This document shows positions 1-49,339 of a stretch of 49,339 nt of DNA, in pieces. The notes below the pieces were generated by a model, which saw nothing but the letters and a program-made list of their open reading frames with translations, was not told the DNA's origin and ran no database searches. Every line of letters begins with the position of its first letter. Positions within the stretch are counted from its first letter, which is position 1. The DNA comes from Clostridia bacterium (GTDB lineage: Bacteria; Bacillota; Clostridia; Oscillospirales; Acutalibacteraceae): positions 1-49,339 of the forward strand of contig JAFQFZ010000002.1 of the NCBI GenBank assembly GCA_017398425.1, given 5' to 3'. The translations under genes were made by a program, and so were the position numbers.

Positions 1-124
1 ATGGATGCAGAAGGACAGGCGTTTGCGTTCGAGTGCAGGGGTGCGCAGAACAGCGGTACAAACGCGCAGATGCCCGTGGTAGAGCAAATCCCGAAGGGAC
101 GGCAAAACCGCCCGTAAACGCCCC

Positions 125-379
125 GTGTGCGCCCACAGAGCCCCATCCCGAGCCGATACCGAGAAAGATACGCAATCCGGCACGGGATGCCTGTATCAGA
201 TCAATGACAACCTTTGGGAAGGCAGCTTTTTCCCAAGACTGCCGAACGGCAAGCGAAAGAAATTCAACGTCTACGCTGAAACGAAAGAGCAGTGCGAAAT
301 CAAACTCGCCGAAATGATCGCACGAGTCAAAGCCGAGATCGCGGAAGAAAAAACAAAACTAAAAGAGAGCGCCGAATAA
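125..379 (+). CDS. Recombinase/integrase-like AP2-type DNA-binding fragment, probably a remnant
   Basis: The 84-residue product has a short basic N-terminus, then a segment with GTGCLYQIND, LWEGSF, NGKRKKFNVYAETKE and a charged helix. This is the look of the AP2-like arm-binding domain of phage integrases and the tails of some clostridial recombinases (family recognition from memory). No catalytic domain is present. The GTG start at 125 has no clear ribosome binding site, and the same frame is open back to a TAG at 80-82. Another frame is open from base 1 to 117, so a frameshifted or decayed larger gene entering from the left is possible. It lies beside the AT-rich retron, which suggests an eroded mobile element. 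It could also be an intact small DNA-binding protein. Confidence 0.4.
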   Translation: MCAHRAPSRADTEKDTQSGTGCLYQINDNLWEGSFFPRLPNGKRKKFNVYAETKEQCEIKLAEMIARVKAEIAEEKTKLKESAE

Positions 380-417
380 GGCGCCCTCAAAATTTGGTTT
401 GCAGTAAACAAAGAAAA

Positions 418-460
418 GCAAAGAGGGCGACTCATAAAAGCCGCCCTCTTTGCTTATTTT
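418..460. terminator. Bidirectional terminator between the remnant gene and the retron RT
   Basis: A 12-bp inverted repeat (418-429 with 442-453, gcaaagagggcg paired with its complement) has a 12-nt loop and is followed by TTATTTT on the plus strand. On the minus strand a T-rich run also follows it. It should end both the rightward gene and the leftward retron transcript, only a few bases past the RT stop codon. Confidence 0.75.
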
Positions 461-461
461 A

Positions 462-1667
462 CTAAAAAGGTAAATCTGTATTATCAGTTGAAGAATTATT
501 TTGAGAGGTTATTACTTGTGGCCAATCTTTATATGTACAAACATCAGATAAATTGCGCTTGTTAAGATAAATTTTTCTTGAATTATACATATCGCCATAA
601 TAATATAACTCTTCTTCATCTTTAGGATCGATAAGAGCAGATTCAATTTCTTCTAAATCGTCGAAAAACAAGTTATTGTTATATGCATCAACCAGTTCTG
701 GAAAATATATGATTTTCTCTGCCGTTGTTGTAATATATTGTTTAATTGAAGATATATAATTGAAATTATTGTCCTTTTCTATAAAGGAAACATATCCTAT
801 TTCTCCAAGGATCTTACCCTTGTTTTTATAATCGCCCGACATCAAACACATGAAAATTTCAGCGCGGATTTTTCTCTTCATCTCTTTAGGAGCCTTTAGT
901 TCGAATTTTTCATCGAGATGGTGTTGAACAATTGTTACACCTGTAATTCGTTTGCGATTTGATGGTGTGTTAAAGTGTGTTTTCCTGTCATTTATAACGA
1001 AACCTTCATTTTCAATAATTTGTTTGAACGCATAATAATATCGCAATAAAAGAGTTTTGTCATCACAAGAAAAATACATGTCATCAGCGTATCTTGTGTA
1101 GATGATGCCTCTTTTTTGACATAAACCTGCAAGTCGGTTATCTAACGTAATGCATACAAGATTTGAAATTGCAGGTGAACAAGGGCTCCCTTGTGGCAAT
1201 TTTGAATCTAATGTGCACAATTTTGTTAGTATAGTAGCTGCAAATTCATTATAGCCCAAGCTTGAAAAAATGTTATATACTTTGTTGGCTGAAATGCTTG
1301 GAAAAAAATCTTTCAAGTCAATTGAGAGACCATATAATGTATAGGCATGATATGCGGCGTTTTGTTTATTTCCAAACGAAGAACCTCTTCTAAATGCCAT
1401 TGACTGATTGGATGGAACAATTTTATTTAAGATATTTTTTAATATCCATTTTTGTACAATACGCAGAGTATACGAGGGAATAAAGATTTCCCGCATATCG
1501 CCGTTCCTCTTAGGTATTTTCTTATTTCTATAATACTTTTCTGTTAAATTAGAAAGACAAAAAAGCAAACGTGTGCTTAATCCAGTTATCTCTGAAAACT
1601 GTTCTATAGTCGAAAAACGAGGCAATCCAAGCGAATTAATTAGTAATGATTGTGATATTTTTCGCAT
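462..1667 (-). CDS. Retron reverse transcriptase
   Basis: The 401-residue product reverse-transcribes the adjacent msd RNA into multicopy single-stranded DNA linked to the msr RNA. Retron hallmarks are visible in order: NAAYH near residue 103, DLKDFFPSI near 117, LPQGSPCSP near 157, catalytic YADD at about 193-196, and RITGVTI near 241 (equivalent of the retron VTG motif). After about residue 320 there is an acidic, Tyr/Asp-rich extension of roughly 80 residues, longer than the roughly 320-residue Eco1 enzyme. Base composition is far more AT-rich than the surrounding genes, so it was probably acquired by transfer. The only ribosome binding site (AAAGGAG, 1684-1678) lies inside the a2 repeat of the ncRNA, 10 nt from the ATG. 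Group II intron and DGR reverse transcriptases are excluded by the NAxxH and VTG-type motifs and by the context. Confidence 0.95.
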   Translation of the reverse strand: MRKISQSLLINSLGLPRFSTIEQFSEITGLSTRLLFCLSNLTEKYYRNKKIPKRNGDMREIFIPSYTLRIVQKWILKNILNKIVPSNQSMAFRRGSSFGNKQNAAYHAYTLYGLSIDLKDFFPSISANKVYNIFSSLGYNEFAATILTKLCTLDSKLPQGSPCSPAISNLVCITLDNRLAGLCQKRGIIYTRYADDMYFSCDDKTLLLRYYYAFKQIIENEGFVINDRKTHFNTPSNRKRITGVTIVQHHLDEKFELKAPKEMKRKIRAEIFMCLMSGDYKNKGKILGEIGYVSFIEKDNNFNYISSIKQYITTTAEKIIYFPELVDAYNNNLFFDDLEEIESALIDPKDEEELYYYGDMYNSRKIYLNKRNLSDVCTYKDWPQVITSQNNSSTDNTDLPF

Positions 1668-1672
1668 AAAAA

Positions 1673-1837
1673 AGTCGCTCCTTTTACCAGAAACTTTTCG
1701 TTAAGTTTAGTTGTCTATTTCACTCGATGTGAGATAGACGGCTAAAGTTAAGGAATCGTGTGGAATCATCCACCAAGGAAGGCGAATCGCCTTCCGAACA
1801 TATTGAAAACAATATGTAATAGCTAAAAGGAGCGACT
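1673..1837 (-). ncRNA. Retron msr-msd noncoding RNA
   Basis: A perfect 14-bp inverted repeat (1824-1837 with 1673-1686) forms the a1/a2 ends. Directly after a1 comes TTAGC, with a candidate branching G at 1823, the same context as in Retron-Eco1. The msr part has a stem-loop with 8-bp stem and UUUU loop (1798-1817), a GC-rich 8-bp stem-loop (1777-1795) and a 5-bp stem-loop (1760-1773). The msd part is a long imperfect hairpin with 23-nt arms (1729-1751 and 1701-1723, 19 matches, 5-nt loop). The RNA begins 2 nt after the effector stop and ends 5 nt before the RT start, so it is cut from the same leftward transcript. Every expected retron RNA element is present in order. Confidence 0.92.
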
Positions 1838-1839
1838 AA

Positions 1840-2706
1840 TTATTTATTTAATTGCTCCTTTAGTATATCACATCTTATTCGATCGTGCAAGAGAGTTTTT
1901 TCAGTTGCTACTGAATTGTTCAACGTTAATTGGATTTTTTGATATCCTTTACCCGAAAGCGAAATAATACTATCGGATTTATTCTGATCAAATCTTGTCA
2001 CTAAAACATTAGTTTTTAATAAATATTTAATGGCAACATTAAACAACTCGTTGTATTTGTTTGTTTGCATTCCTTTGTGATTGAGAAATGCTTTCAAATT
2101 TTTATGTAGTTGTTTTCTGCCAACCGTTTTATAAAAATATACAATTATTGGTATAAAGGCAATATACGCAGAAAGCTCACTGAAATTATTATTCTTATTA
2201 CCATGATGCCTTTTGTGTAGTTTCCTAAAGAGTTTACATAGTGATTCAACCAGTTCTTCTTGGTGATCTGGTTTATAAGTTACCAAATGATCCGGATGAT
2301 TTTTGCAGAGATGTTTAACCGGCCCCATCATAATAAAACTTTTGTCTCTAGAATATTTTTGATTAATTGCTACGACTAATTTCTTTCTAATGTTTTCGTT
2401 TTGAACAAATGCACCTAATTCTACAGCAGACCCCATGCTTTCGCAAATAATACATATAACATCCGCGTTGTCCGCAAGAAAGTTTTCATATTCGAGCAAA
2501 TCGGAACGTTTGTCTCTATTGAGCATTTCCATGAATAAATCTTCGGGGTATAAAATTTGAAATTGTTTTTTAGACAATAGGTTTTTAACACTGTTTCTTA
2601 TATTGTTTTTATCTGCCCCTCCACATAAAAAAATATAGCAAGATTGATTGAATGTTTTACAAAAGACATTTTCATAAATAGAATTATATGTTGAAATGTC
2701 ATCCAT
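1840..2706 (-). CDS. Retron effector: nucleoside deoxyribosyltransferase-like N-glycosidase with C-terminal winged-helix-like domain
   Basis: This 288-residue protein is the likely toxin arm of the retron. The N-terminal half reads as a Rossmann-like NDT domain: YIFLCGG near residue 24, YPEDLF near 53, and ICESMGSAVELGAF near 87-100, carrying the Glu residues of the family's catalytic region. In type II-A retrons this kind of effector is held inactive by the RT-msDNA complex and is released during phage infection (known for Eco1). The C-terminal half (about 175-288) is basic and helix/strand-rich, consistent with the DNA-binding winged helix of the family. It is the first gene of the unit, before the ncRNA and RT. 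Base composition is strongly AT-rich. The start ATG at 2706 has only a weak, distant GAGG upstream. Confidence 0.85.
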   Translation of the reverse strand: MDDISTYNSIYENVFCKTFNQSCYIFLCGGADKNNIRNSVKNLLSKKQFQILYPEDLFMEMLNRDKRSDLLEYENFLADNADVICIICESMGSAVELGAFVQNENIRKKLVVAINQKYSRDKSFIMMGPVKHLCKNHPDHLVTYKPDHQEELVESLCKLFRKLHKRHHGNKNNNFSELSAYIAFIPIIVYFYKTVGRKQLHKNLKAFLNHKGMQTNKYNELFNVAIKYLLKTNVLVTRFDQNKSDSIISLSGKGYQKIQLTLNNSVATEKTLLHDRIRCDILKEQLNK

Positions 2707-2762
2707 GGAAGTTCACATCCTCTTGTAATAAAATTCTCTAAAAAAGATTCAGATGTTTATAC

Positions 2763-2799
2763 AATCAAAGCCGCAAGATTATTCCTTGCGGCTTTGATT
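2763..2799. terminator. Hairpin downstream of tRNA-Pro, probable terminator
   Basis: A perfect 15-bp inverted repeat (2763-2777 with 2785-2799, 7-nt loop) lies 22 bases past the encoded CCA end of tRNA-Pro. The 3' arm is T-containing (GCGGCTTTGATT) but no long T tract follows, so termination may be partial and the retron could receive read-through from the tRNA promoter. Confidence 0.6.
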
Positions 2800-2820
2800 C
2801 TGCGGTCAAAACCGCGAAAA

Positions 2821-2896
2821 TGGTCCGAGTGACAGGGATCGAACCTGCGGCCTGATGGTCCCAAACCACCCGCGCTCCCAGCTGCGCCACACCCGG
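2821..2896 (-). tRNA. tRNA-Pro (anticodon TGG)
   Basis: The 76-nt minus-strand sequence folds as a cloverleaf. The acceptor stem CCGGGTG pairs with CACTCGG (one G-U), the D stem is GCGC/GCGC, the anticodon loop TTTGGGA gives anticodon TGG, and the T arm contains GTTCGATC. The discriminator base is A and the CCA end is encoded. The AT-rich retron lies immediately downstream of the 3' end, a common integration site for mobile DNA. Confidence 0.95.
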
Positions 2897-2900
2897 ATAT

Positions 2901-2981
2901 CTATTCAATTTTTCTTATTTTTGCGTAGAAGTGGGACAAACTGTGGTCAAACTCAAAATCCACGCTTTTTTGAGTTTTCAT
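2901..2981 (-). CDS. Putative 26-residue mini-ORF upstream of tRNA-Pro
   Basis: An ATG at 2981 overlaps the stop of the preceding small ORF as ATGA, and the frame stops 4 nt before the mature tRNA-Pro 5' end. The peptide starts MKTQKSVDFEFDHS and ends AKIRKIE. A 10-bp perfect hairpin (2949-2958 with 2968-2977) lies within it. No function is known to me. It may be a translated coupled peptide, or chance coding in the leader of the tRNA transcript. Confidence 0.25.
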   Translation of the reverse strand: MKTQKSVDFEFDHSLSHFYAKIRKIE

Positions 2982-3124
2982 AAAACCCCGAAAGTCCGCA
3001 CCGTTAAAGGCTTTTCGGGACTTTTGCTTTTTTCAAGCATTTCGTGCCGGGCACGCTCCCAAAGCAAGCGCGCGTCCTGTTGCAACAGCGGTTCAGACTT
3101 CGCAAACAGCTTGCTCGTCTTCAC
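2978..3124 (-). CDS. Putative 48-residue small protein upstream of tRNA-Pro
   Basis: A GTG start at 3124 follows AAGGAG (3143-3138) at 13 nt, rather distant. The product is a charged, probably helical peptide beginning MKTSKLFAKSEPLLQQDARL and ending TVRTFGVL. It is preceded by a near-consensus promoter and an 86-nt 5' leader containing small hairpins. A hairpin (2986-3019) with a short T run overlaps the last codons, so the transcript could instead be a small noncoding RNA. I have an uncertain memory of similar short peptides in other clostridial genomes. No function can be assigned. Confidence 0.35.
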   Translation of the reverse strand: MKTSKLFAKSEPLLQQDARLLWERARHEMLEKSKSPEKPLTVRTFGVL

Positions 3125-3217
3125 CTTGTTGCTGCCACTCCTTATCCCTCGCTGTATCTCGCACTGCGAGCGATCGGGAACGTCCCCAATTGCACCACAC
3201 CTCGATAAATCGAACCC

Positions 3218-3246
3218 AGTATACCGAATTTCTAAAGAGATGTCAA
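3218..3246 (-). promoter_or_regulatory. Strong sigma-A-type promoter driving the mini-ORF/tRNA-Pro transcript
   Basis: On the minus strand, TTGACA (3246-3241), a 17-bp spacer and TATACT (3223-3218) form a near-consensus promoter. Transcription would start near 3211 and run leftward through the two mini-ORFs into tRNA-Pro. It accounts for most of the otherwise gene-poor stretch 2900-3326. Confidence 0.75.
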
Positions 3247-3326
3247 GCCTGTCTCCGAAAACGAAACGGCTGAGCGCGGCATATACTGCATTGTGGGGGA
3301 GTAGGGACAGAAAGGAGGGGAGACCC

Positions 3327-3551
3327 ATGTCGATGATGATCGAAGTCGGCTCGGTATCCAATGCCATGCGCGGCAAGCGGATCCTGGAACAGCGGGGTGT
3401 GCGCGCCTATGTGCGGCGACGCGCGCCGTCGGAGAACGAGGAAGGATGCGGCTACGGCTTGCTGATCCCTGCGTCGGAGCCGCGCGCAGTCACATGGCTC
3501 AAAGAAGGCGGCGTACGGGTGATTCGCGTGCGAGAGCGTGAGAGCGGATGA
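3327..3551 (+). CDS. DUF3343 family protein (putative Se/S carrier-like)
   Basis: This 74-residue protein starts at an ATG preceded by AAGGAGG at 8 nt. The conserved pattern is a short beta strand, NAMRGKRILEQRGVRAYVRR, and a Gly-Cys motif (EEGCGYGL, residues about 40-47) in which the Cys could carry sulfur or selenium. DUF3343 proteins are commonly encoded beside cysteine desulfurases of this type, and here its stop overlaps the desulfurase start as ATGA, so the two are translationally coupled. A role in taking persulfide sulfur or selenium from the desulfurase is inference from context; no member with a proven function is known to me. Confidence 0.75.
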   Translation: MSMMIEVGSVSNAMRGKRILEQRGVRAYVRRRAPSENEEGCGYGLLIPASEPRAVTWLKEGGVRVIRVRERESG

Positions 3552-4714
3552 TCTATCTCGACCACGCCGCCACCAGTTATCCGAAACCGCCCTGCGTCTA
3601 TCGCGCGTTGGCGAACGCGGCGGCGCGCCTCGGCGCCAATCCGGGACGCGGCGGTTATCGCATGGCGCTCGAAACGACCGAAGCGCTGTACCGTTGCCGC
3701 GAGAGTGCGGCGGCGCTGTTCGGTTTGTCCGATCCGCGCCGTGTGGTGCTGATGCCGAATTGCACGACGGCGCTCAACACCGCGATCAAAGGTCTGCTTT
3801 CAAACGGCGGACACGCGGTCGCATCCGATTTGGAACACAACGCCGTCTTGCGTCCGCTTCACGCGGCGGCGTCTCACTATACCTTGGCGCATGTCTCTCC
3901 GGATGACGACGAGACGGTGCGCGCTTTTGCAGAGGCGATCACACCGCACACTCGTCTTCTGGTGTGCACGCATGCCTCGAACGTGACGGGGCAGGTGTTG
4001 CCCGTACGGCGCTTGGCAGCGCTCGCGCACGAACATGGCTTGCCGCTTGTGGTAGACGCGGCGCAGTCGGCGGGCATTGTCCCCATCGACGTTGAGGGAG
4101 ACGCGCTGGATTACGTTTGTGTCGCGGGGCATAAGGGGACGTTCGGACCGATGGGAACAGGACTGCTTCTCTGCCGTGACGACACACCGCTGCCGACGCT
4201 CGTTGAGGGTGGCACGGGGAGTGCGTCGCTCGCGCCGACGCCACCGCTCGACCTGCCCGAACGTCTGGAAAGCGGCACGCCGAACGTATGGGGCTTTTGC
4301 GCGCTCGGCGCAGGCCTTGAATGGGTGCGTGCGCGCGGCACGCAGGCGATTGCCGCCCATGAGCTGAGCCTGGCGGCGCGGGTGTACGATGCGCTGTCTT
4401 CATTCTCGCATGTGCGGCTGTGTTCGCCACCGCCGAAGCGTGGGCGATCGACCGCTGTGATTTCGTTCGTGGTCGACGGAATGACGTCGGAGGAGGCGGC
4501 GCACACGCTCGCTTGCGGCGGGTTGGCGGTGCGCGCGGGTTTGCACTGTGCGCCGACCGCGCACCGTACGCTCGGTACCTTGCCCGACGGGGCGGTGCGT
4601 TTGTCGTTCGGTGCGTTCAATACGCGACAAGACGCGGAAAATTGTATACAGTTTCTGAAAAAAATCCGTTCAAACGCATTGTTTTTCATGAGAAATTATG
4701 ATAAAATGAAATAA
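3548..4714 (+). CDS. Cysteine desulfurase family protein (class V aminotransferase)
   Basis: This 388-residue PLP enzyme should remove sulfur (or selenium) from cysteine (or selenocysteine) as enzyme-bound persulfide. It begins with the family signature YLDHAATSYPKP. The PLP lysine is K196 in AGHKGTFGP, Asp170 and Gln173 precede it in VVDAAQSAG, and the candidate persulfide cysteine is C334 in GLHCAPTAH, followed by the usual RLSFGAFNT segment. The sequence fits the clostridial desulfurase subfamily that travels with DUF3343 rather than the IscS of an isc/suf operon. It overlaps the DUF3343 gene by 4 bases. The cell substrate cannot be told from sequence. Confidence 0.9.
   Translation: MIYLDHAATSYPKPPCVYRALANAAARLGANPGRGGYRMALETTEALYRCRESAAALFGLSDPRRVVLMPNCTTALNTAIKGLLSNGGHAVASDLEHNAVLRPLHAAASHYTLAHVSPDDDETVRAFAEAITPHTRLLVCTHASNVTGQVLPVRRLAALAHEHGLPLVVDAAQSAGIVPIDVEGDALDYVCVAGHKGTFGPMGTGLLLCRDDTPLPTLVEGGTGSASLAPTPPLDLPERLESGTPNVWGFCALGAGLEWVRARGTQAIAAHELSLAARVYDALSSFSHVRLCSPPPKRGRSTAVISFVVDGMTSEEAAHTLACGGLAVRAGLHCAPTAHRTLGTLPDGAVRLSFGAFNTRQDAENCIQFLKKIRSNALFFMRNYDKMK
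4679..4707 (+). promoter_or_regulatory. Candidate internal promoter for cdaA-cdaR
   Basis: TTGTTT (4679-4684), a 17-bp spacer and TAAAAT (4702-4707) lie at the very end of the desulfurase gene, 37 bases before the cdaA start. The -35 box is weak, so this would supplement read-through. Confidence 0.4.
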
Positions 4715-4743
4715 ATACGGATGTAACGTGGGAGGTGAGGCAC

Positions 4744-5643
4744 TTGTTCGATCAAATCGGCGCATTTTTTGCCAATGCGTGGGAGCAGATCGTGGCGTTT
4801 TTCTCGACGATCAACCTGTTCTCCGCCGTCGTCGATATTGTCGCAGTCGCCTTTGTGGTGTACAGCCTGGTCAAGCTGGTGCGCGATTCGCGTGCGGAGC
4901 AGTTGATCAAGGGTGTTCTCCTGTTGGCGGTCGTGTATGTGCTGGCGTCGTTGCTGGATCTGCAAGCGCTCAACTACCTTCTCAGTATTTTGTTTGACAA
5001 CGCCTTGATCCTCGTGGTCGTCGTCTTCCAGCCGGAGATTCGCCGCGCCCTCGAAAAGGTGGGACACTCAAGTCTTTCGGGTGCGTTTGCGGCGCTCGGC
5101 AAGGGTGGCTCGGAGGAAGAGGTCGCCGCTTCTCGCAAGGAATGCATCGCCGCGGTGTGCGGTGCGGTGGAGCAGTTGCAACGTCAACGCATGGGTGCGC
5201 TCATTGTGTTTGAGCGGGAAACCAATCTCGGTGACATCATCAATTCGGGCACATTGATCGACGCCGGTCCGTCGGTGGAACTCATCGGCAACGTCTTCTT
5301 TAACAAAGCACCGCTTCACGACGGTGCTATGATCATTCGCGACGGACGTGTGCATGCGGCGGGATGCATCCTGCCGCTCACGAATCGCCATCATCTCAGC
5401 AGTTCGCTCGGCACGCGTCACCGTGCGGCGGTCGGCATGAGCGAAAATTCCGACGCCCTTGTGGTGGTCGTTTCGGAAGAAACTTCCGCCATTTCGCTCG
5501 CACTCGGCGGTGAGCTGACGCGGGATTACACCCCGAAGACCCTGCGCATTGCGCTGGAAAACATCATGCTCAGCGATATCGTCAGTGACAGCGATCAGGG
5601 CGGCCTCCTCAAAAAGATCTTCGAGGGGAGGGGCAGCAAATGA
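4744..5643 (+). CDS. cdaA: Diadenylate cyclase CdaA (DisA_N domain membrane protein)
   Basis: CdaA joins two ATP into cyclic di-AMP, the second messenger controlling potassium, osmolytes and wall homeostasis. Three transmembrane helices (about residues 25-45, 56-73, 77-96) precede the DAC domain, whose catalytic motifs DGA (193-195, in PLHDGAMII) and RHR (225-227, in GTRHRAAVG) are intact. I chose TTG at 4744 because the in-frame GTG at 4735 lies inside the Shine-Dalgarno GGAGG itself, while TTG is 8 nt downstream of it. The product is 299 residues, within the family range. Its stop overlaps the cdaR start (ATGA), the standard cdaA-cdaR pairing; glmM, often next, is absent here. Confidence 0.95.
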   Translation: MFDQIGAFFANAWEQIVAFFSTINLFSAVVDIVAVAFVVYSLVKLVRDSRAEQLIKGVLLLAVVYVLASLLDLQALNYLLSILFDNALILVVVVFQPEIRRALEKVGHSSLSGAFAALGKGGSEEEVAASRKECIAAVCGAVEQLQRQRMGALIVFERETNLGDIINSGTLIDAGPSVELIGNVFFNKAPLHDGAMIIRDGRVHAAGCILPLTNRHHLSSSLGTRHRAAVGMSENSDALVVVVSEETSAISLALGGELTRDYTPKTLRIALENIMLSDIVSDSDQGGLLKKIFEGRGSK

Positions 5644-6953
5644 AGAAACGCATTTCGTTCACGAAGTTTTTGCACAGCGACAAGCTGATGATGTTCATCT
5701 CCTTGTTGCTCGCGATCGTGATCTGGTTCAGTGTGCTGGTCGGTCCCGCGAACGTTGCGGACCGCGTCCTCACCGTCAAGATGACGGTCACGCTCGATAA
5801 CAACAGCTACGAAGGACAGCGCGGCTTGCGCGTGCTCGGACAAAACGAGTTTGAAGTGCAGGTCAGCGTGCGCGGTCGGTGGTCGATCATCTCGCGCCTG
5901 AGCGGTGAGGATCTTCGCGCCACACCGAACCTGTCTGCGATCATCGGCCCCGGCAACGTGTCCGTTCCCATCTCGGTGGATTACAACAGCGATATCACGA
6001 ACTATGAGATCGTCAGCTGGTCGCCGCGCTTGGCGACGGTGGAATGCGATTATTGGCAGGAAGGCACCACCTTTAAGGTGGAGGCCGATGTGTCCGCACT
6101 CAAGGTCAGTGATCCCGAAACGGCGCAGATCGGCGAACCGGTCATCGATCAGTCCGCTTTCCCGAGCGGCGTGGTGACGATCGACGGTCCCAAAACGGTC
6201 TTGTCGCAGATCGCACGCGTGGTCGCGCGTGTCGACACCGAGCAAACGCTTTCCGTCACGACGCAGATGGATGTGCCGCTCGTGGCTCTCAACGACAAGG
6301 GCGAGATGGTCGATTTGAGTTCCTGCACCATCAAAGAGGTGCCCGGCGGCATCGTTAAGATGACGGTGCCCATCTGGCAGGATCGCCGCATCAAGCTCGG
6401 CTATACGCTTGTGAATGTTCCGTCGGGCGTGGATCCCGATCAGGTTTTGAAGCTTGAACCGTCTGAGATCGAGGTGCTCGGTCCGGCGGCGGAGCTGGAC
6501 GCGATCGAAGCGCAGCTCAAGAATCTCGGAACGGTGGACTTCCGTACGTTGTCGATCGACCACCCGACGGTGTCGTTCCCGCTGTCGTTGCCGATGACGG
6601 TGCGCGCGGTGGAATCGCCCGAAGCGGCGGTGCTGACGCTCGATACGGCAGGTCTCGCGCAAAAGACGATCAGCGTCGAAGCCTCGCAAAAGAACGTGAT
6701 CGTGAACGGCCTTGCAAGCGGACAAAGCGCGACAGTCACACCGCATACCTTTGAAAACATGATCCTTGTCGGCGACGAAAGCGCCATCAACGCCATCTCC
6801 GCCGCGGCGATCTCGTTTGAGGTCACGGTGGCAGAGACCCCCGATCGCAAGGCGTGGTACACGCCGCAGATCAAGGTGAATTTGCGCGACGACGTCTGGG
6901 TCTATATGTCCGATGCGCTGTCCGCCGAACGCATCTATATTGAGATCAAATAA
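5640..6953 (+). CDS. cdaR: CdaA regulatory protein CdaR (YbbR repeats)
   Basis: This 437-residue protein has one N-terminal membrane anchor (about residues 17-37, MMFISLLLAIVIWFSVLVG). The long extracytoplasmic part is rich in Val/Thr beta strands and fits several YbbR repeats, including segments such as VTIDGPKTVLSQIARVVARV and IEVLGPAAELDAIEAQLKN. In Bacillus and relatives CdaR binds CdaA in the membrane and tunes its cyclase activity. The gene overlaps cdaA by 4 bases and is followed by a strong terminator, closing the operon. Confidence 0.92.
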   Translation: MKKRISFTKFLHSDKLMMFISLLLAIVIWFSVLVGPANVADRVLTVKMTVTLDNNSYEGQRGLRVLGQNEFEVQVSVRGRWSIISRLSGEDLRATPNLSAIIGPGNVSVPISVDYNSDITNYEIVSWSPRLATVECDYWQEGTTFKVEADVSALKVSDPETAQIGEPVIDQSAFPSGVVTIDGPKTVLSQIARVVARVDTEQTLSVTTQMDVPLVALNDKGEMVDLSSCTIKEVPGGIVKMTVPIWQDRRIKLGYTLVNVPSGVDPDQVLKLEPSEIEVLGPAAELDAIEAQLKNLGTVDFRTLSIDHPTVSFPLSLPMTVRAVESPEAAVLTLDTAGLAQKTISVEASQKNVIVNGLASGQSATVTPHTFENMILVGDESAINAISAAAISFEVTVAETPDRKAWYTPQIKVNLRDDVWVYMSDALSAERIYIEIK

Positions 6954-7000
6954 AAGAGCGAATCCATAGGAATAACTTGCCCAAAACGTACCATGTGTTA

Positions 7001-7037
7001 AAAAGCCGCGGCACGCGTTAGCGTGGCCGCGGCTTTT
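7001..7037 (+). terminator. Rho-independent terminator after cdaR
   Basis: aaaagccgcggc-acgc-gtta-gcgt-ggccgcggctttttg forms a GC-rich hairpin with a short T run, between cdaR and folE. Confidence 0.85.
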
Positions 7038-7063
7038 TGCCTTTTTGTGACTGCGGAAAACGC

Positions 7064-7092
7064 TTGCACTTTTTGCTATAATGCGGTATAAT
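7064..7092 (+). promoter_or_regulatory. Promoter of folE
   Basis: TTGCAC (7064-7069), a 17-bp spacer and a perfect TATAAT (7087-7092) lie 31 bases upstream of the folE ATG, directly after the preceding terminator. Confidence 0.8.
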
Positions 7093-7123
7093 AGACGCAG
7101 TTTTAGCAAGGGGGCGGTAACGG

Positions 7124-7678
7124 ATGGATAAACCGCGTATTGAAGCCGCTGTGCGCGAGCTGCTCGCCGCGATCGGAGAGGATCCCGATCGTCCGGGCTT
7201 GGTGGAAACACCGCGTCGCGTGGCGGATATGTATGAAGAGATTTTCTCGGGATTTGAAGAAGACCCGTCGATGCATTTGAAGGTGTTCGAGGAATCCCCG
7301 AGTGATGATATGGTCATCGTGCGTGACATTCCGCTCCACTCGATGTGTGAGCATCATTTGTTGCCGTTTGTCGGCGTGGCGCACGTAGCGTATATTCCGA
7401 AGAACGGACGCGTGATCGGCTTGTCGAAGCTGGCGCGCATCGTCAACAACTTTGCCCGTCGTCCGCAGTTGCAAGAGCGCCTCACCGCGCAGATCGCTGA
7501 TTTTCTCGAGCGTGAGCTCACACCCGACGGCGTGGCGGTCGTGGTGGAAGCGGAGCACCTGTGCATGACTATGCGCGGCGTGCGTGCGCTCGGTGCCTCC
7601 ACGCAAACGACGGCACTGCGCGGTGTGATGAAGACCGATGAGCGCGATCGGGCGCTGTCGGCGTTGTTGTCCCGTTAA
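7124..7678 (+). CDS. folE: GTP cyclohydrolase I
   Basis: FolE converts GTP to 7,8-dihydroneopterin triphosphate, entering tetrahydrofolate (or queuosine) synthesis. At 184 residues it has the standard type IA length. The zinc ligands are visible as C75 and the following histidines in [11 protein letters not shown] and C147 in [11 protein letters not shown], and the signatures [14 protein letters not shown] and [13 protein letters not shown] are intact. It has its own promoter and a GGGGGCGG-type ribosome binding site. No other folate genes follow, so its neighbours do not settle whether its product goes to folate or to 7-deazaguanine synthesis. The glycosyltransferase starts 15 bases downstream. 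Confidence 0.95.
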
Positions 7679-7692
7679 AGGAGGAGTCAAAG

Positions 7693-8931
7693 ATGGAGAT
7701 CGCGTTGTGGATCGTCGGTGTTCTCACCGCCGTGATCGGTCTTGGGATCCTGTTGGTGCTGCTGTACCAACTGGTGATCGGCATTCACGGCTTTTGGTCA
7801 ATGAAGCCGCGCCGAAAGATCGAGGATAAAGCACACGACTTTGCGGTGATCGTCTGCGCGCGCAACGAGGAGGCGGTCATTGCCGAGCTGCTCGAAAGCC
7901 TCAAAGCACAGAAGTATCCGCGCGAGAAGTTTGAGCTGTTCGTCATCGCGGACAACTGCACCGACCAAACGGCCGAGGTTTCGCGTGAAAGCGGTGCGGT
8001 TGTGTATGAGCGTTTCAACGACAAGGAAGTCGGCAAGGGCTATGCGCTTCGCTGGGCGCTCGAACGCATCCAAGAGGATTACGGCGATCGCTTTGATGCC
8101 GTGACGGTGTTTGATGCGGACAACGTGGCGGATCCTTGCTATCTGTATCACACGAACGAAGCCCTTTGCTCGGGTGCGGATGCGACGCAGGGTTACCGCG
8201 AAACGAAGAATCCGTTCGACAACGCCATCAGCGGATGCTACGCGATCTATTGGTATATGCTCACGCGCTTCTATCATCAGGCGCGCAGTAATGCGGGGTT
8301 GCCTTGTTCGATCGGCGGCACGGGCTTTGCTTTCAAAACCGCGATCATCAAGGAAACGGGATGGGACACCGTCACCTTGACCGAGGACAGCGAGTTCGCT
8401 TCGCGTCGAGCGCTGGACGGTCGCCACATTCAACTGGTGCGCGAAGCCGTGTTCTACGACGAGCAACCCACCGAGTGGGACGTGTCGGTCAAGCAGCGCA
8501 AACGCTGGATGTGCGGCACGATGCAGGAGTCGCGTGTGCTTCGTCGCCCGGCGTGGAAGTCGTTCCGAAACGGCAACAAAAACGCTTTTGACATCTTCAT
8601 GATGATGCTCAGCTTCCCCGCACTCGCGTGGTTGCTCGTATTGATGGTGCTCAGCCTCACAACGTCGATTTTGGCATCGTTTGCATTCCTCGGACCGTGG
8701 TGGTATATCGGCGTCACCTCGGCGGTGTTGTCGACCTTGATCGGCAGTTACCTTTCCATGTTCGTGTTGGCACTTTTGAGCCTGTGCCTCGAAAAGAAGA
8801 AGCTGTCTCCGTTCGGCAAAGCATTGGCATTTTATCCGCTCTTCATGTTCCCAATGATGTTCTACAGCTTTTTGTTCTTGTTCAAAAAGGACATGGTGTG
8901 GGAGCAGATCCGTCACGGAACCCGAAAGTAA
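7693..8931 (+). CDS. Membrane-anchored family 2 glycosyltransferase
   Basis: This 412-residue protein has an N-terminal transmembrane helix (about 5-30), a cytoplasmic GT2 domain and a cluster of C-terminal membrane helices (about 290-400). The catalytic set is complete: DAD at 141-143 (VTVFDADN), TED at 230-232, and QRKRW at 268-272, the Q/RxxRW product-site motif of processive inverting enzymes. This resembles N-acetylglucosaminyl- or beta-glycan synthases, though the polymer cannot be named. The start has AAAGGAGG at good spacing, and the gene probably shares the folE transcript. A long terminator hairpin follows. Confidence 0.88.
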   Translation: MEIALWIVGVLTAVIGLGILLVLLYQLVIGIHGFWSMKPRRKIEDKAHDFAVIVCARNEEAVIAELLESLKAQKYPREKFELFVIADNCTDQTAEVSRESGAVVYERFNDKEVGKGYALRWALERIQEDYGDRFDAVTVFDADNVADPCYLYHTNEALCSGADATQGYRETKNPFDNAISGCYAIYWYMLTRFYHQARSNAGLPCSIGGTGFAFKTAIIKETGWDTVTLTEDSEFASRRALDGRHIQLVREAVFYDEQPTEWDVSVKQRKRWMCGTMQESRVLRRPAWKSFRNGNKNAFDIFMMMLSFPALAWLLVLMVLSLTTSILASFAFLGPWWYIGVTSAVLSTLIGSYLSMFVLALLSLCLEKKKLSPFGKALAFYPLFMFPMMFYSFLFLFKKDMVWEQIRHGTRK

Positions 8932-8967
8932 CCTCCGACCGAACGGTCGCATATCCTGATAATAACG

Positions 8968-9009
8968 ACCACCTGCAAGACTGTGTAACGTGTCTTGCAG
9001 GTGGTTTTT
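8968..9009 (+). terminator. Terminator after the glycosyltransferase
   Basis: A perfect 14-bp stem (8968-8981 with 8992-9005) followed by TTTTTG ends the folE-glycosyltransferase unit. Confidence 0.88.
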
Positions 9010-9030
9010 GTATAAACGAAGGTGAGAACT

Positions 9031-9921
9031 ATGACAACGAAACAGTCCGCACTCGCCGTGTCGGCGGTCAACGGACTTTTGAATATTGCGCTGGCGGTCA
9101 CAAAGCTGATCGTCGGCGCATGGTGCGCCTCGCAAGCGCTTGTCAGCGACGGGGTGCATGGCCTGGCGGATGTGGTCAGCGCGGTGGTGGTCATCGTCGG
9201 CATCCGTTTATCGGCAAAGGAATCGAACGATGACTATCCCTACGGACGTGATCGTGCGGAATGTGTGGCGGCGTTGTTGTTGGCGGTGTTGATCGGGTTG
9301 ACGGGCGCAATGCTCGGCGTGACCGGTATCCGTGGCGTGTTTGCACCGACGGAACGTGTTTCGGCGCTCGGCGGTGTGGCGTTGTGGACGGCGATGGCGG
9401 CGGTGATCCTCAAAGAGGGGATGTTTCGTGTAACGCGGCGTGCGGCGCGTAAAACGGGATCTACGGCGTTGATGGCGGATGCGTGGCACCAACGCGCCGA
9501 TGTGCTCAGCTCACTCGGCGGTTTTCTCGGCGTTTGCGGGACACAGCTTGGATGGCAGGCGGCGGATCCGCTTGCGTCCGTGCTCATCAGCGCGTGCATT
9601 TTAAAAACCGCCGTCACGATCTTTGCGGATGCGGTGCGTCGCATGACGGATCACGCCGCCGACCCGCAAAAGGCAGAGATACTGCGCGGTTGTCTTGCGG
9701 AGATGGCAGGGGTAGTGGCTGTGGAATCGCTCAAAACAAGGTTGTTCGGCAGTCGGTGGTATGCCGAGGTGACGATCGCCGTCGATGACGGTTGCGGCTC
9801 CAAGGAGGCGTATGCGATCGCACAAACGGTGCGTCAAACGGTGCAGACCGCCTTTGACGATTTGAAGGAATGTGCGGTGCATATTCATCCGATAGCTGTT
9901 GCAAAATCGTCGGAATCGTGA
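9031..9921 (+). CDS. Cation diffusion facilitator family transporter
   Basis: This 296-residue inner-membrane exporter of divalent metal (Zn, Mn, Fe or similar) in exchange for protons has the standard six-helix CDF layout. The binding motifs are HGLAD (43-47) in helix 2 and HQRAD (153-157) in helix 5, with PYGRDRAE between helices 2 and 3. A cytoplasmic C-terminal domain starts about residue 210. I chose ATG at 9031 because the in-frame GTG at 9022 lies inside the ribosome binding site GAAGGTGAG. The metal cannot be assigned: the helix 2 motif is HxxxD, not the DxxxD common in Mn exporters, which mildly favours Zn (inference). Confidence 0.9.
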   Translation: MTTKQSALAVSAVNGLLNIALAVTKLIVGAWCASQALVSDGVHGLADVVSAVVVIVGIRLSAKESNDDYPYGRDRAECVAALLLAVLIGLTGAMLGVTGIRGVFAPTERVSALGGVALWTAMAAVILKEGMFRVTRRAARKTGSTALMADAWHQRADVLSSLGGFLGVCGTQLGWQAADPLASVLISACILKTAVTIFADAVRRMTDHAADPQKAEILRGCLAEMAGVVAVESLKTRLFGSRWYAEVTIAVDDGCGSKEAYAIAQTVRQTVQTAFDDLKECAVHIHPIAVAKSSES

Positions 9922-9927
9922 TATACT
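9899..9927 (+). promoter_or_regulatory. Promoter of tsaE-tsaB-upp
   Basis: TTGCAA (9899-9904), a 17-bp spacer and TATACT (9922-9927) overlap the end of the cation transporter gene and lie 28 bases before the tsaE start. Confidence 0.7.
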
Positions 9928-9954
9928 GATAAAAAATAAAAGGAGGTGGGGAAC

Positions 9955-10374
9955 GTGACATTTGCATCGCATAGCGTGTCCGAAACGGAAGCGCTCGGCG
10001 CCCGTTTGGCCTTGGCACTGGATGGCGGCGGCGTGGTGGCGATGTTCGGCGGTCTCGGCATGGGCAAAACGGCGTTCGTGCGCGGCATGGCGACGGGGCG
10101 CGGTTTGAACGCCGAGGTTTCGAGCCCCACCTTCGCTCTGGTGCAGGACTACGGCGGCAAGCCGCCTTTGGTGCATTTTGATATGTACCGCATCGAAACG
10201 TGGGAGGATCTGTATTCCACCGGTTTCTTTGAGTATATCGACATGGGCGCGATCCTCGCCGTCGAATGGAGCGAACAGATCGAAGGTGCGCTCCCCGATG
10301 ATGCGATCCGCGTGACGTTTGAGCGACTGTCGGATACCGACCGCCGCATCACGATCGAGGGGGTGGCACTTTGA
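9955..10374 (+). CDS. tsaE: tRNA threonylcarbamoyladenosine biosynthesis ATPase TsaE
   Basis: TsaE is the ATPase that, with TsaB and TsaD, transfers threonylcarbamoyl to A37 of ANN-decoding tRNAs. The 139-residue product shows a Walker A motif GGLGMGKT (32-39), then SSPTFALVQDY and HFDMYRI and the late EWSEQ segment, all typical. I chose GTG at 9955: the in-frame GTG at 9946 lies within AGGAGG (9941-9946), which is 8 nt from the chosen start. It overlaps tsaB by 4 bases. TsaD, the usual partner in the cluster, is not in this window. Confidence 0.93.
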   Translation: MTFASHSVSETEALGARLALALDGGGVVAMFGGLGMGKTAFVRGMATGRGLNAEVSSPTFALVQDYGGKPPLVHFDMYRIETWEDLYSTGFFEYIDMGAILAVEWSEQIEGALPDDAIRVTFERLSDTDRRITIEGVAL

Positions 10375-11075
10375 AATTGTTGACGATCGACACGTCGTCG
10401 GTGACGGCGTGTTGCGGCGTGGTGGATACGCAAGCCGACAAGATCCTTTCGGAGTGCTTCACCGATGTGCCGCTCACCCACAGCCAAACCGTGCTCCCGA
10501 TGGTGGAGGCGGCGTTGTCTCACGCCGGCATGACGTTTGCCGAGGTGGAGGCGATCGCGGTGTGCAGCGGTCCCGGTTCGTTCACGGGTGTGCGTATCGG
10601 CGTGGCGGCGGCAAAAGGGCTCGGCTTTGAGCGCGACCTGCCGTGCGCCTCGGTCTCGACGCTCGAAGCGCTGGCGCAAAACGTGAGCGGTGTCCCGACG
10701 GATGCCGTCGTTTGCGCGGTGATGGATGCGCGTTGCCGTCAGGTGTATACGGCGACCTTCTCCTGCGACGGCGGCGTGATCACGCGCCTGACTGCCGATG
10801 AAGCGAAATCCATCGACGATCTCACGCAAGAGCTTCTGGCACTCGGTCGACCGATCCTGCTCGTCGGTGACGGCGCGCTCCTTTGCGAGACCGCCATGAA
10901 GGACAAGCTCGCGGTAACGGCGGCACCGTCGCCCTTGCGCTTTGTGCGTGCGCGCGGCATGGCCTTGGCGGCTACGGAGGATCGTTTTGTGACCGCCTCC
11001 GCTCTGCAACCGACCTACCTGCGTCTGCCGCAGGCTGAAAGAGAACTCAAGGCGCGTCAGGCGCTGAAAGGATAA
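10371..11075 (+). CDS. tsaB: tRNA threonylcarbamoyladenosine biosynthesis scaffold TsaB
   Basis: TsaB is an ASKHA-fold protein that dimerises with TsaD and recruits TsaE for t6A synthesis. The 234-residue product begins LLTIDTSS and has the signature VCSGPGSFTGVRIGVAAAKGL near residues 63-83. The later metal-binding residues of TsaD are lacking, as expected for TsaB. It starts with TTG at 10371, overlapping the tsaE stop, with GGGGGTGG upstream. The usual next genes rimI and tsaD are replaced here by upp. Confidence 0.92.
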   Translation: MKLLTIDTSSVTACCGVVDTQADKILSECFTDVPLTHSQTVLPMVEAALSHAGMTFAEVEAIAVCSGPGSFTGVRIGVAAAKGLGFERDLPCASVSTLEALAQNVSGVPTDAVVCAVMDARCRQVYTATFSCDGGVITRLTADEAKSIDDLTQELLALGRPILLVGDGALLCETAMKDKLAVTAAPSPLRFVRARGMALAATEDRFVTASALQPTYLRLPQAERELKARQALKG

Positions 11076-11103
11076 CCCGACAAATTGAAGGAGGAATTTT
11101 ATC

Positions 11104-11733
11104 ATGGCTGTTCCGTTTGTTTCCGATCATCCGCTTATCAAGCATAAGGTCACGTTCCTGCGTGACGAAAACACAGGCTCTAAGCAATTCCGCGAACTCA
11201 TTCGCGAGATCACTCAGCTGTTGATCTACGAAGCCACTCGCGATTTGCCGATGTGTGAGGTGGAGGTCAAGACCCCCATCACCGTGACCAAGAGCGAAGT
11301 GATCGCCGGCAGAAAGCTGGCGTTTGTGCCGATCCTGCGCGCGGGTCTCGGTATGGTGGACGGCGCGCTCGATTTGGTTCCTGCGGCGCGCGTGGGTCAC
11401 ATCGGCTTGTACCGCGATCCCGATAGCCACACCCCTGTGGAGTATTATTCGAAGCTCCCCACCGACATTTCCGAGCGTGATGTTTTTGTGCTCGATCCGA
11501 TGCTCGCGACGGGTGGCTCGGCGATCGATGCCATCGCGAAGATCAAAGAGAAGCATCCGCGCAGCATCAAGTTTATGTGCATCATCGCCGCTCCCGAGGG
11601 CATGGACGCGCTTATCGAAGCGCACCCCGATGTGCAGGTGTATTGTGCGGCGCTTGACAAACAGCTCAACGACCATTGCTACATCGTTCCGGGTCTCGGC
11701 GATGCCGGCGACCGCATTTTCGGCACGAAATAA
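11104..11733 (+). CDS. upp: Uracil phosphoribosyltransferase
   Basis: Upp makes UMP from uracil and PRPP, the central uracil salvage step. The 209-residue protein has the expected length, the PRPP-binding loop [11 protein letters not shown] near residues 131-141, the flexible segment [12 protein letters not shown], and the C-terminal [14 protein letters not shown] uracil-binding signature. An AAGGAGG ribosome binding site precedes the ATG. It links functionally with the deo/cdd/pdp salvage operon at 17.6-21.1 kb, whose Pdp releases uracil. It converges on glnS through a shared terminator. Confidence 0.97.
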
Positions 11734-11770
11734 CCGAGTCGTTTTGGCTAATGGGAACATGACAAATAAT

Positions 11771-11808
11771 AAAAGAGCTCATTCGCTGTTTTGCGAATGA
11801 GCTCTTTT
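11771..11808. terminator. Bidirectional terminator between upp and glnS
   Basis: A perfect 16-bp stem (11771-11786 with 11793-11808), with A-runs on one side and T-runs on the other, serves both convergent genes. Confidence 0.9.
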
Positions 11809-11820
11809 GTATATCGTAGC

Positions 11821-13503
11821 TTATTTCTTGAAGCCGTCCTTGAGGGACACCGAACGGTTGAAGACGAGCGCTCCCTCGCGGCTGTCCTTCGAATCGGCAC
11901 AGAAGTAGCCAAGACGCATGAACTGGAAGGATTGCTCGGGGGTCGCGTTTGCAAACGCGGCTTCGAGCTTACAGCCCTTGAGGACTTCGAGCGAATCGGG
12001 AGCGAGGCACGCCATGAAGTCTTTATCTGCGGCATCGGGATCGGGATCGTTGAACAGCGAGCTGTACAAACGCACCTCCGCGTCCACCGCCGTGCGCGCA
12101 TCCGCCCAGTGGATGGTGCCGCGCACCTTGCGTCCGTCGGCGGCATTACCGCCGCGGCTGTCGGGATCGTACTCGCACAGCACTTCCGTCACGCTGCCGT
12201 TTTCGTCCTTGACGCAACCGGTGCACTTGACGATGTACGCCGACTTGATGCGCACTTCGTTGCCGGGGAACAGACGGCGATACCCCTTGACGGGTTCTTC
12301 CATGAAGTCGTCTTCCTCGATGTACAGATCGCGCGAGAAGGTGAGCGTGTGGGTACCGGCTTCGGGGTCGAGCGGATTGTTCTCGGTCTCGAAGGTCTCG
12401 GTCTGATCTTCGGGATAGTTGGTGATGGTCAGCTTGAGCGGACGAAGCACCGCCATGGCACGGGTGGCGTTGGCGTTGAGGTCGTCGCGCAGGCACGCCT
12501 CGAGAAGCGCGTATTCGACGGTGTTCGGGACTTTCGCCACGCCGATGCGATCAATGAACTCACGCACGGCGGCAGGGGTGTAGCCGCGGCGGCGCAGACC
12601 GCACAACGTCGGCATACGGGGATCGTCCCAACCGCTGACGATGCCGTCCTCGACGAGCTTGCGGAGCTTTCTCTTGGACAGCACCGTGTAGTTGATGCCC
12701 AGACGCGCAAACTCGATCTGGCGCGGATCGGCGTCGAGATCGACGTTGTTCTTCACCCAGTCGTACAGCGGACGATGGTTTTCAAACTCCAGCGAACACA
12801 GCGAGTGGGTGATGTTCTCCATCATATCCTCGATCGGGTGCGCGAAGTCGTACATCGGGTAGATGCACCACTTGTCGCCCTGACGATGGTGATGGGCGTG
12901 GTTGATGCGGTAGATCGCCGGGTCGCGCATGTTGAAGTTGCCGCTCGCCAGATCGATCTTGGCGCGAAGCGTCATCGCGCCGTCTTCAAACTCACCGGCG
13001 CGCATTCTCGCAAAGAGGTCGAGGCTTTCTTCGATGGGGCGATCGCGGTAGGGGCTGACCGCCGGATGGGTCAGATCGCCGCGGTTTTCTTTCATCTGTT
13101 CGGGGGTCAGCTCGCACACGTAGGCAAGGCCCTTCTTGATGAGACCGACCGCCAGATCGTACATCACGTCAAAATAATCCGAAGCGTAGTAGAAATGCTC
13201 GCCCCAGTCGTAACCGAGCCAGTGGATGTCTTCCTGAATGGCTTCGACGTACTCGACGTCTTCCTTGGTGGGGTTGGTGTCGTCCATGCGCAGATGGCAC
13301 ACACCGCCGTATTTTTCCGCCGTGCCGAAATCAATGCACAGCGCCTTCACGTGGCCGATGTGCAGATAGCCGTTGGGCTCCGGGGGAAAACGGGTATGCA
13401 CCGTTTTGCCGTAGCAACGACCGTTTTCTTTGAGTTCTTCATCGATGATCTCGTGGATGAAGTTCTGGGGACGAATCTCCTCTTGCAGGATCTTTTCTTC
13501 CAT
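11821..13503 (-). CDS. glnS: Glutaminyl-tRNA synthetase
   Basis: This class I enzyme charges tRNA-Gln with glutamine. The 560-residue product has PPEPNGYLHIGHAK-like HIGH region (PNGYLHIGHVKAL), the LRMDDTNP motif, the KMSKS equivalent VLSKRKL, and the two C-terminal anticodon-binding beta-barrels. I chose ATG at 13503, which follows GGAGGT at 7 nt; a longer in-frame extension to 13545 has no ribosome binding site and overlaps gltX. Many Firmicutes lack GlnRS and use GatCAB, so its presence is a useful lineage mark. It is the second gene after gltX, 13 nt downstream. Confidence 0.97.
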   Translation of the reverse strand: MEEKILQEEIRPQNFIHEIIDEELKENGRCYGKTVHTRFPPEPNGYLHIGHVKALCIDFGTAEKYGGVCHLRMDDTNPTKEDVEYVEAIQEDIHWLGYDWGEHFYYASDYFDVMYDLAVGLIKKGLAYVCELTPEQMKENRGDLTHPAVSPYRDRPIEESLDLFARMRAGEFEDGAMTLRAKIDLASGNFNMRDPAIYRINHAHHHRQGDKWCIYPMYDFAHPIEDMMENITHSLCSLEFENHRPLYDWVKNNVDLDADPRQIEFARLGINYTVLSKRKLRKLVEDGIVSGWDDPRMPTLCGLRRRGYTPAAVREFIDRIGVAKVPNTVEYALLEACLRDDLNANATRAMAVLRPLKLTITNYPEDQTETFETENNPLDPEAGTHTLTFSRDLYIEEDDFMEEPVKGYRRLFPGNEVRIKSAYIVKCTGCVKDENGSVTEVLCEYDPDSRGGNAADGRKVRGTIHWADARTAVDAEVRLYSSLFNDPDPDAADKDFMACLAPDSLEVLKGCKLEAAFANATPEQSFQFMRLGYFCADSKDSREGALVFNRSVSLKDGFKK

Positions 13504-13516
13504 CGTGGGTACCTCC

Positions 13517-15178
13517 TCAAACGGACAGTTTTGCGATCGCGGCATCCAAACGGCCGTTCACGCGCTCAAGTCCGAGCAGTTGCATGATCGCGCACAGATC
13601 GGGCGTGTTGCGGCGACCGGTGATCGCCAAACGCACGATGGTGCTCACATCGCCGACGTGACCTTTGTACGCGTCGGGATTTTTCTTATATTCCTTGACC
13701 TCGGGGCAGAAGCCGAGCGAGGGGCAAAGCGCTTTGAGTCCGTCAAACCACGCCTGCTTGTCGGCGGCAGGGTCGTAGGCGGTTTTGTAGGCGTTGAGAA
13801 CCGCCACCGCATCCTCGGGACGGAGGTTCTCGGGAAGCTCCCAAGACGCGTCAAAACCGTCGTCAAAGAAGTAGGCGGCGTAGTCGGGCGCATCGCTCCA
13901 TTTCGCCATGTCCTTGCGCGGTTTTGCTCCGCCGCGGTCGATGGCGAAAATGCCCTCGGCAAACGCCTCGTCGGCGGCGAGCTTTTGATAGAATGCGTCG
14001 TCGTATTCCTTCGCCCACGCGAGGATCGCCGCCGTGACGGTCTTTGCGTCCATCGCGGCAATGACGTTTTTGCTCACGTCGTTGAGCTTGTTCATATCAA
14101 ACAGCGCACCCGACACGCTCATCTTCTTAAGATTGAACGGGAACTTGGAACGATCGCTGTCGGGGTTGGCGCGGCGCCAATCCTCAAAATCGCTGTTGGC
14201 GATGGTCAGCAGGTACTCAAGCACGCTGTCCGCAGGATAGCCCTGCTCGGCGTAAAAGTGCATCGCCGCTTCGGGATCCTTGCGCTTGGAGAGCTTGCGC
14301 TTGCCGCCGTTGTCTTCCTTCATGATGGGGCTGACGTGGGCGTATTTCGGCGCTTTGAAACCAAGCACGCGGAACAACTGCAGATGCTTCGGAACGGAGG
14401 AGATCCATTCGTCGCCGCGGATGACGTGCGTCGTGCGCATCAGGTGATCGTCCACCGCGTGCGCAAAGTGGTAGGTCGGCACACCGTCGGATTTGAGGAG
14501 CACGATGTCCTCGTCGTTTTCGGGCATTTCGATCTTGCCCTTGATCATGTCATCAAACGCAATGCGGCGGCTTTCATCGCCAGGGGAGCGCAAACGCACG
14601 ACATAGGGGTCACCGTTTTGGATGCGCGCGATCGCCTCCTCGGCGGTGAGAGCGCGGCACTTCGCAAACGGACCGTAGTAGCCGGTGCGGCACTTTTGCG
14701 CTTCTTGTGTTTCGCGCGCCTGCAAGCGTTCTTCTTCGGAGCAGAAGCAGGGATAGGCAAGTCCTTGTTCCACCAGCGACTTGACGTACACGTGGTAGAT
14801 ATCCACGCGCGCGGACTGCTGATAGGGGGCATAGTCACCGACTACGGTGTTCGGCGCAACAAAGCCCTCGTCGAGCTTCAAGCCGTAGGTGTTGAAGCCG
14901 CGCAGGATATCGTCTGCACCGCCCTCGACCTCACGCTTCTTGTCGGTGTCTTCGAGTCGAAAATAAAACAAACCGTCGGTGGCGCTCGCCGTCAGGCGGT
15001 TGATCATCGCCGTGAAAAACACGCCGAGGTGCAAATAGCCCGTCGGACTGGGGGCAATGCGCGTGACGCGCGCACCCTCCTTCAGCGCACGGGGAGGATA
15101 CTGTTTTTCGAGTTCGGCGGGCGTGGCGGTCACTTGGGGGAACATCACGTCGCTGAGCTGTTGCCATACGTTGGACAT
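13517..15178 (-). CDS. gltX: Glutamyl-tRNA synthetase
   Basis: This 553-residue class I synthetase charges tRNA-Glu. The HIGH-type motif reads APSPTGYLHLG with VFF instead of the usual GAR/GL, and the KMSKS equivalent is KRKLSKRKDPEA. Other family segments include LRLEDTD-like FRLEDTDKKR, GDEWISS and HVSPIMK. It is longer than the typical bacterial enzyme (about 470-500), with a variant insertion region before the C-terminal anticodon-binding domain. Because glnS is adjacent, this is likely a discriminating GluRS (inference). The gene is driven by its own promoter, which overlaps a divergent promoter. Confidence 0.95.
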   Translation of the reverse strand: MSNVWQQLSDVMFPQVTATPAELEKQYPPRALKEGARVTRIAPSPTGYLHLGVFFTAMINRLTASATDGLFYFRLEDTDKKREVEGGADDILRGFNTYGLKLDEGFVAPNTVVGDYAPYQQSARVDIYHVYVKSLVEQGLAYPCFCSEEERLQARETQEAQKCRTGYYGPFAKCRALTAEEAIARIQNGDPYVVRLRSPGDESRRIAFDDMIKGKIEMPENDEDIVLLKSDGVPTYHFAHAVDDHLMRTTHVIRGDEWISSVPKHLQLFRVLGFKAPKYAHVSPIMKEDNGGKRKLSKRKDPEAAMHFYAEQGYPADSVLEYLLTIANSDFEDWRRANPDSDRSKFPFNLKKMSVSGALFDMNKLNDVSKNVIAAMDAKTVTAAILAWAKEYDDAFYQKLAADEAFAEGIFAIDRGGAKPRKDMAKWSDAPDYAAYFFDDGFDASWELPENLRPEDAVAVLNAYKTAYDPAADKQAWFDGLKALCPSLGFCPEVKEYKKNPDAYKGHVGDVSTIVRLAITGRRNTPDLCAIMQLLGLERVNGRLDAAIAKLSV

Positions 15179-15221
15179 CGGATTACCTCCGTCAAAAGGA
15201 TTTCAGTTCACAGATACCATA

Positions 15222-15250
15222 ATTTTATATTTTTATATTGAAAAAGTCAA
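15222..15250 (-). promoter_or_regulatory. Promoter of gltX-glnS
   Basis: On the minus strand, TTGACT (15250-15245), a 17-bp spacer and TAAAAT (15227-15222) lie 44 bases before the gltX start. Confidence 0.75.
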
Positions 15251-15266
15251 TCGGCAATGGTAAAAT
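15238..15266 (+). promoter_or_regulatory. Divergent promoter of the aminotransferase-trpS unit
   Basis: TTGAAA (15238-15243), a 17-bp spacer and TAAAAT (15261-15266). Its -35 box lies against that of the opposite-facing gltX promoter, so the two polymerases cannot bind together. Confidence 0.7.
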
Positions 15267-15311
15267 ACAAGGGTAATTTGCAAAAAATGTCAAACGGAGG
15301 CTATTGACACC

Positions 15312-16505
15312 ATGGAATATACCTTTTCCAACGGACTGCGTAACCTGCAACCGTCTGCGATCCGTGAAATTTTGAAATATGCCGGCGTGCCCGGCGTGGT
15401 GGCGCTGTCGGCGGGCAACCCCGCACCCGAGGCGTTCCCGACCGAGGCGATCGCCGAGATCTCTGCGCGCCTGCTTGCCGAGCGTCCTATCGACGTGTTG
15501 CAGTACGGCGCGACCGAAGGCTATCAGCCGCTGCGCGACCACCTGAAAACCTACCTGCGCGAGAAGTACGCCGTCGGCAACGACAACGACGAGATCCTCA
15601 TCACCTCGGGCGCTCAGCAGGTGATGGAGCTGGTGGCGAAAACGGTGTGCAATGCGGGCGATGTGGTCATCTGTGAAAGCCCGAGCTTCATCGGCTCGCT
15701 CAACTCCTTCCGCTCGCTCGGCCTGAAACTCGTCGGTGTGCCTGTGGAGGCGGACGGCATGGATGTCGATGCTCTCGAGTGCGCACTCAAAGAGAACACC
15801 AACGTGCGTTTCATCTACACCATTCCGAATTTCCAAAATCCCGCCGGTGTCACGATGAGCATGGAGAAGCGCCGCCGCGTGTATGAACTTGCCAAGGCGT
15901 ACAACGTCCTCATCGTGGAGGATAACCCCTACGGCGACCTGCGCTTTGCGGGCGAGGATGTCCCCGCCATCAAAACGCTCGACGACGAGGGACTTGTCGT
16001 GTATGCGGGTAGCTTCTCGAAGGTGCTCGCGTCCGGTCTGCGCGTCGGCTATGCGCTGGCAGGCAAGCCGCTCCTCGCCAAGATGATCGTCGCCAAGCAG
16101 GGCGAGGACGTGCACACCACGCAATGGGCGCAAATGGTGTGCCATGAGTTTATGACGAAGTACGATTTCGAAGCGCATCTCGACCGTCTGCGCGCGGTGT
16201 ACAACGAGAAGGCGCAGCTGATGATGGATCTGCTCGATGAGCATCTCGTGCCGACGGGCATCACGTATCATCGTCCCGAGGGCGGTCTGTTCATCTGGTG
16301 CCGCTTGCCCGACGGTGTCGACATGGCGGATTTCTGCACCAAAGCGGTCAAGGAACACAAGGTCGCCGTCGTGCCCGGCTCGGCGTTCAACGTCGAGGGC
16401 GAGCATCTGCAGACCTTCCGCGTCAACTATTCCACGCCCACCAACGAGGCGATGCGTGAGGGCGTCAAGCGCCTGGGTGCATTCGCCGCAGAGTATTTCA
16501 AATAA
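15312..16505 (+). CDS. PLP-dependent aminotransferase, class I fold (2-aminoadipate/aromatic type)
   Basis: This 397-residue aminotransferase begins with a helical segment (SNGLRNLQPSAIREILKY) and the GNPAPEAFP substrate loop typical of LysN/ARO8-like and MocR-related stand-alone enzymes. PLP contacts are YGATEGYQPLRDHL, NFQNPAGV, VEDNPYGDLRF and the Schiff-base lysine in GSFSKVLASGLRVGY. The C-terminal arginine is in FRVNYSTP. The family transaminates 2-aminoadipate, aromatic or branched amino acids with 2-oxoglutarate; which substrate is used here cannot be told. It sits 12 nt upstream of trpS, so the two are cotranscribed, weakly favouring aromatic amino acids (inference). Confidence 0.88.
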   Translation: MEYTFSNGLRNLQPSAIREILKYAGVPGVVALSAGNPAPEAFPTEAIAEISARLLAERPIDVLQYGATEGYQPLRDHLKTYLREKYAVGNDNDEILITSGAQQVMELVAKTVCNAGDVVICESPSFIGSLNSFRSLGLKLVGVPVEADGMDVDALECALKENTNVRFIYTIPNFQNPAGVTMSMEKRRRVYELAKAYNVLIVEDNPYGDLRFAGEDVPAIKTLDDEGLVVYAGSFSKVLASGLRVGYALAGKPLLAKMIVAKQGEDVHTTQWAQMVCHEFMTKYDFEAHLDRLRAVYNEKAQLMMDLLDEHLVPTGITYHRPEGGLFIWCRLPDGVDMADFCTKAVKEHKVAVVPGSAFNVEGEHLQTFRVNYSTPTNEAMREGVKRLGAFAAEYFK

Positions 16506-16517
16506 GGAGCGATCCCG

Positions 16518-17525
16518 ATGTCTGAACAACAAATCGAGCGCCGTAAGCGCGCGTTAAGCTGTATCCAACCGACCGGCACCCCGACCCTCGGCAACTATCT
16601 CGGCGCTCTTCGCAACTGGGTTGCGATGCAAGAGGAGATGGACTGCTGTTTTGCGGTGGCAGATCTGCACGCCATCACCGTGCGTCAAGAACCCGCGAAG
16701 CTTCGTCAACAAACCAAGGAGATGTTTGCGTTGCTCCTCGCGATCGGTCTCGATCCCGAAAAGAACGTCATTTTCGTCCAGTCGCAGGTGCCGCAACACA
16801 CCGAGCTTGCGTGGCTTCTCGCGTGCAACACTCAGTTCGGTGAGCTGTCGCGTATGACGCAGTTTAAGGACAAGTCGCAAAAGCACGCCGACAACATCAA
16901 CCTCGGTCTGTTTGCCTATCCGACGCTGATGGCGGCGGACATCCTTTTGTATCAGCCCGACTACGTTCCCGTCGGCGCGGACCAAAAGCAACACTGCGAG
17001 CTGTCGCGCGATATTGCGGGGCGTTTCAACAACCTCTACGGCAACACCTTTGTCGTGCCTGAGCCCTACATCATGAAGGCGGGCGCGCGTGTGCGCTCGT
17101 TGCAGGATCCGACCAAGAAGATGTCCAAGTCCGACGAAAACCAAAACTCCTTCATCTCCCTGAAGGACGACAAGGATACCATCCTGCGTAAGTTCAAGCG
17201 TGCCGTCACCGATTCCGAGGCGGTCGTGCGTTACGCCGACGGCAAGGACGGCATCAACAACCTGATGGAGATCTATGCCGCCGTGACGGGCAAGAGCTAT
17301 GAAGAGATCGAGCGCGAATTTGACGGTCGCGGCTACGGTGATTTCAAGGTTGCCGTCGGTGAAGCGGTCGCCGCGGAGCTTGTTCCCGTGCAGGAGCGTT
17401 TCGACGCGCTCCTCAAGGATAAGGCGTATCTCGAAGAGATGATGAAAAAAGGTGCCGAAACCGCCTCGCGCATCGGCGCTCGCACCCTCGCGAAAGCAAA
17501 AAAGAAGATGGGCTTCCTGCTGTAA
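16518..17525 (+). CDS. trpS: Tryptophanyl-tRNA synthetase
   Basis: TrpS charges tRNA-Trp. The 335-residue product shows the class I signatures CIQPTGTPTLGNYLGAL (HIGH region) near residues 15-31 and KKMSKSDEN (KMSKS) near 201-209. DYVPVGADQKQHCELSRDIA, also typical of bacterial TrpRS, lies between. The start follows AAGGAG. It is the second gene after the aminotransferase and ends at a shared terminator facing pdp. No T-box is visible upstream in this transcript. Confidence 0.96.
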   Translation: MSEQQIERRKRALSCIQPTGTPTLGNYLGALRNWVAMQEEMDCCFAVADLHAITVRQEPAKLRQQTKEMFALLLAIGLDPEKNVIFVQSQVPQHTELAWLLACNTQFGELSRMTQFKDKSQKHADNINLGLFAYPTLMAADILLYQPDYVPVGADQKQHCELSRDIAGRFNNLYGNTFVVPEPYIMKAGARVRSLQDPTKKMSKSDENQNSFISLKDDKDTILRKFKRAVTDSEAVVRYADGKDGINNLMEIYAAVTGKSYEEIEREFDGRGYGDFKVAVGEAVAAELVPVQERFDALLKDKAYLEEMMKKGAETASRIGARTLAKAKKKMGFLL

Positions 17526-17532
17526 TGACAAT

Positions 17533-17568
17533 AAAAAAGAGCGGTTCAAATGGAACCGCTCTTTTTTT
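17533..17568. terminator. Bidirectional terminator between trpS and pdp
   Basis: A stem gagcggttc (17539-17547) with gaaccgctc (17553-17561), flanked by A6 and T7 runs, serves both convergent operons. Confidence 0.9.
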
Positions 17569-18871
17569 ATGCTTTTACGATATCCAAGATCAATGGCAAG
17601 GGGGCGGGGGCGGTGCTTTCGATCGTCACCGCCTGCAAAAACGCCGCCTCGGCGGCATCGAACCGCGTTTTGTCGGAGGCGTAGAGTGTGCAAAGCAGCT
17701 CGCCTTGTTGCACGGCATCGCCGGTCTTCTTGTGAAGCATCAGTCCGGCGCTCATGTCGAGTGCGTCGCCTTTTTTGGTGCGTCCGGCGCCGAGCAACGT
17801 GCAAACGCGCCCGATCGCTTCGGTGTCGGCCTTGGTGATAAAGCCGTTTTTGTCGGCACAAATCACGCGCTCAAACGGGGCGTGCGGCAAGCGCGACGGC
17901 TCGTTGACGACGCGCGCATCACCGCCTTGTGCCGCGATCATGGCGCGGAGTTTTTCGAGTGCCTTTCCGCTTTGCAACGCCGCTTCCGCTTCGGCGCGAC
18001 ATACGGCGGTGTCTTTGCCGCTTGCCATTTCGAGCATCGCCGTCACGATAGACAGCGACAGCTCCGTCAAGTCGCTCGGACCGTTGCCGCGAAGTGTATC
18101 GATCGCTTCTTGCACTTCAACGGCGTTGCCGACCGCCCATCCGAGCGGACGATCCATATCGGTGATGAACGCCTGTACCTGCCGTCCGTTTTTCGTGCCG
18201 ATGTCCACCATCGCTTCTGCAAGCGCCTTGGCGTCTTCGGGCGTCTTCATGAAGGCGCCGCTTCCCGTTTTGACGTCGAGCACCAGCGCTTTTGCACCGC
18301 TTGCAAGCTTTTTGGACATGATGGAGGAGGCGATGAGTGAGAGCTCATTGACTGTACCCGTCACGTCGCGCAGGGCGTAGAGCTCTTTGTCCGCAGGGGC
18401 GATGTCACCGCTTTGGGCGATGATGCAAAGCCCGTGTTCCTGCACGATCGCTTGAAACCGCTCTTTGTCGAGTGTGGTTTGAAATCCGTCGATCGCCTCG
18501 AGCTTGTCGATGGTGCCGCCCGTGTGACCGAGTCCGCGCCCCGACATTTTGGCGACCTTGAGACCACAAGCGGCGGCAAGGGGCGCGACCACAAGCGAGG
18601 TTTTGTCGCCGACACCGCCCGTCGAATGCTTGTCGACGGTGAAACCGTCGATCGCGGACAAATCGACCGTGTCCCCGCTGTGCATCATGCAGTCGGTCAA
18701 AACGGCGGTCTCGTGCTTGTTCATACCGCGAAAACACACCGCCATCAGCAGGGCCGATGTTTGGTAGTCGGGGATGGTGCGCTCGGTGACCCCTTGCACA
18801 AAATAGGCGATCTGTGCGTCTGAAAGCGCCTCACCGCGCTTTTTGGCTTCGATCAATTCGATCATGCGCAT
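17567..18871 (-). CDS. pdp: Pyrimidine-nucleoside phosphorylase
   Basis: This 434-residue enzyme splits uridine, deoxyuridine and thymidine with phosphate, giving free base and (deoxy)ribose-1-phosphate. Family signatures include the phosphate-binding loop DKHSTGGVGDKTSL and SGRGLGHTGGTIDKLE, and the later VLDVKTGSGAFM. I chose ATG at 18871, 8 nt after GGGAGG; the in-frame GTG at 18880 directly abuts that site. It is the last gene of the deoC-deoB-cdd-pdp operon. Pdp against thymidine phosphorylase DeoA is hard to separate by eye; the Bacillus-type sequence and context favour Pdp. Confidence 0.93.
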   Translation of the reverse strand: MRMIELIEAKKRGEALSDAQIAYFVQGVTERTIPDYQTSALLMAVCFRGMNKHETAVLTDCMMHSGDTVDLSAIDGFTVDKHSTGGVGDKTSLVVAPLAAACGLKVAKMSGRGLGHTGGTIDKLEAIDGFQTTLDKERFQAIVQEHGLCIIAQSGDIAPADKELYALRDVTGTVNELSLIASSIMSKKLASGAKALVLDVKTGSGAFMKTPEDAKALAEAMVDIGTKNGRQVQAFITDMDRPLGWAVGNAVEVQEAIDTLRGNGPSDLTELSLSIVTAMLEMASGKDTAVCRAEAEAALQSGKALEKLRAMIAAQGGDARVVNEPSRLPHAPFERVICADKNGFITKADTEAIGRVCTLLGAGRTKKGDALDMSAGLMLHKKTGDAVQQGELLCTLYASDKTRFDAAEAAFLQAVTIESTAPAPLPLILDIVKA

Positions 18872-18876
18872 GGCGT

Positions 18877-19272
18877 TCACCTCCCGAGGTTAAAAGCGTT
18901 GGGCATCAGGTCATGAAGCGTAACGTCGCCGCCCGTCAGACACACGGGTGTTTCGGGATCGCAAAATTCCGAAAGCACCTGCAGGCATGCGCCGCAGGGA
19001 TAGCACGGCGCGTCGGTGTCTTCTCCGATCGGAGCTCCCACGATCGCCACGGCGCAAAAGCGCGTCGCACCGCTTGCCACTGCTTGCATCACCGCGCCGC
19101 GTTCCGCACAGCAGGTGAGGGAATAGGAGGCGTTCTCCACGTTACAACCTCCAAATATCCGCCCGTCCTCGCTGAGAAGAGCGGCCCCCACCGCAAATCC
19201 CGAATAGGGGGCGTAGGCGTTTTGGCGCGCTTCTTCGGCGGCGCGCATCAAGGTGTTTCGGTCAAAGCTCAT
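18877..19272 (-). CDS. cdd: Cytidine deaminase
   Basis: Cdd deaminates cytidine and deoxycytidine to uridine forms, feeding Pdp. The 131-residue homotetrameric-type enzyme has the zinc/catalytic motif TCCAERGA (Cys-Ala-Glu) near residue 53 and PCGACLQVL supplying two more Cys ligands. The substrate-binding NVENASY segment is also present. The ATG at 19272 overlaps the deoB stop (ATGA), and its own stop merges with the ribosome binding site of pdp, so the operon is translationally coupled. Confidence 0.96.
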   Translation of the reverse strand: MSFDRNTLMRAAEEARQNAYAPYSGFAVGAALLSEDGRIFGGCNVENASYSLTCCAERGAVMQAVASGATRFCAVAIVGAPIGEDTDAPCYPCGACLQVLSEFCDPETPVCLTGGDVTLHDLMPNAFNLGR

Positions 19273-20438
19273 CGTATCATCTCCTTTGCAAAGGATGTGC
19301 CGCACGGTGGTGCTTGGACGCCGAACAGCTCGGCGATCGTCGCACCGACGTCGGCAAAACTCGTTCTTGTTCCGAGATTGACGTTTTCGAGGATGGGGGT
19401 GCCGACCGCGAGAAACGGCACCGCTTCCCGCGTGTGGTCGGTACCGCGAAACGCGGGATCGCATCCGTGGTCGGCGGTCAACATCAGGATGTCGCCTTCG
19501 CGCATCTGTGTCAACAGATCGGCGAGAGCGGCATCCATCTCGTTGAGTGCACGGACATAGCCGTCTACATCGCGGCGATGACCGTACACCATATCAAAAT
19601 CCACCAGATTGACAAAGCACAGTCCGCGAAACTCCTCGTTCATCAGCGCGCGCGTTGTTTTCAGTCCGTCGGCATTATTTTCGGTGCGGATCGTTCGCGT
19701 CAATCCTTGTCCTGCGAAAATATCGTGGATCTTTCCGATGCCGATCACCTCAAACTTGGCTTGCTTGAGTGCGTCAAGCACGGTTTCTTTCGGGGGCGTC
19801 AGCGAATAGTCGTGGCGGTTTTTGGTGCGGAAAAAGCCGTTTTCGGCATCGCCGCGAAACGGTCGCGCGATCACGCGTCCGACGCCGTGTTCGCCTTGCA
19901 GGAGCTGTCTTGCTTGCTCGCAGCAGCGGTACAACTCTTCAAGCGGCACGATCTCTTCGTGTGCCGCGATCTGCAACACGCTGTCCGCGGAGGTGTAGAC
20001 GATGAGTGCGCCCGTCTTGACGTGCTCCTCACCGTAGTCGCGGATGACCTCGGTACCCGAATAGGGACGGTTGCAAAGAATATCGCGCCCGAATGACGCT
20101 TTCAAATTCTCGATCACTTCCGACGGGAATCCATCGGGATAGGTGGGAAGCGGTGTCGCGCTCTGCACGCCGCACAGCTCCCAATGCCCGATGGTGGTGT
20201 CCTTGCCGCGAGACGCTTCTTGCAGTCGTCCGAACGCCCCGATGGGCGTACCGTTTCGCGTTCCCTCGACTCCGTCGATATGGAACAGCCCGAGCGTTTG
20301 CAACGTCGGCACGCACAGCTTGCCGCTTTGCAGGCAGGAGGCGAGCGTGTCGGCCCCCTCGTCGCCGAAGGCGGCGGCATCGGGCGCATGACCGATGCCG
20401 AAGCTGTCCGCCACCAACCAGAAAATACGTTGGATCAT
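19269..20438 (-). CDS. deoB: Phosphopentomutase
   Basis: DeoB interconverts (deoxy)ribose-1-phosphate and -5-phosphate, bridging Pdp and DeoC. The 389-residue alkaline-phosphatase-fold protein has ADSFGIGHAPDA near the N-terminus (metal Asp), KDTTIGHWE (catalytic Thr region), NLVDFDMVYGHRRDVDGY and LTADHGCDPAFRGTDHTRE (metal ligands). Its length matches the family. It sits between deoC and cdd, overlapping cdd by 4 bases. Confidence 0.96.
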   Translation of the reverse strand: MIQRIFWLVADSFGIGHAPDAAAFGDEGADTLASCLQSGKLCVPTLQTLGLFHIDGVEGTRNGTPIGAFGRLQEASRGKDTTIGHWELCGVQSATPLPTYPDGFPSEVIENLKASFGRDILCNRPYSGTEVIRDYGEEHVKTGALIVYTSADSVLQIAAHEEIVPLEELYRCCEQARQLLQGEHGVGRVIARPFRGDAENGFFRTKNRHDYSLTPPKETVLDALKQAKFEVIGIGKIHDIFAGQGLTRTIRTENNADGLKTTRALMNEEFRGLCFVNLVDFDMVYGHRRDVDGYVRALNEMDAALADLLTQMREGDILMLTADHGCDPAFRGTDHTREAVPFLAVGTPILENVNLGTRTSFADVGATIAELFGVQAPPCGTSFAKEMIR

Positions 20439-20445
20439 AGCGATC

Positions 20446-21096
20446 TTATCCTTTCGTCAGTGCGTAAACGGCACCCGATGTACCGATGCGGTCGCATCCC
20501 ATCTCCAAAAAGTGCTCCATATCCTCGCGTGTGCGAATGCCGCCCGCCGCCTTGATCTTGACGCCGGGTGCGATGTGTTGCTTGAACAGTTCGATATCCG
20601 CAAGCGTGGCACCTCCCGTGCCGAAGCCGGTGGAGGTTTTGATGAATTCGGCACCGCCCTCGCTCACCGAGCGGCACAGCGCGATTTTTTCGCTCTCCGT
20701 CAAATAGCAGGTCTCAATGATGACCTTGAGCAGCTTACCGCCACACGCCGCTTTGATCGCGCGGATCTCCTCGGTCACGGCGTCGAAACGCCCTTCCTTC
20801 ACGTCACCGAGAGAGACGACCATGTCGATCTCATCGGCGCCGTTTGCCACCGCGTCGGCGGTTTCGGCGACCTTGACGGCGGTGGTGTTGTAGCCGAGCG
20901 GGAAGCCGATGACGGTGCAGATGGTCAGCTGCTCACCGAACGCTTCCTTGACCGCCTTGACAAAACGCGGCGGAATGCACACGCTTGCGGTTTGGTGCGC
21001 GATCGCCTCACGGCAAAGCGCCATCACCTCCTCGGTGGTGGACACCGCCTTGAGCAAGGTGTGGTCGACGTGCGAAAAAATAACCGAAGCTTCCAT
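20446..21096 (-). CDS. deoC: Deoxyribose-phosphate aldolase
   Basis: DeoC cleaves 2-deoxyribose-5-phosphate to glyceraldehyde-3-phosphate and acetaldehyde, completing deoxynucleoside breakdown. The 216-residue TIM barrel has the start VDHTLLK, the mid motif ADEIDMVV, the lysine strand KVIIETCYLT and the Schiff-base lysine in FIKTSTGF. I chose ATG at 21096, preceded by AAAGGAG at 9 nt; the frame is open further upstream but only across the promoter. It is the first gene of the salvage operon. Confidence 0.96.
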   Translation of the reverse strand: MEASVIFSHVDHTLLKAVSTTEEVMALCREAIAHQTASVCIPPRFVKAVKEAFGEQLTICTVIGFPLGYNTTAVKVAETADAVANGADEIDMVVSLGDVKEGRFDAVTEEIRAIKAACGGKLLKVIIETCYLTESEKIALCRSVSEGGAEFIKTSTGFGTGGATLADIELFKQHIAPGVKIKAAGGIRTREDMEHFLEMGCDRIGTSGAVYALTKG

Positions 21097-21136
21097 GTGT
21101 TCGTACTCCTTTTCAAACGAGATATCCATTAAGAAA

Positions 21137-21165
21137 AGCATAGCATATTTTCGTCGGCTTGACAA
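21137..21165 (-). promoter_or_regulatory. Promoter of the deoC-deoB-cdd-pdp operon
   Basis: On the minus strand, TTGTCA (21165-21160), a 17-bp spacer and TATGCT (21142-21137) lie 41 bases upstream of the deoC start. Confidence 0.75.
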
Positions 21166-21187
21166 CCATCCGCTTGTGTTCTATACT
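21159..21187 (+). promoter_or_regulatory. Divergent promoter of the ttcA-like/tcdA unit
   Basis: TTGACA (21159-21164), a 17-bp spacer and TATACT (21182-21187). Its -35 box physically overlaps the -35 box of the opposing deoC promoter. Confidence 0.8.
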
Positions 21188-21207
21188 TAAAAAAACCGAA
21201 ACGGGGG

Positions 21208-22062
21208 GTGACGACAACGGACGAACAACAGCGCATTGAGCGCACCATCATCAAGACCTATCGCAAAACCGTTTGGCAGCCGTTTGTCGGCGCTCTGAAA
21301 TCCTATCAATTGATTGAAAAAGGCGATCGCATTGCCGTTTGCGTGTCGGGCGGCAAGGATTCGTTGCTGCTTGCCAAGTGTATGCAACAACTGCATCGCC
21401 ACAGCGAGGTGCCGTTTGAACTGTGCTTCCTTGCGATCGATCCCGGGTATTCCGAAGACGATCGCGCCCAATTGATGCATCTTTGCGAAACGCTCGGCAT
21501 TCCTCTCACGTTGCGGGAGGTACCGCTGTTTCGCATCGTTTCCGAGCAGACGGATGGCTCGCCTTGCTATCTGTGCGCGCGGATGCGCCGCGGCTGGCTC
21601 TATAAACTCGCATCGGAGCTTGGATGCAACAAGATCGCTCTCGGGCACCATCTCGACGATGTGGTGGAGACCGCCCTTATGAGTATGCTCTACGGTGCGG
21701 AGATCAAAACCATGATGCCTAAGCTCAAAGCGTCGAATTACGACGGTATGGAATTGATTCGCCCGCTCTATGCGGTGCGCGAAAGGGATATTTTGCTGTG
21801 GAAGAACAACACGGCTTTGACGTTCCTGCACAGCGGATGTCCGCTCGGCGAAAGCGGATGCGGCGGCTCCAAGCGTGCCGAAATGAAAGCACTCGTGCAG
21901 TCCCTTCGCGCGACGTTGCCCGATGCGGACAAGCAGTTGTTCCGCAGTTTGCACAACGTCAACATCGGCATGGTGCCCGCCTACCGTGAAGGCGACAATC
22001 GACCGCTGATCGAGTTCACACAGCGTTACGGGGAGGTGGCGTCGGATGAAGGAACAATTTGA
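21208..22062 (+). CDS. TtcA-like ATP-dependent tRNA thiolation protein (PP-loop)
   Basis: This 284-residue PP-loop ATPase resembles TtcA/TtuA proteins that put sulfur on tRNA bases. The P-loop is SGGKDS at 47-52, and a CxxC pair lies at 120-123 (PCYLCARMRRG), followed by ALGHHLDD, the conserved histidine/aspartate segment. Extra cysteines near the C-terminus (SGCPLGESGCGGSK) could complete an iron-sulfur or zinc site (inference). The GTG start at 21208 overlaps a G-rich ribosome binding site, so the exact start is uncertain. It overlaps tcdA by 17 bases, coupling two tRNA-modifying genes. The modified base cannot be assigned. Confidence 0.8.
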   Translation: MTTTDEQQRIERTIIKTYRKTVWQPFVGALKSYQLIEKGDRIAVCVSGGKDSLLLAKCMQQLHRHSEVPFELCFLAIDPGYSEDDRAQLMHLCETLGIPLTLREVPLFRIVSEQTDGSPCYLCARMRRGWLYKLASELGCNKIALGHHLDDVVETALMSMLYGAEIKTMMPKLKASNYDGMELIRPLYAVRERDILLWKNNTALTFLHSGCPLGESGCGGSKRAEMKALVQSLRATLPDADKQLFRSLHNVNIGMVPAYREGDNRPLIEFTQRYGEVASDEGTI

Positions 22063-22732
22063 GCGCGAAGCGATGGTGCTCGGTGAGGAAGCGGTGGAGC
22101 GTCTGCATCGCGCGAAGGTCGCAGTGTTCGGTGTGGGCGGTGTCGGCTCCTACACGGTGGAGGCGCTTGCGCGCGCAGGAGTCGGGCATCTGCTTCTTGT
22201 AGATAACGATACCGTCAGCGTTACGAACATCAACCGTCAACTCATTGCGCTCCATTCCACCGTCGGACGCCCGAAAGTGGAGGTCGCCGCCGAACGCATC
22301 CGCGATATCTATCCCGAGTGCGATGTGCAAACCAAGGCATTGTTTTATACTCCCGAAACCGCCGATGAGATCGATCTGTCCGACTGTGACTACATCGTCG
22401 ACGCGGTCGACACCGTCGCGGCAAAGCTCGAGCTGATCGTGCGCGCGAATGCATTGTCCGTTCCGATCCTGTCGTGCATGGGTGCAGGCAACAAACTCGA
22501 TGCGACGCGGTTTGAAGTGACGGACGTCTTCAAAACGAGCGTCTGTCCCTTAGCGCGCGTGATGCGCCGCGAACTGCGCGTGCGCGGGATCAAGGCGTGC
22601 AAGGTGGTCTATTCCACCGAAGAGCCGATCCTTTCGTCCGAGGGACGGCGCGTCCCCGGCAGTGTGTCCTTTGTACCGTCGGTCGCGGGACTCATCGCCG
22701 CCGGCGAAGTCATCAAAGAGTTGTGTAAATAA
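22046..22732 (+). CDS. tcdA: tRNA threonylcarbamoyladenosine dehydratase TcdA (E1-like, ThiF family)
   Basis: TcdA cyclises t6A37 to ct6A with ATP, acting after the TsaB/TsaE pathway encoded at 9.9-11.1 kb. The 228-residue product has the nucleotide-binding GVGGVGS at 29-35, LVDNDTVSVTNINRQ (the adenylating Asp and Arg region), and YIVDAVDTVAAK. Downstream SCMGAGNKLD and PGSVSFVPSVAGL are typical of TcdA/HesA rather than ThiF/MoeB. The zinc Cys pairs of ThiF are absent. It overlaps the TtcA-like gene and is followed by a duplicated terminator module. Confidence 0.9.
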   Translation: MKEQFEREAMVLGEEAVERLHRAKVAVFGVGGVGSYTVEALARAGVGHLLLVDNDTVSVTNINRQLIALHSTVGRPKVEVAAERIRDIYPECDVQTKALFYTPETADEIDLSDCDYIVDAVDTVAAKLELIVRANALSVPILSCMGAGNKLDATRFEVTDVFKTSVCPLARVMRRELRVRGIKACKVVYSTEEPILSSEGRRVPGSVSFVPSVAGLIAAGEVIKELCK

Positions 22733-22733
22733 G

Positions 22734-22983
22734 AAAAAACCTCAAACCATCGGAATTTGCGTTTTGACGGTTTGAAGGGCGGAAAAAGTCTCAAAGCCGA
22801 GGAAACCGAAGGCGTAGGCGTACAACAGTACGGTAGTCCTTCGGTTGACGACGGAAGTCAAAACGCCTTGCGAAGCAAGAGCGGGAGTATCCCGAACGAT
22901 CCCCGTTTTGTTTATGCCTCATATAGGAACGCATACAAAATAAAAAACCTCAAACCATCAGAATTTGCGTTTTGACGGTTTGA
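22734..22983. repeat. Duplicated terminator module: 42-bp direct repeat flanking a 166-bp hairpin-rich insert
   Basis: The sequence 22734-22775 recurs at 22942-22983 with one mismatch (G22752 against A22960), a period of 208 bases. Each copy carries the arms of a terminator hairpin (CCTCAAACC/GGTTTGAGG in the second copy, which also has the T run). The 166 bases between them contain short hairpins such as CTTGC-GAA-GCAAG (22867-22879) and cggga-gta-tcccg, plus an imperfect inverted repeat around TTTATGC/GCATACAAAA (about 22907-22940). No convincing ORF is present. The second copy serves as the terminator for tcdA (+) and murC (-). Confidence 0.75.
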
Positions 22984-22990
22984 GGCTTTT

Positions 22991-24352
22991 TTACTTTAAT
23001 CGGTCGCGGATCATGCGTGCGCAGTAGTAAACATTGCCGCCGCCCATCGTAACGACCAGATCGCCCTCTTCGGCGTTTCGGATGATGTAATCGGTGATAG
23101 CGGGGAAGTCTGCAAGATACACACCGTTGTCCATTTTCGCAGTGATCTGGTCGGAATGGACGTTCCATGTGTTCTGCTCGCGCGAACCCATGATGTCGCT
23201 CACGACGGCGGTGTCTGCGATGGACAGCGCTTTGGCGAAATCGTCCAGATGGCGCGCGGTGCGCGAGAAGGTAAACGGCTGGAAGATCGCCCACACACGG
23301 CGATAGCCCATTGCTTTGGCGGAGGTGAGCGTCGCGGTGATCTCGGTGGGGTGGTGGGCATAATCGTCGGCGATGGTGATGCCCTTGAAGGTTCCGAGGA
23401 ACTCAAAGCGGCGTCCCGCGCCGCGGAAATCGGCAATACCGTCGGCGATCGCCTCGGGCGACACACCGCACAAATGCGCCGCCGCAATGGCGGTAAGTGC
23501 GTTGAATACGTGATGACGACCGGGGATGCCCAGCGTCACCGCCACGAAGAATGCACCGTTGTGGTAGCAATCAAAGCGGAAATACGAATCCTCGCAGGTG
23601 ATGTTCTTGGCCTGCCATTCAGAGCCGTCTGTGAGACCGCAGGTGATAACGGGCTTGTCGAGCCCTTCAATAGCCTTGAGGGTATTTGCATCGTCGGCGT
23701 TGACGATCAGCGTGCCGCACAGCTCCGAAAATTTGCGAAACGACGCGATCACACCCTCAAGCGAGCCGAAGTATTCCAGATGGTCGGCGTCGACGTTCAA
23801 AATGATGCCGACAGCGGGACGCATCGAAAGATAGTGATCTTGGAATTCGCACGCCTCGCACACCATCGTGTCCGATTTGCCTGCACGACCGTTCGCGCCG
23901 ATGAGCGGCAGACGACCGCCGATGAACACCGACGGATCGAGATCCGCTTTGAGAAGCGTGTGGGACAGCATAGACGACGTGGAGGTCTTTCCGTGCGTAC
24001 CCGCCACAGCAATGGTGTTGCCGTAGCGACGGGTGATCTCGCCGAGCAACGCGCCGCGCTCGATGGTCGGTACCCCCTGTGCGTTTGCCGCGCAAAGCTC
24101 GGGGTTGTCACTGCTGACCGCCGACGTGTAGACCAGCAATTCGCTGTCGCCGAGGTTTTCTGCCGCGTGACCGCGATAGATATGGATGCCGAGTCCTTCG
24201 AGACGATGGATGTTGTCCGATTCGCCCCAGTCCGAACCCGTGATGATGTAACCCTGTTCGTGCAGGATCTCTGCAAGCGGGCTCATGCCCGAACCGCCGA
24301 TACCGACGAAGTGTACGCGCTTGATGTGATCCAACGTGCCGGATGATTGCAT
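22991..24352 (-). CDS. murC: UDP-N-acetylmuramate--L-alanine ligase
   Basis: MurC adds L-alanine to UDP-MurNAc, the first step of the peptidoglycan stem peptide, in the cytoplasm. The 453-residue protein has the N-terminal GIGGSGMS (17-24), the ATP-binding GTHGKTSTS (118-126), the central NVDADHLEYF, and DDYAHHPTEI in the C-terminal domain. AAAGGAGGAG precedes the ATG. It stands alone, not in a mur cluster, between the repeat module and a divergent oxidoreductase. Confidence 0.97.
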   Translation of the reverse strand: MQSSGTLDHIKRVHFVGIGGSGMSPLAEILHEQGYIITGSDWGESDNIHRLEGLGIHIYRGHAAENLGDSELLVYTSAVSSDNPELCAANAQGVPTIERGALLGEITRRYGNTIAVAGTHGKTSTSSMLSHTLLKADLDPSVFIGGRLPLIGANGRAGKSDTMVCEACEFQDHYLSMRPAVGIILNVDADHLEYFGSLEGVIASFRKFSELCGTLIVNADDANTLKAIEGLDKPVITCGLTDGSEWQAKNITCEDSYFRFDCYHNGAFFVAVTLGIPGRHHVFNALTAIAAAHLCGVSPEAIADGIADFRGAGRRFEFLGTFKGITIADDYAHHPTEITATLTSAKAMGYRRVWAIFQPFTFSRTARHLDDFAKALSIADTAVVSDIMGSREQNTWNVHSDQITAKMDNGVYLADFPAITDYIIRNAEEGDLVVTMGGGNVYYCARMIRDRLK

Positions 24353-24467
24353 GGATAGCTCCTCCTTTGGTGACGTTCCTATATCTTGTATTATATGGCG
24401 TATCGATAAAAAAGAAAAGATGTTTTTGCATTTTTTTACAAAATTTCGCGTTCACCTCGAATGCACA

Positions 24468-24496
24468 TTGACTTTCCGTTGCCTGCATGATAGACT
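24468..24496 (+). promoter_or_regulatory. Promoter of the Gfo/Idh/MocA oxidoreductase gene
   Basis: TTGACT (24468-24473), a 17-bp spacer and TAGACT (24491-24496) lie 39 bases before the start codon. Confidence 0.7.
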
Positions 24497-24535
24497 GAAA
24501 ACGTAGTTTACATTAACTTTTGGGAGGTTTATCCT

Positions 24536-25600
24536 ATGAGCGAAAAGATCAAAGTCGGTATCATCGGTGTCGGCAGCATTTCTCACAGCCACATCGTCGG
24601 TTACCTTGCGAATCCCAACGTGGAACTGTACGCATTTTGCGATATCAACGAGAAACAGCTCCAAGAGATGGGCAAGACCTACAACGTGGAACGCCTGTTC
24701 ACGAGCGCGGAAGAAATGCTGGCTCTGCCGGAGATCGACGCGGTGAGCGTTTGCACCTGGAACGCGGCGCACGCGCCGTGCACCATTGCCGCCCTCAACG
24801 CCGGCAAGCACGTCCTGTGTGAGAAGCCGATGGCGATGAGCGTGGAGGAAGGCAAGGCGATGCAAGAAGCCGCCGAGAAGAACGGCAAGCTGCTCATGAT
24901 CGGCTTTGTCCGTCGCTACGGCAACGACTGCGCCATCCTCAAGGATTTCATCGACAACGGCAACTTCGGTGATCTGTATTATACCAAAGCCACCTACCTG
25001 CGCCGCAACGGCAACCCCGGCGGCTGGTTCGGTGATCGTCGCTATTCGGGCGGCGGTCCGCTGATCGACCTCGGCGTGCACGTCATCGACCTGGTGCGTT
25101 ACCTGCTCGGCAATCCGAAACCCGTATCGGTGTATGCGGCGACCTTCCAAAAGCTGCTCGACCGTCCCGGTATCAAAGACAAGGCGGCATACACGCCGTC
25201 TCATGCGATCCCCGATCTGAAGTGTGACGTCGAAGATCTCGCCACCGCGATCATTCGTTTTGACAACGGCGCGGTGCTCAACGTGGAGGCGAGCTTCAGC
25301 CTGAACGTCAAGCAGGACAGCGGCTCCATCGAGCTGTTCGGCACCAAGGCGGGCGCGAAGATCGATCCTGAGCTTGAGATGTTTACCGACATCAACAACT
25401 ACATGGCGAACGTCAACCTCTGCATGCCGACGGCGCTGTCGTTTGACGGTCTGTTCACCAACGAGATCGCACACTTTGTCGATTGCGTCCGTGAGGGCAA
25501 GACCTGCGTCTCGCCCGCGGCGGACGGCGTCGAAATGATGCGTATCCTCGAAGCGGCTTACGAGTCCGCGCGCACCGGTCACGAAGTGGTGCTCGACTGA
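24536..25600 (+). CDS. Gfo/Idh/MocA family NAD(P)-dependent oxidoreductase
   Basis: This 354-residue dehydrogenase probably acts on a sugar or cyclitol. The N-terminal Rossmann fold has VGIIGVGSISHSH and an acidic residue ending the second strand (FCDINEKQ). The catalytic EKP motif is in VLCEKPMA (about residue 98), and the C-terminal domain carries GGGPLIDLGVHVIDLVRYLLG with the conserved Asp/His. It is monocistronic with its own promoter and terminator, so its neighbours do not reveal the substrate. Confidence 0.9.
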   Translation: MSEKIKVGIIGVGSISHSHIVGYLANPNVELYAFCDINEKQLQEMGKTYNVERLFTSAEEMLALPEIDAVSVCTWNAAHAPCTIAALNAGKHVLCEKPMAMSVEEGKAMQEAAEKNGKLLMIGFVRRYGNDCAILKDFIDNGNFGDLYYTKATYLRRNGNPGGWFGDRRYSGGGPLIDLGVHVIDLVRYLLGNPKPVSVYAATFQKLLDRPGIKDKAAYTPSHAIPDLKCDVEDLATAIIRFDNGAVLNVEASFSLNVKQDSGSIELFGTKAGAKIDPELEMFTDINNYMANVNLCMPTALSFDGLFTNEIAHFVDCVREGKTCVSPAADGVEMMRILEAAYESARTGHEVVLD

Positions 25601-25610
25601 TAGGAAACAA

Positions 25611-25643
25611 AAAAGAACCGTTCCGCGGAACGGTTCTTTTTTT
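25611..25643. terminator. Bidirectional terminator between the oxidoreductase and mgtE
   Basis: A perfect palindrome of two 15-base arms (aaaagaaccgttccg and its complement, 25611-25640) is followed by further T residues. It serves both convergent genes. Confidence 0.9.
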
Positions 25644-25654
25644 ACTCTCATTTT

Positions 25655-27034
25655 TCAAATCCCGAGCATCATCGAAGCGATTTGGAAATAGACGACCAAC
25701 GTCAGAGCGTCCACAATGGTGGTGATGAAGGGACTCGCCATCACCGCCGGGTCAAAACCGATCTTTTTGGCGAGCATCGGCAAAGCACAGCCGATGACCT
25801 TCGCCGCGATGACCGCCACGACCAGCGTCAGCGAAATGACCAGCGCGACTTCCCAGGTGACGGATGGGTTCGTTTGCGCATCGATCAGCAGGAGTTTTGC
25901 AAAGTTGACCAACGCCAGCACCGCACCGCAGAGGAGCGAAATGCGGAATTCCTTCCACATAACGCGCGGCAGATCGCGAAACTCGATTTCATCCAGCGAC
26001 AAACCGCGCGTAACGGTGACGGAAGCCTGCGAGCCGCTGTTGCCGGCGGTGTTCATCAGCATCGGAATGAAGGCGGTCAGGATAACAAAGCGTCCGAGCG
26101 CTTCTTCGTAGGCGGTGATGATGTATCCGGTGAAGGTGGCGGACAGCATGAGAAGCGTCAGCCACGGGATGCGTGACAAGAATGTCTTGAACACGCTTGT
26201 TTTCAAATAGGGTTTATCACTCGGCGAGATGGCGGCCATCTTTTCGATGTCTTCGGTCGCCTCTTCCTGCAAAACGTCGATTGCGTCGTCAACGGTGATG
26301 ATACCGACCAGGCGATTTTCCGTGTCCACGACGGGGAGCGCCAGAAAGTCGTATTTGTTGAACATCTGTGCCGTCGCTTCCTGATCCTCGTGGGTGGTAA
26401 CGCTGATGACGTTATCCTCCATGATGTCCTCGATGAGCGCGTCGCTGTCCGAGAGAAGGAGGGTCTTGGCGGAGACCATACCGATAAGGCGGCGGTCGTT
26501 TTCGGTGACGTAGCAGGTGTAGATGGTCTCCTTGTCGATGCCGGTACGACGGATGTTGACAAACGCTTCCTCCACCGTCATGTCGCGCTTGAGGCGAACA
26601 AACTCGGTGGTCATAAGACTACCGGCGCTGTCTTCGGGGTAATGGAGGATCTGGTTGATGCTGTGGCGCATCTCCGACGGCGCAACCGTCAGGATGCGGT
26701 GCACCACGGAGGCGGGCATTTCCTCGATCATATCGACGGTATCGTCGATGTACAGCTCGTCCAAGACTTCCTTAAGCTCCTGGTCGCTCAGTACGCGAAT
26801 GAGGCGTTCTTGCGCGTCGCTGTCGAAATAAGCAAACACCTCGGCGGCGACCTCTTTGGGCAGGATGCGGAACACGAGCGGCAGTTTTTCCTGCGGCAAG
26901 TCTTCAAGCAACTGCGCGATATCGGCGCAGTTGATATCCTCGAACACCTCGCGCAATTCGAGATAATGACGAGCCGTGAGCAAATCGGTGATTTGTTCAA
27001 GCTGCTGTTCGTACAATTCTTCTTGGGTTGGCAT
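25655..27034 (-). CDS. mgtE: Magnesium transporter MgtE
   Basis: MgtE is a Mg2+-gated magnesium channel. The 459-residue product has the cytoplasmic N domain (about 1-130, with LEDLPQEKLPLVFRIL), two CBS domains (about 135-255, including LMTTEFVRLKRDMTVEEA and LVGIITVDDAIDVL), a linker helix, and five C-terminal membrane helices. The pore helix carries the family motif PMLMNTAGNSGSQASVTVTRGL. ATG 27034 has AAGGGAG upstream. The 5' leader (27035 to about 27216) encodes a 26-residue peptide with alternative hairpins and may control expression; I see no M-box. Confidence 0.97.
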   Translation of the reverse strand: MPTQEELYEQQLEQITDLLTARHYLELREVFEDINCADIAQLLEDLPQEKLPLVFRILPKEVAAEVFAYFDSDAQERLIRVLSDQELKEVLDELYIDDTVDMIEEMPASVVHRILTVAPSEMRHSINQILHYPEDSAGSLMTTEFVRLKRDMTVEEAFVNIRRTGIDKETIYTCYVTENDRRLIGMVSAKTLLLSDSDALIEDIMEDNVISVTTHEDQEATAQMFNKYDFLALPVVDTENRLVGIITVDDAIDVLQEEATEDIEKMAAISPSDKPYLKTSVFKTFLSRIPWLTLLMLSATFTGYIITAYEEALGRFVILTAFIPMLMNTAGNSGSQASVTVTRGLSLDEIEFRDLPRVMWKEFRISLLCGAVLALVNFAKLLLIDAQTNPSVTWEVALVISLTLVVAVIAAKVIGCALPMLAKKIGFDPAVMASPFITTIVDALTLVVYFQIASMMLGI

Positions 27035-27085
27035 GGGTGTTCACTCCCTTTCAAAGCATGATAGTATGGGAGCAGAACAAAACCG

Positions 27086-27166
27086 TTAACCGTTGTGCGT
27101 GTGAGCAACGCAGAACCGTTGCTCGGTGCATTGCGGAGGCTTTGTACTGCCGCTGACGGACTCCAT
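27086..27166 (-). CDS. Putative 26-residue leader peptide of mgtE
   Basis: An ATG at 27166 follows GGAG at 8 nt and opens a 26-codon frame, MESVSGSTKPPQC...AHTHNG, ending 51 bases before mgtE. It contains Lys-Pro-Pro and a His-rich tail. Its coding sequence includes one arm of two competing hairpins. The position and good ribosome binding site suggest it is translated as a sensor of ribosome speed or Mg2+, by analogy with the Pro-containing mgtL and mgtA leaders of enterobacteria (inference only; no sequence similarity claimed). Confidence 0.5.
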   Translation of the reverse strand: MESVSGSTKPPQCTEQRFCVAHTHNG

Positions 27167-27175
27167 GTTGCTCAC
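27101..27175 (-). promoter_or_regulatory. Mutually exclusive hairpins in the mgtE leader
   Basis: Segment 27101-27109 is a perfect 9-base complement of 27167-27175, just before the leader-peptide ATG and touching its ribosome binding site. The overlapping segment 27103-27110 can instead pair with 27117-27124 (8 bp, 6-nt loop). Only one of these helices can form at a time, the arrangement expected of an attenuator or translational switch. Confidence 0.5.
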
Positions 27176-27222
27176 TCCTTTTGCGGAAAAATGGTGGTGT
27201 GCGCTACGCGCAATATGCTTAT

Positions 27223-27252
27223 ATTTTACGCCGTTTTGGGAGGGTTTGTCAA
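27223..27252 (-). promoter_or_regulatory. Promoter of the mgtE leader transcript
   Basis: On the minus strand, TTGACA (27252-27247), an 18-bp spacer and TAAAAT (27228-27223) lie 57 bases upstream of the leader-peptide start. Confidence 0.65.
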
Positions 27253-27355
27253 TTCTTGCACGTAAAAAAAGTAAAAAAATTTCCGTTTGCACCTTTTCGT
27301 CGCGCGGAAAACATGGTATACTGAAAAAAAGCTACGAAAAAGGAGAACGACGATC

Positions 27356-27775
27356 GTGAGGAAAGAAAAATCGTGCGGCGCTCTTGTGGTGCGCCGCGGT
27401 GCAGAGTCTCCCGAAATTTTGCTCATCAAACACAACGGTGGTCATTGGGCGTTTCCGAAAGGACACATGGAAGCGGGCGAAACCGAAGAGGAGACGGCGT
27501 TGCGTGAGGTGCAGGAGGAAACGGGACTCACCGTGAAACTCGACACGCGCTACCGCGAAATGGTGACTTTTTCGCCCGCACCGCGTACAATGAAGGACGT
27601 GGTGTATTTTGCGGCGACGGTGCTCAGCGGCACCGAAACTCCGCAATTGACCGAAGTGAGCGACGTGCGTTGGGTGCCGTTCGACGAAGCGCACAAGTTC
27701 ATCACGTTTGAAAACGACTGCCACTTGTTCGAAAAAATGCGCGAATTTACCGCACGGTATGCATTGCTTGATTGA
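27356..27775 (+). CDS. Nudix hydrolase
   Basis: This 139-residue protein cleaves a nucleoside diphosphate linked to another group. The Nudix box is complete: [23 protein letters not shown] spans about residues 37-59, with the metal-binding REVQEE core. The beginning ([25 protein letters not shown]) resembles diadenosine polyphosphate or bis(5'-nucleosyl)-tetraphosphate hydrolases. I chose GTG at 27356 with AAGGAG upstream; the open frame upstream lies in the promoter region. The exact substrate is not determined. Confidence 0.88.
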
Positions 27776-27776
27776 A

Positions 27777-27815
27777 AAAAGAGCCGCTTGGAGATTATCT
27801 CAAGCGGCTCTTTTT
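27777..27815. terminator. Bidirectional terminator after the Nudix gene
   Basis: gagccgcttg and caagcggctc arms with A-runs before and T-runs after; it faces the minus-strand membrane protein gene. Confidence 0.88.
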
Positions 27816-27823
27816 ATATGTGT

Positions 27824-28924
27824 TTACTGCAAGGTGTTTTGTTCGTCTTCGATCTCGGCAAGCAGATCGTCGATCGACGGAGGCGTCGCATCGGTCGGTT
27901 GCACGTCGGGAAGCGGCTCAACCGAGGGCGCAGGAACCGTCGTTTCCTCATCCCGGACTTCAGGGACACATTCGACCTTCGGCTCCAGCGTCGGGAGAAG
28001 CTGATCCGGCGAAAACGGCGGATCCAGCGGATCGTAGGGTTTTTGCGGTTCGCTCCACGCAGTCGGGGCATCCGCGTTTTCGGTCGTTGCAACGGGCTCC
28101 GCTTCGTGCGCTTTGGAGAAGACCTGCATCGCGGCAAATACGAGCGCCGTCAAACCGATCACGCCGTCGACAATGACGGTCATCAGATCGTGGATGGACA
28201 GATTGCTGACGTTATTGGTCACCACCAGATGGGAGATCGTGGCGGGGATGCTCGAGATGGAGGTCATCGCCGTGCACAACGCCAGAATGGGGAGACCGTT
28301 GTGGGGCTTTTTGCCGATGCCGGACATCGCGCGCGCAAATTGCAGGAAGAAGAGCGACGCAAACACCAGTGTGGCAAAATCAAAGAAATTTTTGGAGATG
28401 TCAATGGTGCTGGCGTAGGAGATCTCATAGCGCGCCAGACGGAACCACATCCACAGCGCGGGGCAAAGCGACAACCACTTCAAAAGTGTGGAGTCCGCTG
28501 TCTTGGCGGACATCCAGCGAAAACCGAGCAGAACCAGATACAGACCGCCCAACACTTCGAACGCGATCACGGACGCGGCCAGCGTCAGATCCATGGCGGT
28601 CGGCTCATGGTTTTGATCAAACATAGTTTCGATGGCAAACACGTCCGTTACGGCCGTCAGCGCCATCACAGCACCGCCGAAGGTGGCGATCCAGCCGCAC
28701 GGCGTGCTCCAACCGGAGTGCGGTTGCGTGGGGGTCGGTTTGCGCGAGATGAACAGTGCCAACACCGCCACCGCCGCAATGCCGAACAACACGGAGCATA
28801 CAACGGGCATCTCCATGCCGAATACGGTGAGATGCGGAAGGACGGGGATCTCCTTAATACGGAGAACCGCCAACAGGAGCGTCGCACCGACGGCGCTCCA
28901 AAATGCAATCTTACGACGAGTCAC
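27824..28924 (-). CDS. Polytopic membrane protein with acidic Pro-rich tail, function unknown
   Basis: I do not recognise this 366-residue protein. About seven or eight hydrophobic helices cover residues 8-265, with short charged loops. They are followed by a soluble tail of about 100 residues rich in Pro, Glu, Asp and Thr that ends in a predicted acidic helix (SIDDLLAEIEDEQNTLQ). The start lies 18 bases after the citrate synthase stop, so the two are cotranscribed. The tail might be a protein-interaction arm or simply a disordered segment. No catalytic motif is visible. Confidence 0.8.
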   Translation of the reverse strand: MTRRKIAFWSAVGATLLLAVLRIKEIPVLPHLTVFGMEMPVVCSVLFGIAAVAVLALFISRKPTPTQPHSGWSTPCGWIATFGGAVMALTAVTDVFAIETMFDQNHEPTAMDLTLAASVIAFEVLGGLYLVLLGFRWMSAKTADSTLLKWLSLCPALWMWFRLARYEISYASTIDISKNFFDFATLVFASLFFLQFARAMSGIGKKPHNGLPILALCTAMTSISSIPATISHLVVTNNVSNLSIHDLMTVIVDGVIGLTALVFAAMQVFSKAHEAEPVATTENADAPTAWSEPQKPYDPLDPPFSPDQLLPTLEPKVECVPEVRDEETTVPAPSVEPLPDVQPTDATPPSIDDLLAEIEDEQNTLQ

Positions 28925-28942
28925 GAAAAACCCTCCTTCGAA

Positions 28943-30304
28943 TCAGCGGTCATCGAGCGACACATACGGTTGCTCGGGCATGACCGATTTATAGGCGGGA
29001 CGGATGATGCGACGGCAGGTGTACAGCTCTTCCATACGATGCGCGCACCAACCGGCCATACGCGCCACGGCAAACAGCGGCGTGAACAGTTCGGGCGGAA
29101 TGCGCAACGCGCGGTACACCAGACCCGAGTACATATCGACGTTCGCGCACAGCGCTTTGTCGATACCGCGCACCTCGGCCAGTACGTCGGGGGCGAGCTT
29201 TTCAATGGTTTCAAGCAGTCGGAATTCGCGACCGAAGCCCTGCTTTTCCGCAAGGGGATAGGCGGTTTTCTTAAGCAGCACCGCGCGAGGGTCGGACATG
29301 GTGTACACGGCGTGTCCCATGCCGTAGATCAAGCCGCTGCCGTCGCCGGCCTCGCCGCGGGCGATCTTTGTCAGAAATGCGCGGACCTCGTCTTCGTCTT
29401 CCCAGTTTTTGACGTTTTGCTTGACGGCGTCTTGCATCTGCGTCACCTTGGCGTTGGCACCGCCGTGGCGCGGACCTTTGAGCGAACCGATCGCCGCGCC
29501 GATCGCGGAGTAAATATCCGTGCCCGACGAGCTGAGGACGCGCGTGGTGAAGGTGGAGTTGTTGCCGCCGCCGTGTTCGGCGTGAAGGATGAGGCACAAA
29601 TCGAGCAACAGCGCTTCTTCGTGCGTGAACTGCGAATCGTCACGCAGGGAATAGAGGATGGATTCCGAAGTGGAAAGACCGTCTTTGAACGGATGGAACA
29701 CCATCACGTCGTTGTCGTAATACCGACGCTTGACCTGGTAGGCGTACGCCATGATGGTGGGCATGGCGGCGATGAGCTGGATGGATTGCTGCAACGTGTT
29801 TTCCATCGAGGTATCATCGGGGTTGTCGTCGTAGGAGTAGAGCGTCATGACCGCGCGCGCCATTTTGTTCATGATGTTCGGGGAGGGCGCTTTGAGGATG
29901 ATATCCTCCGCAAAATACTCGGGCAGATCGCGGTAAGAGGACAACAGGCTCTGGAAGCCCGCAAGCTGAGCTTTGTTCGGGAGCTTGCCGAACAGCAACA
30001 GCCACACCGTCTCTTCAAAGCCGAAGCGCGCTTCCTTTTGGCAGCCTTCCACCAGATCGTAAATGTCGATGCCGCGATAGATCAAACGACCGGGAACGGG
30101 CGATTTTTCACCCTCGTTCATGACGTAACCGTGCACGTTGCACACTTTGGTCAAGCCGGCCATAACGCCGCTACCGTCGCTGTTACGCAGACCGCGTTTG
30201 ACTTCGGTCTTGTTGCGTGAAGCGTCGATGGTGGTATTTTTTTGAAGCTCGCCGCATAACTCTTCTAATGTGGTGCGAGAAAACTCGCGATTGGATTTGT
30301 TCAC
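28943..30304 (-). CDS. gltA: Citrate synthase
   Basis: This enzyme condenses oxaloacetate with acetyl-CoA to citrate. The 453-residue protein has the catalytic histidines in ILHAEHGGGNNS and GMGHAVYTMSDPRA, the Asp in CANVDMYSGLVYRAL, and SLKGPRHGGAN (CoA/substrate region). Its N-terminal extension of about 50 residues resembles the long clostridial citrate synthases, which give 2-oxoglutarate for glutamate synthesis rather than run a full cycle (inference). No aconitase or isocitrate dehydrogenase lies nearby. A perfect consensus promoter precedes it, so expression is likely high. Confidence 0.96.
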   Translation of the reverse strand: MNKSNREFSRTTLEELCGELQKNTTIDASRNKTEVKRGLRNSDGSGVMAGLTKVCNVHGYVMNEGEKSPVPGRLIYRGIDIYDLVEGCQKEARFGFEETVWLLLFGKLPNKAQLAGFQSLLSSYRDLPEYFAEDIILKAPSPNIMNKMARAVMTLYSYDDNPDDTSMENTLQQSIQLIAAMPTIMAYAYQVKRRYYDNDVMVFHPFKDGLSTSESILYSLRDDSQFTHEEALLLDLCLILHAEHGGGNNSTFTTRVLSSSGTDIYSAIGAAIGSLKGPRHGGANAKVTQMQDAVKQNVKNWEDEDEVRAFLTKIARGEAGDGSGLIYGMGHAVYTMSDPRAVLLKKTAYPLAEKQGFGREFRLLETIEKLAPDVLAEVRGIDKALCANVDMYSGLVYRALRIPPELFTPLFAVARMAGWCAHRMEELYTCRRIIRPAYKSVMPEQPYVSLDDR

Positions 30305-30354
30305 AATCGGTTCCTCCGATCTATATAAAGTGTAATTGTAGGCATATTTATTTT

Positions 30355-30383
30355 ATTATAAAAGGAATACTTTACAATGTCAA
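30355..30383 (-). promoter_or_regulatory. Consensus promoter of gltA
   Basis: On the minus strand, TTGACA (30383-30378), a 17-bp spacer and TATAAT (30360-30355) match the sigma-A consensus at all twelve positions. The start codon of gltA is 51 bases downstream. Confidence 0.9.
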
Positions 30384-30401
30384 GAGAAAGGATGAGACAA
30401 T

Positions 30402-31346
30402 ATGAAAGGATACGGCGTATTATCGGTGCTTGTGATGGGGATATTGTTGCTTTTGCCGTCGGTGTTCGTTGCATCACCGCCCGAAACGGGACAAGCCGCT
30501 TTACCCGAGACACCTCCGAAGACCGCCTTCACCGTCGCACACAGCGACGGCACGACCGTCAGCGAGATCGCCGCTTACGATTTGACGTTGTATGAAACGA
30601 TGGCAACGGTCGCACCCGACGCCCCCGACGAAGCGATCAAGGCGCAAGCGGTCGTCTGCTACACCGCGTTTTGCTACCAGCGTCATACAAAGGAAGAGGG
30701 AAAAGCCGACGTGGCAACGACCGCTCTGCCGTTTCCCGAGGCGTACAGCGAGGCGTATTGGCAAGAACGATGGGGCGCGCAATACGAAACCAACGCACAG
30801 CGCTTTCGCGCCGCCGTGTCGGCGGTGGAGGGACAACGCCTGCTCTGCGACGGCAACCCCATCATGGCGGTGCATCACGCGATGAACAGCGGGCAAACCG
30901 AATCCGCCGCCGTGCTGTTCGGGCAAGAGATCCCGTATCTGCGCCCTGTATCCAGCGCCGCCGACGCGCTGAGCGTGGATCAGCTGTCCACCGTATCGAT
31001 CCCTGTCGAGGAGGTCAAACCCATCCTGTCCGCTCTCGTGACTGCCGAAGCGGTCGGGGAACCGTCGACGTGGTTCGGGGAAGCGGTGTGCACCGAGGCG
31101 GGAACGGTCACCACGATTACGGTGTGCGGCAAAAGCGTGAGCGGACAACAGATCATGCAGGCGTTTTCTCTGCCGTCGGCGGCGTTTGCGGTGCAGGTGC
31201 AAGACGGGGCGGTGATCTTCACGGTGCATGGCAGAGGACATTTTGTGGGACTCAGCGTGTATGGCGCGGCGGCGATGGCCGAGGATGGCGCGACGTATGA
31301 CACGATTTTGAAGCATTACTATACGGGTGCGGAGCTGAAAATATAA
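30402..31346 (+). CDS. SpoIID/LytB-domain protein (stage II sporulation protein D-like)
   Basis: This 314-residue secreted or membrane-anchored protein has an N-terminal hydrophobic segment (about 8-25). It then has the SpoIID pattern: DEAIKAQAVVCYTAFCYQ (the conserved Glu-Lys-Ala-Gln-Ala-Val helix) near residue 75 and a final GRGHFVGLSVYGAAAMAEDGATYDTILKHYYTGAEL. SpoIID is the lytic transglycosylase that trims septal peptidoglycan during engulfment. The usual HGxGMSQ motif is altered to HFVGLS, and the GGxT-like segment is NSGQTES, so activity is uncertain. It may be true SpoIID or a LytB-type relative; no other sporulation gene is adjacent. Confidence 0.8.
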   Translation: MKGYGVLSVLVMGILLLLPSVFVASPPETGQAALPETPPKTAFTVAHSDGTTVSEIAAYDLTLYETMATVAPDAPDEAIKAQAVVCYTAFCYQRHTKEEGKADVATTALPFPEAYSEAYWQERWGAQYETNAQRFRAAVSAVEGQRLLCDGNPIMAVHHAMNSGQTESAAVLFGQEIPYLRPVSSAADALSVDQLSTVSIPVEEVKPILSALVTAEAVGEPSTWFGEAVCTEAGTVTTITVCGKSVSGQQIMQAFSLPSAAFAVQVQDGAVIFTVHGRGHFVGLSVYGAAAMAEDGATYDTILKHYYTGAELKI

Positions 31347-31347
31347 G

Positions 31348-31382
31348 AACAGCGCGAGACACGGTGTGTCTCGCGCTGTTGT
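31348..31382. terminator. Terminator between the SpoIID-like gene and the SGNH hydrolase
   Basis: aacagcgcgagaca-cggtg-tgtctcgcgctgtt forms a 14-bp stem followed by GTTGT. It lies between convergent genes, with the T run weak on the plus strand. Confidence 0.75.
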
Positions 31383-31394
31383 TGTATGATGCTG

Positions 31395-32399
31395 TTACAG
31401 ATCCCATCCGGTCATATCGGACACTCTGCTGATCAGCACACCGGCACAGCGGTGGTGAGCGCGCAGATTCGGATGGTTCGCGGCACCGCGCTCATCCTCA
31501 AAGCCCCAAACGGATTGCATACGTTGGTATTGGACGCGGTCGCTTTCGAAGGCATCGATCGCTTCTTGAAGCGAGTCGTGCAAATGATCGGTCATCATGC
31601 CGTAGACCCAGAGGATCTTGGCGTTCGGATACACCTCCTGCAAGCGACGGATAAACGCCGTGATCGCTTGCTTGAAGGACTCTTTCTCTTCGTCGGTCTC
31701 GTCGCCGTAGGTGTCGTTTGTGCCGGCGTTGATGACGATGAGGTGCGGTTGGAAGCGTGCGTGATCCCACGGGGCGGGGTTCGATATGGTGGTCAGCTCC
31801 GTAAATTCGGGGATCAACGGCGCCACGTAGCGTTCGCAGTTGCGCCAGATACCGCGACCGGAGATGCACACAAAGTGCGATTCCGCGCCGAAGTGCGCGG
31901 CGGTCAATGCGGCGGCGGTGTTCGAACCGTCCTGCTCGGCGGTTTTGAAGCCGTTTCCGAGCCCCTTTGTCAGCACGCCGAAGCCGCAGGTGATGGAGTC
32001 GCCGATGAAGAGGATGCGACGATCGGGAAGCGTGGGACGAGGCAACAATGCCGCCTGCTCGCCGTCGATCTCGATGCGACGAAGAACGAGAGGCACGCTG
32101 TCGAGCACCTCGTTGTTACGCACGCAAAACACGCGATGGTCGCCGTCTTCGGTGGCGTCCACTTCGATCACGGTCTGCTCCGAAGAGACACACAGACGAT
32201 GGGAACGGTTGTCGACACGCACCTGTACGTACAACTGTTGGTTCAAATCGGGTGCGTCAAAATGAAAACGTACCGTCTTGCCGTGAAAGCGGAAAAAGAC
32301 GCCCGAGTTGGTCCAGTCAAACGCCAGCGCATCCTCGCGCTCGTCGGCGCGTCCGAGGACGTGCAGGTCGTTGTGGGGAAGAGAAACGGTTATCGACAT
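31395..32399 (-). CDS. SGNH/GDSL hydrolase with N-terminal beta-sandwich (CE2-like esterase)
   Basis: This 334-residue protein combines an N-terminal beta-rich domain (about 1-120) with a SGNH hydrolase domain. Active-site blocks are GDSITCGFGV (nucleophile Ser), SGRG, NAGTND and the final HPN (NHPNLRAHH, catalytic His). This layout matches carbohydrate esterase family 2, which removes acetyl groups from sugars. No signal peptide is visible, so it acts in the cytoplasm or is exported otherwise. ATG 32399 is chosen over GTG 32408 because of spacing from AAAAGGA. It is cotranscribed with the 94-residue protein upstream. Confidence 0.82.
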   Translation of the reverse strand: MSITVSLPHNDLHVLGRADEREDALAFDWTNSGVFFRFHGKTVRFHFDAPDLNQQLYVQVRVDNRSHRLCVSSEQTVIEVDATEDGDHRVFCVRNNEVLDSVPLVLRRIEIDGEQAALLPRPTLPDRRILFIGDSITCGFGVLTKGLGNGFKTAEQDGSNTAAALTAAHFGAESHFVCISGRGIWRNCERYVAPLIPEFTELTTISNPAPWDHARFQPHLIVINAGTNDTYGDETDEEKESFKQAITAFIRRLQEVYPNAKILWVYGMMTDHLHDSLQEAIDAFESDRVQYQRMQSVWGFEDERGAANHPNLRAHHRCAGVLISRVSDMTGWDL

Positions 32400-32422
32400 G
32401 AATGACACATCCTTTTAGGGGT

Positions 32423-32707
32423 TCACAGCGAGCGCTCGAGCCAAACAGCGCCCACGTCGAGCGCGCTGTACAGACCGTTTTTCTCGCTCTTCTTGAGAAT
32501 GCGATCCTTCATGCGAAGTTCTTCATCGGTGGAGAGAAGCTGCACCGACACGCGATCCGCGATCTCTTTGCCGTTGACGGTTTTGGTGGACAGCACCTGC
32601 ATCATGATGACGCATTTTTCCGCCAAATCGCCGTAGTAAATGGTGTTGCCCGAACGGACAAGGGGTTTGCCTTTATAGGTGAGGAATTCCTCTTTGTTCG
32701 CCGCCAT
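32423..32707 (-). CDS. Conserved small protein of unknown function
   Basis: This 94-residue soluble protein has a strong AAGGAGG ribosome binding site. The sequence has beta-strand-like segments (LTYKGKPLVRSGNTIYYGDL, CVIMMQVLST) and a charged C-terminal part (ILKKSEKNGLYSALDVGAVWLERSL). It looks like a conserved hypothetical family of Clostridia (from memory, unnamed). It is 23 bases upstream of the SGNH hydrolase and downstream of ireB. No function can be proposed. Confidence 0.75.
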   Translation of the reverse strand: MAANKEEFLTYKGKPLVRSGNTIYYGDLAEKCVIMMQVLSTKTVNGKEIADRVSVQLLSTDEELRMKDRILKKSEKNGLYSALDVGAVWLERSL

Positions 32708-32743
32708 AAAAAAGCCTCCTTAGAAAATGGGTGATATACGCAA

Positions 32744-32784
32744 CAAAAAGCGGCAGCAGGCACAAAGCTCACTGCCGCTTTGTT
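32744..32784 (-). terminator. Terminator after ireB
   Basis: The minus strand carries aagcggcag with ctgccgctt arms followed by TTTTTGTTG, separating ireB from the small-protein gene. Confidence 0.75.
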
Positions 32785-32800
32785 CGGTAGCGTATACGAA

Positions 32801-33046
32801 TCAGCTGTTCAGATAGGAACGCACCATCGAACGAAGCAACTCATCGCGATCCACCTTGCGGATGAGCGAACGCGCATTTTTGTTGGTCGTGATGTAGGTC
32901 GGATCTTCCGAAAGGATGTAGCCGACGAGCTGGTTGATGGGGTTGTAGCCCTTCTCCTGCAATGCGTCATACACCTCGGTGAGAATGGCCTTCATCTGTA
33001 ATTCCTTGTCGTCACCGATGGAAAATGTCATGGTATTGCCGCTCAT
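32801..33046 (-). CDS. ireB: IreB family regulatory protein (UPF0297)
   Basis: This 81-residue product matches the UPF0297/YrzL/IreB family along its length: [51 protein letters not shown] is nearly invariant. In Enterococcus IreB is phosphorylated by the PASTA kinase IreK and restrains intrinsic cephalosporin resistance. Family threonines lie near the N-terminus (here NTMTF). In many Firmicutes it precedes ruvX; here it stands alone with its own promoter and terminator. Confidence 0.93.
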
Positions 33047-33100
33047 AGTCGTGCCTCCGTTCTTGATGAAATGTCCTATATGATAGAATATACAGCAGTA

Positions 33101-33129
33101 TTATAACGCATATTCCTCGATTTTGCAAC
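33101..33129 (-). promoter_or_regulatory. Promoter of ireB
   Basis: On the minus strand, TTGCAA (33129-33124), a 17-bp spacer and a perfect TATAAT (33106-33101) lie 54 bases before the ireB start, directly after the pheT stop. Confidence 0.8.
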
Positions 33130-33132
33130 CCT

Positions 33133-35523
33133 TTATGCGCGAAGTGTGCAGCCTTTTTCTTCGAGTTTCTTGAAAATCTTGTTCAAAGCGGGTTCGATGT
33201 CGCTGTCGGAGAGAGTACCCTCGTTACTGCGGAACCACAGACTGTACGCCACGCTCTTCTTGCCGGCTTCGATCTGCGCGCCTTGATAGACGTCGAACAG
33301 CTTGACCGATTCCAGCAGCTTACCGCCACCCAAACGGATCGCTTCTTCGATATCTGCCGCAGGCAATTCCGCATCGCACAGCAGTGCCAGGTCGCGCTCT
33401 ACGGCAGGGAAGCGGGGAAGCGGCTTGTACAGCACGAGCTTCGACTCCGCTTCGAACAACGCGGGAAGCTCGATCTGCGCAACATACGCGCGCGTCGTCA
33501 GGCCGACTTCCTCGGCGGTGTCGGGGTGCAACTCGCCGAACACCGCGATCGCCGTATCACCGCACATCACCGTCGCTTGACGACCGGGATGCAGGAACGG
33601 CTCGTTTGAGCGGACGTATTTAACGGTCAGATCAAACGCCGCAAACAGTTGCTCGATCAAGCCCTTCAGCGTGAAGAAGCTCTCCCCGTCACCGTACAGA
33701 CCGATCGACAGCGCCGGACGCTCGATGGGCTGTTCGGTCAGCGGCAGCGCCTTGGGGATGAACAGCTTGCTCACCTCAAACAGACGCACCGCCTTCGCTT
33801 TGCGGTTGAAGTTGGTGGCCATGACCGTCAACATACTGGTGAAAAGCTGCGTACGCATGGTGGAGTATTCGTCGCCGAGCGGGTTCTTGAGAACGACCGC
33901 CTGACGGCGCGCGTCGTCCGCAGGGAGCTTGAGCAGGTCGATCGCCTTGGAGCCGATGAACGAATAGGTCGTGATCTCCTGCAGACCGTTGGCGCACAGA
34001 AGCGCTTTGATGCGGTCGGTCTTGATGCGCTCGGGCAACTTCTTGCCGCGCGTGACCGCGCCCGTCATCGGCGTGCCGACGATGTGATCGTAGCCGTAAA
34101 TACGCATCACTTCTTCTGCAAGATCCGCACGACCCTCCACGTCGTCACGGAAGGAGGGAACGCGGCAGGTGAGCACGCCGTCCTCGAGCGTCGTTTCGAT
34201 GCAAAGGCTGTTCAAGATCTCCGCCATCGTCTCGTGGGGAACGCTGACACCCAGCAGATCGGTGATGCTGTCCGCCTTGACGGTCAGCACACGCGGCGCG
34301 GGAAGCGACTCGTAACGGTCGATCACGCCGCCGAGCACGTCGCCGGCATCGAGTTCGTCGATGAGCTGCAGAGCGCGCTCCATGGCGTATTCCACGGTGT
34401 GGATGTCCACGCCCTTTTCAAAGCGTGCCGACGATTCGGTGCGCATGCCGAGTGCACGCGCCGTGCGGCGCACGCTGTCGCGGCGGAACTTCGCGCATTC
34501 GAGGAAGAGGTCTTGGCTGTCCTCCTTGATCTCGCTGTTGAGACCGCCCATGATACCGGCCGGACACGAGGGATTCTCGGCGTCGGCAATGACGAGCATA
34601 TCAGAGGTGAGCGTGTGATCTTTGCCGTCGAGCGTCGTCATCGGCTCGCCGTCCTTGGCGCGGCGCACGATGATCTTCGCACCCGCGATATCACGCAGGT
34701 CAAACGCATGCATCGGTTGACCCGTTTCGAGCATGACAAAGTTGGTGATGTCGACGATGTTGTTGATGGGGCGCATACCCGCCGCTTTCAGACAATCCTT
34801 CATCCAGTCGGGCGACGGCGCGATGCGCAGGTTCTTCACCACGCGACCGAGGTAGCGCGGGCAGAGGTCGTAATCGGTGACCTCGATATCAATGTGGTTT
34901 TTCATGTCGTCCTCAACGGTCTTGTAGGACGGGGCGGGCAGACGGAATTCCGTCTTAAGCGCCACGGCGATCTCGCGCGCCACACCGAGAACACTGTTGC
35001 AGTCGGGGCGGTTGGCGGTGATCTTAAAGTCGATGACGGTGTCGTTGAGGCGAAGCACTTCGCGCATATCCGTGCCGGGGACAATATCCTCGTTCAGGAT
35101 CAAAATGCCGTACACCTCGGCACCGGGATAGTCGGAATCCTTCAGGCACAGCTCCTCACCCGAGCAGAGCATACCGTTCGACGGCACGCCGCGCAGCTTG
35201 CCTTTTTTGATGTGCATACCGTTGGGAAGGTGGGAATCGTGCAATGCGGCGGGGACGATCGCGCCCTCAAAGACATTGTCCGCGCCGGTGACGATCTGCA
35301 CCGTTTCTTCGGCACCGATGTCCATCGTGCAGATCTGCAGTTTATCCGCGTCGGGATGCTTCTCCAGACGCACGATGCGCGCCGCAACCACGTTTTGCAT
35401 GGTCTCGCTCAGATCTTCAATGCCTTCGACCTCAAAACCGCTCATGACCATTTTGTCGCAGAGTTCCTCCACGGGAACGTCAATATCGACATAGCGGCGA
35501 AGCCAGCTCAACGAAATTTTCAT
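33133..35523 (-). CDS. pheT: Phenylalanyl-tRNA synthetase beta subunit
   Basis: PheT forms the alpha2-beta2 synthetase with PheS. The 796-residue product has the EMAP-like tRNA-binding domain (about 40-150, with KHPDADKLQICTMDIG), the B3/B4 editing domain (CPRYLGRVVKNLRIAPSPDWMKD onward), the B5 domain, the inactive catalytic-like core, and the C-terminal ferredoxin-like anticodon-binding domain. Length matches bacterial PheT. It starts 15 bases after pheS with AAGGAGG upstream and is controlled by the pheS T-box. Confidence 0.97.
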   Translation of the reverse strand: MKISLSWLRRYVDIDVPVEELCDKMVMSGFEVEGIEDLSETMQNVVAARIVRLEKHPDADKLQICTMDIGAEETVQIVTGADNVFEGAIVPAALHDSHLPNGMHIKKGKLRGVPSNGMLCSGEELCLKDSDYPGAEVYGILILNEDIVPGTDMREVLRLNDTVIDFKITANRPDCNSVLGVAREIAVALKTEFRLPAPSYKTVEDDMKNHIDIEVTDYDLCPRYLGRVVKNLRIAPSPDWMKDCLKAAGMRPINNIVDITNFVMLETGQPMHAFDLRDIAGAKIIVRRAKDGEPMTTLDGKDHTLTSDMLVIADAENPSCPAGIMGGLNSEIKEDSQDLFLECAKFRRDSVRRTARALGMRTESSARFEKGVDIHTVEYAMERALQLIDELDAGDVLGGVIDRYESLPAPRVLTVKADSITDLLGVSVPHETMAEILNSLCIETTLEDGVLTCRVPSFRDDVEGRADLAEEVMRIYGYDHIVGTPMTGAVTRGKKLPERIKTDRIKALLCANGLQEITTYSFIGSKAIDLLKLPADDARRQAVVLKNPLGDEYSTMRTQLFTSMLTVMATNFNRKAKAVRLFEVSKLFIPKALPLTEQPIERPALSIGLYGDGESFFTLKGLIEQLFAAFDLTVKYVRSNEPFLHPGRQATVMCGDTAIAVFGELHPDTAEEVGLTTRAYVAQIELPALFEAESKLVLYKPLPRFPAVERDLALLCDAELPAADIEEAIRLGGGKLLESVKLFDVYQGAQIEAGKKSVAYSLWFRSNEGTLSDSDIEPALNKIFKKLEEKGCTLRA

Positions 35524-35538
35524 ACTGTCGATACCTCC

Positions 35539-36558
35539 TTAAAATTGGTCGAGAAAACGCACGTCGTTTTCAAACAGCAAGCGGATGTCGCTGATCTTGT
35601 GGCGGGTGGTGGTCAAACGGTCCAGACCGATGCCGAACGCAAAACCGCTGTATTCTTCGGGGTCGATGCCGCAACCGCTGAGCACGCGCGGATGCACCAT
35701 GCCCGCACCGAGGATCTCGATCCAGCCGGTGCCTTTGCACACGCGGCAACCTTCGCCGCCGCATTCCGAGCAGGACACGTCCACTTCGACGCTCGGCTCG
35801 GTGAACGGGAAGAACGAGGGGCGGAACTTGACCTTGGTCTGCGGACCGTAGATCTCGCGGGCGAATTGCTCCAGCACGCCCTTCAGGTCGCACATCGTGA
35901 TGCCTTTATCCACGACAAGACCCTCCACCTGATGGAACACGGGGGAGTGGGTCGCGTCCACTTCGTCGGCGCGGAACACGCGACCGGGGCAGATGATGCG
36001 GATGGGAGGCTTGCGGTTTTCCATCGTGCGGATCTGCGCGGCGGAGGTTTGGGTTCTCAGCAGCAGATTGTCCGCCAAATAAAAGGTATCCTGCATATCG
36101 CGTGCCGGGTGATCGGCAGGGACGTTGAGCGCTTCAAAGTTGTAGTAATCGGTCTCCGCTTCGGGACCGTCCACCACGTCAAAGCCCATCGAACGGAAAA
36201 TGTCAATGAGGTCTTCCAGCACGTTGTTCAGGGGATGCAGGCCGCCGACGGTGCGTTGTTCGCCGGGGAGAGTGACGTCGATGGTCTCCGCAGCAAGACG
36301 CGCGTTCTTCGCTTCCGAAGCGAGCACCGATGCCTTGGTTTCCAGCTTTTCCTCCAGCAGTTGACGCAGCTCGTTGACCATCTGTCCGATGACGGGACGC
36401 TCCTCGGCGGGGACACTTCCCATGCCGCGCAGGAGCGCGGTCAACTCACCTTTTTTACCAAGCATCCGAATGCGGAAATCCTCGATCTCTTTTTGCGAGG
36501 ACAACGCATCCAGCTGTGCGAGCGCTTCGACGCGCAACGCTTCCAGTTGTTGTTTCAT
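35539..36558 (-). CDS. pheS: Phenylalanyl-tRNA synthetase alpha subunit
   Basis: PheS is the class II catalytic subunit charging tRNA-Phe. The 339-residue product has an N-terminal coiled coil (about 1-85), motif 2 region [45 protein letters not shown], and motif 3 [17 protein letters not shown] Cys cluster ([17 protein letters not shown], about residues 263-279) forms a probable zinc-binding insert, seen in many Firmicutes PheS. Translation starts at ATG 36558 after AAAGGA. Confidence 0.97.
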
Positions 36559-36623
36559 GTTCGCAGATTCCTTTCTTTGATTGGATTTTCAGAAAAAACG
36601 AAAAAGGAGTGGTGTGCGGAAAC

Positions 36624-36897
36624 AAAAAACGCCCTCGTCCCACACGATAGGGACGAAGACGAAACGCTCCGCGGTACCACCCTGATTTTTGCTCGAAAAG
36701 CCACTGCTCGAAGCAAACACTCCTGCGGCCGGTAACGGGGCCTGCCGTCAACACCTACTGCGACACGGGGTCGGTTCAGCATTGCCGCTCGAAAGGGAAC
36801 TTCGGTCACACGCGATCCTCCGATCGCTTTCAGCCGTGGCGATCGTCTCTGTGGGGGATGAAGGGGTGCGCTTACTTCCTTTGTCAACGCGTTAATC
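36624..36897 (-). promoter_or_regulatory. T-box riboswitch of pheST
   Basis: The 5' leader contains the invariant T-box sequence AGGGTGGTACCGCG (36684-36671). It is followed by a 12-bp terminator stem (36662-36651 with 36642-36631) and a T6 tract. The AGTA-type stem I element is present, and a TTC codon at 36799-36797, before CCTTTCGAGC, is a candidate Phe specifier. Uncharged tRNA-Phe would stabilise the antiterminator and allow pheST transcription. This explains the 500-base gap between pheS and pyrH. Confidence 0.92.
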
Positions 36898-36903
36898 GAA
36901 TTC

Positions 36904-36932
36904 AGTTTACCATAAGAAATATAAAAAGTCAA
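36904..36932 (-). promoter_or_regulatory. Promoter of the pheST T-box transcript
   Basis: On the minus strand, TTGACT (36932-36927), a 17-bp spacer and TAAACT (36909-36904). Confidence 0.75.
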
Positions 36933-36991
36933 GTGGTGCGGCACAACGGATCGAAAAAGAAAAACAATTCATAAAAAATGTCGGCTACACC

Positions 36992-37020
36992 TTTACAGAA
37001 GCTGAAAAATATTGTAAAAT
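36992..37020 (+). promoter_or_regulatory. Promoter of pyrH
   Basis: TTTACA (36992-36997), a 17-bp spacer and TAAAAT (37015-37020) lie 47 bases before the pyrH ATG. Confidence 0.7.
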
Positions 37021-37067
37021 GAAAACGTCTTTGGAACAAACTATATTGAAAACGGAAGTGACGCGAT

Positions 37068-37772
37068 ATGCAACCCAAGTATAAACGCATTCTTTTGAAA
37101 TTGAGCGGCGAGGCGATGGCCGGTGCCGCGAAAACCGGTTTGGATTTTGACACAGTCTTGACGTTTGCCGAAGCCATCAAGGAGTGTGCCGACATGGGCG
37201 TGGAGATCGCCATTGTGGTCGGCGGCGGCAACTTCTGGCGCGGTCGTACCAGCGGCAAGATGGACCGCACCCGCGCAGACCATATGGGCATGCTTGCTAC
37301 CACCATCAACGCGCTCGGCTTGGCGGACGCGCTCGAGCAGCTCGACTGCCAGGTGCGTGTGCAGACCGGCATCGCGATGAACCAGATCGCCGAGCCGTAC
37401 ATTCGTGCGCGTGCGGTGCGCCACCTCGAAAAGGGTCGCGTGGTCATTTTCGGTTGCGGTACCGGCAACCCCTTCTTCTCGACCGACACGGCGGCGGCTC
37501 TGCGCGCGGCGGAGATCGAAGCGGACATCATCTTCAAAGCCAGCATGGTGGACGGCGTGTACGACAGCGACCCGAAGAAGAATCCCGATGCGGTCAAGTT
37601 TGACCACATTTCCTATCTCGACGTTCTCAACAAGGATCTCAAGGTGATGGATTCGACTGCCGCGACGCTGTGCATGGACAACAACATCCCGATCCTGGTC
37701 TTTAACCTGCAGGATCCGCATAACATTGTGCGAGCGGTCGCAGGTGAGGCGATCGGCACGATCGTCGGCTAA
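37068..37772 (+). CDS. pyrH: UMP kinase
   Basis: PyrH phosphorylates UMP to UDP. The 234-residue amino-acid-kinase-fold protein has [14 protein letters not shown] at the N-terminus, the nucleotide loop [33 protein letters not shown], the substrate strand [20 protein letters not shown] and [15 protein letters not shown]. It opens the conserved pyrH-frr-uppS-cdsA series; rpsB-tsf, often just upstream, are replaced by divergent pheST here. It completes UMP use started by Upp. Confidence 0.97.
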
Positions 37773-37826
37773 GCGTGTATATTCGGTGCAGTACGCACCT
37801 TGTCAGATAAAGAAAGGGTTATGATC

Positions 37827-38381
37827 ATGAAAGAAATTTTGAATAAGTGCGAAGAAAAAATGGGCAAGTCGGTGCAGGCGCTTCTCAACGAGTATGCAAC
37901 CATCCGTGCCGGCCGTGCCAATCCCGGCGTCCTCGACAAGATCTCCGTGGAGTACTACGGTGTACCCTCTCCCGTCAACCAAGTGGCGGCGATCTCGGTG
38001 CCCGATGCGCGTACCCTGCTGATCACTCCGTGGGACAAGAGCACGCTTCGTGACATTGAGCGTGCGATCCTGACGTCGGACATCGGTCTCAATCCGCAAA
38101 ACGACGGCAGCGTCATTCGCCTGCAATTCCCGCCCCTCAACGAGGAGCGTCGTCGCGAGTTGGGCAAAACGATCTACAAATACGCCGAAGAGGCGAAGGT
38201 CGCGGTGCGCTCGATCCGTCGTGACGGCATCGAAAAGCTCAAAGAAAGCAAAAAGGCGGGCGACCTGACCGAGGATGATCTGAAGATCGCCGAAAAGAAG
38301 ATGCAGGATCTGACCGACAAGTTCTGCAAGGAGATCGACACGGAAGCAGCGGCCAAGGAGAAGGAGATCATGGAGCTGTAA
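37827..38381 (+). CDS. frr: Ribosome recycling factor
   Basis: Frr splits post-termination ribosomes with EF-G. The 184-residue protein has the standard length and signature: IRAGRANPGVLDKISVEYYGVPSPVNQVAAISVPDARTL and the long three-helix bundle ending EIDTEAAAKEKEIMEL. I chose ATG 37827, which is 8 nt from AAAGGG, over ATG 37821, which is too close. It follows pyrH as in most Firmicutes. Confidence 0.97.
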   Translation: MKEILNKCEEKMGKSVQALLNEYATIRAGRANPGVLDKISVEYYGVPSPVNQVAAISVPDARTLLITPWDKSTLRDIERAILTSDIGLNPQNDGSVIRLQFPPLNEERRRELGKTIYKYAEEAKVAVRSIRRDGIEKLKESKKAGDLTEDDLKIAEKKMQDLTDKFCKEIDTEAAAKEKEIMEL

Positions 38382-38408
38382 TCCCGATCTCGATACAGGT
38401 GAACAACG

Positions 38409-38434
38409 GGCGAACGGGACAGTTCGCCTGTTTT
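38409..38434 (+). terminator. Weak terminator between frr and uppS
   Basis: ggcgaac (38409-38415) and gttcgcc (38422-38428) arms followed by TGTTTT; probably a partial attenuator within the operon. Confidence 0.5.
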
Positions 38435-38470
38435 CCATATCTACGGTATACCGTTATGAGGTGATGCGCA

Positions 38471-39223
38471 GTGGCGCTGTTTCGAAAAAAGGCTCCCGAG
38501 TTGACGCTCGAATCGCTTCCGCGTGAGGCGTATCCGGCGCATATCGGGTTTATCATGGACGGCAACGGCCGTTGGGCAAAGAAACGCGGTTTGCCGCGTC
38601 GCATGGGACACGTGAGCGGCGCGCAGACGTTCCGCAAGATCGTCAAAGCGTGCGAGGCACGCGGCATTCAGTCGGCAACGTTTTATGCGTTTTCGACCGA
38701 AAACTGGAAGCGTCCGCAAGAAGAAGTCGACGCGATCATGGATCTGCTTCGCGACTACCTCAAGGAATCCCTGAAGGATTTCAAAGGGGAAAACATTCGT
38801 ACCAAATTCATCGGTGACCGTTCGGCTCTCGCGCCCGACATCGTCGCGCTCATGGAAGAGGCGGAAGCCGAAACGGCGCACAAAACGGGTTTGACGCTGA
38901 ACATCGCTTTGAACTACGGCGGCCGTCATGAGCTGGTCGGTGCGATCCGTATGCTTGCCGAGCAGGTCAAGGACGGAACGCTCCTCGCAGAGCAGATCGA
39001 TGAACAGCGCGTGTCCGACACACTCGATACGGTCGGACAGCCCGACCCCGATCTGATCATCCGTCCGAGCGGCGAATACCGCACCAGCAACTTCCTGCTG
39101 TGGCAGTCGGCGTACGCCGAGTATGTGTTTATGGACGTGCTGTGGCCGGATTTTTCGGCAGAGCATTTGGATCGTGCTATTTTGGAATATGCACGACGCC
39201 ATCGTCGGTTCGGCGGTGTATAA
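38471..39223 (+). CDS. uppS: Isoprenyl transferase (undecaprenyl diphosphate synthase)
   Basis: UppS adds cis-isoprene units to farnesyl diphosphate, forming undecaprenyl diphosphate, the lipid carrier of cell-wall synthesis. The 250-residue protein shows HIGFIMDGNGRWAKKRG with catalytic Asp30, FYAFSTENWKRP, LNYGGRHE, and the C-terminal RPSGEYRTSNFLLWQSAYAEY signature. It starts with GTG at 38471. Its substrate precursors come from the MEP pathway, of which dxr and ispG lie downstream. Confidence 0.96.
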   Translation: MALFRKKAPELTLESLPREAYPAHIGFIMDGNGRWAKKRGLPRRMGHVSGAQTFRKIVKACEARGIQSATFYAFSTENWKRPQEEVDAIMDLLRDYLKESLKDFKGENIRTKFIGDRSALAPDIVALMEEAEAETAHKTGLTLNIALNYGGRHELVGAIRMLAEQVKDGTLLAEQIDEQRVSDTLDTVGQPDPDLIIRPSGEYRTSNFLLWQSAYAEYVFMDVLWPDFSAEHLDRAILEYARRHRRFGGV

Positions 39224-39251
39224 GGAGAACGAGCGAAAGGTTTGTGAGGAA

Positions 39252-40088
39252 ATGAAGAAGAGGATTTTGACAGCGGCTGTGTGCGTGCCGCTTGCGGTGG
39301 CGGTGTTGTCGTTTTGCCCGGTATGGGTGACGCGCTTGGCGGTGGCCTTTTTCTGCTGTGTGGGTATGCTGGAAATGCTCAGCGCTTTGAAGCTGAACCA
39401 TCACCGTTTGTTGACGGCGGTCGCCGTGGTGTTTGCGGCGGTGGTGCCGAGTCTCGATCAGCTCGGCGGCACAACGGCGATTTTGACCGCTGTGGCGATC
39501 TATGCGTTGCTTTTGACGGTCGTACAGCTCCTGTTCAACCAAACGCTGAAGGTGGAGCGCCTGATGTTCTTCGGTACCGCCTCGGTCATGACCATCGTAC
39601 CGCTCGGTATGCTCGCGCACCTGTGTGCGATCCCGGACCACGGACGGTTTTACATCTACTTCGCCTTGATCATTGCGTGGCTTGCGGACATCGGTGCTTA
39701 TTTTGTCGGCACCTTTCTCGGAAAGCATAAGCTCTGTCCGAACATCAGCCCCAAGAAGACGGTCGAAGGTTTGATCGGCGGTTTGATCTCGGCGGCGTTG
39801 TTCAGCATGGTGGGAGCATGGGTGTACCAACTGGTTGCGCTCGATGCCCTCGGCCTGCAGATCAATTTTTGGGCGGTGGCGCTCACCGCCATGGTGCTGT
39901 CGCCGCTGTCGGTGATCGGCGATCTGATCTGTTCGGTCATCAAGCGCCAAACGGGCATTAAAGATTTCGGCAATCTGTTCCCGGGACACGGTGGTGTGCT
40001 GGATCGCTTCGACAGCCTGATCTTTGTGGCACCGCTTCTCTATGTGGCGACGATGTTTATTCCGTTTGTTTCGTCCGCATACTTATAA
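39252..40088 (+). CDS. cdsA: Phosphatidate cytidylyltransferase
   Basis: CdsA makes CDP-diacylglycerol from phosphatidic acid and CTP in the membrane. The 278-residue product has about seven to eight transmembrane helices, and the C-terminal signature SVIKRQTGIKDFGNLFPGHGGVLDRFDS is complete. I chose ATG at 39252 with GTGAGGAA upstream; the frame is open further left but only inside uppS. It follows uppS by 28 bases and a hairpin terminator comes after it. Confidence 0.95.
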   Translation: MKKRILTAAVCVPLAVAVLSFCPVWVTRLAVAFFCCVGMLEMLSALKLNHHRLLTAVAVVFAAVVPSLDQLGGTTAILTAVAIYALLLTVVQLLFNQTLKVERLMFFGTASVMTIVPLGMLAHLCAIPDHGRFYIYFALIIAWLADIGAYFVGTFLGKHKLCPNISPKKTVEGLIGGLISAALFSMVGAWVYQLVALDALGLQINFWAVALTAMVLSPLSVIGDLICSVIKRQTGIKDFGNLFPGHGGVLDRFDSLIFVAPLLYVATMFIPFVSSAYL

Positions 40089-40098
40089 ACAACACAGC

Positions 40099-40138
40099 AG
40101 CGGCAGGCATTCGCGCCTGCCGCTTTGCGACCTTTTTT
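40099..40138 (+). terminator. Terminator-like hairpin after cdsA
   Basis: A 10-bp stem AGCGGCAGGC/GCCTGCCGCT (40099-40108 with 40115-40124, 6-nt loop), with a TTTTTT run seven bases further on. Termination may be partial, as dxr follows with no obvious promoter. Confidence 0.6.
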
Positions 40139-40163
40139 ACCTATGTGAGAGCGAGGGGTTTTT

Positions 40164-41312
40164 GTGGAAACAAAGTCGTTGGTATTGCTGGGTTCGACCG
40201 GTTCGATCGGCACACAGACGCTCGGTGTCGTCGAGGAATGCGGCTACCGCGTGGATGCACTCGCGGCGGGACGGCAGGTGGCGGCGCTCGAAGAGCAGAT
40301 CCGTCGATTCCGTCCGTCGGTTGCCGCGATGTATGATGAAGCGGCAGCGCGCGATCTGAAGACGCGCGTGGCGGATCTCGATGTGACGGTGCTCAGCGGT
40401 ATGGACGGATTGTGCGAGCTGGCGAGTCGCAACGTCGATCTCGTTCTCAATTCCGTGGTCGGCATGGTCGGCTTGCAACCGACACTCAAAGCCATCGAAA
40501 GCGGCAACGACGTCGCTTTGGCGAACAAAGAAACGCTCGTTGCCGGCGGTGCGCTCGTTATGGATGCGGTCAAAAAGCACGGTGTGCGCCTGTTGCCCGT
40601 CGACAGCGAGCATTCCGCGATCTTCCAGTGCCTGCAGGGAGCCCCCGCCGATCGTCGTGCGGTTAAGCGCTTGATCCTGACCGCTTCGGGGGGACCGTTC
40701 TTCGGTCGTTCCGCCGCAGAGCTGGAGCACGTGACGCTGCAGGACGCGCTCAAGCATCCGAACTGGAGTATGGGTGCGAAGATCACCGTCGATTCCGCCA
40801 GCATGATGAACAAGGGACTCGAATTGATCGAGGCGCGCTGGTTGTTCGACGTACCGCCCGAAAAAATCGATGTGGTAGTGCATCGCGAGAGCATCATTCA
40901 CTCGCTTGTGGAATATGTAGATAATGCGGTGATCGCGCAACTCGGCGTGCCGGATATGCGCGTACCGATCCAATACGCCTTGACCTATCCGGCGCGCGCG
41001 GTGTCGCCTGTCGGAGAATTGTCTTTGGCGGATGTGGCAACGATGACGTTTTATAAACCCGACGAAGAGACCTTCCGCTGTCTGCCGCTTTGTCGCGAGG
41101 CGATCCTGCGCGGCGGTCTGACGCCGGCGGCGGTCAACGGTGCCAACGAGCAGGCAGTGGCGTTGTTCATGGACGGCAAGATCGGGTTCATGGACATTCC
41201 GCGCTTGGTGGAAACCGTGCTGGCGCAAACGTGGGGCTCGGCAGACAGCGTCGAAGCGGTGCTCGAAGCGGATCGCGCGGCACGCGCTATGGTACTCTCG
41301 GCAGTAGGGTAA
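40164..41312 (+). CDS. dxr: 1-deoxy-D-xylulose 5-phosphate reductoisomerase
   Basis: Dxr makes MEP from DXP with NADPH, the committed step of the non-mevalonate isoprenoid pathway. The 382-residue product has the Rossmann GSTGSIGTQTL, NKETLVAGG, the metal-binding PVDSEHSAIFQC, and the TASGGPF and SMMNKGLELIEA segments. It starts with GTG at 40164. Together with ispG, it provides isoprenoid units for UppS in the same cluster. Confidence 0.97.
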   Translation: METKSLVLLGSTGSIGTQTLGVVEECGYRVDALAAGRQVAALEEQIRRFRPSVAAMYDEAAARDLKTRVADLDVTVLSGMDGLCELASRNVDLVLNSVVGMVGLQPTLKAIESGNDVALANKETLVAGGALVMDAVKKHGVRLLPVDSEHSAIFQCLQGAPADRRAVKRLILTASGGPFFGRSAAELEHVTLQDALKHPNWSMGAKITVDSASMMNKGLELIEARWLFDVPPEKIDVVVHRESIIHSLVEYVDNAVIAQLGVPDMRVPIQYALTYPARAVSPVGELSLADVATMTFYKPDEETFRCLPLCREAILRGGLTPAAVNGANEQAVALFMDGKIGFMDIPRLVETVLAQTWGSADSVEAVLEADRAARAMVLSAVG

Positions 41313-41326
41313 AGGAGATTCACTAC

Positions 41327-42679
41327 ATGGTCATTTTCAAAATTTTGATCGCTCTGCTGATTTTCGGCGTGTTGATCTTTGTGCATGAGCTCGGTCATTT
41401 TCTGATGGCCAAGGCATGCGGCGTGCGCGTCAATGAGTTTGCACTCGGTATGGGTCCGAAGCTCGTGTCGTTCGGCAAAAAGGAGACCACCTATTCGCTC
41501 CGTTTGTTGCCGCTCGGCGGCTTTTGTGCGATGGAGGGCGAAGACGAAGACAGCGACGATCCGCGTGCTTTCGGCAACAAAAAGGTGTGGCAACGGATCC
41601 TCATCGTGGTGGCAGGTGTCGTGATGAACTTCTTGTTCGGCTACCTGATCCTCTTGTTGGCGATCGGTTGTTTCAATCCGTTGTCCGGCGGCGAATCCCT
41701 GCTCGGCACCACCACGGTGCTTGAGTACAATCAAAGCGGTGCACTGAGTGAGGCGTGCGGCTTGGAAACGGGGGATATCATCCTGACGATCAACGACGTT
41801 GAAATGACGTCGTCCGAGGCGATCACGGAAGCGTTCCGAACCGATGACGACGGCAACGTGTCGATGACGGTGGCACGCGGCGAAGAGACGCATACACTCC
41901 CCTCGGTGGCTCAGCGTCGTTGTACGCTGGACGGCGCGTTGCAGACGCATCTCGATTTTCAAACCGAGGGAACGACGGTGACGGCGTTTGTGCCGCCGCA
42001 GGGTTCGATGGCGATGCAGACGGGCTTACAACCCGGCGATACCATTGAAGAGATCAACGGTCGCCCCGTCATTTCCACCAACGACATCACGATCCATCTG
42101 CAAAGCGACGAGGATCTCGTGGTGCCGATGAAGGTCAGAAGAACGGTCGACGGGGAGGAGCAGACGGTGTGGCTGGAGGGCGTCACGTTTTGCCACTACA
42201 CCGACAACGGTATGCGTCAGCTGATCATGGATTTTTCCATCCTCGGTGAACAACAAACCTTCTGGAACACCTTCTCTCATGCGGCAAAGACGGAAGTGTC
42301 GCTCGTCACCTCCACGTGGTGCAGTCTGCTCGATATGGTGACGGGGCGCTACGGCTTGAATCAGATCGCCGGTCCCGTCGGCACGGTGGATCTGGTCGGC
42401 AACGTGGTTTCCGATGCCGTCGGCAGTGTGGCGCGTGAGGATTTTTACAGCGTATTTATGCTCATCGCCTTGATCTCGGTCAACCTCGGCGTGATGAATC
42501 TGCTTCCCATTCCGGCGCTTGACGGCGGTCGTTTGCTCTTCCTGATCGTGGAAGCGATCATTCGTCGCCCCATCCCGAAAAAGTTCGAGGGCATGGTGCA
42601 TTTGATCGGTTTCGGATTGTTGATCTTGTTTATGATCGTGATTACGTTTAACGACATCGTGCGGTTGTTTACGGCGTGA
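41327..42679 (+). CDS. rseP: Site-2 protease RseP (M50 zinc metalloprotease)
   Basis: This intramembrane protease cleaves membrane-anchored anti-sigma factors and leftover signal peptides. The 450-residue product has the zinc motif HELGH at 20-24 in the first helix. It has two PDZ-like segments (around GLETGDIILTINDVEM and GLQPGDTIEEINGRPV) and the second active-site motif NLLPIPALDGGRLL in the third helix. Two PDZ domains make it longer than single-PDZ Firmicutes RasP (about 420). I chose ATG 41327 with AAAGGAG upstream; it follows dxr by 14 bases. Confidence 0.95.
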   Translation: MVIFKILIALLIFGVLIFVHELGHFLMAKACGVRVNEFALGMGPKLVSFGKKETTYSLRLLPLGGFCAMEGEDEDSDDPRAFGNKKVWQRILIVVAGVVMNFLFGYLILLLAIGCFNPLSGGESLLGTTTVLEYNQSGALSEACGLETGDIILTINDVEMTSSEAITEAFRTDDDGNVSMTVARGEETHTLPSVAQRRCTLDGALQTHLDFQTEGTTVTAFVPPQGSMAMQTGLQPGDTIEEINGRPVISTNDITIHLQSDEDLVVPMKVRRTVDGEEQTVWLEGVTFCHYTDNGMRQLIMDFSILGEQQTFWNTFSHAAKTEVSLVTSTWCSLLDMVTGRYGLNQIAGPVGTVDLVGNVVSDAVGSVAREDFYSVFMLIALISVNLGVMNLLPIPALDGGRLLFLIVEAIIRRPIPKKFEGMVHLIGFGLLILFMIVITFNDIVRLFTA

Positions 42680-42702
42680 ATGTCGCGAAAGGATGAAATG
42701 CT

Positions 42703-43752
42703 ATGGAACGTCGAATCAGCAAAGCGGTGCGTTGCGGCACGGTCACCATCGGCGGTGACGCGCCCGTTTCGGTGCAATCCATGTCGAATGTGATCGCATC
42801 GGATGTCGAAGGCAACGTGCGTCAGGCGAAAGCCCTTGCGGCGGCGGGATGCGAGATCCTGCGTATTGCCGTTCCCGATATGGAGGCGGTGCGCCTGATC
42901 CCCGCCATCAAAAACGAGATTTCGATCCCGCTGGTGGCGGATATTCATTTCGATTATCGCTTGGCGCTCGAGAGCGTGGCGGCGGGCATCGATAAGGTGC
43001 GCATCAATCCCGGCAACATCGGTGACGATGACCGCGTGCGTGAAGTGGCGGTGGCGTGCCGTCAGCGCGGCGTGCCCATCCGCATCGGTGTCAACGCGGG
43101 ATCGCTCGAAAAAGAGATCCTCGCCAAATACGGTTCTCCGACACCGCAAGCGCTGTGTGACAGCGCACTCTATCATGCGTCGCTCCTTGAGAAGTTTGAT
43201 TTTGATGATATCGTGTTGTCGCTCAAATCGTCCGATGTGCAAACGATGCACGATGCCTATACGCTGGTAGCTCAGCGGTGTCCGTATCCGCTCCATCTCG
43301 GCGTGACTGAGGCGGGTACGCCGCGTATGGGACTCGTGAAATCGGCGGCGGGCATCGGCGGTCTGTTGTTGAAAGGACTCGGCGATACGATCCGCGTGTC
43401 GCTGACGGCGGATCCCGTTGAAGAAGTGCGCGCCGCGCACGATCTGCTCCGCGCGCTCGGACTGCGCCGCGGCGGCGCGCGACTGGTGTCTTGCCCGACT
43501 TGCGGACGCACACAGGTTGCCCTCATCGACATTGCTTCGGAAGTGGAGCGCCGCTTGGAAACGGTCGACAAGGACATCGCGGTAGCGGTCATGGGATGCA
43601 TCGTCAACGGACCCGGTGAAGCGCGAGAAGCGGACATCGGCATGGCGGGCGGCAAGGGCAAGTTCGCTATTTTCAAAAAAGGTGAAGTGATCAAAACCGT
43701 CGACGAAGCCGTTGCGGTGGATGCGCTGATGGACGAGATCGCGCGATTGTGA
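42703..43752 (+). CDS. ispG: 4-hydroxy-3-methylbut-2-enyl diphosphate synthase
   Basis: IspG, a 4Fe-4S enzyme, converts MEcPP to HMBPP, the penultimate MEP-pathway step. The 349-residue product shows the TIM-barrel part (VADIHFDYRLAL, INPGNIG) and the cluster-binding cysteines in CPTCGRTQ (about 264 and 267) and GCIVNGPGEA (about 300). It lies between rseP and polC, a standard clostridial order. Confidence 0.97.
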   Translation: MERRISKAVRCGTVTIGGDAPVSVQSMSNVIASDVEGNVRQAKALAAAGCEILRIAVPDMEAVRLIPAIKNEISIPLVADIHFDYRLALESVAAGIDKVRINPGNIGDDDRVREVAVACRQRGVPIRIGVNAGSLEKEILAKYGSPTPQALCDSALYHASLLEKFDFDDIVLSLKSSDVQTMHDAYTLVAQRCPYPLHLGVTEAGTPRMGLVKSAAGIGGLLLKGLGDTIRVSLTADPVEEVRAAHDLLRALGLRRGGARLVSCPTCGRTQVALIDIASEVERRLETVDKDIAVAVMGCIVNGPGEAREADIGMAGGKGKFAIFKKGEVIKTVDEAVAVDALMDEIARL

Positions 43753-43780
43753 CATTGAAGATAAAAGGATTTTTGAAGTT

Positions 43781-46700
43781 ATGAATTTTCAACAGACTTT
43801 CGGACCATACATATCGTTAGAGAGCATCGGTGCGCTTTGGAAAGAGGCGCAGGTGCGTTCGATGACGTTGCAGGAAGCACGTCGTTTGTTGCAGGTGGAG
43901 CTGGCGCCGGACGCGGTACCGACCTACGCGCAGATCGAGGAGATCGAGCGTATACTGTCGGCGGCGTTTTCGGTGACGGCGGAATGTCAGCTCCGTTTTG
44001 ACGGTGCGTTGTTGACGGCGGATGCCATGCCGACGGTGATAGCGATCCTGCGCCGTCGCCATGTACAGGTGGGCGGTAGCTTTGCGGATGCGTGCTACAC
44101 CGTTTCGGAGGATCGTGTCACGATCGACGTGCGTCACGGCGGTATCGGACTGCTGAAAACGACCGGCATCGACAAGCGCCTGCAGGAACTGATTTTTGAA
44201 CTGTTCTCGCGCCGCGTGACCGTCGAGTTTTGCGGCGAAGAAGGTATCGATAAGGAAGACGAGCAATATAAACAGCTGATGCAAAAGGCGATGGACGAAG
44301 AGCGTGAAAAGCGCGAAGCGGCCGCGGCCGCCGCCAAAGCGGCCATGGAAGCCGCCGCCCCCAAAGCGGAGCCCGGGGAACTGCGTCCGAAAACGGCGGG
44401 CATTGATTTCAACCGCCCGCCCGAAAACGGCTTGCCCATATATTTGGAAACGGCACAGCTCATCTGGGGCAAAGAGATCCGTGAGATGCCCATCCCCATG
44501 AAATCCATTGAACCCGACGGCAGTTTCATCACCGTGTGGGGTGAAGTGTTCGGCATGGAAAAGGAGCACCGCGAAAGCCGCGACGGCACGCGTGTGCTGT
44601 ATGAATTTCATCTGTCCGACCGCACCGGTTCGGTGACGGTCAATATGTGGCTGGACAAAAAGCGCGACAAGCAAAAGATCGAGGCTTTGAGCGCCGTCAA
44701 AAACGGCGTCTGTGTGCTGGCGCGCGGCAGCTACGATTACAACGAATACGCCAAGTGCAACATCCTGCGTTTGCAAGCTCTCGCGCTCGTGGCGCGGTAT
44801 CGCAAGGCGGACAACGCGCCCGTCAAGCGCGTAGAACTGCACATGCACACCAAGATGTCCTCGATGGACGCCGTGACCGAATGCTCCGATTTGGTCAGTC
44901 GTGCCGCCGATTGGGGACACAAGGCGGTCGCCGTGACCGACCACGGCGTTGTGCAGGCGTTCCCCGACGCGATGAACACCGCCGCCAAGCTCGCGAAGGG
45001 CGGCAAGGAGATCAAGATCCTCTACGGTGTCGAGGCGTACTATATCAACGACAGCATCCCCGTCGTCACCGGCGAGAGCGATTCGGCGCTCGACGGGGAG
45101 TTTATCGTGTTTGACCTTGAGACCACCGGTCTCTCCGCGCAAAACGACCGCATGACCGAGATCGGTGCGGTGCGCGTGAAAAACGGCGAAGTGCTCGAGG
45201 AATTCAACACCTTTGTCAACCCCGGCATGCCCATCTCCGCGAAGATCACGGAGCTGACGGGCATCACCAATGAGATGGTCGCAAACGCCCCAAAAGAGGA
45301 CGAAGCGTTGGCGGCGTTTTATGAGTTCTGCGGCAACTGCCGACTGCTTGTGGCGCATAACGCGCCGTTTGACACCGGCTTTGTCAAAAAGGCGGCGGAG
45401 CGCAGTGACCTGCCGTACCCGTTCACCTCGATCGACACGGTGCCCGTCGCGCGTGCGCTCTATCCGAATCTGAAAAATCACAAACTCGACACGGTGGCCA
45501 AAGCTCTGCAACTGCCGCCGTTCAACCACCATCGCGCGTGCGACGATGCGCGAGTGCTCGCGCAGATCTTTGTCAAGCTGTGCGCCGACATGAAGGAACA
45601 ACGCGGCATCGAATCGGTCGCGCAGATCAATACGGGTCTCAAAGGCGGCGACACCAAGGGCGTTCGTCCGTACCACATGATCCTTTTGGCGCAAAACTTC
45701 GTGGGACTGAAAAATCTCTACAAGCTGATCTCGTGGTCGCATTTGAAGAACTACTACCGTCGTCCGCGCATCACCAAAACGAAATTGCTCGAGCACCGTG
45801 AAGGTTTGCTCATCGGCTCGGCGTGCGAGCAGGGTGAGCTCTTTGAAGCGGTGTTGCAGGGCAAGGCATGGGGCGAGATGTGTGACATTGCGCGGTTCTA
45901 TGACTTCCTCGAGATCCAACCCCTCGGAAACAATGCGTTTATGGTGCGCAACGGCACTGCCCGCGACGAGGAACAGCTCAAGGATTTCAACCGCACCATC
46001 GTGCGACTGGGCGAGAAGCTGAACATTCCCGTGTGCGCCACCTGCGATGTGCATTTTATGGATCCTGAGGATGAGGAGTTCCGCCGCATCCTGCAGGGGG
46101 TGCAGGGCTTTGACGACGCGGACAACCAAGCACCGCTCTATTTCCGCACCACCGACGAAATGCTCGAAGAGTTTGCCTATCTCGGTAAGGAGAAGGCGTA
46201 CGAGGTGGTCGTTGAGAATACCAATGCGATCGCGGATCGTTGCGAGTCGATCCTTCCGATCCCCAAGGGCACCTATTCGCCGCGCATCGACGGTGCGGAC
46301 GAAGAACTGCAGGAGATCACCTGGCGTCGCGCCAAGGCGAAATACGGCGATCCGCTTCCCGAGATCGTGCGCGCGCGCCTCGATCGCGAGCTGACTTCCA
46401 TTGTCAAGCACGGCTTCGCCGTTTTGTATATGATCGCGCAAAAGCTTGTGCAAAATTCGGAAGAAAACGGCTATCTGGTCGGTTCGCGTGGATCGGTCGG
46501 TTCCTCCTTCGTCGCGCATATGTCGGGTATTTCCGAAGTCAACCCCTTGGCACCGCACTATGTGTGCAAGCAGTGCAAATATTCCGAATTTTTCACCAAA
46601 GGCGAGGTCGGCTCGGGTTTTGATCTTCCTCCGAAGAACTGTCCCGAATGCGGCGCACCGCTCGACCGTGACGGTCACGAGATCCCGTTTGAGACCTTCC

Positions 46701-48160
46701 TTGGATTCGACGGCGACAAAGCGCCCGATATCGACTTGAACTTTGCCGATGAATACCAAACGCGCGCTCACCGCTACACCGAGACACTGTTCCCCGAAAA
46801 CCACGTGTTTAAGGCGGGCACCATCTCCACCGTTGCGGACAAAACGGCGTTCGGTTATGTCAAAAAATACGAAGAAGAGCGAGGGCTTGTGTTCAGCAAC
46901 GCCGAACGCACGCGTCTGGCGATCGGCTGTTCGGGTGTCAAGCGCACCACGGGTCAGCACCCGGGCGGCATGGTCGTTGTTCCCAACGACTACGAAGCGG
47001 AGGATTTCACGCCGCTGCAACACCCCGCCGATGACCCGAACTCCGAAGTCATCACCACGCACTTCGACTTCCACTCCATCCACGACACCATCCTGAAGCT
47101 GGACAACCTCGGTCACGTCATCCCGACGACCTACAAGTATCTCGAGGAATTCAGCGGCATCCCCGTCATGGATGTAACGATGTCCGATCCCGATGTCTAT
47201 CGTCTGTTCACCAGCCCCGAGCCGCTCGGTATCACCGAAGAACAGCTCGAATGCAACACAGGCACCTTGTCGCTTCCCGAGATGGGTACGCCGTTCGTGC
47301 GTCAGATGCTCGTGGAATCCAAGCCGAAAACCTTCGCCGACCTGTTGCAGATCTCGGGTCTGTCTCACGGCACCGACGTGTGGCTCGGCAACGCGCAGGA
47401 GCTCATCAAAAACGGCACCTGCACCATTTCCGAAGTCATCGGTACGCGCGATAACATCATGGTCTACCTGATGCAAAAGGGTCTTGAACCCAAGATGGCG
47501 TTTAAGATCATGGAGATCGTGCGTAAAGGCAACGCTACCAAACTGCTCACCGAAGAGCATTTCGAGGCGATGAAGTCGTGCGGTGTCGAGCAGTGGTATA
47601 TCGATTCCTGCATGAAGATCAAGTATATGTTCCCCAAGGCACACGCCGCGGCGTATTGCATCGGCGCTCTGCGCGTCGGATGGTACAAAGTGCATCGTCC
47701 CGAAGCCTACTACGCCGCTTACTTCACGGTGCGCGGCGAAGATATGGATGCGGCAACGGTGCAAAGCGGCATCGAATGTGTCAAACGCACGATGGATGAC
47801 ATCCGCGCCAAGGGACGCGAAGCGAGTGCCAAGGAACAGGGTGTCGCGGATATGATGCACATCGTCTATGAAGCGATGCTCCGCGGTATTGAATTTTTGC
47901 CTGTCGACCTCTACAAATCCCATGCCCGTAAGTACCTCATCGAAGACGGCAAGCTCCGTTTGCCGTTCAGCTCGGTCGGCGGTCTCGGCGGTGCGGCGGC
48001 AGAAGGACTCATGAACGGTCGCAACGGCGAGCCGTACTTCTCGGTTGACGAACTGCAAGAACGCACCGGTATCAGTAAAGCAATCGTCGAATCGCTCCGC
48101 GAGCTCGGTGCTTTGGGCGGTCTTCCGCAATCGTCGCAGATCTCGTTTTTTGAAATGTAA
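43781..48160 (+). CDS. polC: DNA polymerase III PolC-type alpha subunit
   Basis: PolC is the replicative polymerase of low-GC Gram-positives, with built-in proofreading. The 1459-residue protein has the N-terminal domain with an Ala/Lys-rich linker (about 165-200), an OB fold (about 245-335), and a PHP domain from about 350 (ELHMHTKMSSMDAV). The DEDDh exonuclease is inserted at about 440-610 (FIVFDLETTGLS ... FNHHRACDDARVLAQI), and a zinc-finger-like CKQC/CPEC pair lies near 927-960. The palm has APDIDLNF near 980. The TGQHPGGMVV motif follows. The length matches Bacillus PolC (about 1440). It ends the cluster, with the HAD gene 17 bases on. Confidence 0.98.
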   Translation: MNFQQTFGPYISLESIGALWKEAQVRSMTLQEARRLLQVELAPDAVPTYAQIEEIERILSAAFSVTAECQLRFDGALLTADAMPTVIAILRRRHVQVGGSFADACYTVSEDRVTIDVRHGGIGLLKTTGIDKRLQELIFELFSRRVTVEFCGEEGIDKEDEQYKQLMQKAMDEEREKREAAAAAAKAAMEAAAPKAEPGELRPKTAGIDFNRPPENGLPIYLETAQLIWGKEIREMPIPMKSIEPDGSFITVWGEVFGMEKEHRESRDGTRVLYEFHLSDRTGSVTVNMWLDKKRDKQKIEALSAVKNGVCVLARGSYDYNEYAKCNILRLQALALVARYRKADNAPVKRVELHMHTKMSSMDAVTECSDLVSRAADWGHKAVAVTDHGVVQAFPDAMNTAAKLAKGGKEIKILYGVEAYYINDSIPVVTGESDSALDGEFIVFDLETTGLSAQNDRMTEIGAVRVKNGEVLEEFNTFVNPGMPISAKITELTGITNEMVANAPKEDEALAAFYEFCGNCRLLVAHNAPFDTGFVKKAAERSDLPYPFTSIDTVPVARALYPNLKNHKLDTVAKALQLPPFNHHRACDDARVLAQIFVKLCADMKEQRGIESVAQINTGLKGGDTKGVRPYHMILLAQNFVGLKNLYKLISWSHLKNYYRRPRITKTKLLEHREGLLIGSACEQGELFEAVLQGKAWGEMCDIARFYDFLEIQPLGNNAFMVRNGTARDEEQLKDFNRTIVRLGEKLNIPVCATCDVHFMDPEDEEFRRILQGVQGFDDADNQAPLYFRTTDEMLEEFAYLGKEKAYEVVVENTNAIADRCESILPIPKGTYSPRIDGADEELQEITWRRAKAKYGDPLPEIVRARLDRELTSIVKHGFAVLYMIAQKLVQNSEENGYLVGSRGSVGSSFVAHMSGISEVNPLAPHYVCKQCKYSEFFTKGEVGSGFDLPPKNCPECGAPLDRDGHEIPFETFLGFDGDKAPDIDLNFADEYQTRAHRYTETLFPENHVFKAGTISTVADKTAFGYVKKYEEERGLVFSNAERTRLAIGCSGVKRTTGQHPGGMVVVPNDYEAEDFTPLQHPADDPNSEVITTHFDFHSIHDTILKLDNLGHVIPTTYKYLEEFSGIPVMDVTMSDPDVYRLFTSPEPLGITEEQLECNTGTLSLPEMGTPFVRQMLVESKPKTFADLLQISGLSHGTDVWLGNAQELIKNGTCTISEVIGTRDNIMVYLMQKGLEPKMAFKIMEIVRKGNATKLLTEEHFEAMKSCGVEQWYIDSCMKIKYMFPKAHAAAYCIGALRVGWYKVHRPEAYYAAYFTVRGEDMDAATVQSGIECVKRTMDDIRAKGREASAKEQGVADMMHIVYEAMLRGIEFLPVDLYKSHARKYLIEDGKLRLPFSSVGGLGGAAAEGLMNGRNGEPYFSVDELQERTGISKAIVESLRELGALGGLPQSSQISFFEM

Positions 48161-48177
48161 ACAAGGAGGATGACGGT

Positions 48178-48867
48178 ATGTCGTATACGATCCTGCTGAT
48201 GGATGCGGATGAAACTCTGCTCGATTTTCGCCGTTCCGAAGGCTTTGCGCTCGAACGGACGCTTCAAAGCTACGGTGTCGCGATGACACCCGCCATCCAC
48301 GATGCCTATCACGAGATCAATCGTGTGCTGTGGCAACAGTTGGAGCGCGGCGAGATCGCGCGATCCGCTTTGCGCACGGTGCGCTTTGAGCGGTTGTTTG
48401 CGCAGATCGGCTTGCAGGGCGTGGACGCAGACGCGTTCAACACGGCGTATATGCAAACGCTCGGCGGTACGGGGTTTTTGCTTCCCGGTGCGCTCGAACT
48501 GCTCCGAGACCTTCACACACGCTTTCGGGTGTATCTCGTCACCAACGGCACCGCAAGCGTTCAGCACACGCGCCTTCAGCACAGCGGTATGTTGCCGTTT
48601 TTGCACGGCGTGTTCATCTCCGAAGAGGTGGGGGCGGACAAACCGTCCGAGCGCTTTTTTGAACACGTGCTTTCGTCGATCGGTAACCCCGACAAGCGCG
48701 AGGTACTGGTCATCGGGGATTCGCTGACCTCGGATATCGAGGGCGGTCGTCGCATGGGACTCGACACCTGCTGGTATGCACCCGATCCCGCCGCTTCGGC
48801 AAACAACATTGAGCCTACGTATCGGGTTGCCTCGTTTGACGAGCTTCGCTCGCTTTTGGCGGTATAA
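48178..48867 (+). CDS. YjjG/YfnB-type HAD hydrolase (probable 5'-nucleotidase)
   Basis: This 229-residue HAD-superfamily hydrolase belongs to the noncanonical group: motif I is MDADETLLDF, motif II VTNGT, the lysine is in VGADKPSERFFEH, and motif III is VIGDSLTSDIEGG. YjjG-type members dephosphorylate nucleoside monophosphates, including damaged ones (known for the family). AAGGAGG precedes the ATG, and it is cotranscribed with polC, consistent with a nucleotide-pool clean-up role (inference). Confidence 0.88.
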   Translation: MSYTILLMDADETLLDFRRSEGFALERTLQSYGVAMTPAIHDAYHEINRVLWQQLERGEIARSALRTVRFERLFAQIGLQGVDADAFNTAYMQTLGGTGFLLPGALELLRDLHTRFRVYLVTNGTASVQHTRLQHSGMLPFLHGVFISEEVGADKPSERFFEHVLSSIGNPDKREVLVIGDSLTSDIEGGRRMGLDTCWYAPDPAASANNIEPTYRVASFDELRSLLAV

Positions 48868-48919
48868 AACCGCAAAACCGCCGCATACTACTATCATCCT
48901 GACAAAAAGGAGGATCGGT

Positions 48920-49126
48920 ATGTGGCTTGATCGTATTGCGCTGTTGCTTGTGATCATCGGCGCGCTCAACTGGGGAAGCATCGGACTGTTTCAGTTCGAT
49001 TTGGTTGCGTGGATCGGCGGCGGCATGGACGGCTTGGTCGCGCGCATCATCTACACGGTGGTGGCGATCGCGGGCGTCTGGTGCATTTCGCTGTTGTTCC
49101 GCCGCCGTGTGCATTCCGAAGAATAA
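48920..49126 (+). CDS. DUF378 family small membrane protein
   Basis: This 68-residue protein has two transmembrane helices (about 5-25 and 40-60). The DUF378 signature is ALNWGSIGLFQFDLVAWIGG, with the second helix IYTVVAIAGVW. AAGGAGG precedes ATG 48920. The function of the family is unknown. It sits 52 bases after the HAD gene and ends at a strong terminator. Confidence 0.9.
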   Translation: MWLDRIALLLVIIGALNWGSIGLFQFDLVAWIGGGMDGLVARIIYTVVAIAGVWCISLLFRRRVHSEE

Positions 49127-49134
49127 GTTCCCTT

Positions 49135-49172
49135 AAAAAACCGCTGGGTGATGGCACCGAGCGGTTTTTTGT
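49135..49172 (+). terminator. Terminator after the DUF378 gene
   Basis: aaccgct/agcggtt outer stem and ggtg/cacc inner stem with an ATGG loop, preceded by A6 and followed by T6. Confidence 0.9.
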
Positions 49173-49191
49173 ATCTTTAGATAGAAATAAA

Positions 49192-49339
49192 CCCCCGGCT
49201 ATGCCGGGGGATAAAGAAAGCTTTAGCGAGAAAAGCCTTCCCCTTGAGGGGAAGGTGGCATTTGCGAAGCAAATGACGGATGCACCCCAGGGTGGTCTCT
49301 CTTGACGCTTCGCGTCAATTCACCTTCAGGTGTAGCCGC
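49192..49339. repeat. Hairpin-chain repeat element, cut by the window end
   Basis: Six short perfect hairpins stand in series: CCCCCGGC/GCCGGGGG (49192-49210), CCTTCCCC/GGGGAAGG (49236-49255), CATTTGC/GCAAATG (49259-49275), CACCC/GGGTG (49283-49294), TTGACGC/GCGTCAA (49302-49318) and CACCT/AGGTG (49321-49332). Each has a 2-4 nt loop. There is no ORF. The design resembles dispersed, MITE-like or REP-like repeats I recall from Oscillospirales genomes (not verifiable here). Only the left part is in the window. Confidence 0.65.

What the first reader, a model, noticed from the sequence alone, without database searches (positions are those of the whole stretch)
462..2706. Complete retron (effector, ncRNA, RT) in a high-GC clostridial genome
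Three parts lie on one strand in the order NDT-like effector, msr-msd RNA, reverse transcriptase. The RT has NAAYH, YADD and ITG(V) motifs, the RNA has exact a1/a2 repeats, and the effector has the ESMGSAVELG motif. Established knowledge: retrons with NDT-like effectors (type II-A, including Retron-Eco1) protect against phage by abortive infection. Inference: this is a divergent, probably uncharacterised clostridial member.
Basis: partly seen in the sequence, partly recalled or inferred. Interest (0 to 1): 0.92.

Follow-up and report, generated by a model that had tools for sequence, protein, structure and literature searches.

The report
Eco1-type retron beside a tRNA gene
This is an intact-looking anti-phage retron of the same kind as the well-studied E. 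coli retron Eco1, found on foreign-looking DNA beside a tRNA gene in an unnamed bacterium; it is a real but ordinary new member of a known family, with an unexplained extra tail on its reverse transcriptase.

Summary
On the minus strand lie an NDT-like effector (2706-1840), a 165-nt structured RNA (1837-1673) with perfect 14-nt a1/a2 arms, and a reverse transcriptase (1667-462). PADLOC type II-A profiles match both proteins best; both pass NCBIfam's retron St85 cut-offs and match the solved Eco1/Ec86 complex. The effector keeps the glutamate that is mutated in one Eco1 structure. Gene order is that of Eco1. An RNA model built from three loci finds the RNA at the right place in three more loci; it misses Eco1's own RNA. 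In six loci 40 of 55 pairs have a two-sided change. The RT falls in a small clade of NDT retrons beside Eco1's.

Clade traits worth noting: an ~80-residue RT tail seen in 5 loci; Lys where Eco1 needs Tyr51; a close relative on a 3,481-bp contig that reads as a circle. The retron is 32% GC, the rest of the window 58%. The host's taxon, msDNA synthesis and phage defence were not tested.

The parts
1840..2706 (-). NDT-like effector, 288 aa; N-terminal nucleoside deoxyribosyltransferase-like domain with ESMGSAVELG and Glu E96; C-terminal region matching the II-A effector profile to its end
   Evidence: PADLOC NDT_II-A 1e-81, profile 6-271 of 272; NCBIfam NF038232 172 bits, cut-off 100; PDB 7v9x_C 2e-22
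1673..1837 (-). msr-msd ncRNA, 165 nt
   Evidence: fold z -9.5; model R1 and covariation
1824..1837 (-). a1 arm
   Evidence: 14-nt perfect inverted repeat with 1673-1686
1823..1823 (-). predicted 2'-5' branch guanosine, first base after a1 (UUAGC as in Eco1; its role here is inference)
   Evidence: sequence and comparison with the Eco1 RNA
1798..1817 (-). msr stem-loop 1
   Evidence: inverted repeat; 6 of 7 pairs with a two-sided change (helix 2)
1777..1795 (-). msr stem-loop 2, GGAAGGCGAUUCGCCUUCC; counterpart of Eco1 GGAUGUUGUUUCGGCAUCC
   Evidence: helix 4, 100% of cells paired
1697..1755 (-). long msd hairpin, main template of the predicted msDNA
   Evidence: helix 5, 84.6% of cells paired
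1673..1686 (-). a2 arm; it also holds the Shine-Dalgarno-like AAGGAG (1683-1678) of the RT gene
462..1667 (-). retron reverse transcriptase, 401 aa
   Evidence: PADLOC RT_II-A 2.7e-110; NCBIfam NF038233 252 bits, cut-off 235; PDB Ec86 RT 1.6e-52
462..716 (-). C-terminal RT tail, residues 318-401, beyond the stretch matched by the II-A profile; seen in 5 loci
   Evidence: no Pfam match at E up to 5
416..455 (-). terminator-like hairpin just after the RT gene
2763..2799 (-). hairpin between tRNA-Pro and the effector, perhaps the tRNA's terminator
   Evidence: 15-nt perfect inverted repeat; not listed by the terminator scan
2821..2896 (-). tRNA-Pro(TGG); the retron lies on its 3' side

Best explanation
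A complete, probably functional type II-A (Eco1-like) retron that protects by abortive infection. Effector, ncRNA and RT are probably on one transcript. The a1/a2 helix brings the ends of the ncRNA together; the RT binds the msr stem-loops, primes from the 2'-OH of G1823 and copies the msd hairpin into a branched RNA-DNA (msDNA) of roughly 70-90 nt. RT plus msDNA holds the NDT-like effector inactive; phage interference with the msDNA or the complex releases it, and the effector destroys a nucleotide cofactor, most likely NAD+, killing the infected cell. Shown here: the three parts, their order, the RNA structure and its conservation, the conserved Glu, the family. Inferred from Eco1: transcript, branch site, msDNA, complex, NAD+ hydrolysis, defence. 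The trigger is unknown; the ncRNA has no GATC, so the GATC-methylation trigger reported for retrons Asa1 and Squ1 is not expected in that form. The base composition and the place beside tRNA-Pro suggest horizontal acquisition.
For: Profiles: best PADLOC hits of both proteins are type II-A, NCBIfam cut-offs met. Solved homologues: Ec86 RT 1.6e-52, Ec86 effector 2e-22; the 8qbl effector chain has Ala at residue 106 where wild type has Glu, and the window has Glu there (E96), invariant in 8 of 8 effectors aligned. Same order effector-RNA-RT as Eco1 in E. coli. RNA: searches (z -9.5; 0 of 300 shuffles), model R1 hits outside its training set in L155/L180 (56.9 bits), L178 (137.3) and L179 (71.2); 40 of 55 pairs with a change on both sides against 16.3 in shuffles. 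Tree: window in a four-row clade of NDT retrons, 98/97; 100/99 for the group window, L178, L002, L003. Foreign DNA: 31.8% against 57.7% GC. NAD+ hydrolysis by Eco1 filaments: passage of PMC12405507.
Against: No msDNA, toxicity or defence data. Model R1 does not find Eco1's own RNA or that of L007, and L005 only weakly at E 0.02, so the RNAs share the plan but not a close sequence-structure family. The RT has Lys (K49) where Eco1 has Tyr51, whose change to Ala abolishes Eco1 defence (PMC12405507 passage). The same site is Lys in L002 and Thr in L178, which argues for a clade trait rather than decay, but function is not proven. The Pfam NDT-like model (PF15891) scores below its gathering cut-off (23.2 against 30).
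Confidence: 0.93

Rival explanations
1. A retron that makes msDNA but is no longer, or never was, a working defence system: an element decaying after horizontal transfer.
For: Non-aromatic K49 at the Eco1 Y51 site; foreign base composition and a contig edge 461 bp beyond the RT gene.
Against: Both reading frames are open and full length and the a1/a2 arms are perfect; compensatory changes across 6 loci show that the RNA structure has been kept by selection; Lys/Lys/Thr at that site in three separate loci.
Confidence: 0.05
2. Same parts but different chemistry or control: the NDT-like effector cleaves another nucleotide, or acts through its C-terminal part, and the RT tail couples it to a different trigger.
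For: The phmmer match to Eco1's effector covers residues 15-164 of 288 only; the RT tail is clade-specific and matches no Pfam family.
Against: The II-A effector profile covers residues 5-287 of 288; the Glu is conserved.
Confidence: 0.15
3. Not a retron RT: a group II intron or DRT-type reverse transcriptase next to an unrelated gene.
For: Weak matches to group II intron and Drt2/Drt3a models.
Against: Those matches are far under their cut-offs (76 of 300, 44 of 390, 31 of 200 bits) while the retron St85 RT cut-off is met; NAxxH and ITG motifs; ncRNA with a1/a2; effector partner.
Confidence: 0.01

Closest known systems
Retron-Eco1 (Ec86), type II-A, E. coli
   Same: Gene order effector-ncRNA-RT; NDT-like effector with the same Glu; RNA plan a1, stem-loop 1, stem-loop 2 with nearly the same loop (GAUUC for GUUUC), msd hairpin, a2; UUAGC after a1; Shine-Dalgarno-like sequence of the RT inside a2.
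   Different: RT 37.7% identical over 300 aligned residues; ~80-residue RT tail absent from Eco1; K49 and F272 for Tyr51 and His268; RNA model R1 does not match Eco1's RNA.
Tail-bearing relatives L002 (Clostridia MAG), L003/L004 (HGW MAGs), L178 (G783), L179 (G642)
   Same: Same order, RNA found by one model, RT tail
   Different: 39-60% RT identity; I met no name or test of any of them in the sources seen
NDT-effector retrons with overlapping or abutting effector and RT genes (L134, L156, L157, L085, L089, L092)
   Same: Effector matched by the profile, next to a retron-like RT
   Different: No room for an ncRNA between effector and RT; separate RT clade, 100/99. Their PADLOC type was not checked, except that L156 and L157 were found with PDLC02930.

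Membership tests
Retron (any type) | Retron RT with NAxxH, YADD and VTG-type motifs | tested here: met
   NAAYH, YADD, ITGV; NF038233 above cut-off
Retron (any type) | ncRNA with inverted a1/a2 arms and a guanosine after a1 | tested here: met
   that G1823 is the branch point is inference
Retron (any type) | Branched msDNA is made | not testable with these tools
   needs expression
Retron type II-A (NDT effector) | NDT-like effector of the II-A family beside the RT | tested here: met
   PDLC02930 1e-81 over nearly the whole profile; NF038232 172 bits, cut-off 100
Retron type II-A (NDT effector) | RT of the II-A family | tested here: met
   PDLC02941 is the best of 66 PADLOC families, 366 against 255 bits for the next
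Retron type II-A (NDT effector) | Phylogenetic place in or beside the NDT clade | tested here: met
   own clade of NDT retrons, 98/97; its order relative to the Eco1 clade is unresolved, and NDT loci as a whole are not one clade (4 changes)
Retron type II-A (NDT effector) | Glu at the position of Eco1 E106 | tested here: met
   window E96; invariant in 8 of 8
Eco1 RNA family in the narrow sense | One sequence-structure model covers window clade and Eco1 | tested here: not met
   R1 finds no match in L158 (Eco1) or L007 at E up to 1
Retron type II-A (NDT effector) | NAD+-hydrolysing filament, abortive infection | not testable with these tools

The most novel reading that the evidence does not exclude
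A separate lineage of type II-A retrons in which the RT has gained a conserved C-terminal module (YLxK...DxCxYxDWP in the four nearest loci) and lost the aromatic residue that Eco1 needs, so that template handling or effector docking works differently; and which travels as a very small mobile unit, either a ~3.5-kb circle (L178) or a cassette set at tRNA 3' ends.
Probability: 0.25. Interest if true: 0.5.

Novelty: new member of a known kind. Interest (0 to 1): 0.3.

Why it matters
It adds a small clade (six loci with a model-recognised RNA, five of them with an RT tail) to the Eco1 type of retron, in bacteria far from E. coli. The RT tail and the K49 change are specific, testable deviations from the best-studied retron structure. 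The RNA model can be used to look for more members. For technology, a distant Eco1-like RT with its own RNA could be tried as a DNA-writing part.

Tried and rejected
Considered and dropped: (1) Gene order as a difference from Eco1: I first recalled Eco1 as RNA-effector-RT, but the E. coli locus shows effector-RNA-RT, as here. (2) Phage or plasmid carriage of this retron: the viral scan gave 46 relatives, the best-scoring at 36% identity; plasmids 289 records, all under 60% identity and none covering 80% of the RT; phages 17 records, none covering 80% of the effector, the 15 listed matching only its N-terminal half. (3) A direct-repeat att site: no convincing direct repeat flanks the retron in 1-3300. 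(4) The 125-379 (+) frame as an integrase remnant: the resemblance is from memory; Pfam gave only a sub-cut-off hit to another family, E 0.0089. (5) GATC methylation trigger: no GATC in the RNA. (6) Structure prediction of RT tail and effector: tool switched off. (7) Key retron papers (the NAR 2020 classification, Mol Cell 2024, Cell Rep 2024, Nat Microbiol 2022) are not held; what I say of them comes from citing passages or recall. (8) A search for papers on RT C-terminal extensions gave 25 papers, 12 listed, titles and abstract starts only; none is about a tail on type II-A RTs by title, which does not show that it is undescribed.

Full report
WHAT IS THERE. The window is a whole 49,339-bp contig (G000:C44) of an unnamed 1.68-Mb, 70-contig, 79%-complete genome. 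Read on the minus strand: tRNA-Pro(TGG) at 2896-2821, a hairpin with perfect 15-nt arms at 2799-2763, the effector 2706-1840, the ncRNA 1837-1673, the RT 1667-462, and an 18-pair terminator-like hairpin at 455-416. The contig ends 461 bp beyond the RT gene. The retron is 31.8% GC, the window from 2900 on 57.7%. One copy of this RT was found in the genome as held.

PROTEINS. RT: PADLOC RT_II-A 2.7e-110, next family 3.2e-76; NCBIfam retron St85 RT 252 bits, cut-off 235; best solved homologue the Ec86 RT, 1.6e-52. Effector: PADLOC NDT_II-A 1e-81; NCBIfam St85 effector 172 bits, cut-off 100; best solved homologue the Ec86 effector, 2e-22. The effector chain of 8qbl has Ala for Glu at residue 106; the window has Glu (E96) there, invariant in the 8 effectors of alignment A4. 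The Pfam NDT-like model itself scores under its gathering cut-off.

RNA. The a1/a2 arms are 14 nt, perfect; 0 of 300 dinucleotide shuffles of the region reach 14. The region folds far below its shuffles (z -9.5). Its plan matches Eco1: a1, UUAGC, stem-loop 1, stem-loop 2 with GAUUC where Eco1 has GUUUC, msd hairpin, a2. In three loci (window, L002, L003) 22 of 55 predicted pairs have a two-sided change that keeps the pair. A covariance model of these three (R1) was searched over 36 sources: besides its training loci and reverse-strand echoes in them, it found L155 (56.9 bits, 4.7e-12) at the effector-RT gap and L005 weakly at its gap (E 0.02); the rest were at E 0.11 or worse; Eco1 (L158) and L007 were missed. 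Over 19 further sources it found L178 (137.3 bits), L179 (71.2) and L180 (56.9; the same genome as L155), each between effector and RT; what remained was an echo in L178 and two matches at E 0.29 and 0.98. On the 6-row alignment made with the model, 91.5% of cells pair (shuffled 70.3%) and 40 of 55 pairs have a change on both sides (shuffled 16.3; slid versions at most 15). Half of those rows trained the model and the alignment is fitted to it, so the hits outside the training set are the cleaner evidence.

RELATIVES. In the 84,980-species genome collection, scanned by peptide patterns, 442 stretches encode a relative and the best 80 were kept; three are close (54-55% in the best segment: L002, L003, L004), the next 40% or less. 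L003 and L004 are the same over the 281 bases aligned, and I dropped L004 from counts and trees. Among 40 related genomes (own included) 10 have some RT match; the best foreign one is 41% identical over 229 query residues. PADLOC NDT_II-A is found in 4 of 398 genomes of the phylum, own included, at E 1e-10 or better. The clade's RT alignment matches 21 of 391 genomes of the class, own included, at E 1e-30 or better; besides the own one only G783, G642 and G180 score above 250 bits. Of 159 records scanned by script, 25 frames match the effector profile in records with an RT match; after dropping five copies of the window and L004, 19 loci remain.

TREE. For the first tree I took those 19 loci and the 45 best-scoring of 122 other RTs. 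The window sits with L002, L003 and L155, all NDT loci, support 98/97; the NDT label needs 4 changes (shuffled mean 16.5, 0 of 500 as low), so NDT loci cluster but are not one clade; Eco1 and Vibrio L007 lie in a neighbouring clade, the order between these clades unresolved. The program flags unusual composition for L002, L003 and L155 among others, and some long branches elsewhere. A tree of 26 rows of my choice, with L178 and L179, gives window + L178 96/93, adding L002 96/94, adding L003 100/99, and the six-locus clade with L179 and L180 89/95.

CLADE TRAITS. (a) RT tail: residues after YADD are 205, 203 and 210 in window, L002, L003 against 122-146 in nine others measured; L178 (397 aa) and L179 (395 aa) also run on, L180 (337 aa) does not. 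L179's tail is judged by eye and by the class search (query to 381 of 407). A tail profile hit no other frame of 100 aa or more in the 159 records, and Pfam has no match. Whether the tail arose once is open (29% of bootstrap trees). (b) The residue aligned with Eco1 Tyr51 is Lys in window and L002 and Thr in L178, Phe in L003, L179 and L180; of 156 RTs aligned 125 have Phe or Tyr there, and the 31 others include many RTs outside this clade. PMC12405507 says that Y51A abolishes Eco1 defence (passage). (c) The site of the thumb residue His268 of Eco1 is Phe in window, L002 and L178, as in 20 of 156 RTs; His 70, Tyr 42; this is not unusual. (d) A Shine-Dalgarno-like sequence for the RT lies inside a2 in the 8 loci printed, Eco1 included if its RT starts at the 320-aa ATG and not at the start annotated in that record: the a1/a2 helix would hide it, so one transcript may serve either as RT message or as folded ncRNA. 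This last point is inference.

MOBILITY. The cassette lies on the 3' side of tRNA-Pro. In the two same-genus genomes looked at, other genes lie there: in G003 a 208-aa frame after a similar hairpin, in G001 a 355-aa frame about 500 bp away. In G001 a type III-A retron (PRTase_III-A 1.1e-82, RT_III-A 5.5e-142) lies between tRNA-Ser and an integrase-like frame (the integrase call is by eye). The RT loci found in this genus (window, L151, L152, L153) lie within about 310 bp of a tRNA gene, counting the window's from its effector; three of the four are on the tRNA's 3' side. So the site looks like a tRNA-linked exchange spot; no att repeat was found.

MECHANISM. By homology to Eco1, which PMC12405507 describes as forming filamentous complexes and acting by NAD+ hydrolysis (passage), RT and msDNA hold the effector and phage attack releases it. 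PMC12548924 states the general abortive-infection model and an adenine-methyltransferase trigger, with GATC motifs, for retrons Asa1 and Squ1 (passages). The window RNA has no GATC. None of this was tested for this locus. I read no paper whole: PMC12548924, PMC8989520 and PMC12405507 were seen as passages, others as listings.

VERDICT. Observation confirmed, interpretation supported, novelty modest: a new member of type II-A with a clade-specific RT tail.

Noticed in passing
L178:1-3481 (G783:C33): The closest relative found sits on a 3,481-bp contig whose RT frame runs across the contig ends without a missing or repeated base, so it is a circle or a collapsed tandem; it holds effector, ncRNA, RT and a 138-aa frame without a Pfam match (other small frames were not searched), and has no match among plasmids.
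   Followed up: partly
window 1673-1686 and L002, L003, L178, L179, L180, L158, L007: The ribosome-binding-like sequence of the RT gene lies in the a2 arm in the 8 loci printed, so RNA folding and RT translation may exclude each other.
   Followed up: partly
window 1824-1860: The end of the effector gene (AAGGAGC) can pair with a1 (GCTCCTT), a possible competitor of the a1/a2 helix; the fold of a longer piece keeps a1/a2 paired, and the match may only reflect the conserved KEQ peptide.
   Followed up: partly
L152:4048-6499 and 7177-8379 (G001:C56): A type III-A retron (RT and PRTase) beside tRNA-Ser with an integrase-like frame, in a genome of the same genus.
   Followed up: partly
L151:3698-4882 and L153:842-1762: Two more retron-like RTs near tRNA genes in the same genus; L151 matches PADLOC RT_Ec107-like 2.1e-115, L153 was not scanned.
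   Followed up: partly
L003 and L004: The same retron locus appears in MAGs titled Firmicutes and Ignavibacteriae; mis-binning or recent transfer.
   Followed up: no
window 36646-36896: T-box leader on the minus strand, 100.6 bits, gathering score 93.
   Followed up: no
window 125-379: Short frame near the contig edge that resembles an integrase arm-type domain by eye; not supported by Pfam.
   Followed up: partly
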